From contig JACOTA010000016.1 in assembly GCA_016178585.1 (NCBI GenBank), positions 1 through 39,510 on the forward strand: a stretch of 39,510 nt of DNA, read 5' to 3'. The position numbers and the translations under genes are program-made. Shown piece by piece: positions 1-39,510 of this stretch. This DNA is from Nitrospirota bacterium. Its GTDB lineage: Bacteria; Nitrospirota; Nitrospiria; JACQBW01. Within the stretch, counting starts at the first letter, position 1; every line of letters begins with the position of its first letter. The notes beneath the pieces were generated by a model, which worked only from the letters and a program-made list of their open reading frames with translations, was not told the origin of the DNA and did no database searches.

Positions 1-139
1 CCAAGAACAGAGTTAGAAAGCTGTCATTGCGAACAAAGTGAAGCAATCTCAAGACTTTACGATAAGATTGCCACGCACCCTTCGGTGCTCGCAATGACAT
101 GATTAATAAGTGGGTGCGAAGTCTATCGCTGGTCTTGGG
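1..139. repeat. MITE-like palindromic element, copy 1
   Basis: The element starts with CCAAGAACAGAGTTAG (1-16) and ends with CTATCGCTGGTCTTGG (123-138), which are inverted repeats matching at 13 of 16 positions. Inside lies a second palindrome beginning GTCATTGCGA and ending TCGCAATGAC, a core I recall as dispersed in many bacterial genomes. It has no ORF, so it would need a transposase acting in trans. The window may begin inside it. It lies in the opposite orientation to copy 2 at 158-298. Confidence 0.7.
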
Positions 140-157
140 CAACGCACCAAGGTTGAC

Positions 158-298
158 CCCAAGAACAGCGATAGGATTTGTAACTCCTTGTTTTGCCTGT
201 CATCGCGAGCGCCCGCAGGGTGCGTGGCGATCTCGGTTCACGATGGCGAGATTGCTTCGCTTCGCTCGCAATGACAACTTTCTATCGCTGTTCCTGGG
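158..298. repeat. MITE-like palindromic element, copy 2
   Basis: This 141-bp element has terminal inverted repeats CCCAAGAACAGCGATAG (158-174) and CTATCGCTGTTCCTGGG (282-298), identical at 16 of 17 positions. Positions 170-293 match 22107-22230 with a single difference that I could find. It carries no ORF of its own. Its right end supplies the last codons and the stop of the broken gene at 299-806, which suggests it inserted there. I could not identify a clear target-site duplication. Confidence 0.8.
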
Positions 299-806
299 TA
301 CAGGTTGCACACTTAGATTCGAAGGTTCTGGCATCTAAACGCCGATGTCCCCTTTGACGGTAAATTTCCAAAGAAGGTGAAATTCCACAAAAGGGTGGAG
401 GCTGAGATATCTCATTTCCCGCTTTGTTAATTATTTTGATCCGGCTTGTTTTATAGAATTCTGCCGTTTCATGTCTAGGGTCAAGGACTGGAGATGACTC
501 CCCTGATAACGTCATCCCTTTTAAAAACTAATGCTTCTGGTGAGCCTCCTTTCCAACAGCAATCAGAAACTCTCCTGTTTTAGCTCCACAGGTCCCCTCG
601 ATCCGGAGAACATAGCCCTTATAGCTATGAGCCCGTTGATCAAAAGAGCGCATGAGGCAGATTCTGGGCTGAACTGCCAGAATACGACCCGACCAGCTGA
701 TTTTCTCCACTTCCCCTTCAAATTTTGCCACAAACCTCTCCTGCCTTAAAAACTTTCTTGTTGTAAAAAACATGAAAGCTTGCTGCCAATCCTCCAGCCA
801 TTCCAT
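299..806 (-). pseudogene. Broken conserved hypothetical gene (nonsense codon plus MITE truncation)
   Basis: One reading frame runs from an ATG at 806 to 531, is cut by TAG at 528-530, and continues in the same frame to the element boundary near 299. The two halves read as one protein (conserved stretches SGRILAVQPRI, GYVLRIEGTCG, GEFLIAVGK, then RQRGHRRLDART and KCATC). I recall a conserved bacterial family with this order in which the stop position holds Gln, so CAG to TAG is the simplest explanation. In that family the RLDART-K-C-x-x-C part is followed by a further Cys-rich tail. Here the tail is replaced by residues read from the terminal repeat, ending TQEQR-stop. Function is unknown to me. 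Confidence 0.6.
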
Positions 807-986
807 TATTTATTAGGTGGATGGCTTCGGTAAATTCTTGAGAGTTAAAGACTGGAGAAGAGAAAAAAGAGAAGCAATCAGCGACATTGCTGAACCATAT
901 CGCGAAACAAGCTTATTAGAGAAATATTAAAAACCAAAAGATTAGGTATGCTGGGTAAAGAGAAACGCTTCGCCCCGCAAGCGAGG

Positions 987-1036
987 AAGTGAAGCATCTG
1001 GCTTTGCCAGTGCTGAACGCCGGGGTTCGGGGGCAT
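987..1036 (+). repeat. Dispersed repeat family B, copy 1
   Basis: This unit of about 50 bp contains GGCTTTGCC and GGGGTTCGGGGGCAT. It recurs inverted at 21727-21775 and, more diverged and inverted, at 37034-37085. The flanking GGGGGC at 1030-1035 can pair with GCCCCC at about 1055-1060, just downstream of the tRNA, giving a hairpin without a T-run. The rest of 807-1069 shows no gene that I can support. Confidence 0.6.
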
Positions 1037-1069
1037 TGAGTGGAGTACACGAAGGCCCCCGACTATTAA

Positions 1070-1142
1070 TGGAGCTGGGCGGGATCGAACCGCCGGCCTT
1101 CTGATTGCGAACCAGACGCTCTCCCAACTGAGCTACAGCCCC
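1070..1142 (-). tRNA. tRNA-Ala (anticodon CGC)
   Basis: On the minus strand the 73-nt cloverleaf folds cleanly. The acceptor stem is GGGGCTG/CAGCTCC with the G3-U70 pair that identifies alanine tRNA. The D-stem is GCTC/GAGC. The anticodon stem-loop TCTGG-TTCGCAA-TCAGA places CGC at 34-36. The T-arm is GGCGG-TTCGATC-CCGCC, and the discriminator is A. CCA is not encoded (the genome reads TTA). It decodes GCG codons. Confidence 0.95.
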
Positions 1143-1175
1143 AAAATTTCGCTAAAACATCTTGTAATTTACCCG

Positions 1176-1205
1176 AAAAACCTCCCCTCATGCAATAGGA
1201 GTTTT
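1176..1205. terminator. Weak candidate bidirectional terminator
   Basis: CTCC (1182-1185) can pair with GGAG (1198-1201) around a 12-nt loop. T-runs follow on both strands (six T on plus, five T on minus). It sits at the 3' end of the minus-strand TPR gene. The stem is short, so this is tentative. Confidence 0.3.
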
Positions 1206-1679
1206 TTATTTTCTTTTTCCGACGGGTTCCCGAACAATTTTTCCGATTACCTTATTTACCGGATGAGATCGGTCCAATAAAGAGACTATCGGTTTTTTTC
1301 TGACGCCAAATTCCCTGAGTGTTTCCGACAGTCTCGAATGATTTTTAAACATTTTCAGGCCCGTTTCAATCGTTTTGTAGGCTTCCCTTTTCCGCCGACT
1401 CATTAAATAAAGCTCGGCAAGATATAAATAATGTTCCGGCGCCTGGTCTTTTCTCATCAACCCTTTTTTACAAAAGGCGATCCCTTCACTTACGTTTTTC
1501 TCACCTATTGCCCTTGCATAACCGTAGGACGATAACAGGACACCCGGAGTCTGATTGGGGTTGTCCTGATAAAAGGAAAACGCTTTTTTAAAATATTTAA
1601 GAGCTTCTGGATAGTTTTTTTCTTTTAAATAGGCTTTCCCTAATTCAATTTCTTCATTTCCTGGAATTTTTTCTTTCAT
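1206..1679 (-). CDS. TPR-repeat protein
   Basis: This 157-residue soluble protein has no signal peptide. Residues about 8-120 form three to four tetratricopeptide-type helical hairpins (for example ELGKAYLKEKNYPEALKYF and YLYLAELYLMSRRKREAYKT), a fold that mediates protein-protein contacts. The basic C-terminal tail (GVRKKP...SLLDRSHPVNKVIGK) resembles a conserved ending I have seen on small TPR proteins. It lies 35 nt downstream of the zinc-ribbon/YbjQ gene and is probably the last gene of the purM operon. Partner and role are unknown. Confidence 0.8.
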   Translation of the reverse strand: MKEKIPGNEEIELGKAYLKEKNYPEALKYFKKAFSFYQDNPNQTPGVLLSSYGYARAIGEKNVSEGIAFCKKGLMRKDQAPEHYLYLAELYLMSRRKREAYKTIETGLKMFKNHSRLSETLREFGVRKKPIVSLLDRSHPVNKVIGKIVREPVGKRK

Positions 1680-1714
1680 GACGGTTCCTATACAGAAAGT
1701 TTTGCTTTTTCGGT

Positions 1715-2425
1715 TTAAATTAAAATGGCGGTACCGGTAAAGGAGACGATTAACACCTGGTCTTTTAAATATTGTTCATGTACGACCACACCGACCACGG
1801 CGTTGGCCTGAAGTTTTGAGGCTTCGATTTTCAAATCGGTCAACCCAATTTGAAAGCCCTTCTTCAGGTTGTCGTAATAGGGGGTATTTCTCAAACCGGC
1901 GGCATCTTTTAAACTTGAAATAGCCGTTTCTAACGCATCGGTTTTAATTAGAACCTGGGACCCCACCAGCCCTTTATGTTCCAAAACAGGCTTATTTTCA
2001 ATAGCGGAAAGGGAGGTAACCAAAATGGTTTTAATTTTATCAACCGCACTGTCAATTTCAGTTTCTTTTTTTTGGGCCTTCTTCTGCTCTTCCTTTACTT
2101 TGGCCTCCTGGATCTGTTTTCCGAGGTTAAGTTTTAATTCAAGAAGCCGCTGTTTTTCTTCTTCCATTTTCACAAGTTGAAGCTGAATCTGTTTCTCGTG
2201 CTCTTGAATATTTTTTGCGTCATCCTCTGGAATTTTTTTTGCCGGATCCTCCGGGCTCCCTTCAGGCGCCACCAAGGGAGAAGAACTCCCTCTCTCGAAT
2301 AATTCCAACGCGGAAGGGGTCGAAAGTTGATGAATCTGGTCCTGACTGCCAGGAACAAAGGTGGTATGACACTTCAGGCATTCTGCTCCTTCTTTTTGAT
2401 CATTTCCGCAAGCCTGGCAAATCAT
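1715..2425 (-). CDS. Zinc-ribbon, coiled-coil and YbjQ-type (UPF0145-like) protein
   Basis: This is a three-part protein of 236 residues. Residues 1-22 hold a zinc ribbon (C-x-x-C at 4-7, C-x-x-C at 17-20). Residues about 70-125 are a strongly charged Lys/Glu/Gln coiled coil. Residues about 130-236 resemble the YbjQ/heavy-metal-binding-associated domain, with its typical SLKDAAGLRNTPY, LKIEASKLQANAVVGVVV and final beta strand. The start overlaps purN by 4 nt (ATGA), so the genes are translationally coupled. The domain match is from memory of the family, and function is unknown. Nothing links it directly to purine synthesis beyond the operon. Confidence 0.7.
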   Translation of the reverse strand: MICQACGNDQKEGAECLKCHTTFVPGSQDQIHQLSTPSALELFERGSSSPLVAPEGSPEDPAKKIPEDDAKNIQEHEKQIQLQLVKMEEEKQRLLELKLNLGKQIQEAKVKEEQKKAQKKETEIDSAVDKIKTILVTSLSAIENKPVLEHKGLVGSQVLIKTDALETAISSLKDAAGLRNTPYYDNLKKGFQIGLTDLKIEASKLQANAVVGVVVHEQYLKDQVLIVSFTGTAILI

Positions 2426-3084
2426 TTTTTCACTCCCGGGTTAATCGGTTCACTTATCAAAGGATTTCGCGAAGAAAGTATCCTCACTTTTCTTCCTTCA
2501 ACTTTCAGTTTTCCCTCTGCGATCCATTTTAGGGCCTGAGGATAAATTTCGTGTTCTTTTTCCAAAATTCTGCTTTTTAGCGTGTCAACGGTATCACTCT
2601 CCAACACCGGCACCGCGGCTTGAACAATTACGGGGCCGCTGTCTAAACCTTCGTCAACCAAGTGAACGGTACACCCGGTAATCTTCACTCCGTAACTAAG
2701 GGCCTGTGCTTGAGCGTGAAGACCTGTAAAAGCCGGTAAGAGCGACGGATGGATATTTAAAATATGGTTTCGGTAAGCAGAAAGAAGCTCAGACGTTATC
2801 ATTTTCATGTAACCCGCTAAAACGATCCATTGAGCTCCGCTATCCCGCAGATGACGAACAATTTCTTGTTCATAGCGTTCTCTGTTTTCAAAGGGAGCCG
2901 GGTCAACATAAACCGCGGTTAGCCCATATTTTCTCGCCCGTTCCAACGCAAAGGCGGTTTTCTTGTTGGAGAGGACCACGGAGATTTTAGCGTTGAGCTC
3001 TTTATTTTCAATGGCGTCGATAATAGCCTGAAGGTTGGTTCCGTTTCCGGAAACCAGAACCCCTATTTTGAGAGCGTCAGTCAT
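2422..3084 (-). CDS. purN: Phosphoribosylglycinamide formyltransferase (GAR transformylase 1)
   Basis: This enzyme transfers a formyl group from 10-formyl-THF to GAR, step 3 of purine synthesis, in the cytosol. At 220 residues it is close to the usual length of about 210. The substrate loop SGNGTNLQA is at 12-20. The catalytic trio is visible as N110 and H112 (NIHPSLLPAF) and D144 (HLVDEGLD). The start overlaps the end of purM by 8 nt and the stop overlaps the next gene by 4 nt, typical of a tight operon. Confidence 0.97.
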   Translation of the reverse strand: MTDALKIGVLVSGNGTNLQAIIDAIENKELNAKISVVLSNKKTAFALERARKYGLTAVYVDPAPFENRERYEQEIVRHLRDSGAQWIVLAGYMKMITSELLSAYRNHILNIHPSLLPAFTGLHAQAQALSYGVKITGCTVHLVDEGLDSGPVIVQAAVPVLESDTVDTLKSRILEKEHEIYPQALKWIAEGKLKVEGRKVRILSSRNPLISEPINPGVKK

Positions 3085-4111
3085 AGTGAACGATGTTTTT
3101 TCCTTTGCGGACTTCCCCGACTAAAAAAGCTTTTTCCCCCAGTTTTTTTGCGGACAAAATAACCTGTTTGGCCTCTTTTTTCGGAACAATTAAAATAAAC
3201 CCTATTCCCATGTTAAAATCCCGGAACATCTCATTTTCGCTGATTCCCCCGGCCTGCTGGAGGAAAGAAAAGAGCGGCGGGATCTTCCACGATTTTTTGA
3301 AAACCTCCGCTTGACAATTTTTGGGCAAAATCCTCGGAAGGTTTTCTGTAATCCCTCCCCCGGTAATGTGGGCCATTCCCTTTAAATTAAACCGATTCTT
3401 GAGTTTAAGAACCGTTTTAACATAAATTCGAGTTGGTCTTAATAATGCGGTTCCCAATTTTTCCCCGAGTTCCGATATTTTTTGACCGGGTTTAAGTTTT
3501 GCCTTTTCAAAAACAATTTTCCGGACCAACGAAAAACCATTGCTGTGGAGCCCGCTGGAAGCCAATCCGATAATCGCATCTCCCGGCTTGATCGCGTGAC
3601 CATCGATGAGTTTCTTTTTTTCAACGACGCCCACGGCGAATCCCGCCAGATCATACTCTCCTTTTGGGTAAAAAGAGGGCATTTCCGCGGTTTCACCGCC
3701 AATAAGGGCGCACCCCGCCTGTCGGCACCCGCCAACAATCCCTTTTAAAATCGCCACGGACCGTTTTAAATCCAGTTTTCCGGAGGCCATATAATCAAGA
3801 AAAAATAAGGGTTCCGCGCCGGTCACCACGATATCGTTAACGCACATCGCAACCAGATCAATTCCAACCGTGTCGTGCTGGTTCATGAGAAAGGCTATTT
3901 TAAGCTTTGTTCCCACCCCATCCGTTCCGGAAACCAGGAGCGGGTTTTTATATTTTTTTAATTGAAATAAGCCGCTAAATCCTCCCAGATCGGAATAAAC
4001 TTCGGAACGAAAAGTTTTTCTAACCAAGGGCGTAATCTTCTTAACAAATCGGTTGCCGAGGCTGATATCGACACCGGCTTTTTTGTAGGAAAGCTTTTCC
4101 AAAATCGGCAC
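3077..4111 (-). CDS. purM: Phosphoribosylformylglycinamidine cyclo-ligase (AIR synthetase)
   Basis: This ATP-dependent enzyme closes FGAM to AIR, step 5 of purine synthesis. The 344 residues match the family length. The N-terminal PurM/AIRS domain carries SGTDGVGTK at about 61-69, and ALIGGETAEMPSFY and GLASSGLHSNGFSLVR are the characteristic family motifs. HITGGGITENLPRILP marks the C-terminal domain. The start chosen is GTG at 4111, preceded by AGGA; a TTG four codons in is an alternative. It is the first gene of the operon, and upstream of it lies the 13-bp tandem repeat at 4178-4203. Confidence 0.97.
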   Translation of the reverse strand: MPILEKLSYKKAGVDISLGNRFVKKITPLVRKTFRSEVYSDLGGFSGLFQLKKYKNPLLVSGTDGVGTKLKIAFLMNQHDTVGIDLVAMCVNDIVVTGAEPLFFLDYMASGKLDLKRSVAILKGIVGGCRQAGCALIGGETAEMPSFYPKGEYDLAGFAVGVVEKKKLIDGHAIKPGDAIIGLASSGLHSNGFSLVRKIVFEKAKLKPGQKISELGEKLGTALLRPTRIYVKTVLKLKNRFNLKGMAHITGGGITENLPRILPKNCQAEVFKKSWKIPPLFSFLQQAGGISENEMFRDFNMGIGFILIVPKKEAKQVILSAKKLGEKAFLVGEVRKGKNIVHYD

Positions 4112-4177
4112 CCTTTCCTAGCTTTCGAGGCCGAGACTTAATCTCTGCCCCGGTGAAGCTATGTTTTAAGAATACAA

Positions 4178-4203
4178 CTTAAAGTATTATCTTAAAGTAT
4201 TAT
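4178..4203. repeat. Two perfect 13-bp tandem copies in the purM leader region
   Basis: CTTAAAGTATTAT occurs twice back to back (4178-4190, 4191-4203). On the minus strand a TATAAT hexamer overlaps the second copy (4199-4204), but I see no good -35 at the right distance. It may be part of the purM promoter or a regulator site. It could also be simple slippage in AT-rich DNA. Confidence 0.45.
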
Positions 4204-4265
4204 AAGGATACAAGATAACCAGGGTTTCGTCAAATATCTAAGTTATTGATATTATTATGATTTTC

Positions 4266-4853
4266 CTATTTTATCTTCTTTAAGTCAAAGTCGAATTGAG
4301 TTTTTTCTTTCTTCTGCGGGCTCCCGACCAGAAGACTTAACTGGCCCTCTGGAGGGATTTCTCCAATAGGAAAATAATAAAAAAGATCCTGAACAAACAT
4401 TCCGGGCTGAGATTCAGAGGGAGTGACTTCTCCCTCCTCCCAATAGGTCGCGGAAAAGGTTTTACCGCCGAATTTAATCAACCCGACGTAGTCCTTTGCA
4501 AAATCCTCCTCTTTTCCAAAAAGAGTGACGGTGAAAACCAGCTTTCCCTGGACTTTAGCCAACGCATCGTCAATTGCGTAATTATCGAGTTCCTGTCCCG
4601 ATGATGCCGCATCGCGGACTGCAAATGCCAGGGTTAAAAATTCCGAATTTAAAATAGCTACGCCGTTTTTTCCAAGGTCCACCGTCCACTCTTTAAAAAA
4701 AAGACGAAGATCGGTATTTACATTTCTCATCCCATATCCCATCGCCTCTCCTTTTTGAGTTTCGTTTAAATGAACCCACATGGCCCCCGCCTCCTGGTTT
4801 AAACCCAAAAGGATCGCCATAACCCAGAGTAACAATTTTTTATTTACCTTCAT
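4266..4853 (-). CDS. Small exported protein of unknown function
   Basis: The protein has 195 residues. Residues 1-24 look like a Sec signal peptide (basic MKVNKK, hydrophobic LLLWVMAILLGL, then AGA before the likely cut). The mature part is rich in aromatic and acidic residues with alternating beta-like segments and no cysteine. I see no recognised catalytic motif. The start codon overlaps the rnc stop (ATGA), so it is co-translated with rnc, though its envelope location makes a shared function unlikely. I do not recognise the family. Confidence 0.7.
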   Translation of the reverse strand: MKVNKKLLLWVMAILLGLNQEAGAMWVHLNETQKGEAMGYGMRNVNTDLRLFFKEWTVDLGKNGVAILNSEFLTLAFAVRDAASSGQELDNYAIDDALAKVQGKLVFTVTLFGKEEDFAKDYVGLIKFGGKTFSATYWEEGEVTPSESQPGMFVQDLFYYFPIGEIPPEGQLSLLVGSPQKKEKTQFDFDLKKIK

Positions 4854-5557
4854 GATTTTGCTATTCCTTTTATCCGGTTTAATGCCTCTTTAGCTGCGAT
4901 TTGTTCTGCCTCCTTCTTATTTCTTCCCACGCCAACACCAAGGATATCCCCTTTGACCAACAGGTGAATTTCAAAAGATTTTTCATGATCGGGGCCAGAC
5001 GTTTTTACAAGCCGGTAGTCCGGTAAAATTCCGAAAATCTTTTGGCACTGTTCCTGAAAATCCGTCTTGTAATCTAATGAAACCTGATGGGCGCCGGTGT
5101 TTTCGATCGTTTCTTTAAACCATCGGAGGATACATCCTTTTGCGGAAAGAAGGCCCCCATCCAGATAAACCGCCGCGATTAACGCTTCCAGGGTATTGGC
5201 CAGGAGAGAGTTTTTATTTCGGCCCATCGACAACGCCTCTCCCTTTCCTAAAAAGATAAAGTCGCCCAAATTTAATTTCCTGGCAATTTCCGATAAGGTT
5301 CGCTCATTGACCAGCGTTGATTTTATTTTAGAAAGATCCCCCTCATTAGCCTCCGGCAAATAACCAAACAAGTATTCACTGATAACCAAATCAAGAACCG
5401 CGTCTCCGAGATACTCTAATCTTTCATTATCTTTGATTCCCTTCAGACTGCTTTCATTGACAAAGGATTTATGGGTTAAGGCTTGTTTTAAAAAGGTTTG
5501 CCGGGAAAAATGGTAAGAGGAGAGATCCTCTAAACGGTTAAGATCAATTTGAGACAT
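4850..5557 (-). CDS. rnc: Ribonuclease III
   Basis: This enzyme cuts double-stranded RNA during rRNA and mRNA processing. The signature NERLEYLGDAVLD is at about 44-56 and the second active-site helix LANTLEALIAAVYLDGG at about 119-135. The double-stranded RNA-binding domain follows at about 160-232. The E. coli Asp114 position is Asn here, a variant I recall in other bacterial RNase III proteins. The frame is open upstream to 5650, but I chose ATG at 5557: the extra 31 residues are not family-like, and an AGGGAA Shine-Dalgarno sits just upstream. The product is 235 residues. Confidence 0.95.
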   Translation of the reverse strand: MSQIDLNRLEDLSSYHFSRQTFLKQALTHKSFVNESSLKGIKDNERLEYLGDAVLDLVISEYLFGYLPEANEGDLSKIKSTLVNERTLSEIARKLNLGDFIFLGKGEALSMGRNKNSLLANTLEALIAAVYLDGGLLSAKGCILRWFKETIENTGAHQVSLDYKTDFQEQCQKIFGILPDYRLVKTSGPDHEKSFEIHLLVKGDILGVGVGRNKKEAEQIAAKEALNRIKGIAKS

Positions 5558-5623
5558 TTCCCTGATCCATAAAAAAAAGGCCTTCCGCTGCAATCTCGAA
5601 TTTCGGGTTCTGAGTTCCACCAC

Positions 5624-5643
5624 ACGGCTGGCTCTCAAGCCGT
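5624..5643. other. Hairpin in the fabF-rnc spacer
   Basis: ACGGCT (5624-5629) pairs with AGCCGT (5638-5643) around an 8-nt loop. It lies in the roughly 190-nt spacer (5558-5747) between fabF and rnc. There is no T-run, so it is more likely an mRNA processing or stability element, or part of a dispersed repeat, than a terminator. Confidence 0.3.
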
Positions 5644-5747
5644 TCCGCAACCCGCCGAATTTTCAGGTTGTGAATAGCCGCTCGCTTCAATTTCGCGGCC
5701 TTTCACATGTCCGCTTTCTCACGGCCATATTTTCCAATAATTTTTTT

Positions 5748-7001
5748 TTAATTTTCGTATTTTTTAAAAACAAGGGAGGCATTGGTCCCTCCAAATCCAA
5801 AGGAATTGGAAAGGGCATATTGAACCTGTTTCTGCCGGGCTTTATTGGGAATATAATCTAAATCACATTCAGGATCTGGATTTTCAAGATTAATGGTTGG
5901 AGGAAGGACCCCGTTGACCATGGCTAAAATCGAAAAGATGGCCTCAGCTCCGCCAGCAGCCCCTAATAAGTGACCCGTCATTGATTTAGTGGAACTGACG
6001 GGAATTTGATTGGCATATTCTCCAAATGTTTTTTTAATCGCGAGCGTTTCAATTTTATCGGCAAATGTCGAGGTCGCATGCGCATTGATATAGCCAATCT
6101 GACGCGGTTCTATTTGACTTTCCTTTAATGCCAGTTTCATACATTTTACAGCCCCCATCCCGTCTTCGGCCGGCGCGGTGATATGATAGGCGTCTGCGGT
6201 CATTCCATATCCAACAATTTCAGCATAAATACGGGCGCCGCGAGCCCTGGCAAACTCCAGCTCTTCAAGAAACAGAATCCCGGCCCCTTCGCCCATCAGG
6301 AAACCGTCACGTTCCCGGTCAAAGGGACGACTGGCTTTTGCCGGATCGTCATTTCGGGTCGAGAGCGCCCTGGATGAGGCAAAACCGGCGACGGCAAGGC
6401 GGCAAATCGTCGCCTCGCTCCCTCCTGCAATCATCGCATCCGCTTCTCCCCGCTGAATAATCCGATAGGCATCCCCGATACAGGTATTTCCCGTCGCACA
6501 AGCTGTCACGGCAGAGGTGTTGACACCTCTGAACCCAAATCGGATTCCAATTTGGCCGGCCGCAAGATTGATAATAGACATCGGCACGAAAAAAGGGGTG
6601 ACTTTTTTCGGGCCTTTTTCAAGAAGAGTGAGAAAGGAGTTTTCAATGGCCGGAAGGCCACCCATTCCGGCCCCGACATAGACGCCCATTCGATCTTTCA
6701 TTTCTTCGGATACTTTTATTCCCGCGTCGTCCACGGCCATCTGGGCTGCCGCGATCGCATAGTGAATAAACGTATCCATTTTCTTAATTTCTTTTTTCTC
6801 GATATATTGAGCTGGATCAAACCCTTTGACTTCAGCCGCTATTTGAACAGGAAAATCGGCCGCATCAAACCGCGTAATCTTTCCCGCGCCGGAAACGCCG
6901 GCACAAAGAGCTTCCCACGTCTGCTGCACACCGATTCCCAGGGGCGTCACTAATCCTAAACCTGTAACGACCACCCTTTTTTTTAGGATAACATTATCCA
7001 C
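5748..7001 (-). CDS. fabF: 3-oxoacyl-[ACP] synthase II (KAS II)
   Basis: This enzyme condenses malonyl-ACP with the growing acyl-ACP during fatty acid elongation. The 417 residues are typical. The Cys-His-His active site is complete: C168 in VTACATG, H308 in NAHAT and H344 in [13 protein letters not shown]. The C-terminal glycine-rich [14 protein letters not shown] is also present. It follows acpP by 3 nt, the usual acpP-fabF pair. Confidence 0.97.
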
Positions 7002-7004
7002 TTA

Positions 7005-7238
7005 TTAAAGTTTTTCCTTGATATATTCCATTGCATTTTGAACATTGAGTATTTTTTCCGCGTCGTCATCAGGAATTTCAATGCCAAACTCTTCTTCGAA
7101 AGCCATCACCAATTCCACGGTATCCAGAGAATCGGCGCCCAGGTCCTCCACAAAAGAAGCCTCCGGGGTGATATCCTCCTCCTCAACGCCTAATTGTTCT
7201 GCAATGATTTTCTTGACTCTTTCTTCTACTGCAGCCAT
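7005..7238 (-). CDS. acpP: Acyl carrier protein
   Basis: This acidic 77-residue carrier holds the growing acyl chain on a 4'-phosphopantetheine arm. The arm attaches to Ser37 in the DSL motif of [14 protein letters not shown] strong AGGAGG Shine-Dalgarno lies about 12 nt upstream of the ATG, suited to a very abundant protein. It sits between fabG and fabF as in most bacteria. Confidence 0.98.
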
Positions 7239-7312
7239 TTATTTTTCAAACCTCCTCTCCCGAAATTGGGGTTTTACCCCGTTAGTTAATAGAGATGATT
7301 TATTATTATTCA

Positions 7313-8062
7313 TCACACCATATACATTCCACCATTGACATGGATCACCTGACCCGTAATATAAGAAGCCTGCCCTGAGGCCAGAAAACAGACCGCGTTT
7401 GCGATATCTTCGACTTTACCCATTCTTCCCTGGGGAATCTGCCTGATGAGCTCTTCACGGGTTTGTTCATGTAAAACATCTGTCATTGCCGTTTCGATAA
7501 AGCCCGGAGCCACCGCATTTACGGTAATTCCCCGGCTGGCATATTCCCTTGCAACCGTTTTAGTCAAACCCACCACGGCAGCTTTCGACGCCACATAATT
7601 GGCCTGGCCTGGATTTCCCATGGCACCGACAATCGAAGAAATATTGATAATACGGCCAAACCGCTGTTTTGCCATTTTGGGAAGAACTTCTTTGATACAC
7701 AAAAAAGTTCCTTTAAGATTGATATCCATCACCAGGGTCCAATCCTCCTCTTTCATTCTCAGGATAAGTCCGTCCCGGGTAATCCCCGCGTTATTCACAA
7801 GAATATCAATCTTGTTCCAGACCGCCATCGCCTGGCCTACCATTTCTTTGACTTCGTTCGAACTGGCCACATTGACTTTAAAGGCAACCGCTTTTTTACC
7901 TCTTGAAATTAAATCATCCGCGGCCTGTTTTGCCTTTTCAAAATTGACATCGGCAATTCCAACGATCGCGCCTTCTGAAGCGAGACAATCAGCAATGCCG
8001 AAACCAATTCCCTGTGCACCTCCGGTAATTAAAGCTGTTCGACCTTCTAATTGAGTATCCAA
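7313..8062 (-). CDS. fabG: 3-oxoacyl-[ACP] reductase
   Basis: This NADPH-dependent short-chain dehydrogenase reduces 3-ketoacyl-ACP. The 249 residues match the family. The nucleotide loop TGGAQGIGFGIA is at about 13-24, NNAG at 90-93, catalytic Ser143 lies in INISSIVG, and Tyr156/Lys160 in YVASK. The start is a TTG (MDTQLEGR) with AAGG about nine nt upstream; no ATG fits better. Confidence 0.97.
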   Translation of the reverse strand: MDTQLEGRTALITGGAQGIGFGIADCLASEGAIVGIADVNFEKAKQAADDLISRGKKAVAFKVNVASSNEVKEMVGQAMAVWNKIDILVNNAGITRDGLILRMKEEDWTLVMDINLKGTFLCIKEVLPKMAKQRFGRIINISSIVGAMGNPGQANYVASKAAVVGLTKTVAREYASRGITVNAVAPGFIETAMTDVLHEQTREELIRQIPQGRMGKVEDIANAVCFLASGQASYITGQVIHVNGGMYMV

Positions 8063-8116
8063 CGTTCGTTACCTTGCTTGCTATAAAGCCGGATATAAAT
8101 AAATTTAATTCAATGT

Positions 8117-8141
8117 CCTCCTCCCCTTGCGGGAGAGGAGG
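8117..8141. other. Stable hairpin in the fabD-fabG spacer
   Basis: CCTCCTCCC (8117-8125) pairs with GGGAGAGGAGG (8131-8141) with one bulge and a 5-nt loop. No T-run follows in the direction of transcription. It may protect or process the polycistronic mRNA between fabD and fabG, or act as a weak attenuator. Confidence 0.4.
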
Positions 8142-8188
8142 TCCACCTTTGAAAATGTCCGTTTATTTATGTCCTGCTGTATAGACCT

Positions 8189-9130
8189 TTATCCATTAAT
8201 GAGTCTTAAATGATTCACCGTTCTATCCAGGGTTTCCGGATCTTCGACGGACAACACCTCCACCTGGCGATTAATCCGCTTTATCAACCCTGATAACACC
8301 CTGCCAGGCCCAATTTCAACGAACGTTTTAACCCCCTTATCCATTAAAAACAGCACGGTATCGACCCAGAGGAGCGGGGCGGAGATCTGCCGAATCAATG
8401 ATGCCTTAATTTCTTCTTTCCACCGAAGCTCTTTCGCGTCCGCGTTATTGACGAATCCAATTTTTAAATCATAAAAAGAGGTTTTTTCAATAGAGTCTTT
8501 CAACTCTAAAGCCGCCGGTTCCATAAGAATGCAGTGGGACGGAACGCTTACGGAAAGGGGGATGACTTTTTTTGCCCCGGCCTCTTCGGCTTTTTTTGAT
8601 GCCTCCGCCACGGCATGAGTTTCACCGGCGATGACGATCTGCTCGAAGGTATTGTAGTTCGCGGGAGCCACAATTCCACGGGCAGAAATTTCCTTACAAA
8701 TCGATTCAACGGCCGAACGGTTTAACCCCAGGATCGCCGCCATCGCTCCTTTTCCTTCAGGAACCGCTCTTTGCATCAAATCGCCTCTTTTTGCAACAAG
8801 CAAAATCGCCTCTTCCAGAGGAATTCCTCCGGCGGCGACCAGCGCAGAATATTCCCCCAAACTGTGTCCCGCAACCCATTGCGGGGTTTTTGGAAAAACC
8901 TGTTTGAATACGGAATAAATCGCAAGACTGGTTGTTAATATGGCCGGTTGCGTATACGCGGTTTGATTTAATCGGTCCTGCGGGCCATCAAAACAGAGTT
9001 TTGCCACATCCCAGTGAAGAGCCTGACCGGCCAGAGAAAAGACCTTTTTTGCTTCCTCATATTCTTCACTTATCTTTTTACCCATCCCTATGTATTGGGA
9101 GCCTTGGCCGGGAAATACAAACGCAATCAT
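8189..9130 (-). CDS. fabD: Malonyl-CoA:ACP transacylase
   Basis: This enzyme loads malonyl groups onto ACP. The 313 residues are typical. GQGSQYIGMG is near the N-terminus, the nucleophile is S90 in GHSLGEYSALV, Arg115 lies in KRGDLMQ, the catalytic His199 in VPSHCILM, and the C-terminal EIGPGRVLSGLIKR is intact. The start ATG at 9130 has little Shine-Dalgarno. Its place between fabH and fabG is standard. Confidence 0.97.
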   Translation of the reverse strand: MIAFVFPGQGSQYIGMGKKISEEYEEAKKVFSLAGQALHWDVAKLCFDGPQDRLNQTAYTQPAILTTSLAIYSVFKQVFPKTPQWVAGHSLGEYSALVAAGGIPLEEAILLVAKRGDLMQRAVPEGKGAMAAILGLNRSAVESICKEISARGIVAPANYNTFEQIVIAGETHAVAEASKKAEEAGAKKVIPLSVSVPSHCILMEPAALELKDSIEKTSFYDLKIGFVNNADAKELRWKEEIKASLIRQISAPLLWVDTVLFLMDKGVKTFVEIGPGRVLSGLIKRINRQVEVLSVEDPETLDRTVNHLRLING

Positions 9131-9231
9131 TTAATTATAAAGATGCCGGAATTTAATAAAAACAAATTGATATTGCTCATTTTTTTTCCTAATGTCAAGC
9201 CAAAATAAAGCGCGGCGGTTCACCCTGCCCC

Positions 9232-10218
9232 TCACCATCGAATGACCGACGCCCCCCAGGTCAAACCGGCTCCAAAAGCAATTAAAAGGATATAATCACC
9301 CTCATGAACCCTTCCGGTTTTTACCGCCTCATCCAGCGCAATTGGAATAGACGCCGCCGATGTATTTCCGCAACGGTCAATATTGATCATCACTTTTCCC
9401 TCGGGAAGCTTTAACCTTTCGGATAAGGCCTTGATAATCCGGGTATTGGCCTGATGAGGAATCATCAGCGAAAGACGGTCAATTGAAAGCTGGTTATGAT
9501 TCAGGGCTTCCCACGCCACCTCTTCGAGATTTCGAACGGCAATCTTAAAGGTCTCGCTGCCTTTCATTTTTAAAAAATTCAGCCTTTGGGCCAGCACGGC
9601 TTCTGAAATTGGAATCCTCGATCCTCCTCCAGGCATACAAATGAGGTCCCAGAATTGACCGTCCGAATGGAGGTGGCTGGAAAGAATCCCTTTTTTTTCC
9701 TCAACGCTTTTTAAAACCACTGCCCCGGCGCCGTCTCCAAAAATGACACAAGTCGTCCGGTCCTTCCAATCAAGAATTCTTGACATGACCTCGGTTCCAA
9801 TGACCAGCGCATTTCGATATTTGCCGGATTTTAAAAAATGATCTGCGACCGAAAGCGCGTAAATAAACCCGGAACAGGCGGCGGAAAGATCAAACGCAAA
9901 TGCCTTTGAAGCCCCGAGTTTTGCCTGAACGATGCAGGCGGTTGAAGGAAAGGTCATGTCAGGCGTTTGAGTCCCGACGATTAAGATATCCAGCTCTTCC
10001 GGCGCGATGCCGGCGGCTTGTAAAGCCTTTTGAGCTGCCTGGACGGCCAAATCAGAGGCAGCTTCGTTCTCGGCGGCGATGTGCCGCTCTCTAATTCCAG
10101 TTCGATCCGTAATCCATTGATCTGTTGTATCAACGATTTTTTCAAGATCGGCGTTCGTCAGCGTTTTTTCGGGCAGGTATGAACCTGTTCCAATGATCTG
10201 TGAGTGCATGTGGGTCAT
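9232..10218 (-). CDS. fabH: 3-oxoacyl-[ACP] synthase III (KAS III)
   Basis: This enzyme starts fatty acid synthesis by condensing acetyl-CoA with malonyl-ACP. The active-site triad is complete: C115 in LSAACSGF, H255 in IPHQANTR and N285 in CGNTSAAS. The start at 10218 has a nearby second ATG at 10209, and both follow a weak GAG. It lies 9 nt after plsX. Confidence 0.97.
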   Translation of the reverse strand: MTHMHSQIIGTGSYLPEKTLTNADLEKIVDTTDQWITDRTGIRERHIAAENEAASDLAVQAAQKALQAAGIAPEELDILIVGTQTPDMTFPSTACIVQAKLGASKAFAFDLSAACSGFIYALSVADHFLKSGKYRNALVIGTEVMSRILDWKDRTTCVIFGDGAGAVVLKSVEEKKGILSSHLHSDGQFWDLICMPGGGSRIPISEAVLAQRLNFLKMKGSETFKIAVRNLEEVAWEALNHNQLSIDRLSLMIPHQANTRIIKALSERLKLPEGKVMINIDRCGNTSAASIPIALDEAVKTGRVHEGDYILLIAFGAGLTWGASVIRW

Positions 10219-10227
10219 CTCGCTGGT

Positions 10228-11241
10228 TTAGGAAGCAGGTTCTGTCATTAAGAAAGCTTCGATTTCACTTTGAATATAAGCGCTGACCTGCTTTTCCGCA
10301 AGGTTTTTTGCGCGGCCAATGGCATTTTTAATGGCCTTAGGCGTCGACCGGCCGTGGCAAATCATGCTAACCCCGTTTACCCCCAGCAGAGGCGCCCCGC
10401 CGTATTCTGAATAGTCTACCCGTTTTTTAAATCGTGTAAAGCTGGATTTCAACAGCGGATACCCGAGTTTGCCTAAAATCGTCGATTGCCGGATTTCGAA
10501 TTTTAGAAGCTTAAAAAGCGCCTCCGCCAGCCCCTCACTGGTTTTTAATACGACATTCCCGACAAAACCGTCGCAAACAATGACATCCGTTTCCCCCTTA
10601 TAAATATCTTTTCCTTCCACATTGCCAAGAAAATTAAAAGGAGCGGCTTTAAGAAGTTTAAAAGCCTCTTTGGTGATGTCATTCCCCTTGATATCCTCTT
10701 CTCCATTGCTCAATAACCCAATACGGGGCTTTTGAAGGCCAAAGATCCGTTTAGCGTAAACGTCGCCCATCACGGCAAACTGAAGAAGATTTTTCGGTTT
10801 GCAATCGACATTAGCGCCGACGTCGATCAGAATAACAGGGTTTTTAAGGGTTGGAAATATGGCCGCGATTGCAGGGCGGTCTATTCCTTTTAAAGGTTTC
10901 AGGATAAAGATAGCGGCAGCCATACAGGCGCCCGTATTCCCCGCGCTCACCACAGCGGAGGCCGTACCTTCCATCACCAGCTCGGTGGCTTTCCAGATCG
11001 AGGAATTTCTCTTTTTTCGAATGACCATGGAGGGAGCGTCTTCCATGGTGACCACCTGGTCAGCATGCAAAATGGTGACGGGGAGATTGGCTGTGGAATA
11101 TTTTTTGAGTTCGGCGGAAAGGCGCTTTTCATCTCCCACCAAAATCAATTCAACCCCAAATTCCTCGCAGGCGGCAATGGCTCCTTCGACCTCGTGCTGA
11201 GGAGAAAAATCCCCGCCCATCGCATCCAGAGCTATTTTCAT
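10228..11241 (-). CDS. plsX: Phosphate acyltransferase PlsX
   Basis: This enzyme makes acyl-phosphate from acyl-ACP for phospholipid synthesis, at the membrane periphery. The N-terminus MKIALDAMGGDFSP is the family signature. SAGNTGACMAAA and the DGFVGNVVLKTSEG motif are also present. The frame can start at a TTG two codons earlier, but ATG at 11241 gives the canonical N-terminus. The length is 337 residues, and it is linked to rpmF and fabH as in many bacteria. Confidence 0.96.
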   Translation of the reverse strand: MKIALDAMGGDFSPQHEVEGAIAACEEFGVELILVGDEKRLSAELKKYSTANLPVTILHADQVVTMEDAPSMVIRKKRNSSIWKATELVMEGTASAVVSAGNTGACMAAAIFILKPLKGIDRPAIAAIFPTLKNPVILIDVGANVDCKPKNLLQFAVMGDVYAKRIFGLQKPRIGLLSNGEEDIKGNDITKEAFKLLKAAPFNFLGNVEGKDIYKGETDVIVCDGFVGNVVLKTSEGLAEALFKLLKFEIRQSTILGKLGYPLLKSSFTRFKKRVDYSEYGGAPLLGVNGVSMICHGRSTPKAIKNAIGRAKNLAEKQVSAYIQSEIEAFLMTEPAS

Positions 11242-11331
11242 TGACAAAAATCTTTTTGGTCGGTTAGGGTTTGTGACAAATCTATTTCCGGCGTTAACTT
11301 GACGTTATTTTAAAAGGATGGGTGGAAGCGA

Positions 11332-11514
11332 TTAAACTTCCTGAATGGCGATCATCTCTTTCCCCTTATAAGTTCCGCAATTTAAACAGACTTTATGGGG
11401 AAGCTTGGGCTCCAGACATTGAGGACACGCGCTTAACTGAGGCCTTGTCAATTTTATGTTGGCCCTCCGCTTATCTCTCCTGGCTTTTGATATTTTATGT
11501 TTTGGATTCGGCAT
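11332..11514 (-). CDS. rpmF: 50S ribosomal protein L32
   Basis: This small basic protein of 60 residues starts MPNPKHKISKARRDKRRA and carries the zinc ribbon C-x-x-C (CPQC) and C-x-x-C (CLNC). It is therefore the zinc-dependent form of L32. It lies 10 nt downstream of the DUF177 gene and upstream of plsX, the conserved DUF177-rpmF-plsX order. Confidence 0.97.
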   Translation of the reverse strand: MPNPKHKISKARRDKRRANIKLTRPQLSACPQCLEPKLPHKVCLNCGTYKGKEMIAIQEV

Positions 11515-11524
11515 TTTATTCTCC

Positions 11525-12121
11525 TTATTTTTCTTTTAATATCTTTTTAAAAATTTTTTCCATCGAACCCGGCGTGTCTTCATCCTTTAAACAGGAACAG
11601 TCGGACACGTTCCAGTCGATTCCACAGCGGGGGCATAACCCCTTGCACGTTGGTGAACAAAGGGGTCTCATCGGAAATTCCAGGAGGACCTGTTCCCTGA
11701 TCATTTCGTCGAGAACGATCGAAGAGCCCTCATAATAGTTTTCATCCGGGTTATCGAGTTCTTCCTTTTCTTGACTGAAATCAGAAACTTCTGCTTTCTT
11801 TTTTAAAGAAGATCGGTTCGCCCTGGTTTCCTCCTGTTTTTTGTGATAAGCGGGACGGGGCGGGTTTTTGGGCACAAAAATCTGGTCAAAATCGATCGCC
11901 AGGGGGAGAAAAAAGTTTTTGGAACATCGTCCGCATTGAAAAGAGGGGGTCGCGTTTATTCTTCCCCTCGCAATAATTGTTTTTGCTGTCTTGTAAAGGA
12001 ACGCCTGAACGTCGATAACTCCCTTAAACTCAATATCCGGGGAAAGATGAATGTTCGCAGGGTCTTCCTGGTAGGAAATTTCCTTTCCTTCCTCAGGAAT
12101 ATGAAGTATGTCAATCAGCAT
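11525..12121 (-). CDS. yceD: DUF177/YceD family protein
   Basis: This 198-residue protein precedes rpmF. The YceD family is associated with ribosome or 23S rRNA maintenance in bacteria and chloroplasts. FQCGRCSKNFFLPL gives a first metal-type Cys pair. The C-terminal CSPTCKGLCPRCGIDWN followed by CSC is the family signature, giving about six cysteines in all. Residues about 95-135 form a charged linker. It is the first gene after the consensus promoter at 12153-12181. Confidence 0.9.
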   Translation of the reverse strand: MLIDILHIPEEGKEISYQEDPANIHLSPDIEFKGVIDVQAFLYKTAKTIIARGRINATPSFQCGRCSKNFFLPLAIDFDQIFVPKNPPRPAYHKKQEETRANRSSLKKKAEVSDFSQEKEELDNPDENYYEGSSIVLDEMIREQVLLEFPMRPLCSPTCKGLCPRCGIDWNVSDCSCLKDEDTPGSMEKIFKKILKEK

Positions 12122-12152
12122 GAGAAACCTAACGAATAGAGTTAAACGATGG

Positions 12153-12181
12153 ATTATATCGGGCGGGAGCCTTCATGTCAA
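12153..12181 (-). promoter_or_regulatory. Consensus sigma-70 promoter of the DUF177-rpmF-plsX-fab operon
   Basis: On the minus strand TTGACA (12176-12181) and TATAAT (12153-12158) are perfect hexamers separated by exactly 17 nt. The expected start of transcription is near 12146, giving a leader of about 25 nt before the ATG at 12121. It probably drives the whole lipid cluster. Confidence 0.85.
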
Positions 12182-12272
12182 GAAATTAGACCACTATTTT
12201 GGCAGACCTGGCGCGTTCGTTATATTATAAGGAGCGGTTGAAATAACGGAATCAACAAAGAGAGGGCTTACC

Positions 12273-12644
12273 CTAATGATGGTGGCCATGGTCATGATCC
12301 GTTTTATGAGATTTTTCACCTTTTTTCATTCCGGATGGAGCAACGAAAACAAAAAGCGTTAAACGGCTATTGCCTGTGTTTTTAACTCCATGATCGATCC
12401 CCCCTTCGGCCAACACCACCATATCTTTAGAAAGGTGTTTCTCTTCGCTGCCGACTTTAAAACTTCCTGTTCCCTCCAAAACCAGGTAGACCTTATCCTG
12501 ATCGTCATGACTGTGGACTTTTTGCTCCTGGCCCGGCTCGAAACAATAAACATCGCAAACCAGTCTGGACGTTTCGAACAGATTGTTTTTTTTCATTTTT
12601 TCCGAAGAAAAGGAAACGGCATCTTTTAAATTTTTAAAGGGCAT
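12273..12644 (-). CDS. Single-domain cupin with His-rich tail
   Basis: This 123-residue protein has the cupin motif 1 (KVHSHDDQDKVYLVLEGTG) and motif 2 (LAEGGIDHGVKNTG), so it has a beta-barrel with His/Glu metal ligands. The C-terminal tail ends in HDHGHHH, a likely extra metal-binding site. It has no signal peptide. It could be a small metal-dependent enzyme or a sensor of metal or small molecules; the substrate is not predictable. An AGGA lies upstream of the ATG. Confidence 0.8.
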   Translation of the reverse strand: MPFKNLKDAVSFSSEKMKKNNLFETSRLVCDVYCFEPGQEQKVHSHDDQDKVYLVLEGTGSFKVGSEEKHLSKDMVVLAEGGIDHGVKNTGNSRLTLFVFVAPSGMKKGEKSHKTDHDHGHHH

Positions 12645-12684
12645 TGTTTTTTCCTATTTTGATGAATAAATATTTAACCTGGGG

Positions 12685-12993
12685 CTAAGTCTTTAGTTTT
12701 TTATTTAATCTTTTCTCGACACTTTCAACCTTGCTATCGAGACGCCCTGTTTTTCCTTTGCGATAATCCACCTTGATGGTCGTTGAAATCCGATTGCAAT
12801 CCTTCGACATCTGGTGAAAGCATTTCTTTACGACGTCAAAAACCTCATCCCATTCGCCTTCAAGGACGGTTCCCATTGGATTCAAACGGTAGTCTACACC
12901 ACTTTCGTCGATAATCTTCAGGGACCGGGAAACATACTCCCCGACGCTCTCTCCCTTGTCTAACGGGGACATGCTGAACTCCAAAAGCACCAT
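12685..12993 (-). CDS. MTH1187/YkoF-type thiamine-binding-like protein
   Basis: This 102-residue protein has the ferredoxin-like fold of the MTH1187 (UPF0045) family. It shows MVLLEFSMSPLDKGESVGEYV at the N-terminus (typical start), YRLNPMGTVLEGEWDEV in the middle and RISTTIKVDYRKGK near the end. Members bind thiamine or related pyrimidines as multimers. It diverges from the flavoprotein reductase gene at 13125, so 12994-13124 holds both promoters. Confidence 0.85.
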   Translation of the reverse strand: MVLLEFSMSPLDKGESVGEYVSRSLKIIDESGVDYRLNPMGTVLEGEWDEVFDVVKKCFHQMSKDCNRISTTIKVDYRKGKTGRLDSKVESVEKRLNKKLKT

Positions 12994-13124
12994 GACCCAA
13001 ATCCTCTTTTAGCGTGTATTCAAAGGAAAAATGGCCGTATAATGAAAAAGCTGTCTTGGCTGTTTTCCAATTTCGAGTTTAATAAAATTCTCGGTATCAT
13101 ACCATTTCAGAAGGAACAAATCAA

Positions 13125-13832
13125 ATGGCTCGAATCGTCCATTTAACCACGTTAGAGCGAATTGAAAACCTCACCTCTTCCGTAAAAAGTTTTTTTCTGC
13201 GGCTTCCTCCCAATCAAAAACTCGAATTTAAAGCCGGGCAGTTTATTTCCGTCCATGTTCCAAGAGAAAACAGGGTTATCCGGAAACCTTACTCCATTGC
13301 CTCCCCTCCCTTCGACCCAACGCTCCTGGAAATCTGCATCAAAAGGGTGGAAGGGGGTTTTGTCTCCAACACTTTTTTTTCTTACCGGGAGGGAGTCATC
13401 ATTCCGGTTGACGGACCGGATGGCGTTTTTATTTTGAGGAATCCGTCTCAATTTGACCTTTTTTTCATCGGCGCTGGAACCGGAATCGCCCCTTTAAGAA
13501 GTATGGTCCAATCCCTCTTACATGAGGGCTTTTCCAAGCGAGTTTGCCTGATTTTCGGGGTCCGGACTGAAACCGAAATTTTATATGAAAGAGAATTTAG
13601 GGCCCTGGAGAAGAGACACGCAAATTTTCAATTTGTCCCTACCTTAAGCCGTCCGCTCCATTGGACGAGAGAAACAGGCTATGTCCAGGAAAAAATCGAC
13701 AAATTTATCGGAAACGGTGAAGGAAAACAGGCGTATGTCTGCGGCCTGCCGCCGATGGTCGACGCCGTCAAAGAAAAGCTGAAATCAATCGGTTTCAACC
13801 GGAAACAGATCCATTATGAAAAATATGTATAA
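13125..13832 (+). CDS. FAD/NAD(P)-binding oxidoreductase (ferredoxin-NADP reductase family)
   Basis: This 235-residue soluble flavoprotein has an FAD-binding beta-barrel (residues about 1-100, flavin motif RKPYSIAS). An NAD(P)-binding domain follows (GAGTGIAPLRSM at about 117-128, FGVRTETEILY, and YVCGLPPMVDAVKEKL near the C-terminus). There is no iron-sulfur domain, so it is a stand-alone reductase module like FNR or phenol-hydroxylase reductase cores. Its electron partner is not encoded next to it. A TATAAT at about 13037 lies upstream without a convincing -35. Confidence 0.88.
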   Translation: MARIVHLTTLERIENLTSSVKSFFLRLPPNQKLEFKAGQFISVHVPRENRVIRKPYSIASPPFDPTLLEICIKRVEGGFVSNTFFSYREGVIIPVDGPDGVFILRNPSQFDLFFIGAGTGIAPLRSMVQSLLHEGFSKRVCLIFGVRTETEILYEREFRALEKRHANFQFVPTLSRPLHWTRETGYVQEKIDKFIGNGEGKQAYVCGLPPMVDAVKEKLKSIGFNRKQIHYEKYV

Positions 13833-13863
13833 TATTAGTAGGGTCATGCATAATATTAGTTAG

Positions 13864-13935
13864 TAGGGTCAGGTCTTTAATATTGAATTCATCTCCATGG
13901 CCTTCCATATTTTCAAGAATAAAGACCTGACCCTA
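13864..13935. repeat. Short element with perfect 16-bp inverted ends
   Basis: TAGGGTCAGGTCTTTA (13864-13879) and TAAAGACCTGACCCTA (13920-13935) are exact inverted repeats around about 40 bp. A direct repeat containing AATATTAGTAGGGTCA precedes it (about 13830-13870). The ends look like sequences I have seen around REP-type transposase genes. It lies just 3' of the flavoprotein gene, so it may also act as a transcription end. There is no ORF inside. Confidence 0.6.
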
Positions 13936-13999
13936 TGTGTCTACGAGAAAGAAGTGTTTCAATGGCAATCCACCTTTCAGTTCTGTAATAAAACGGCCG

Positions 14000-14701
14000 T
14001 TAAGATCCTGGAGGAAATACGTAACTTGAAGGAATCGGGTTCGGGAGCTCTTGTGACGTTCCATAGGTGATGACGATGATTGGATGGTCGGAAAGCGCGA
14101 TCAATCTCGGGTCTCCCGGCACCGCTTCACCATTCACAAAAACCTTAATGGTGTTTTGCTGATCCTCACAATAGGCGCCGATACAGTTGAGGTTCCACCG
14201 GACTCCCCAAATATCAAAAAATTGTCCGAGGGTAAAGGTCTGAACGGTCGGGGACTCGATATGGATGACGCCGTTTGAATCATGCGTATGGATGGGGGAG
14301 ATAAACCGTTCTCGAGCATTAAACCCAATGGCTGCAGGGACAGGGATTGATTTTCCGTGAATAAAAATATCGAGGTGTTGATGAATGTGAAGCGCCGAAC
14401 CTTCTTCCTGGAGAGCAGGCAATCCGACGATTTTTAGCCGTTCGCGGAGCTCATTTAACTCAGGCGGCCAGGGAGCCTCTCCTGTTTGAATGCCGGGCAG
14501 GGAATCGGAATTAACGTTACCGGGCGAGACCGGCGCGGGATTTCCATGATTAAAAAAAATGACCAGGGCAATTGATAATAAACCCAAAATTACAATCGTT
14601 ATAAAAATTGCCGGATTTGGCCAACCCCTTCTGTCCGTTTGCGCTGAAGAGGATTGTTTCTCTTTTTCCTTTTGTTTTTGACCCATGTCTTTTTGACTCA
14701 T
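14000..14701 (-). CDS. Membrane-anchored conserved protein with HIHxH motif
   Basis: The protein has 233 residues. A charged, Lys/Gln-rich N-terminus is followed by one transmembrane segment at about 31-50 (PAIFITIVILGLLSIALVIFF), leaving a large domain outside the cytoplasm. That domain has clustered histidines (LHIHQHLDIFIHG, then SPIHTHDSNGVIHIESP), FTLGQFFDIWGVRWN and a Cys pair (NCIGAYC). I recall this arrangement as a conserved domain in Actinobacteria and Chloroflexi proteins, but know no function. The histidines make metal (for example copper) binding plausible, which is inference only. No operon partner is evident. Confidence 0.75.
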   Translation of the reverse strand: MSQKDMGQKQKEKEKQSSSAQTDRRGWPNPAIFITIVILGLLSIALVIFFNHGNPAPVSPGNVNSDSLPGIQTGEAPWPPELNELRERLKIVGLPALQEEGSALHIHQHLDIFIHGKSIPVPAAIGFNARERFISPIHTHDSNGVIHIESPTVQTFTLGQFFDIWGVRWNLNCIGAYCEDQQNTIKVFVNGEAVPGDPRLIALSDHPIIVITYGTSQELPNPIPSSYVFPPGS

Positions 14702-14912
14702 TCGTGGTTGCTCCCGGATCGATTAGACTTATGGTTATACCCTCATCCCCCAAAAAGCAATAGGGTATGACCAAAATTTCTTTGGGAGAAACAATAACAT
14801 TTTCAAAAAATTTAATCGAAGTTTATTTCTCCCGATAGATTTTCTGTTGGCCTTTGGACCGGTCTGCCGCGTTAGAACAGCCCCGGTTCTGTTCCCGGTT
14901 TGATCAAATAGA

Positions 14913-14940
14913 TTGACAATGGGCGCATTTTTGATAAAAT
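14913..14940 (+). promoter_or_regulatory. Sigma-70 promoter for the CcmI-domain lipoprotein
   Basis: TTGACA (14913-14918) and TAAAAT (14935-14940) are separated by 16 nt, with the expected start near 14947. Nothing else of note is seen in the 280-nt intergenic stretch 14702-14983. Confidence 0.6.
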
Positions 14941-14995
14941 AATTTTTGCTTTTTGAATCAACCTCTTATCACCAAATATCCTAATGGAGACTTTA

Positions 14996-15550
14996 ATGTT
15001 TTTGAAAACAAATGCTTTTAGACTTTTTTCTTTGATCATCATAATGGGAACGGCCGCTCTTTATGCAGGGTGCAATAAGAATGAAACGCCTATCGGTTCC
15101 TCTCCGGCGGGTTCCTCCGCGCCAGCTGCTTCTAACTCCCAGGATCCTTACGGACAGGTTTCGTCGCAAGCGGCCGGGGCTCCCTCTAACAGCGCCTCCG
15201 GAACCATTTCCGGCACTATTTCAATCGATCCAAAACTGGCCGGTAAAGTGGATCCAAATGCCATTTTATTTATCAGCGCAAAACCGGCAGAGGGACCCCA
15301 GGTGGGCGTTCCCCCTCTCGCTTCTCAAAGGATTGCCAGTCCGAAATTTCCACTTCAATATACCCTTTCTCAAGCCGATGTCATTATGCAAGACGGCACA
15401 CTATCCGGCCAGCTTAATATTGTCGTTAAATTGATGAAGAACGGGGCCGCCGGGCCTGTGGGGCCTGGTGATATTGAAGGGAATTTCGCTAAAAATCCGG
15501 TCACCGTCGGTCAAAAGGCTGTCGATGTTACACTGGACACACTGCATTAA
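14996..15550 (+). CDS. Lipoprotein with a CcmI C-terminal-like domain
   Basis: The protein has 184 residues. The start was chosen at ATG 14996 because GGAG lies 6 nt upstream; an ATG four codons earlier overlaps that site. A hydrophobic signal ends in AALYAGC, a lipobox with an unusual Tyr at -3. A Ser/Ala/Gly-rich linker (about 28-65) follows. The domain after it (DPKLAGKVDPNAILFISAK, then PLQYTLSQADVIM, GQLNIVVKLMKNG and GPGDIEG) closely matches the periplasmic C-terminal domain of the cytochrome c maturation factor CcmI/CycH, which handles apocytochrome. The TPR part of CcmI is absent, and no ccm genes are nearby. Confidence 0.75.
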   Translation: MFLKTNAFRLFSLIIIMGTAALYAGCNKNETPIGSSPAGSSAPAASNSQDPYGQVSSQAAGAPSNSASGTISGTISIDPKLAGKVDPNAILFISAKPAEGPQVGVPPLASQRIASPKFPLQYTLSQADVIMQDGTLSGQLNIVVKLMKNGAAGPVGPGDIEGNFAKNPVTVGQKAVDVTLDTLH

Positions 15551-15654
15551 CTTAAGCCGGTAATCCTTGAGTCTCTTTCTTGCGGTGCCCTTACACACCC
15601 TTTCTTTAAACAACGGCAAAAAGCCAGGCTTATTTCCTCCTTTTTAATATCCTC

Positions 15655-16989
15655 ATGAAAAAAATTGCGATTATTGGCCGGCCAAATGTTGGAAAATCAA
15701 CCCTTTTTAACCGGTTGGTCGGATACCGAATGGCCGTCGTGGAAGATGAGCCCGGCGTTACACGGGACCGGCTTTTCGGAACCTTTACCTATGACCAGCA
15801 CTCCTATACCCTCATCGATACCGGCGGCCTCTTTCCACACGCTTCGCTTCCCCTGATTGAAGAAGCAAAGAAACAGACGATTAAGGCCGCTCAAGAAGCA
15901 GACGTCATCATCTTGTTAATGGATGGGCGAACCGGTCCCCACCCTCTCGATCAAGAGATTATTAAGACCGTCAGACCTTTTTTAAAACCCACTTTTTATG
16001 TCGTGAACAAAATCGAAGGGTCTTCTCTCATTCAGAGTTTTTATGAGTTTTATCAACTGGGAATCGCAGGGGTATTTCCTATTTCCGCTGAAAACGGCAC
16101 CGGCATCGATGATCTTATGGAAGCCGTTAATCGGGGATTTCCTCAGGAAAAAGCGAGCGCTTCCACCACGCCCGAGCCCTTTGCGAAAATTGCGATCATT
16201 GGCCGGCCGAATGTCGGAAAATCAACCTTTATCAACGCCCTCCTGGGGGAGGAACGGTTAATCACCAGTCCCATTCCCGGTACGACAAGGGATGCCATTG
16301 ATACCCTGGCTCAGTATCAAAACCGCGATTATTTATTTATCGATACGGCCGGCATCCGGAGAAGGGGAAAAATTGAAAAAGGGATAGAACGGGCCAGCGT
16401 CATACGTTCCGAAGAGTCGATTAAAAAAGCGGATATTGTTTTTATTTTGATTGACAGCGGCGAGGGGATAACGGACCAGGATATTAAATTGGTTGGACGG
16501 GTCATCGAAGCGGGAAAGGGTTTTGCGATTTTGCTTAACAAATGGGACCTTAAAAAGGATATTTCCAGAGCCCGTGAAAAATTTGAAGGTGACCTTTTTA
16601 ACTACTTTTCTTTTATCAAGGAATTTCCATTTTTATTTATTTCCTCAAAAGAGGGCTTTGATCACAAAATAATTTACCAAACGATTAACATGATCATTGA
16701 TTCCTTTCAAAAAAGAGTGTCAACACCCGATTTAAACGGATTTTTAGAAAAAATTCTAAAGCGTTTTCCTCCCCCGTTGTACAGAAACAAGCCGGTAAAA
16801 ATTTATTACGCCACACAGGGAGGAATCAGACCTCCCACCTTTATTGTTTTTTCCAATTTTAAAGAAGGTTTGACGAGGACTTATCTGAAATTCCTGGAAA
16901 ATAGCCTGAGGGAAACTTTTGGGTTTAAGGGAACGCCGATTCAAATCTTTGTTAAGCAGAAAAAAAATATTTATAAAAAACCGGCTTAG
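15655..16989 (+). CDS. der: GTPase Der (EngA)
   Basis: This double GTPase is essential for 50S subunit assembly, and its 444 residues match the family. The first G domain has GRPNVGKST at 8-16, DTGG and NKIE (a slight change from NKxD). The second starts near residue 180 with another GRPNVGKST, then PGTTRD, DTAGIRRRGKI and NKWD. A KH-like domain ends the protein (PPLYRNKPVKIYYATQ). It converges with the histidine kinase gene, leaving only 9 nt between the stops and no visible terminator. Confidence 0.97.
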   Translation: MKKIAIIGRPNVGKSTLFNRLVGYRMAVVEDEPGVTRDRLFGTFTYDQHSYTLIDTGGLFPHASLPLIEEAKKQTIKAAQEADVIILLMDGRTGPHPLDQEIIKTVRPFLKPTFYVVNKIEGSSLIQSFYEFYQLGIAGVFPISAENGTGIDDLMEAVNRGFPQEKASASTTPEPFAKIAIIGRPNVGKSTFINALLGEERLITSPIPGTTRDAIDTLAQYQNRDYLFIDTAGIRRRGKIEKGIERASVIRSEESIKKADIVFILIDSGEGITDQDIKLVGRVIEAGKGFAILLNKWDLKKDISRAREKFEGDLFNYFSFIKEFPFLFISSKEGFDHKIIYQTINMIIDSFQKRVSTPDLNGFLEKILKRFPPPLYRNKPVKIYYATQGGIRPPTFIVFSNFKEGLTRTYLKFLENSLRETFGFKGTPIQIFVKQKKNIYKKPA

Positions 16990-16998
16990 GACGGTGTT

Positions 16999-18252
16999 TC
17001 AATTTTCCAGCCGCCTTTCCTTTCTTCGTTCGTAAAGCATCGGATTGGACGGAAGGTCCACGGAAAAAACCGTCCCGACATTCGGTTTGCTTTTGACGTC
17101 AACTTCTCCTCGATGATCCTGGACAATTTGATGGACAATCGCCAGTCCCAAACCCGTCCCTTCCCGCTCTTTGCTTTCATGTTTCGTCGTAAAAAATGGA
17201 TCAAAAATATTTTCCATATTTTCGGGAGGAATTCCAATACCATTATCTTCAATGTGTATGCCCATCCAGGGAATCTCCAATTTTTTAAAAGATCTGGTTT
17301 TAACCTTGATCAATCCGTTGGAAGGAGGAAGGGCGTCAATGGCATTGATAAAAAGGTTAAGTAAAACCTGCTTGATTTGCTGCCGATCAATAATGATACG
17401 GGGAGGGTCTTTTTGATATTCCGTCAAAAACCTGGCGCCCCGTTTATTGGCTTCAATGACCATGAAAGGGAGGGTGGTTTGAATCACCTCATTAATATCT
17501 TCCTCGGTAAACGTCGGTTCCATATAACGGCTGTAATCAAGAACTTCACGGATAATTCGTTCGATTCTTCCAATATCTTCGCGGGCCACCTTTGAAAAAC
17601 TATCAAAAAAATCAGAGTCCTCTCGTCTTTCTCCAGCCAGTTCTACGAAGGTTTTAATCGAAGTGAGGGGATTTCTGATTTCATGAGCCATCCCTCCGGC
17701 GATTGTTTCAAGAGACTTTAACCGGTCGGTTCTTCGAACCAACACTTTGGATTTTTTTAAGGCTTGTGCCAACCGGTTGTTTTCGATCGCGATGGCAATC
17801 TGTTCTCCTATAAGGAAAAGAAGCTGACTCTCAAGGGATGATAAAGGGGGAATGCAGAGAAATACAAAACCCATCAACTTATCCCGTGTTTTAAACGGGA
17901 GGCAGTTTTGCAAACCGGTTTCTTTTAAAAGAGAGGGTATTTTTTTAGCCAGCCCTTCGGACAGAGTACCGGCAAAACCGAGGGTTCGGTTACTTTTCAG
18001 CCACTCTGGAAAGGGAGCCTGAACGTCCATGGGTATATTTTTAAAATCAGTTTCCGCCAGTTGATGTCCCAACTGGAAATCATACCGGCCTTTTTCTTCA
18101 TTTAAAAAGAAAAAGGCGGCTTTTTTAAGGGAGATCATTTTAAAAAAATTTTTAAGAAGAGTTTCCGCTACTTCCTTATCGTTTAAATCAGAGGTTAATG
18201 ACCGGGAAATTTCGACAAGAAGATTACAGACTTCAAGCGGATCAGGAAGCAT
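16999..18252 (-). CDS. Cytosolic GAF-domain sensor histidine kinase
   Basis: The protein has 417 residues with no transmembrane segment. Residues about 10-170 form a GAF-type sensor domain. The phosphoacceptor helix is [20 protein letters not shown], with His around residue 193. The ATPase domain has N-box [11 protein letters not shown]1 DNGIGIP, F-box FDPFFTTK and G2 [13 protein letters not shown]. No response regulator is adjacent, so it is an orphan kinase. The signal is unknown, and its organisation resembles NtrB-like kinases that pair with sigma-54 activators. Confidence 0.92.
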
Positions 18253-18346
18253 GAGAGAGCCTTTTGTTATAAGGTTGTTTTCTTATCTTAACAGGAAGGC
18301 CGAATAAAAATCAATTCCCCTTGATCCGCCGGTCTATGATGGAATT

Positions 18347-19429
18347 TTAAACGGTGACGATTTTTAACGCGGAAGAGCGGGCGTTTAAAACGCTGATCTG
18401 GGCGGCCAGATTTCCCGCAATCTGCATAAACATCCTGGCTTGCGGGGATTCCGGATCCGCAATCACAATCGGCTTGCCCGTATCTCCGCCCTCCCGAATG
18501 GCAGGATCAATCGGAATTTCTCCCAGGAAGGGAAGTTTCAGCTTATCAGCAGCGGCTTTCCCTCCCCCGTGGCTGAAGATGTCGGTTCTTTCGTGACAGT
18601 GCGGACAGCTAAAATAGCTCATGTTTTCAATGATTCCCAGGAGAGGAACATGAACTTTCTGAAACATCCCCAGGCCCCTTTTGGAATCCAGGAGGGCCAC
18701 TTCCTGAGGTGTCGTCACAATAATAGCCCCGGTTAAAGGGACGAGTTGGGTAATACTTAATTGGGCATCGCCGGTTCCCGGAGGGAGGTCAATGAGAAGA
18801 TAATCGAGTTCGCCCCAATTGACATCCCGGAGAAACTGCTGAATGGCTCCATGAATCATCGGACCACGCCAAACAATTGGCGTGTCATCCTCTACCATAA
18901 ACGCCATCGAGATAAATTTGACATTGTGATTTTCGGCAGGGTCCAGTTTCGCGCCAACCGATACGGGAGGTTTGGAAACGCCCATCATCAACGGAACATT
19001 GGGGCCATACACATCCGCATCCAATAACCCAACCCTCGCGCCCAATTTTGCCAGGGCCACGGCAAGGTTTACCGTTACGGTTGATTTTCCAACCCCCCCT
19101 TTTCCACTGCTTACGGCAATAAGGTTTTTAATATTCGGAACGGGGTTTTCTTTTCCACCGGTTTTTCCGGAGGTCACATTGGCCGTCCAGTTAATGCTGA
19201 TTTTGTTCACTTCAGGAAAATCTTCCTTGACCGCTTTATCCACCCGGTTTTGGATCTCGCCTTTAAGAGGACAGGCGGGTGTGGTCAGGACAATGGTCAA
19301 AGAAATATCTTTTCCATTTATTTTCAAGTCCTTAACCATATTCAAGGTCACGATATCTTTAAAAAGCTCCGGTTCAATGACCTTTTTTAACGATTTCATG
19401 ACGAGTTCTTCGGTAATCAGATTTGCCAT
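18347..19429 (-). CDS. mrp: Iron-sulfur carrier protein Mrp/ApbC (NBP35 family)
   Basis: This P-loop ATPase carries and delivers [4Fe-4S] clusters in the cytosol. Residues 1-85 are a DUF59/MIP18 domain (NMVKDLKINGKDISLT, then TTPACPLKGE). The deviant Walker A is SSGKGGVGKST at about 107-117, with DADVYGPNVPLMMG, DLPPGTGDAQLS and the cluster-binding CPHC downstream. The 360 residues are normal. GGAG precedes the ATG at 19429. It suits a genome rich in Fe-S enzymes. Confidence 0.96.
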   Translation of the reverse strand: MANLITEELVMKSLKKVIEPELFKDIVTLNMVKDLKINGKDISLTIVLTTPACPLKGEIQNRVDKAVKEDFPEVNKISINWTANVTSGKTGGKENPVPNIKNLIAVSSGKGGVGKSTVTVNLAVALAKLGARVGLLDADVYGPNVPLMMGVSKPPVSVGAKLDPAENHNVKFISMAFMVEDDTPIVWRGPMIHGAIQQFLRDVNWGELDYLLIDLPPGTGDAQLSITQLVPLTGAIIVTTPQEVALLDSKRGLGMFQKVHVPLLGIIENMSYFSCPHCHERTDIFSHGGGKAAADKLKLPFLGEIPIDPAIREGGDTGKPIVIADPESPQARMFMQIAGNLAAQISVLNARSSALKIVTV

Positions 19430-19540
19430 TTTCTCTCCAAATTTAAACCATCGACATCGGAATTCTTTATTTTCAGTAGATTTTTAATTAAAAATAATCA
19501 TAGCCCCTGTCTTGAATCGGTGTCAAGCCATTAAAGACTA

Positions 19541-19753
19541 TTGGGTGCATGACAAAATTATGAGATGACAAGCGTCTGCCGAGCCAGGAGCGGTTCCCCG
19601 GCACGCGCGGCTGCGCTTACGGTGCTCGCCGCCCTCCGCTTTTGTCTCGCCGCTGCAATCTGAACCCATTGATGCGGCGGCCAAAAGAGGGCCGTGTCAC
19701 CGCCCCAGGCCTCTGGCAGACAAGATTATCTCACAATTTTATCATGCACCAAA
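19541..19753. repeat. 213-bp non-coding element with about 50-bp imperfect terminal inverted repeats
   Basis: The left end (TTGGGTGCATGACAAAATTA from 19541) matches the inverted right end (TTTGGTGCATGATAAAATTG read from 19753), and the similarity continues through GTCTGCC and CCAGG/CCTGG for about 50 bp. The GC-rich core (about 19600-19710) has no ORF that I can support. It fills most of the gap between mrp and the oxidoreductase cassette. It is probably a MITE-like element or large REP. Confidence 0.65.
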
Positions 19754-19833
19754 GACTGTTTTGATCCGTCGTCGATAAGCAATTAAGGTACGATTTTTTT
19801 TCTGGAAGAGAAATAGGACAAGATTACAAAAAA

Positions 19834-20439
19834 TTACCGTTTTTTCATTTTAAGGACAGCCGTGATCAGTCTTTCCATTGTTTCCGGCGTGATATCCCGT
19901 ACCGTGATATTGGCCTCATCGTCTCCGGAGAAGGAACACATGGCGATGGTATAGCAGGAGGTTCCTGCCCGAATAATCTTGAGAGCGATATTGGCCTGGT
20001 GACAATGAACCCCGATAAAGAGACAAACATCAATTTTATTATGCCAGATGGTGAGATTGGGATGATTGGGATTAATCTCAATTTCCGGATAAACGCGAGG
20101 ATATTTGGGGCGATAGTCGGCCATTGGAATGATCTTGGCGGGTATCGCTTCGGCTAAACGTTTTGTCGCGGTGGCGAGTTTGGAGGCTTCCGGTTTCCAA
20201 TCCCACAGCACGGCAGGCCCGGGAAAGAGCGTCGGATGTTTTGCTGACAAAAGTTTTTTCGCCGCGGCTTCAATGGCCTGATCTTCACTGACAATTTCTC
20301 CCTCAACCAACCCCTGGCCCGGATCTGGCAGAACAACTCCGAGGGTAGCGGCAGCGGGAGAAAGGAATCCTTCCGGCCCCGGAAGCACCCGGTAGCGTTT
20401 TGATTCAACCTTTTCTTTTTGAATTTTTGTCGGACTCAT
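19834..20439 (-). CDS. Epsilon-type subunit of 2-oxoacid:ferredoxin oxidoreductase, paralogue 2 (often named CODH beta subunit-like)
   Basis: This 201-residue protein shares a long colinear core with the gene at 20850-21620: YRVLPGPEGFLSPAAA, GLVEGE, LFPGPAVLWDW, MADYRPKYP, HPNLTIWHNKIDVC, HCHQAN and GTSCYTIAMC. I recall this family as the fifth (epsilon) subunit of pyruvate or 2-oxoglutarate:ferredoxin oxidoreductases in reverse-TCA bacteria (Aquificota, Nitrospirota), and as 'carbon monoxide dehydrogenase beta subunit family' in databases. Conserved His and Cys suggest a metal or structural role, unproven. The start ATG 20439 was chosen for AAGGAG 8 nt upstream, which overlaps the previous stop. 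Confidence 0.7.
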   Translation of the reverse strand: MSPTKIQKEKVESKRYRVLPGPEGFLSPAAATLGVVLPDPGQGLVEGEIVSEDQAIEAAAKKLLSAKHPTLFPGPAVLWDWKPEASKLATATKRLAEAIPAKIIPMADYRPKYPRVYPEIEINPNHPNLTIWHNKIDVCLFIGVHCHQANIALKIIRAGTSCYTIAMCSFSGDDEANITVRDITPETMERLITAVLKMKKR

Positions 20440-20452
20440 TTTCTTATCTCCT

Positions 20453-20860
20453 TTAATTCCAGTCTTCTTTCTCAAATATATCTTCAGCCTTAATGGATCC
20501 GCCGGGAGGAGGGACTATCGTAACGGGGTTAAGCCCTGTAATCTCTCTAATCATCTTTGAAAGTAAAGCCGTTTCGGTTTCTTCTATCACGACAATTTTA
20601 CTCACCCTTCCCGCAAAAGCTTCAATAGCCTGAACCGGAAATGGCCATAGGCTTTTCAAATAAAGGGCGGCGGCGGGAAATTTAATCTTTCTAAAAAAAA
20701 GCATGGCTTCATAAACAGCCGATTGAGTTGATCTCCAGCTAATGAATCCAACTTCGGCCCGAAAGGGTTCATCCCCCTCCACAGGGCCAAGCCCCTCATT
20801 GATAAATTGAACCTCGTGTTGAATTTCGGGTAAAGAAAGGGTCCGATCTTTACTCTTCAT
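20453..20860 (-). CDS. Free-standing C-terminal domain of a 2-oxoacid:ferredoxin oxidoreductase alpha subunit
   Basis: The product is 135 residues. After about 25 N-terminal residues it reads AEVGFISWRSTQSAVYEA, LYLKSLWPFP, SKIVVIEETETALLSKMIRE and GLNPVTIVPPPGGSIKAEDI. That is the order of domain II of PorA/KorA (normal members read GWGST, LHLRYLNPFP, VVVEEN). The thiamine-pyrophosphate-contacting domain I is absent. The frame is open to 20935, but an 86-nt overlap with the upstream gene makes ATG 20860 (or 20875) more likely. It is either a truncated remnant or a genuine stand-alone module. Intact coupling to two epsilon-like genes favours a module. Confidence 0.65.
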   Translation of the reverse strand: MKSKDRTLSLPEIQHEVQFINEGLGPVEGDEPFRAEVGFISWRSTQSAVYEAMLFFRKIKFPAAALYLKSLWPFPVQAIEAFAGRVSKIVVIEETETALLSKMIREITGLNPVTIVPPPGGSIKAEDIFEKEDWN

Positions 20861-21620
20861 TCTCATCAATCCCATGTTCCAGATGATGTGAAAATCCAGG
20901 AGGGACTTCTTCCTCTTTCGACCCCGTGGAATCATGACGTAAAGCGTTCTCAGGCCGGATAACGAACATCTTCTTGTTGCTACAATGCCGAATCTCTTCC
21001 TTGCCTTCCCGCGTATAGGCCCATGGAATTATTTTGCCGCTATCCCGAACTTTAATAATGGTTTCCTTTAAACGGACAATTTTTTCAACATCACAAGGCC
21101 CCATGGCCGCAACCGAATCTTCATGAACATCATTTGCGCAAAGAGTGATCGTGTAACATTTTGTCCCCCCGCGGATCATTTTCAGAGTCACATTGACAAA
21201 ATGGCAATGAGCGTCAATCAGCATGCAAACTTCAATCTTGTTATGCCAGATGGTTAAATTGGGGTGGCAGGGACTAAAAACAGCTTCGGGATCGATTTTG
21301 GGATAAATAGGGCGGTAATCCGGCATACAAATAATTCTTGCGCCCGGAATTTCTCTTGCCATTTCCAGGACCGCTGTAGCTTTTTTCTGAGTCTCCGGGG
21401 TCCATGCCCATACCAGAAGAGGTCCGGGGAAAAGCGTCGGGTTTCTACGGGTTAATATTTTTTCCGCGATAACTTCCATCACTTTTTTTTCCGGAAGAGC
21501 TTCTCCTTCGACAAGGCCCATTCCAAGATCAGGGGGAAGAACTCCCATCAAGGCCGCCGCCGGAGGAAGAATACCTTCCGGGCCGGGAAGCACACGATAA
21601 CGTTTATCTTTGGTCGGCAT
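20850..21620 (-). CDS. Epsilon-type subunit of 2-oxoacid:ferredoxin oxidoreductase, paralogue 1 (long form)
   Basis: The protein has 256 residues. The core (YRVLPGPEGILPPAAA, LVEGEALPEKK, TLFPGPLLVWAW, MPDYRPIYPKIDPE, HPNLTIWHNKIEVCML, HCHFVNVTLKMIRGGTKC) is shared with the 201-residue paralogue. A C-terminal extension of about 75 residues (from about 180) is unique and ends in an acidic tail. It is the first gene of the cassette, with GGGAG about 10 nt before the ATG, and it overlaps the next start. No alpha domain I, beta, gamma or delta subunit is in the window, so the catalytic enzyme, if any, is elsewhere. Confidence 0.7.
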   Translation of the reverse strand: MPTKDKRYRVLPGPEGILPPAAALMGVLPPDLGMGLVEGEALPEKKVMEVIAEKILTRRNPTLFPGPLLVWAWTPETQKKATAVLEMAREIPGARIICMPDYRPIYPKIDPEAVFSPCHPNLTIWHNKIEVCMLIDAHCHFVNVTLKMIRGGTKCYTITLCANDVHEDSVAAMGPCDVEKIVRLKETIIKVRDSGKIIPWAYTREGKEEIRHCSNKKMFVIRPENALRHDSTGSKEEEVPPGFSHHLEHGIDENEE

Positions 21621-21726
21621 GACTAAGAACTCCCTTCTATTTTATTCAGGGGCCCATGCGGGTAGAGATGATTAAAACCATATGTCCGCTGTGAAATCGC
21701 TTCCAAAGCAAGCTCTGAGCCTCCGA

Positions 21727-21775
21727 TGCCCCCGAACCCCGCGTTCCGCACCGGCAAAGCCGGTTGCTTCACTTT
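21727..21775 (-). repeat. Dispersed repeat family B, copy 2
   Basis: This is an inverted copy of the 987-1036 unit (begins ATGCCCCCGAACCCCGCG, contains CGGCAAAGCCGG). It lies about 105 nt upstream of the oxidoreductase cassette start. The rest of 21776-22106 is AT-rich and I see no gene or clear signal in it. Confidence 0.6.
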
Positions 21776-22106
21776 TTCATTAAGTTAATCCGAGAATAGC
21801 TCAGATTACTGATTACTACGCAAATAGAGTGCCAAAATCTTTTCATATAAGCGGTCAGTTGAAAATAATAAAAAAAACCAAATGAAATCAGGTGATTACA
21901 AAATAACTTGTTAAGAAAATGAATTTCCTTGAACCGTTAATTGATCTTGCCTAAAGCCGTAAAGGAGAAAACTTTGCAGGTGATTCAAGGGGGGCAACAG
22001 GAATATTTAAGAAAAAACACAAAAAACATATTTTTTTCAATAAGTTACAAAACTTCCGTTACAAAATAAGAACCTGCATTATTTGCTGGGGGGAGGACCC
22101 ATTAGA

Positions 22107-22230
22107 GATAGGATTTGCAACTCCTTGTTTTGCCTGTCATCGCGAGCGCCCGCAGGGTGCGTGGCGATCTCGGTTCACGATGGCGAGATTGCTTCGCTTC
22201 GCTCGCAATGACAACTTTCTATCGCTGTTC
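22107..22230. repeat. MITE-like palindromic element, copy 3
   Basis: This 124-bp stretch is almost identical to 170-293, with one mismatch found. It ends with CTATCGCTGTTC; the left terminal repeat is degraded (ATTAGAGATAG). It lies only 25 bp upstream of the antitoxin operator. Near-identity of copies 22 kb apart points to recent spread. Confidence 0.8.
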
Positions 22231-22254
22231 TAGGGGAGGATGTAACGGTTGATA

Positions 22255-22290
22255 ATACTTTATAAGTATGATTACATACTTATAAAGTAT
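22255..22290. promoter_or_regulatory. Perfect 16-bp palindromic operator of the AbrB-type antitoxin
   Basis: ATACTTTATAAGTATG (22255-22270) is followed by ATTA and the exact inverse CATACTTATAAAGTAT (22275-22290). The site ends 18 nt before the antitoxin ATG. AbrB/VapB antitoxins repress their own operon by binding such palindromes, so this is the likely autoregulatory site. Regulation is inferred from the family. Confidence 0.75.
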
Positions 22291-22308
22291 GTAATTTGGA
22301 GATGTACT

Positions 22309-22530
22309 ATGAAAGCCCGGGTTGATGATCGAGGACAGGTGACCATTCCCAAAGAACTGAGGAAGAAACTTGGAATTAAGCCCGGAACAGTATTGGATTT
22401 TAATGAGCAGAACGGAAAACTCGTCGCGATTAAGATGGTCAGCGTTGATCCGGTGGAAAAGGTTTATGGTTGCCTGAAGACAAAAGTATCTACGGATGCC
22501 TGGATAGAAAGATTAAAAGGTCTCAATTAA
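22309..22530 (+). CDS. AbrB/VapB-type antitoxin (swapped-hairpin DNA-binding)
   Basis: The protein has 73 residues. The AbrB motif is RGQVTIPKELRKKLGIKPGTVLDF, with a C-terminal tail (DPVEKVYGCLKTKVSTDAWIERLKGLN) of the kind that wraps its PIN toxin. The frame is open to a TTG at 22249, but GGAG lies just upstream of ATG 22309, and the palindrome would otherwise be inside the gene. Its toxin is not intact: only a PIN C-terminus survives at 22895-23005. It is now an orphan antitoxin. Confidence 0.88.
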   Translation: MKARVDDRGQVTIPKELRKKLGIKPGTVLDFNEQNGKLVAIKMVSVDPVEKVYGCLKTKVSTDAWIERLKGLN

Positions 22531-22588
22531 GAAAACAGATCCTTGGCAATAAAAATCTCAAAGGGTCCGCAGGGAATTCTTGACCGTT

Positions 22589-22830
22589 TTAAAGAAATCG
22601 TTTGTAGTCAATTTTCAGCGCCTTGCCGATTTTCATGGCAAGATTTCTGCCAATGGCGCGTTCACCCTTTTCTATTTTGGAGACATCGGTCTGATGGAGG
22701 CCGATCTTTTTACCCATCTCCTTTTGTGTCAAACCATGGCGAAGACGAATTCCCTGAAATACAATGGCAGGCCTCTTTATCGACCTTAACCACCCAGTTC
22801 ACTATCATAGTATAAGTCTAATTTTACCAT
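22589..22830 (-). pseudogene. Broken XRE-family helix-turn-helix gene
   Basis: The minus-strand frame 22798-22589 encodes a full HTH (RLRHGLTQKEMGKKIG, LHQTDVSKIEKGERAIG, then MKIGKALKIDY) but has no in-frame ATG, GTG or TTG before the HTH. An ATG at 22830 opens another frame that stops near 22786, so a frameshift between them is the simplest reading. XRE proteins of this size are usually antitoxins, and no partner toxin is adjacent. An alternative is a live gene with an unusual start codon. Confidence 0.55.
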
Positions 22831-22894
22831 ATTGAAAGGTAAAAATACCTTATAAAGAGTGGAAGTACGAATCTTAATCTTCAAGACCGTAACT

Positions 22895-23005
22895 TCTGAT
22901 TTTATGATCGGCTCCCATGCGATTAAACAATCTGACCGGCTTTTAACCCGTGACCGTGGCTTTTATCGGAAATATTTTAAATCCTTAAATATTCTTAGAA
23001 TTTAA
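22895..23005 (+). pseudogene. C-terminal remnant of a VapC-type PIN toxin
   Basis: The plus-strand frame reads SDFMIGSHAIKQSDRLLTRD and then RGFYRKYFKSLNILRI-stop. That is the characteristic last part of the PIN ribonuclease partnered by AbrB-type VapB (family pattern DFLIGAHA..ADRLLTRDRGFYR.YF). The first three quarters, including the metal-binding acidic residues, are gone. It lies on the same strand as the intact antitoxin at 22309, so this was one vapBC operon. Confidence 0.7.
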
Positions 23006-23077
23006 GGGCAAATCTATTCTTATTGTTTGTTAAGAAGAAACCGAATCTGTTTATCTGAGAAGGCAGGGGTAATAAAA

Positions 23078-23500
23078 TTAAGTGTTCCAGGGATTATATA
23101 TTTTGACGCCAAGTCTTTCCATGTCCTGACTATTCCGTGTCACGACAACCAGGTGGTGAACTATTGCTGTCGCCGCAATAAGGCTGTCCATGAGGGGGAG
23201 CCGCATTCCGAGCCTTTCTAATTCACCCTGTTGTTTGCCCCATAGCAAAGCTGTTTGCAAATCAAAAGAAAGGATCCGATTGGAAAACCGTTCAATCAGA
23301 TCTTTTTCGACCCAGGTCTTTAATTTTTTTTTCCGATGAGAATCAGTCAGTTTGGCGATTCCTTTCTCCAATTCCCCGATGGTCAAGACACTGAGGCAAA
23401 TGAATTCTTCCTCTTGTTGCTCAATCCAATCTAAAACAACCTGGGCTGGATGTTTCTTCACCATTTCTGAAATAACACAGGTGTCAAAAAGATAGTTCAC
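23078..23500 (-). CDS. vapC: PIN-domain toxin (VapC-like ribonuclease)
   Basis: The protein has 140 residues. Metal-ligand acidic residues of the PIN fold are visible: D6 (NYLFDTCVISEM), E in ELEKGIAKL (about 43) and D in RLPLMDSLIAATA (about 104). The later T-R-N-x-x-D (VVTRNSQDM) is also present. Members cleave tRNA or other RNA when released from antitoxin. The gene overlaps the antitoxin stop by 4 nt (ATGA). It resembles the FitB-type branch. It appears intact. Confidence 0.92.
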   Translation of the reverse strand: MNYLFDTCVISEMVKKHPAQVVLDWIEQQEEEFICLSVLTIGELEKGIAKLTDSHRKKKLKTWVEKDLIERFSNRILSFDLQTALLWGKQQGELERLGMRLPLMDSLIAATAIVHHLVVVTRNSQDMERLGVKIYNPWNT

Positions 23501-23748
23501 AAATTGACCTCGCGAACCAATTCTTCACTTCTCTCCAAATCAAGTTCAACTCCACATAAAGGCGAATTTCTGAAAAATTCGGTGAGAGAGCGGGTCCGAT
23601 GAGTTAATTTCCGGTATTGCTCAATAGAAATTAACATGGCCGCGGGCTTTCCACGAAGGGTAATTGTCTGCGGCCCAGCGTGTACGGCCCTATCGACAAC
23701 CTGACTTAATTTATTTTTTGCTTCTTGAAGCTGCCATTCTGTTTTCAT
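23497..23748 (-). CDS. Phd/YefM-type antitoxin
   Basis: The protein has 83 residues from ATG 23748 (GGGGG upstream; the frame is open to 23760). The N-terminus MKTEWQLQEAKNKLSQVVDRA and TITLRGKPAAMLISIEQYRKL are the Phd/YefM signature. The C-terminal part (residues about 55-83) binds and blocks the PIN toxin next door. It likely represses its own promoter through the palindrome at 23769-23781. Confidence 0.92.
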   Translation of the reverse strand: MKTEWQLQEAKNKLSQVVDRAVHAGPQTITLRGKPAAMLISIEQYRKLTHRTRSLTEFFRNSPLCGVELDLERSEELVREVNL

Positions 23749-23768
23749 AATCGCCCCCAAAGAACAGG

Positions 23769-23818
23769 CTAGACTGTCTAGTTATGTAAATTGTAGACCA
23801 GAATTGATCAAGATGCAA
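23769..23818 (-). promoter_or_regulatory. Promoter and palindromic operator of the Phd/PIN operon
   Basis: On the minus strand TTGCAT (23813-23818) and TACAAT (23790-23795) are separated by 17 nt, with the start expected near 23783. Immediately after it lies CTAGACTGTCTAG (23769-23781), two perfect 6-bp arms around one base. The position suits repression by the antitoxin. Confidence 0.65.
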
Positions 23819-23841
23819 GAAACTTTACTATTGGATAGTAC

Positions 23842-25200
23842 TCAATCTTCAATACCGTAATTTTTGATTTTATAGTGGAGGGCGCGGAGGCTGATGCCAA
23901 GAATTTTCGCGGCTTTTTCCCGGTGATGCGTGATCTCAGAAAGCGTTTTTTGGATGACCTCTTTTTCAACCTCTTCAAGGGACTTTCCCAACGGAATTGT
24001 CATGGTTTTTTCCTTCGCCGTATCTTCCTGTATCTCCACCGGTAAATGTTCCGGTAAAAGGGTTTTATCTCTCACCATAATAACAACCCGTTCAATCACA
24101 TTTTTAAGTTGTCTGATATTCCCTGGCCAGGAGTAGTTGACCAATAACCGCATCGTTCCCGGAGATACCGTCTTTTCTTCCCTATGATAGATGGATCTAA
24201 ATTCTCGCAGAAAAAATTCAACCAATAAAGGAATATCCTCTTTTCGTTCCCGCAAAGGGGGAAGATGAATCGGCACAACGTTAAGACGATAATAGAGGTC
24301 TTCCCGAAAGGTCTTGTTTTCTATCGCCTGTAACAGGTTTCTATTGGTCGCGGCAATAAAACGGACATCCACATGAATGAGTTTTGTCCCTCCTAATCTT
24401 CTGAATTCTTTAGTTTCAAGCACGCGGAGAAAGTCCACCTGGTTTTTAAGGTTTAATTCCCCGATTTCATCAAGAAACAGAATCCCTCCGTCGGCCAGTT
24501 CAAAACGACCCGTTTTTGAAGAAACGGCCCCCGTAAAAGCGCCTTTTTCATAACCAAACACTTCGCTTTCAAACAATGTTTCCGGAAGCGCCCCGCAATT
24601 AATCGTGATAAACGGCTTATCCCTTCTTCCGCTTTGCTGATGAATGGCCCGGGCAACCAGCTCTTTTCCCGTTCCACTTTCACCGGTGATCAGAACCGTT
24701 GCGTCGCTTTCGACAACCTGATCAATCGTTTCATAGATCTGCTTCAGAACGTTGCTCTTCCCGATCATTTCTTCAAACCGGTTTTTGATCTTTAGACTTT
24801 CACGAAGCCGTTTGTTTTCCACCGAAAGAGATTGCCGTTCCAACGCCTTGTCGATTAAAAGAAGCAGGAGCTCTTTATCCACCGGCTTTGTCAGGTAGTC
24901 ATAAGCGCCGGCTTTTATGGCGTTGACGGCGGTTTCAATGGTCCCATACGCCGTCATGACGACAACCTCTGTTTCCGGAGAATGTTCCTTTACCTTTTTC
25001 AACAACTCCAGACCGTTGAGATCCGCCATTTTCAGGTCGGTAATCACCAGATGATAAAAAGCATTCTCAAGCCGTGAAAGCGCCACCTGTCCGTTTTCAG
25101 CGGTTTCGGGCTTGTATCCCTGTTTTTCTAAAATTTTTGCCAGAGCGGTTCGAATATTGACTTCATCATCGACAATCAAAATAGAGATCTGATTTTGCAT
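23842..25200 (-). CDS. Sigma-54-dependent response regulator (NtrC family)
   Basis: The protein has 452 residues. The receiver domain is 1-120, with D55 as phosphoacceptor (VITDLKM) and K near 106 (YLTKPVD). The AAA+ domain is about 145-375, with Walker A GESGTGKE, the sigma-54-contacting GAFTGA loop and Walker B GGILFLDEIGEL. The Fis-type HTH at the C-terminus is TLSEITHHREKAAKILGISLRALHYKI. It starts directly after the stop of the kinase gene and ends the complex operon. The likely target is the sigma-54-like site at 35433-35449 upstream of the operon, by inference. Confidence 0.95.
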   Translation of the reverse strand: MQNQISILIVDDEVNIRTALAKILEKQGYKPETAENGQVALSRLENAFYHLVITDLKMADLNGLELLKKVKEHSPETEVVVMTAYGTIETAVNAIKAGAYDYLTKPVDKELLLLLIDKALERQSLSVENKRLRESLKIKNRFEEMIGKSNVLKQIYETIDQVVESDATVLITGESGTGKELVARAIHQQSGRRDKPFITINCGALPETLFESEVFGYEKGAFTGAVSSKTGRFELADGGILFLDEIGELNLKNQVDFLRVLETKEFRRLGGTKLIHVDVRFIAATNRNLLQAIENKTFREDLYYRLNVVPIHLPPLRERKEDIPLLVEFFLREFRSIYHREEKTVSPGTMRLLVNYSWPGNIRQLKNVIERVVIMVRDKTLLPEHLPVEIQEDTAKEKTMTIPLGKSLEEVEKEVIQKTLSEITHHREKAAKILGISLRALHYKIKNYGIED

Positions 25201-26496
25201 TTAGCTCTTTTTCGCCTCCTCTTTATTCCTTACAGGAAGCTGGACGGTAAAAACAGTTCCGCTCCCTTCAACGCTTTCAACATGGATGAAGCCTCCATGA
25301 TCTTCAATGATCCGATGAGCAATGGCCAATCCCAGGCCTGTTCCTCCCTGCCGGGTACTGAAAAAAGGCTCGAATATTTTGTTTATTTTCACTCTGTCCA
25401 TCCCGGCGCCCGTATCGGAAAACCTGACATTGACCCATCTTTCACTGTTGATTTTGCGTTTTTCCGCTTGAATAAAAAGTTTTCCCCCGGCAGGCATTGC
25501 CTGAAGGGCGTTAATCATAATATTTAAAAATACCTGCGTCATTTGATTCTCATCGACAAGGATCAAAGGGAGACCGGGAAGAATATCTGTTTCAACTTCA
25601 ATTCCTTTTTCATGAGCTTCACCCCGGATAAGGGTCACCAGGTGTTGAAGGATCGGCTCCAATTTTACCTCTTCTAAAACCAATGGGTTGGGGATCGAAA
25701 AACGGGCAAAGCTGTCCAGAATACTCTTTAGCCTTTTAATTTCAATATTCAGAACATCAAGATACTCTCGAATGGTTGGAGTCGCTCCACGATTGAGCAA
25801 GATTTCTTCCTCCAGCAATCCCAGATTTAAATCCATCGCGCTTAAAGGATTACGAATTTCATGGGCCACAGCCGCCGAAAGGGTGCTGATGGCAGATAAC
25901 TTTTCTGATCGTCTGACCTGCTGTTCCAACCGGTTGATCTCGGAGATGTCCTTGACCAGGAGGACCAATCCCTCTCTTTTCCCTTCATTTTTGAGTTCGG
26001 ATAGCGTTACCCAGAGAACCAGTGTCTGATCCCCTTTGGGATATGTCACAGTCTGATCATGAAATAATCTTCCCTCTGCGAAAGCTTCTTCCAGGAGTTG
26101 TCCCAAACCCGTTGATTCCGGCAAAAAAAGCGTTAATTGTTTTCCCAAAGCTTCGTTCCCTAATAAAAGGATTTTATCCGCGGCTGGATTGATCGAGGTT
26201 ATTCTTCCCCGAGAATCAACCGTAATCACCCCGGTTGGAATACTTTCGAGAATGTTCCGGGTAAGGCTTTTGACACTTTCCAGGGTCCTTCGAACCGTAT
26301 GATAACTCTGATAGGTGCTGAAAACGGTGACACCTAAAACCGTTAAAAGAAAAAAAACCACAAGACCATATTTTTCCCGTTCAATTCGCAGGATCAGGAT
26401 AACGGAAACAACGACGACAAAAAACAGAAGAATGGAGATAATCAGTCGAGCCGGGAAATAGCCAAAAAGGGTTTGTTCTGGATTTGGCCGTAACAT
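25201..26496 (-). CDS. Membrane-bound PAS sensor histidine kinase (NtrB-like)
   Basis: The protein has 431 residues. Two transmembrane helices lie within 1-70 with almost no periplasmic loop, so it senses in or at the membrane or cytosol. A PAS domain (about 85-190: ILESIPTGVITVDSRGRITSINPAA) is followed by [20 protein letters not shown] with the phosphoacceptor His. The ATPase boxes are NIMINALQAMP, DTGAGM, FEPFFSTRQGG and TGLGLAIAHRII. It starts 3 nt after the small-subunit gene with AAGGAG inside that gene's end, so it is co-transcribed and tightly coupled. It may sense the complex's redox or energy state. Confidence 0.93.
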   Translation of the reverse strand: MLRPNPEQTLFGYFPARLIISILLFFVVVVSVILILRIEREKYGLVVFFLLTVLGVTVFSTYQSYHTVRRTLESVKSLTRNILESIPTGVITVDSRGRITSINPAADKILLLGNEALGKQLTLFLPESTGLGQLLEEAFAEGRLFHDQTVTYPKGDQTLVLWVTLSELKNEGKREGLVLLVKDISEINRLEQQVRRSEKLSAISTLSAAVAHEIRNPLSAMDLNLGLLEEEILLNRGATPTIREYLDVLNIEIKRLKSILDSFARFSIPNPLVLEEVKLEPILQHLVTLIRGEAHEKGIEVETDILPGLPLILVDENQMTQVFLNIMINALQAMPAGGKLFIQAEKRKINSERWVNVRFSDTGAGMDRVKINKIFEPFFSTRQGGTGLGLAIAHRIIEDHGGFIHVESVEGSGTVFTVQLPVRNKEEAKKS

Positions 26497-26499
26497 TTT

Positions 26500-27015
26500 C
26501 TACTCCTTTTTTCTCCGACCCAGGACAGTGAGCAGGGCATCGAGGATCTCGTTTGGCCGCGGTGGACAACCAGGAATTTTGACATCTACGGGAATATGCT
26601 TTTCGACGGGACCGGTCACGGCATAACTGTTTTTAAATATCCCGCAGTCAATGGCACAATCCCCAAGGGCAACGATTAACCTCGGTTCCGGTGTTGAGCG
26701 ATAGGCATCTTTCAAGGGTTTCTCCATATTAAACGTTACAGGACCTGTAACCGCCAGGGCATCGGCATGCCTTGGCGAGGCGGTAATATGGATGCCGAAC
26801 CGCTCCGCGTCATAAATCGGATTCATTAAGGCATTCATCTCCATCTCACAGCCATTACAGGAACCGGTATCCACCTCCCGGATCGAAAGCGACCGGTGAA
26901 ACAATTTGGCCTTGCTCCGCGTGGCGTCAGAAACCTCAGGAGCAGGCACGGAAGATTCAGGGTATTGGCCGGTGACCCGGCCCTTTTTCAAACTCTTTTT
27001 GATGATTCGGAACAT
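26500..27015 (-). CDS. hyfI: Ehr/Hyf small subunit (NuoB/HycG family)
   Basis: This 171-residue peripheral subunit holds the proximal [4Fe-4S] (N2-type) cluster. The ligands are visible: C53 and C56 (GSCNGCEME), C120 in LGDCAIDCG and C150 in IPGCPPRP. The frame is open to 27054, but ATG 27015 has GGGAG 8 nt upstream. The cluster site is intact, in contrast to the lost NiFe site of the large subunit, so the complex can still carry electrons. It lies 70 nt downstream of the large-subunit gene. Confidence 0.93.
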   Translation of the reverse strand: MFRIIKKSLKKGRVTGQYPESSVPAPEVSDATRSKAKLFHRSLSIREVDTGSCNGCEMEMNALMNPIYDAERFGIHITASPRHADALAVTGPVTFNMEKPLKDAYRSTPEPRLIVALGDCAIDCGIFKNSYAVTGPVEKHIPVDVKIPGCPPRPNEILDALLTVLGRRKKE

Positions 27016-27085
27016 AATGTTTCTCCCACAAAGCTTGCTCGCGAACGTTCCCACAGCGAAGTTATGTTTTTAAAAAAATGAGTCC

Positions 27086-28678
27086 TTATAAATCGTTTCC
27101 CGCGTAGGATAGATTAAAACTCTTGTTGATCAGCGGAAAATCCGGAATAATATTGCCGGGGGCAACATCCTGCAGGACCGGCCAATTGACAAAAGAGGGA
27201 TCCCTGACCTTGCACCGGTGAATCCGTCCATTCTCCCCCGCCATGACAAAATAGAGGATTTCTCCACGCCAGCCCTCAACCGCGGAGAGAGCCCATCTCC
27301 CTCTGGTTGCAGAAGAAATTGCTTCAATATAGGTCGGCCCTTTTGGAATCCGCCCGCACACCTGTCTTATGATAGAGATCGCTTCATGGATTTCATCGAC
27401 ACGCACTCGGACTCTCGCCCGGACATCGCCGTACTGGTACACAGGAACCTTTAAATTCAAGTGGCGGTATGCCGCGAAAGGATGATCTCTCCGGATATCC
27501 CGGTTGATATTCGAGGATCTTCCCGCCACGCCAACAACCCCATAGTCCCTGGCCGTTTGCTCTTTCAGGATCCCTGTGGTCTCCAGACGATCGATGAGGG
27601 AAGCGTTACTGAAAAGAAGGTCCGTCAGCTCTTTAAAGTCTTCCTCTATTTTGGCCAAACCGGCAAGAATCCCGTCGAGTTGAGAGGAATCCAGGTCCAC
27701 CGCCACTCCGCCAACCCGGTTAACGCCCCGAAGAAAACGGTGACCCGCCAGTCGGTCAAGCATTTGCATGATTTGTTCTTTCATTTGATTGCAATGCGCC
27801 AGCGCCAGCGAATAAGCCGCATCACTACAGATCGCTCCGACATCGCCGATGTGGTTATGAAGCCGTTCCAGCTCCAGAAAAAGTGTCCTGAGGTATTCAG
27901 CACGCGGAGGAATCTCAACAGACAGAAGAGATTCGACTGCCTGACAGTAACAGAGGCTATGACCAAAGGACGTGTCTCCGGAAACCTTTTCCGCGAGGGA
28001 TACCCCGTTGATCAGAGATAAATTCTCGAAAAGTTTTTCAATTCCCCGATGCTTCCAGAAAAGCCGAATCTCAAGCTGCATGATTGGTTCTCCGGCCACC
28101 GAAAATCGAAAATGTCCCGGTTCAATGATCCCGGCATGGATCGGTCCGACCGGAACTTCAAAAACTCCTTCTCCCTCGATATGCCGATAGGCATAGGTCC
28201 CTTCCCTCCGTTCCAAAACGGTATTCCAGGGAAAATCCTTTTTTAACGGATGTGTCCCCCTGGGCCAGTGTTCATGGCGTACCAGCCGGCGCAGGTCCGG
28301 ATGTCCAACCGGAATGAGGCCAATCATATCCCGTATTTCACGTTCGTACCATTTGGCCGCGTGGATTCGCGGTGTGATGGAAGGAAACAGCCGGTCTTCT
28401 TCCAGAAGATCGATAGCCAGGATCAGCCAATGCCCACCCGACTCCAGCGAAAAAAGATAGTAAACCCGGCAAACCGGCTTTATCGGGTTTAGATCTGCCG
28501 CCCATTGCAAGGATAAGGTTCCCCGCAGGGAAGGGGTCTTGTAAACATAGGTGGCGATTTCAAGAATATCCTCTTTTTCAAAATAGAAAACAGGGATCCC
28601 CTGGATTTGCTCCAAATCAAGAATCTGATCTTTGAAGGTCTTAACCATTTCTTGCACAATTTCGTTCAGATTATCCAT
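27086..28678 (-). CDS. hyfG: Ehr/Hyf large subunit, NuoC-NuoD fusion without NiFe ligands
   Basis: The protein has 530 residues. Residues about 1-165 are the NuoC/30-kDa-like part (HAAKWYEREIRDMIGLIPVGHPDLRR), and about 170-530 the NuoD/hydrogenase large-subunit part (GPIHAGIIEPGHFRF, FWKHRGIEK). Where hydrogenases have C-G-x-C near this point it reads EKVSGDTSFGHS, giving S233 and T236. The C-terminal D-P-C-x-x-C is replaced by SFNLSYAGNDL, giving S524 and G527. It therefore cannot bind a NiFe centre. This matches the Ehr (energy-converting hydrogenase-related) class and not a true group 4 hydrogenase. The electron acceptor or quinone is unknown. Confidence 0.93.
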   Translation of the reverse strand: MDNLNEIVQEMVKTFKDQILDLEQIQGIPVFYFEKEDILEIATYVYKTPSLRGTLSLQWAADLNPIKPVCRVYYLFSLESGGHWLILAIDLLEEDRLFPSITPRIHAAKWYEREIRDMIGLIPVGHPDLRRLVRHEHWPRGTHPLKKDFPWNTVLERREGTYAYRHIEGEGVFEVPVGPIHAGIIEPGHFRFSVAGEPIMQLEIRLFWKHRGIEKLFENLSLINGVSLAEKVSGDTSFGHSLCYCQAVESLLSVEIPPRAEYLRTLFLELERLHNHIGDVGAICSDAAYSLALAHCNQMKEQIMQMLDRLAGHRFLRGVNRVGGVAVDLDSSQLDGILAGLAKIEEDFKELTDLLFSNASLIDRLETTGILKEQTARDYGVVGVAGRSSNINRDIRRDHPFAAYRHLNLKVPVYQYGDVRARVRVRVDEIHEAISIIRQVCGRIPKGPTYIEAISSATRGRWALSAVEGWRGEILYFVMAGENGRIHRCKVRDPSFVNWPVLQDVAPGNIIPDFPLINKSFNLSYAGNDL

Positions 28679-30212
28679 GATTGACTCCGGTTAAAATGGC
28701 CACGACCTGCATCATCAGTTCCCTGAGGGAGTTCGGAATCCACAATCCCATCACCCCAATGGCCGCGATACTTAAGATAAGGGGAACATGGGAGATACTC
28801 CATTTTTCTTCGCGGGCGGTTTTATCGGAAGGTTCCCCCCAGATCATTCCCGTCACCCGGACCATAAAACCGCCGAACACCACGATACTGACCAGCAGGA
28901 ATAGAACGACAAAAACAAGGTTGCGCATTTCATCAGAAACCATAATTGTCATAAAATGCCCCAGACGCATGGTATCACTTTTGTAGACCTGCGAGGCCAA
29001 CGCGGACACTACGGAAAATTCGCTTGCAAACAGGGCAAAAGGGGGCATCCCCACCAGGGCAAAGCCTGCGGTTAGAAAGGCAACCGCGGTCATGGGTTGT
29101 GCCTTCGCCAATCCCTGAACCTTATCCATCTCACGCGACCCAAAAGAAAGGTGAATATTCCCCGCCGCAAAAAAAGCCAAAGACTTGGCAATCGCATGAT
29201 TGAGAAGATGAAACAGAGCCCCGAAACTTCCCACGAAACCCCCTACGCCGAAGCCAATGGCTGCGATCCCCATGTGTTCAATACTTGAATACGCCAGAAG
29301 CCTCTTAAAATCCCGCTGGATCAGAATAAACACCGCCGCTACGCCAAATGAGAAAAATCCGAAAACGATCAAGAGATGGCCGGCATAGCTGGAAGAATCC
29401 ACAGCATCCACAATCATCTTACTCCGTAATACCGCATAAAATGCAACCGTTTCAAGAACTCCCGAAAGCATGGCAGATACGGGAGCCGGAGCCTCGCTGT
29501 AGGCCTCGGGAACCCAGGTATGCATGGGGACCCAGCCGATCTTGGTGCCGTATCCAATCAGAATAAAGATAAAAGCAAGTTTGATCACATGAGGATCTAA
29601 TTGACCGGCAACCCGAATCAGTTCTGAAATGTTGAGGGCCGCGCCGACGTCCCCCAGGGCCCTTACGGAGGAGAGAAACATCAAAACCGTCCCGAACAGG
29701 GCTAACGCGATGCCCACCGAGCAAAGGATCAGATATTTCCATCCGGCCTCAAGTGAAGATTTCCGCTTGAAGAAATTAATCAGAAGCGTCGTCGCCAATG
29801 TCGTGCCCTCAATGGCCACCCAGAGGATGCCAAGATTATTGGCGAGAAGGGCAAGAATCATCGTAAACATAAACAGATGAAAGAGAAAAAAGTACCGGCT
29901 CATCCGCTTCGGAGTCACATTCCCCCGGATCAGATGTTGATCCAGATACGACCAGGCGTAAAGAGACGAAGTAAACCCGATCGCTGTAACGATCATGAGA
30001 ACAAACGCCGTAAGAGCATCCACCGCAATGAAGTCGTTGAAGAGCAAAAACGACCCCTCGCGTAAAAGGCGCACCGTCAACAGGGACTGAGCGCCTCCCA
30101 ATAGAAGAATCGTTGTCAGGTTAACGCCGTGAAGGATCCTGGGAGATCTTAATCCCAGGCTTAGAAAGCCTGCGACCAGGGGCGAGATCAAGAGGATGGC
30201 TATCGGGATCAT
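28671..30212 (-). CDS. hyfF: Antiporter-like membrane subunit 2 (HyfF/NuoN-type)
   Basis: The protein has 513 residues and about 14 transmembrane helices. It has the conserved core of Mrp/NuoN ion-translocating subunits: GYGTKIGWVPMHTWVPEAYS with SEAPAPVSAMLSGVLE, and FKRLLAYSSIEHMGIAAIGFGVG with the following HLLNHAIAKSLAFF. The Lys and Glu in these motifs are expected to carry protons or ions. It is a paralogue of the next upstream gene (tandem duplication), overlapping it by 4 nt and the large-subunit gene by 8 nt. Confidence 0.92.
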   Translation of the reverse strand: MIPIAILLISPLVAGFLSLGLRSPRILHGVNLTTILLLGGAQSLLTVRLLREGSFLLFNDFIAVDALTAFVLMIVTAIGFTSSLYAWSYLDQHLIRGNVTPKRMSRYFFLFHLFMFTMILALLANNLGILWVAIEGTTLATTLLINFFKRKSSLEAGWKYLILCSVGIALALFGTVLMFLSSVRALGDVGAALNISELIRVAGQLDPHVIKLAFIFILIGYGTKIGWVPMHTWVPEAYSEAPAPVSAMLSGVLETVAFYAVLRSKMIVDAVDSSSYAGHLLIVFGFFSFGVAAVFILIQRDFKRLLAYSSIEHMGIAAIGFGVGGFVGSFGALFHLLNHAIAKSLAFFAAGNIHLSFGSREMDKVQGLAKAQPMTAVAFLTAGFALVGMPPFALFASEFSVVSALASQVYKSDTMRLGHFMTIMVSDEMRNLVFVVLFLLVSIVVFGGFMVRVTGMIWGEPSDKTAREEKWSISHVPLILSIAAIGVMGLWIPNSLRELMMQVVAILTGVNHG

Positions 30213-31672
30213 GGAATTTCAATCCTCGGTCCAAAGAGCCCGGTCGCCGGAATAAAAATGGCCCGCAAAAAATTGGGCATATAAAGCCCTCCGTAAAAAA
30301 TAGCCGCAAGATTAATTAAAAGAGCTGTGGTCGTAAAACGAAGGGTTCGATCGTTGAGCGGGGCGTCCGGCGCCATCGGTCCCCCTAAAACCATCCCTGA
30401 AATATGATAAATCACCGCTCCAAAAGCGAGGATGAGAAAAGCCAAAAATAGATAAGTCAGCATCGGGTACCTGGCGTAGGAAGAGGTCGCAATCAGAACC
30501 TCGCTTACAAATAAGCCGGATGGCGGCATGCCGGCCAAACCCATGGCCGCAAGAAGCAGACTCAAACCCGCCAGCGGCATTTGTCTCAGCAGACCCGTAA
30601 TACGCTCCATTATTTTGTGGCGGTGCTTTAGCAGAACGATTCCCGCCGCATAAAATGCTGTTGACTTGACCAGGGAATGGTTGAGCATATGGAAAAGTCC
30701 GCCAAAAATCCCAACAGGTCCGCCTACGCCAAAACCCACCATGGCAATTCCAACATGTTCAATGCTCGAGTATGCTAAAAGCCGTTTGTAATCCTGTTGA
30801 ATCAACATGAAGAATGCGGCCACGATGAGAGAAAGCAGGCCAAACCCGAGCATTAAAGGTCCGGTGAAGCCTCCGCTGATGGTCTGATCTGTAATGCTCT
30901 TGAAACGGAGTAACGCATATAAACCCACATTCAACATCAACCCGGAGAGCATCGCGCTGACCGGTGTGGGCGCTTCCGCGTGAGCATCCGGTAACCACGT
31001 GTGCATGGGCGCCAGACCTGCCTTGGTCCCGTACCCTGTCAAAATGAAGATGAAGGCTAATTTCAAAGCGGCCGGGTTCAGATCCGGCGAAACCCGATAC
31101 AAAGCCTTCCAGCTTAAAGCCTCCATACCAACCCCCAAAACCTGCTCCGATGCGTAATACACCAAAACCGTCCCAAATAAGGACAATGCAATACCGATGA
31201 AACTCAAGATAATGTATTTCCATCCCGCCTCCAGGGCGTTTTTTGTCCGCTCAAACCCAACGAGGAGAGCCGCCGAAAGGGTTGAGCCTTCGATACTGAT
31301 CCACATTAAGGCGATGTTGTCCAGGTTCACAGTCAGGAGGATTGCGAAGAGAAAAAAGTCGAAAAAGAAAAAAAACCGACCATAGTGTTTAAGCTTCAAG
31401 TCCCCCCGGACCAGTTTTTCGCCCATGTAACCGACGGCATAGACCAGACCCGTCCCGCCCACAAAGGCTAGCATCAGATCCATCAATGCGCTCAAAGGGT
31501 CCGTCCGTAACAGGATGCCTATCGAAACATCGGAGCCCGAGGCAACTCCGCTGACGACTGCGGCCATGGCCCCCCATAGAACAACAGCAAGGAGACACTG
31601 GAGCCGCTCCAGGGCTCGTTGCGTGGGCATCACCAGGCTCAGAAATCCAGCCGCCAATGGCATGACAATCAA
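30209..31672 (-). CDS. hyfF: Antiporter-like membrane subunit 1 (HyfF/NuoN-type)
   Basis: The protein has 487 residues and about 14 transmembrane helices. The motifs GYGTKAGLAPMHTWLPDAHA, EAPTPVSAMLSG, YKRLLAYSSIEHVGIAMVGF and HMLNHSLVKSTAFY match its downstream paralogue and the HyfF family. The start given is TTG 31672. A CTG at 31693 lies 7 nt after AAGGAG (which overlaps the HyfE end) and would add LSLPLLI, making a better first helix, so the true start may be that rare codon. Confidence 0.9.
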   Translation of the reverse strand: MIVMPLAAGFLSLVMPTQRALERLQCLLAVVLWGAMAAVVSGVASGSDVSIGILLRTDPLSALMDLMLAFVGGTGLVYAVGYMGEKLVRGDLKLKHYGRFFFFFDFFLFAILLTVNLDNIALMWISIEGSTLSAALLVGFERTKNALEAGWKYIILSFIGIALSLFGTVLVYYASEQVLGVGMEALSWKALYRVSPDLNPAALKLAFIFILTGYGTKAGLAPMHTWLPDAHAEAPTPVSAMLSGLMLNVGLYALLRFKSITDQTISGGFTGPLMLGFGLLSLIVAAFFMLIQQDYKRLLAYSSIEHVGIAMVGFGVGGPVGIFGGLFHMLNHSLVKSTAFYAAGIVLLKHRHKIMERITGLLRQMPLAGLSLLLAAMGLAGMPPSGLFVSEVLIATSSYARYPMLTYLFLAFLILAFGAVIYHISGMVLGGPMAPDAPLNDRTLRFTTTALLINLAAIFYGGLYMPNFLRAIFIPATGLFGPRIEIP

Positions 31673-31697
31673 GATCAGAAGCGGAAGCGACAGAGGT

Positions 31698-32366
31698 TTA
31701 CTCCTTCATTCCTGTGAGTTTACTGACATCCACGCTGTCGAAAGCATCCTTGAGCCGATGGGTGTAGATTCCAATAATCAGGCCGGCTACCAAAACATCG
31801 AAGAAAACACCGAGTTCCACGATGAGCGGCATGCCGTAGGCCGCTGCGGTCGCCCCCAAAAATATTCCGTTTTCCACGACCAGAAAACCAACAACCTGCG
31901 TCACCGCCTTTCGCCGGGAAATCATGGTAAAGAAACCAATCAGGATAATCGCCAGGGCTATGGCAAGAGAATCTTTGGTCAGGAGGAATCCTAGCTCTTT
32001 AATCGGCTGTGTAACGGAGAGGGCTAAAATGACCAGCGCCCCGCTGATGATGAGCGACGCGGGAATATTGATGTTTAAGACCAGCTCGCGGGTCACATTC
32101 AGGCGTTCAATAACCCTCTTTAAGATCAGCGGGATAATGATGGCCTTAATGAGAATCGTAAGAAGCGCGGCCACATAAATGTGATCGATGCCTGTTAAAA
32201 AAGCCACAACGGCCGCGGTTAGGGCAAGAAACACCGACTGCAAAGCGAAGAGATCCACACAGGCGGAAAGTCTTCGTTGTGAAACAATGGCAAAGGTCGT
32301 CACCAAAAGGAGCATCGAGCAGATATTGACGATCTGGGACCCTAAGTCTGGATGAGCGACATTCAA
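31698..32366 (-). CDS. hyfE: HyfE-like membrane subunit (NuoK-related)
   Basis: The protein has 222 residues and about seven transmembrane helices. The C-terminal half (KAVTQVVGFLVVENGIFLGA, then PLIVELGVFFDVLVAGLIIG) is typical of HyfE, with Glu residues in helices corresponding to the NuoK proton path. It starts 2 nt after the HyfC-like stop, so it is co-translated. No NuoJ-like gene is present, as in hydrogenase-4 type complexes. Confidence 0.9.
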   Translation of the reverse strand: MNVAHPDLGSQIVNICSMLLLVTTFAIVSQRRLSACVDLFALQSVFLALTAAVVAFLTGIDHIYVAALLTILIKAIIIPLILKRVIERLNVTRELVLNINIPASLIISGALVILALSVTQPIKELGFLLTKDSLAIALAIILIGFFTMISRRKAVTQVVGFLVVENGIFLGATAAAYGMPLIVELGVFFDVLVAGLIIGIYTHRLKDAFDSVDVSKLTGMKE

Positions 32367-32368
32367 CT

Positions 32369-33319
32369 TTACACCCTCAAAATATAGTAGAAGATAAGAG
32401 AAAGGAGAGACAAAATAAACGCGACTCCCAGCAATTCTGTAATCCGAAATAAACGAAGTTTGGCAAACATGGATTCAATCACACTGACAAGGACGGCAAG
32501 CCCTGAAACCTTTAATAACCACGCGGCTGTTCCCAAGACCATCCCAAGAGGATTCATCTCCGTCGCAATCCCCCATGGAACGAAAATATTACTCAGGAGG
32601 GTCAGAAACAGAAGAAGTTTCAAAGCCGAGGCCCATTCGATCAGAGCGAGATAGCGGCCTGAATATTCGAGGATCATGGCTTCATGAATCATTGTCAGTT
32701 CAAGGTGCGTCGCGGGATTGTCCACCGGAACGCGGCCGGTCTCGGCCAGGGTCACAATGAACAACGCCGCCAGAGCCAGCAGATGCGGCGGTGGATCGGA
32801 CATGATTCCGTGGGAGAGAGCCATTTTATGGACAATCGTGCTTAAGTTCGTGGACCCGGCGGTCAGTCCTACCGCGAAAATAGAAAGGATCGTCGCGGGT
32901 TCTGTCAACGCCGCCACAATCGCTTCCCGGCTGCTTCCCATCCCTCCAAAGGATGATCCGGCATCCAGGCCGGCCAGCATGAGGAAAAACGTTCCAAGCG
33001 CTAACAGGTAGACCACCGTGATGATGTCCCCGGCAAAGTTAAAAGGGACTTGCGATAGAAAGGTGGGCACCAGCAGACTGGCTGTGAGGGTGGAGGAAAA
33101 GAGGATATAGGGTGTCGCGGTGAAAATCCAGGAAGTATAAGACGAGACCACAATCTCCTTTTGGAACAGCTTGGACAGGTCATAATAAGGCTGAATCAAA
33201 CCGGGGCCCCGACGGCATTGGAGCCGCGCTTTTACCTTGCGAATAAGCCCGACCACAAAAGGTGAAACAAGGAGAACCACAACAGCCTGCAGGATCGCAA
33301 TGACAACAATTTTGATCAT
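32369..33319 (-). CDS. hyfC: HyfC/HycD-like membrane subunit (NuoH-related)
   Basis: The protein has 316 residues and eight predicted transmembrane helices. The loops RRGPGLIQPYYDLSKLFQKE, GMGSSREAIVAALTEPA and VDNPATHLELTMIHEAM are the NuoH/HycD signature that forms the docking and quinone-chamber side in complex I. This is the subunit that couples the soluble arm (small and large subunits) to the antiporter-like chain. Confidence 0.93.
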   Translation of the reverse strand: MIKIVVIAILQAVVVLLVSPFVVGLIRKVKARLQCRRGPGLIQPYYDLSKLFQKEIVVSSYTSWIFTATPYILFSSTLTASLLVPTFLSQVPFNFAGDIITVVYLLALGTFFLMLAGLDAGSSFGGMGSSREAIVAALTEPATILSIFAVGLTAGSTNLSTIVHKMALSHGIMSDPPPHLLALAALFIVTLAETGRVPVDNPATHLELTMIHEAMILEYSGRYLALIEWASALKLLLFLTLLSNIFVPWGIATEMNPLGMVLGTAAWLLKVSGLAVLVSVIESMFAKLRLFRITELLGVAFILSLLSLIFYYILRV

Positions 33320-33337
33320 AGAATCCTCAACATGGAC

Positions 33338-35389
33338 TCACCTGGCCCACAAAAGGAGTGCGATCAGGGTCAGAAAAATGTAGGAAAGATAAAGGTGCAG
33401 GCTCCCGGCCTGAATGACCCGGAAACGGCCGGCAACTGCCAGCAAAACCCGGACAACAGGATCATAAAGATATCTCTGAAATACCGGCTGAAAAGACAAT
33501 TCAAACCGCTTCCGCCTGGCAAAATAACGGGATTCCTCCATCATTTCCGCTTCAAGTTTAACCGTCGGCCGGTAGATCATGCTGAAGATTTGGCGAATCG
33601 GCTGAACAAAACCGGTAGAGGTATATTCATTTCTGGGTTTCAGGTTTAAACCACAGCCCCATGTCCTGTAAAAACGTTTCCGAACCCGGCCGCTCAGCGC
33701 CACGATAAGGAGGAGGGTTAGAGGAATCAGTAATCCCATGATCAATGCCAGGGCAGGGGTCGAAATACTGGCGAATTTTACTCCCATCGGTTCCACAGTC
33801 CACCCACCACCGGTGATCACTTTATTCGCGATTGAAATATGGGTGAATGGGGCGATAACCCGGTCCAGGACTGGAACGACCAGCATGGGAACCAGCCCAA
33901 GAATCACACAGTAGGCCGCCATGATTCCCATTCCAATCCGCATCACCACCGGCACCTCGGCAGCTTGTTTGGCATGAGGACTCCGGGGCATTGCCAAAAA
34001 ACTGATTCCAAACGCTTTTGCAAAACAAGCCATGGCTAACGCTCCCGTAAGCGCCAGCATGGCCGCTCCGATGGGGAGAAAAATTTTCATCAGAAGATCG
34101 GGAATCTGAAAACTAAGAAACAGGCTCTGAAAAGTCAGCCATTCACTGATAAAACCATTGCTGGGGGGGAGACCCGAAATGGACACCGCACCGATTAAAA
34201 AGAAGAGAGCGGTCCAGGGCATCTTACGAATCAAACCTCCATACTCCTCCATATTTCGGGTATGGGTACTGTACAACAATGATCCGGCTCCAAGGAAAAG
34301 GAGTCCTTTGAACATCGCATGATTGATCGTGTGATAAAGACCGGCCAAAAGCCCCAACGCAGCCAAATGAGACAGGCCATAAGACTGAAAAATCATCCCG
34401 GCGCCGATGCCCAGCAGGATGATTCCGATGTTTTCAACACTATGATAGGCAAGAAGACTCTTGAGGTCATGTTCCATCAAGGCATACATCACACCCAGCA
34501 GGGCCGAGACCGCACCCACAACCAGGATGGTAAATCCCCACCACCATGGAAACTGGCCGCCGAGTAAATCAAAATAGACCCTGACCAGTCCATAAATCGC
34601 TGTCTTAATCATCACTCCGGACATCAGCGCTGAAACATGGGAGGGAGCCGCAGGATGGGCATAAGGGAGCCAAACATGCAAAGGCACGATCCCGGCTTTT
34701 GTGCCAAAACCTACCAGGGCGGTCAGAAATACCAATGTTCGAATCGTCTGGGGAATTGCCAGCCCGGAAGACCGAAAAGCCTCAAAAGCAAAACTTCCAC
34801 TCTGTTGATAAAACAGCAGGAAGCAAATCATAATAAAGACCGTACCGACATGGGTCATCACGAGATAAAAGAAGCCTGCATAACGGGTTTCAGCCTTTTC
34901 ATGCTCGGTCACCACCAGGAAATAGGAGACAAGGGACATCATCTCCCAAAGGATCAGAAATAAAAAACCGTTATCCGCCATGACGACAAGCGTCATAGAA
35001 AGAACGAAAGCGTTGTAAAGGCCGCCTATTAACCCGACTGGATAGCGTCCTTCGTACTCGCGCACATATCCCACGGCGTATAATGATACTGGAAAGGACG
35101 ATAGGGATATTAAAAGAACAAAAAAGGACGATAGAGTATCCAGCCTGAACTGGATCGAAAAAAGCGGCAGAGTAGACGGGCTATAAAAAACCAGCGGGGA
35201 ATTTGCAAATAGGCCTAAAACACCTAAAACGATACCTGCGGCTGATGCCGACATTGCGGCCCCATGGGCGACCAGGTTTTGGAAACGAGGCTGTCGAGGA
35301 AAAAAGAACGGAATAAGAATTCCAGCCCCATAGAGGGCAAGGACGATAAGGAAATTCCCGTGTATTAGAGAAAATAAATCAAAATTCAT
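33338..35389 (-). CDS. hyfB: HyfB-like membrane subunit (NuoL/MrpA-related)
   Basis: The protein has 683 residues and about 16 transmembrane helices. GFGTKAGIVPLHVWLPYAHP, PSHVSALMSGVMIKTAIYG, MEHDLKSLLAYHSVENIGII and LYHTINHAMFKGLLFLGAG are the antiporter-like signature. The C-terminus (RKRFYRTWGCGLNLKPRNEYTS, then PTVKLEAEM) is typical of HyfB/HycC and not NuoL. It is the first gene of the operon and has a poor Shine-Dalgarno. Together with the two HyfF-like subunits the complex has three antiporter-like pumps. Confidence 0.93.
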   Translation of the reverse strand: MNFDLFSLIHGNFLIVLALYGAGILIPFFFPRQPRFQNLVAHGAAMSASAAGIVLGVLGLFANSPLVFYSPSTLPLFSIQFRLDTLSSFFVLLISLSSFPVSLYAVGYVREYEGRYPVGLIGGLYNAFVLSMTLVVMADNGFLFLILWEMMSLVSYFLVVTEHEKAETRYAGFFYLVMTHVGTVFIMICFLLFYQQSGSFAFEAFRSSGLAIPQTIRTLVFLTALVGFGTKAGIVPLHVWLPYAHPAAPSHVSALMSGVMIKTAIYGLVRVYFDLLGGQFPWWWGFTILVVGAVSALLGVMYALMEHDLKSLLAYHSVENIGIILLGIGAGMIFQSYGLSHLAALGLLAGLYHTINHAMFKGLLFLGAGSLLYSTHTRNMEEYGGLIRKMPWTALFFLIGAVSISGLPPSNGFISEWLTFQSLFLSFQIPDLLMKIFLPIGAAMLALTGALAMACFAKAFGISFLAMPRSPHAKQAAEVPVVMRIGMGIMAAYCVILGLVPMLVVPVLDRVIAPFTHISIANKVITGGGWTVEPMGVKFASISTPALALIMGLLIPLTLLLIVALSGRVRKRFYRTWGCGLNLKPRNEYTSTGFVQPIRQIFSMIYRPTVKLEAEMMEESRYFARRKRFELSFQPVFQRYLYDPVVRVLLAVAGRFRVIQAGSLHLYLSYIFLTLIALLLWAR

Positions 35390-35432
35390 TTAAAATTTGA
35401 TTACAAAAATTGGGCGCACGCAACGTAAATTA

Positions 35433-35449
35433 AGCAAATATTATACCAA
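35433..35449 (-). promoter_or_regulatory. Sigma-54-like promoter upstream of the hyf/Ehr operon
   Basis: On the minus strand TTGGTATAATATTTGCT fits the -24/-12 spacing of sigma-54 sites (GG and GC exactly 10 nt apart, TTGCT intact). The -24 box deviates (TGGTAT in place of TGGCAC). The expected start is near 35422, about 33 nt before the ATG. The operon encodes its own sigma-54 activator. The same stretch contains a sigma-70 TATAAT, but no -35 sits at normal distance. Confidence 0.45.
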
Positions 35450-35510
35450 CCTATTTTTCGCAATAGTTTTCTTTAATTTTATAATAATGACCATTAAAAC
35501 AACAAATTAA

Positions 35511-35579
35511 CAGTAAAAAACAGTTTTGAGCTTATCATCTTCAATAACTCAAAATATTTTTTACTGCAATTTTTGCAGT
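35511..35579 (-). terminator. Inverted repeats between higA and the hyf operon, candidate terminator
   Basis: CAGTAAAAAACAGTTTTGAG (35511-35530) pairs with CTCAAAATATTTTTTACTG (35548-35566) with one bulge. ACTGCAA/TTGCAGT (35563-35579, 3-nt loop) forms a second, overlapping hairpin. Both are AT-rich. They follow higA in its direction of transcription and precede the hyf promoter, so they may separate the two units. Confidence 0.45.
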
Positions 35580-35651
35580 GATTATAGAATTTATCTCTTC
35601 AATTTCATCATCGATGGCTTTTACAATTTTACACAACCGCAATAGAAACTC

Positions 35652-35936
35652 CTAAGCCGCTATCAATTGTTTAGTCTTGAGCTTTTTTCGGTTTTTTTTA
35701 AGTTTCCAGAGATCGTATTGCGCCTGATGGTCAAGCCAGCTTTCAGGTGTTGTTCTAAATACCATTGAAATTCGCATGGCCATTTCAGGGCTTATTCCGA
35801 TGTGACCATGCACAAGCTCTGATAACGTCTTTCGGCTGACACCTAAAGCCACGGCCACCTCCGTGATGGAAAAACCTAATGGTTTAATGTAGAGTTCTTT
35901 TAAAACTTCTCCAGGATGGGGCGGATTATACATCAT
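35652..35936 (-). CDS. higA: HigA-type antitoxin (XRE family)
   Basis: The protein has 94 residues. [20 protein letters not shown] is the HigA start. The HTH is [34 protein letters not shown], followed by [20 protein letters not shown], a diagnostic HigA ending. It is encoded 12 nt after the toxin, the reverse order (toxin first) typical of higBA. It binds and neutralises HigB and represses the operon. Confidence 0.95.
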
Positions 35937-35948
35937 GGTTCATCTCCT

Positions 35949-36227
35949 TTAATGATAATCTAAATAATCGATATCCGTACTGTTTTGTTGTTCAAACCTA
36001 AAAATCACCCGCCAGTTTCCACTTACTCTGACAGACCAAAAACCTTTGAACTCTCCCATCAATTTATGAAGCTCCAAACCGGGCGCATCCATATCGCCAG
36101 GATCTTTGGCCGTATTAAGCCTGATCAGTATAAGACGAAGACGTTTTACATGTTCGGGTAGTATCCCGGACTTTTTCCCTGTACGAAAAAACTGTTCCAA
36201 ACCTTTATGGCGGAAGCGGATGATCAT
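35949..36227 (-). CDS. higB: HigB-type toxin (RelE superfamily mRNA interferase)
   Basis: The protein has 92 residues from ATG 36227. It shows MIIRFRHKGLEQFFRTGKKS, GDMDAPGLELHKLMGEFKGF and WSVRVSGNWRVIFRFE, the HigB core with the conserved basic and His residues of the active surface, and a YLDYH end. The frame can begin at a TTG at 36266, but that lies in the -35 box, so it was rejected. Little Shine-Dalgarno is visible. Confidence 0.94.
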   Translation of the reverse strand: MIIRFRHKGLEQFFRTGKKSGILPEHVKRLRLILIRLNTAKDPGDMDAPGLELHKLMGEFKGFWSVRVSGNWRVIFRFEQQNSTDIDYLDYH

Positions 36228-36236
36228 TATTTTTAG

Positions 36237-36280
36237 AGTGTAACTAATCAGGTGATACACTGTCAATAGTGTTGTAACAC
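36237..36280 (-). promoter_or_regulatory. higBA promoter and operator
   Basis: On the minus strand a perfect TTGACA (36261-36266) is followed after 18 nt by TACACT (36237-36242). An inverted repeat ACACT-6-AGTGT (36257-36272) covers the -35 box and is flanked by further GTG/CAC pairs to 36280. This suits repression by HigA. The predicted start lies within a few nt of the higB ATG, suggesting a nearly leaderless mRNA. Confidence 0.6.
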
Positions 36281-36332
36281 ATGGGGGGCCAGGTCTACTT
36301 TCTCGTCATTTCTTTGCTCATGGACAGGGACT

Positions 36333-36458
36333 TTAATTAAACCAACGGATTTTGACCTCTTTTTCGACCCGCCTGAACTCCTTGTCCCCGGTCAGAACCT
36401 CCGCTAAAATCCTGGCGGGCAGAGTTTTCCAACGCCTTATGGCGTGGACATTGATATA
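36333..36458 (-). pseudogene. Probable C-terminal remnant of a second PIN toxin
   Basis: One minus-strand frame, open only to a TAG near 36469, reads LPARILAEVLTGDKEFRRVE and then KEVKIRWFN-stop. This resembles the end of PIN toxins (LLTGDKEF...V.I.W). No start codon or N-terminal half remains and no antitoxin is next to it. The match is short, so this is tentative. Confidence 0.4.
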
Positions 36459-36479
36459 GAACCGGTTTGCCTATATACT
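36451..36479 (+). promoter_or_regulatory. Sigma-70 promoter of the secreted protein/M48 protease operon
   Basis: TTGATA (36451-36456) and TATACT (36474-36479) are separated by exactly 17 nt. The predicted start of transcription, about 36486, coincides with the ATG at 36487, so the message could be leaderless. The AAGGA just before the ATG would then not be transcribed. Confidence 0.55.
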
Positions 36480-36486
36480 TAAGGAA

Positions 36487-36903
36487 ATGAAACCTAAAGT
36501 TGTTCTTGCGCTTCTCCTGGCAAGCCTCGTTTTTTTGACCACGCCAAGCGCCGGGGCTCAAAAATCAAAAAATGAGGCCCCTCGCCTCCCATCCATAACC
36601 GGAAAGGTGACGTTGTTAGAACCCCGTTTCTTCTCTTCGACGGTCCAGGTCAAAAAAACAGGAAGGAAGGGAGGTTTGCAATCGGTTAGGGCCATTGTTA
36701 ATAGCAAAACAGGCATCACCTATAAAGGAGAACGCTTTTCTTTCAAGGAAATCACCCTTAATTCCACCGTTCGTCTTGAATACGAACGGGTCAACGGGGT
36801 CATTGTCGCCCGGACAATTAAAGTTAAAAAACTTTATACTGAACCGGTTCCCTCTAAAAATAAAAGTAAAGGGGACGCTTTAAAAAAGAAGAGCGGCAAA
36901 TGA
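36487..36903 (+). CDS. Secreted basic protein, DUF5666-like
   Basis: The protein has 138 residues. A Sec signal peptide (1-24: KVVLALLLASLVFLTTPSAGA) is followed by a small beta-rich domain (about 35-115: ITGKVTLLEPRFFSSTVQVKK, then SFKEITLNSTVRLEYE, VIVARTIKVKKL). It resembles small OB-like/DUF5666 repeats seen in exported proteins. The tail is Lys/Ser-rich. It overlaps the protease start by 4 nt (ATGA), so the two are co-translated. The role may be as an accessory of the protease, but this is a guess. Confidence 0.65.
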   Translation: MKPKVVLALLLASLVFLTTPSAGAQKSKNEAPRLPSITGKVTLLEPRFFSSTVQVKKTGRKGGLQSVRAIVNSKTGITYKGERFSFKEITLNSTVRLEYERVNGVIVARTIKVKKLYTEPVPSKNKSKGDALKKKSGK

Positions 36904-37880
36904 AAAAAATCCATCGCATTTTCTATTTGATATTAATTTTACTCAGGGGCCTTCGCAAACTTCGCTCAATGATCCGGGATGCTCACTGTCTCACACCCAT
37001 GCACGAGATTGTTGGCACTTTCTCGTGCCAACGTGCATCCCCTCGCCCCGCGTTTCGCACTGGCAGAGCCAGCTGCTTCATTTTTATTTTGTGGGCAGTT
37101 CCCGGCTTTTTATTGTCCAGCTGCAGCTCTGCCCCGGTCAGCGGGCGCTCTCAATTTATTCTCCCGAATTTTGATTCTAAAACCGAAACCCAGATGGGAC
37201 TAAAAGCCTATCAAGAGGTTGTTTCGAAAGGACCCCTCTCAAAAGACCCTAAAATTCTTGAAATGGTTAATCGAGTCGGCAGAAAAATAGCCGACGTCGT
37301 AGAAGATCGGGTCAAAGCGAAAAAGATAGGGCTTTCCGATGCACCCCATTATCAATGGGAGTTTACGGTGATCGATGATCCTAAAACGATTAATGCCTTC
37401 GCTCTACCCGGAGGGAAGGTGGCGATTTATACCGGGATTTTACCCTTAACACGGGATGAGGCGGGACTGGCAACGGTTCTGGGCCATGAAATTGGACACG
37501 CTATCGCCCGTCATGGGGTCGAGCGGATGAGCACCGGGGTGCTCGCTGAAATCGGCGCCGCCGGACTGGAGGCTCTTCTCGGGGGAGGTGGCAATCCTCA
37601 GCAGGAAGCCGTCCTCCACCAGGCGTTTGGAATTGGAACCTCGGTGGGGGTCATGTTGCCGTTTGAACGATCTCAGGAATCAGAAGCCGATCAGATCGGC
37701 CTGAACCTTATGGCGATGGCAGGATATAACCCTCAAGAGGCCATCGGATTTTGGGAAAGAATGGCGGCGGAAAGTAAAAATCAGACCCCTGAGTTCTTGT
37801 CCACTCATCCGACAGATAAAAAGAGAATTGAGGAGATAAAGAGGTGGCTCCCGGAAGCCATGAAACTCTACCATCCTTAA
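36900..37880 (+). CDS. M48-family metalloprotease lipoprotein with repeat-interrupted signal peptide
   Basis: The protein has 326 residues. The zinc-protease motif is GHEIGHAIARHG, with the third ligand Glu in SQESEADQIGLNLM. AFALPGGKVAIYTGIL and STHPTDKKRIEEI are M48 (BepA/LoiP-like) signatures, implying outer-membrane or periplasmic quality control. The lipobox LLSSC is followed by SSAPVSGRSQFIL. The normal signal appears split: MKKIHRIFYLILILL is followed by about 45 odd residues read from a repeat (about 36945-37085), then FIFILWAVPGFLLSSC. Without the insert the two parts make a standard lipoprotein signal. Export of the present product is uncertain. Confidence 0.85.
   Translation: MKKIHRIFYLILILLRGLRKLRSMIRDAHCLTPMHEIVGTFSCQRASPRPAFRTGRASCFIFILWAVPGFLLSSCSSAPVSGRSQFILPNFDSKTETQMGLKAYQEVVSKGPLSKDPKILEMVNRVGRKIADVVEDRVKAKKIGLSDAPHYQWEFTVIDDPKTINAFALPGGKVAIYTGILPLTRDEAGLATVLGHEIGHAIARHGVERMSTGVLAEIGAAGLEALLGGGGNPQQEAVLHQAFGIGTSVGVMLPFERSQESEADQIGLNLMAMAGYNPQEAIGFWERMAAESKNQTPEFLSTHPTDKKRIEEIKRWLPEAMKLYHP
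37034..37085 (-). repeat. Dispersed repeat family B, diverged copy 3, inside the protease gene
   Basis: GCATCCCCTCGCCCCGCG, CACTGGCAGAGCCAG and TGCTTCA match the inverted unit at 21727-21775 with several changes. An additional repeat-like palindrome precedes it (TTGGCACTTTCTCGTGCCAA, 37013-37032). The whole inserted stretch is about 36945-37085 and keeps the reading frame open. Confidence 0.55.
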
Positions 37881-37997
37881 AAAGATTCCTTTGACCCAAA
37901 CCCTGGCACTCCGGAGGGGGACCATCTGATCTCGAAATCGCTGATCAAGAATGACCTCTTTAAAGCGGTAAACGCTAACGTAGTGTTGTCCGGAAAT

Positions 37998-39071
37998 TTA
38001 CAGCTCCGCAAATGGCAGCGCTGTCACGCCCCCTCCCAACGGGAGGCAAATATCTCCCGTGTGAAGTACGTAACCTTGTGCCGCCCTCTCCCCAAAATCT
38101 TCGCGGAAGGTCTTAATGCCTGCGCCCATGGCCGGCCGCGGCGTGGATGATCGCTTAACCTCGATTGGAAACAATTTACTGCCTGATTCGACCACGATAT
38201 CCACTTCCGTACCTGCCGAAGTCCTCCAGAAATATATATGGGGATCGGTCCCCCGGTGTATGAGCGTCTTGAAAATCTCGGTAACAGCGGCAGTCTCAAG
38301 TATGGCGCCTCCCATAGGTCCGGAAGCGGCATGTTCCTGGTCTCTAAGTCCGGCCAGGTAACAGAGCATGCCCGTGTCAGTAAAATAGACCTTGGGCGTT
38401 TTCACGAGCCGTTTTCCCACATTGACGAAATAGGGACGGAGCACGATTATCTGATAGGTGGCTTCCAGAACCGAAAGCCATGCTTTGGCTGTATTTACGG
38501 CAATACCAAGATCTCGCGAGAGGTCTGAGAGATGAAGGAGTTGAGCGCTCCGGGCAGCCAATGCCCTGAGGAAATTCTGGAACTGTGTGAGATCTCCAAC
38601 CTGGCGAAGCGTGCGGACGTCCCGCTCCAGGTAGGTCTGTATGTAGGCGGAGTACCAGAGAAAGGGATCCCGTTAAGGAGTCTCAGCATTGCGGCCCTGC
38701 CGGCAAGCGACTCTGTTACACGCTCTATCAGGAGCAGGTTCTGCGATCCGGTGATCAAGTACTGTCCGTATTTCTCCCTTTCTGAATCAATCTTTTCCTT
38801 GATATAAGGAAGAAGCTCCGGGGCATACTGAACCTCTTCAAGGATTACCGGCGGGGGATACATTTCGAGGAACCCGCGCGGGTCCTCTATTGCAGCCATC
38901 CTGATATCAGGAGGCTCGAGCGAGACATAGCGGCACCTTTTGCCGAAAATATGTTTCAAGAGCGTCGTCTTGCCCGACTGGCGGGGACCGGTGAGCACTA
39001 CCGCAGGAAACTCCCTGGCGGCCTGCCGAACGACAGGCTCTATGGTTCGTTTGACATAGGGGGTTCTTCAT
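37998..39071 (-). pseudogene. Broken AAA ATPase of the DUF4143 family
   Basis: Three pieces of one gene are visible. (a) ATG 39071 with AGGA upstream reads MKNP, then a run of five G (39059-39063 on plus) shifts the frame. (b) Residues YVKRTIEPVVRQAAREFPAV with Walker A GPRQSGKTTLL and ITGSQNLLL continue to AAMLRLL near 38690. (c) After a second frame change the sequence resumes as PFLWYSAYIQTYLERDVRTL and the DUF4143 domain (KVYFTDTGMLCYLAGL, then ETAAVTEIFKTL, EVDIVVESGSKLFPIEVK) to 37998. About 50-60 codons expected between (b) and (c) are missing. No full product can be made. Confidence 0.85.
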
Positions 39072-39510
39072 CAAATGTCCTTATATGTATTTTTGCATTT
39101 AAAATGCAAAATTGCAATAACTTAAAATAGCGGGAAACTCTAAAGAGCCTTATAAAACAGGAATTTTTTATTTTTAGTAATGCGAGTTGCTTCCTCTTCT
39201 AACTCTTCAGTAGTCCCAATTTTGAAAACACCGTAGATTATAAATGGAATTCGAGAGAATTGTACCCTTTGAGGTCCCCATTTGGACCTCAAAGAAAATT
39301 AGATGGTGGAATGATTATTACTAAATGTTTATAATAAAAGGAAATGATCACAATGAAGATTAAAATTTATTTGCCTATTCTCCAGAATCTATGGGTAAAT
39401 AAAGGGAAGGGATAGAAATAAAAGAGCATTGTTTTCCAGAACTGTATTAAGATGTTTACTTTTGCGAAGAGAACACTTAAGGCAGAGGAAGGAAAACAAT
39501 GCTAGTAAAG
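39072..39510. other. Intergenic end of window with two perfect inverted repeats
   Basis: I see no supported gene here. CTTTGAGGTCC (39267-39277) and GGACCTCAAAG (39284-39294) form an 11-bp stem with a 6-nt loop and no T-run. AGCATTGTTTTCC (39425-39437) and GGAAAACAATGCT (39491-39503) form a 13-bp perfect inverted repeat 53 bp apart. These could be ends of a small element or regulatory structures of a gene beyond the window. Confidence 0.5.

Follow-up and report, generated by a model that had tools for sequence, protein, structure and literature searches.

Positions 19834-21620 of the 39,510-nucleotide stretch of Nitrospirota DNA analysed here (the window) are filled exactly by three minus-strand open reading frames, which constitute the remnant of a 2-oxoacid:ferredoxin oxidoreductase (OFOR) that has lost its catalytic core. 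The trio arose by internal loss within a cluster of the fused KorAB/OAFO type. We favor, at a probability of about 0.5, a reading in which the remnant has been kept as a docking or electron-entry adaptor for the nearby Ehr (energy-converting hydrogenase-related) complex under the control of NtrBC. All parts belong to known families; we found neither their combination nor the stepwise loss of catalysis described in the open-access literature.

The trio comprises two delta-type (CODH/ACS-epsilon-like) OFOR subunits, eps1 (20850-21620, minus strand, 256 aa) and eps2 (19834-20439, minus strand, 201 aa from its ATG), on either side of a stand-alone OFOR alpha domain II (20453-20860, minus strand, 135 aa). 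A preliminary description of this DNA had recognized the gene order and the paralogy of the flanking genes, which are 50% identical, but had called them epsilon-type; in the literature on five-subunit OFORs the CODH-epsilon-like subunit is named delta, and epsilon denotes the ferredoxin (Aquifex) (PMC10052474). The same source terms the role of this delta subunit intriguing, and none is known for it in five-subunit POR/OGOR (PMC10052474). The good ribosome sites ascribed to the trio hold for eps1 and eps2, which have good Shine-Dalgarno sequences (AGAAGGGAG and AAAGGAGAT); the domain II gene lacks a clear one, its coupling to eps1 being by an 11-nt overlap of its start with the end of eps1.

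Both flanking proteins match the Pfam family CO_dh (PF02552; eps1 at 1.9e-28, eps2 at 3.7e-40). This family includes the delta subunits of the five-subunit POR/OGOR of Aquifex and Hydrogenobacter, also reported in Nitrospira, and the identity of eps1 and eps2 to POR-linked delta members of the class is 50-60%. Unlike those subunits, eps1 and eps2 are encoded outside an OFOR cluster, with paralogues of both lineages side by side near NtrBC and Ehr. The CODH/ACS epsilon subunit (CdhB) shares their Pfam family and fold, but only ~16% identity. It was found by fold comparison only, the best fold matches of the eps1 model (mean pLDDT 79, 130 residues of at least 90) being the CODH/ACS epsilon chains 9c0s_C and 3cf4_G; when eps1, eps2 or their profile was searched against PDB sequences, no match was obtained. 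A CODH/ACS subunit was rejected as an identity for these proteins since the CODH catalytic family (PF03063) has no match in the genome. An invariant H-C-H (eps1 residues 138-140) and two cysteines (155 and 161) are present in 52 of 52 aligned delta proteins; in the modelled fold these residues sit at strand ends and may form a metal or cofactor site. A plasmid search with eps1 and an Rfam search over 16000-36500 gave no match. Between eps2 and mrp there is a GC-rich stretch (19533-19761) with 34-nt inverted repeats (82%) at its ends that resembles a small non-autonomous mobile element.

The assignment of the 135-residue protein to PFOR domain II, made initially from the letters of the sequence, was borne out by profile and by fold. 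The protein matches PFOR_II (PF17147) at 1.3e-6, above the curated cut-off, as well as the last 114 positions of the OAFO_sf model (TIGR03710) at 4.3e-13, and its PDB profile match is the OGOR alpha subunit 6n2n from Magnetococcus (7.7e-40), to which its AF2 model (mean pLDDT 82) aligns with a TM of 0.75 and an rmsd of 1.6 A. It is equivalent to the C-terminal domain II of the fused gamma-alpha subunit of KorAB/OAFO-type OFORs. Alpha domain I (POR_N), with its YPITP and TSGPG motifs, is absent from the protein. As the preliminary description had also stated, there are no catalytic subunits around the trio: the window contains no gamma, TPP-domain or beta gene, whereas intact versions are present in the same slot in families f4 and f7.

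Comparison of this locus among relatives provides a well supported history. Sister families carry a complete OFOR (fused gamma-alpha and TPP-binding beta) together with two delta genes next to Ehr, usually with NtrB/NtrC. For example, the order is eps1, gamma-alpha, beta, eps2, Ehr in two f4 genomes (G119 and G203), with POR, POR_N and PFOR_II domains in the gamma-alpha of G119 and TPP_enzyme_C in its beta; in two f7 genomes (G207 and G208) it is gamma-alpha, beta, eps, eps2, Ehr, again a complete OFOR. Ten genomes of f2, a family whose reported Ehr, POR and OGOR content suggests that it is Nitrospira-like, have a pseudo-gamma-alpha of ~480-540 aa (G077, G060, G108, G097, G246, G145, G233, G127, G236 and G070). 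Domain II and a degenerate gamma part persist in this protein, the YPITP/TSGPG region of the TPP domain is lost, and there is no beta gene alongside. The same trio as in the window is found in G199, a member of the window's own family f1 (eps1 84%, domain II 50-55%, eps2 89-90%), while in G198 domain II is lost and eps1 and eps2 are adjacent, ~60 bp apart. Most other f2 genomes retain Ehr, often with NtrBC, after the delta genes and the core are gone. The comparison thus strongly supports loss of the core in steps, from an intact enzyme, to a pseudo-gamma-alpha without TPP domain or beta, to domain II alone (the window and G199), and finally to nothing. As a side observation, many f2 Ehr loci (for example L073:10715-10999 and L076:8800-9078) have a 92-94-aa protein without a Pfam match preceding the pseudo-gamma-alpha, and this protein is often still next to Ehr where the delta genes and the core have gone.

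Phylogenetic analysis places domain II of the window and of G199 in one clade (100/99) inside the Ehr-linked gamma-alphas (98/98). Its neighbors there are the f2 pseudo-gamma-alphas (90/95), and it is separate from other-class OFORs and PorA. The highest raw identities of domain II are instead to the intact f7 enzymes (45-51%), so that f1 and f2 may have lost the core either once or twice. A C-terminal DIF-x2-E (DIFxxE) motif is common to domain II and the Ehr-linked gamma-alphas. Eps1 falls in a clade with POR-type delta (100/98) and eps2 in a 17-row clade made up of Ehr-linked genes only (100/99), sister to OGOR-type delta; the module therefore holds one delta of each lineage. It had been foreseen that relatives might reveal the trio as the eroded end of a full porABGDE cluster. 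Full gamma-alpha and beta genes are indeed present in the same slot in other families, which makes the trio a reduced form of a cluster, but an eroded porABGDE end was rejected because the tree groups domain II with the fused gamma-alphas of Ehr loci and not with PorA. The earlier proposal of an adaptor built from oxidoreductase parts survives to the extent that the module is non-catalytic, consists of OFOR parts, and is constrained as protein, which makes an adaptor role reasonable; its de novo construction was rejected given the complete cluster in sister families.

Going upstream from the trio, the minus strand carries NtrC, NtrB and then a seven-gene complex I-like, group-4-hydrogenase-like operon. 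The NtrC-type response regulator (23842-25200, minus; PF00158 at 4e-73, PF00072, PF02954) has a sigma54 activation domain, and the adjoining gene codes for an NtrB-type PAS histidine kinase (25201-26496, minus; PF02518, PF00512, PF00989). The operon itself, with all genes on the minus strand, codes for a NuoB/HycG-like small subunit (26500-27054; PF01058 at 1e-33; cluster cysteines C66, C69, C133 and C163) whose true start is probably at an internal ATG, a NuoCD/HycE-like large subunit (27086-28678; PF00346, PF00329), two antiporter-like subunits (28671-30212 and 30209-31672; both PF00361), a subunit without a Pfam match that is HyfE-like by position and conserved there in relatives (31698-32366), a NuoH/HyfC-like subunit (32369-33319; PF00146), and a HyfB/NuoL-like subunit (33338-35389; PF00361) that is present in 66 of 147 class genomes. 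A group 4 NiFe hydrogenase was rejected since both CxxC ligand motifs are missing from the large subunit, which has VSGDTSFGHS and RDPSFVNW in their place. Because this subunit is without any NiFe ligand, the complex (26500-35389) is Ehr, group-4-like and lacking NiFe ligands as described (PMC10284858, PMC12342949). Ehr, a complex of unknown function, has been reported in hot-spring comammox Nitrospira (PMC10284858, PMC12342949) and in roughly half of the genomes of Nitrospirales (PMC12342949). These Nitrospira papers propose no partner enzyme (PMC10284858, PMC12342949), whereas here its neighbors are an OFOR-derived module and NtrBC; in other lineages formate dehydrogenase has been proposed as partner (PMC6349859). 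No gene for a NuoI-like ferredoxin subunit was seen in the operon.

The Ehr operon is 5 kb from the trio, with NtrBC and a toxin-antitoxin insertion in between. This PIN/PhdYeFM pair (23078-23760, between ntrC and eps1) is flanked by a 33-bp direct repeat, 88% identical (22873-23873), of which one copy is the ntrC 3' end, and thus looks like an insertion at that end. A HigB-like toxin and a helix-turn-helix antitoxin are also found just upstream of the Ehr operon (35652-36266).

A sigma54-type -24/-12 element (TGGCACTCTATTTGC, 21820-21834, minus) lies ~200 nt upstream of eps1. It is the single perfect match to TGGCAC-N5-TTGC in the window, where 0.05 are expected, and only such a perfect match is counted here because a scan allowing two mismatches performed no better than chance. 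In G127 a perfect element precedes eps1 by 89 nt, and several other relatives have near-perfect elements between NtrC and the next gene. With an upstream -24/-12 element and a nearby sigma54 activator, the trio has the sequence features of a sigma54/NtrC operon, and the element is a putative promoter.

In related families the locus beside Ehr still codes for two delta subunits, a fused gamma-alpha and a TPP/FeS beta; in the window gamma, the TPP domain and beta have been lost, and domain II persists as a separate gene flanked by the delta genes. We propose that NtrB and NtrC switch the trio on through the putative sigma54 promoter, after which both delta proteins would assemble with domain II into a small soluble complex. 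This complex could dock on the peripheral arm of Ehr, the operon of which is without a NuoI-like ferredoxin subunit, and act as an adaptor, or as a port of electron entry, linking Ehr to a soluble low-potential partner. Candidates for this partner are ferredoxin and the housekeeping POR/OGOR, whose own delta subunits are homologous to eps1 and eps2. The data show the homology, the history, the neighborhood, the constraint on the three proteins and the loss of the catalytic parts. The physical complex, its docking on Ehr, the transfer of electrons and its direction, and control by this particular NtrBC pair are elements that we infer. The adaptor reading draws on the history of the slot, the place of domain II in the tree, the purifying selection, the perfect sigma54 element with a sigma54-type NtrC nearby, and the missing NiFe ligands of Ehr. 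It is further favored because no NuoI-like subunit is seen in the Ehr operon and because G199 has a delta pair directly upstream of Ehr. Of the 49 Ehr loci for which 5 kb or more of upstream sequence is available, 14 have delta genes beside Ehr and 30 have NtrC. These G199 genes, one POR-type and one OGOR-type, stand side by side (L068:8244-9660, G199:C16) on a different contig from POR and OGOR.

Several observations count against the adaptor reading. In G108, which is 98% complete, NtrBC, the two delta genes and the pseudo-gamma-alpha are all retained, and Ehr was not found in its genome. No delta gene is nearby in 35 of the 49 Ehr loci, so Ehr has no general need of the module. Additionally, G198 is without domain II, domain II evolves fast, and NtrBC and the toxin-antitoxin genes separate the trio from Ehr.

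The strongest competing explanation, which we regard as possible though unlikely, has eps1 and eps2 supplying the delta subunits of the housekeeping POR and OGOR, with domain II as a passenger. This 2.45-Mb genome, 96% complete, contains one POR (C13:36-40 kb) and one OGOR-like second cluster (C13:17-20 kb), both on a different contig from the trio, and three delta genes in all, of which the only one besides eps1 and eps2 stands alone at C13:30852. The OGOR cluster is without a delta gene, eps1 branches with POR delta, and eps2 is sister to OGOR delta; what makes the rival attractive is that the genome is one delta short. However, this count comes from an assembly that is only 96% complete, eps2 belongs to a clade of its own among Ehr-linked genes, most module-bearing genomes also keep the canonical delta pair, and neither the retention of domain II nor the NtrBC/Ehr neighborhood is accounted for. 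The lone POR-type delta gene (L004:8853-10775, G000:C13) falls ~48 residues short of its homologue in G199 and lies ~5 kb from porABG, followed by integrase-like fragments. As for catalytic subunits elsewhere, neither an alpha nor a beta of the OAFO type turned up outside the window, the TPP-binding beta proteins there being those of POR/OGOR only (26-29%), so the genome offers the trio no catalytic partner of matching type.

Less probable still is that the trio is a decaying relic, an OFOR without function whose accessory genes linger before deletion. Such decay would fit f2, where most Ehr loci have lost both the delta genes and the core completely, as well as G198, which has lost domain II, and G070 and G202, in which delta or gamma-alpha genes are broken. 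The constraint on the three proteins argues otherwise. Between the window and G199 (NG86), dN/dS for domain II is 0.41/1.57, and for eps1 and eps2 dN is 0.06-0.11 over a near-saturated dS. When the same substitutions were placed at random in domain II (2000 replicates), identical residues numbered 43.8 +/- 3.8 (largest of 2000, 57) as opposed to the 68 observed, and every replicate contained a stop codon. The substitution pattern clearly indicates purifying selection on domain II, which has nevertheless evolved at several times the rate of the delta genes, both of which are strongly constrained. The frames are open in two genera, and the overlap and ribosome sites are conserved.

The earlier suggestion, taken as an adaptor that arose de novo or a factor that assembles the reverse-TCA enzymes, is very improbable: the delta relationship to POR/OGOR and the presence of an ATP-citrate lyase domain, POR and OGOR in the genome speak for it, but the module is missing from many class relatives that have POR and OGOR delta genes, the trio is on another contig than POR/OGOR and related to a complete OFOR locus, and its conserved neighbors are NtrBC and Ehr, which the earlier description did not mention. 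Nothing specific supports an assembly role.

A broader proposal, which we consider doubtful, is that Nitrospirota Ehr is a membrane partner of 2-oxoacid:ferredoxin chemistry in which delta and decatalysed alpha proteins dock POR/OGOR or ferredoxin. The supply of low-potential ferredoxin for CO2 fixation in Nitrospira is still hypothetical (PMC6606698). If such a partnership holds, proton-motive force would be coupled directly to low-potential electrons for CO2 fixation, and both Ehr and the enigmatic delta subunits would be accounted for. A hollowed OFOR that keeps its delta subunits beside NtrBC, and often Ehr, ties the questions of Ehr, delta and ferredoxin together and names proteins with which they can be tested.
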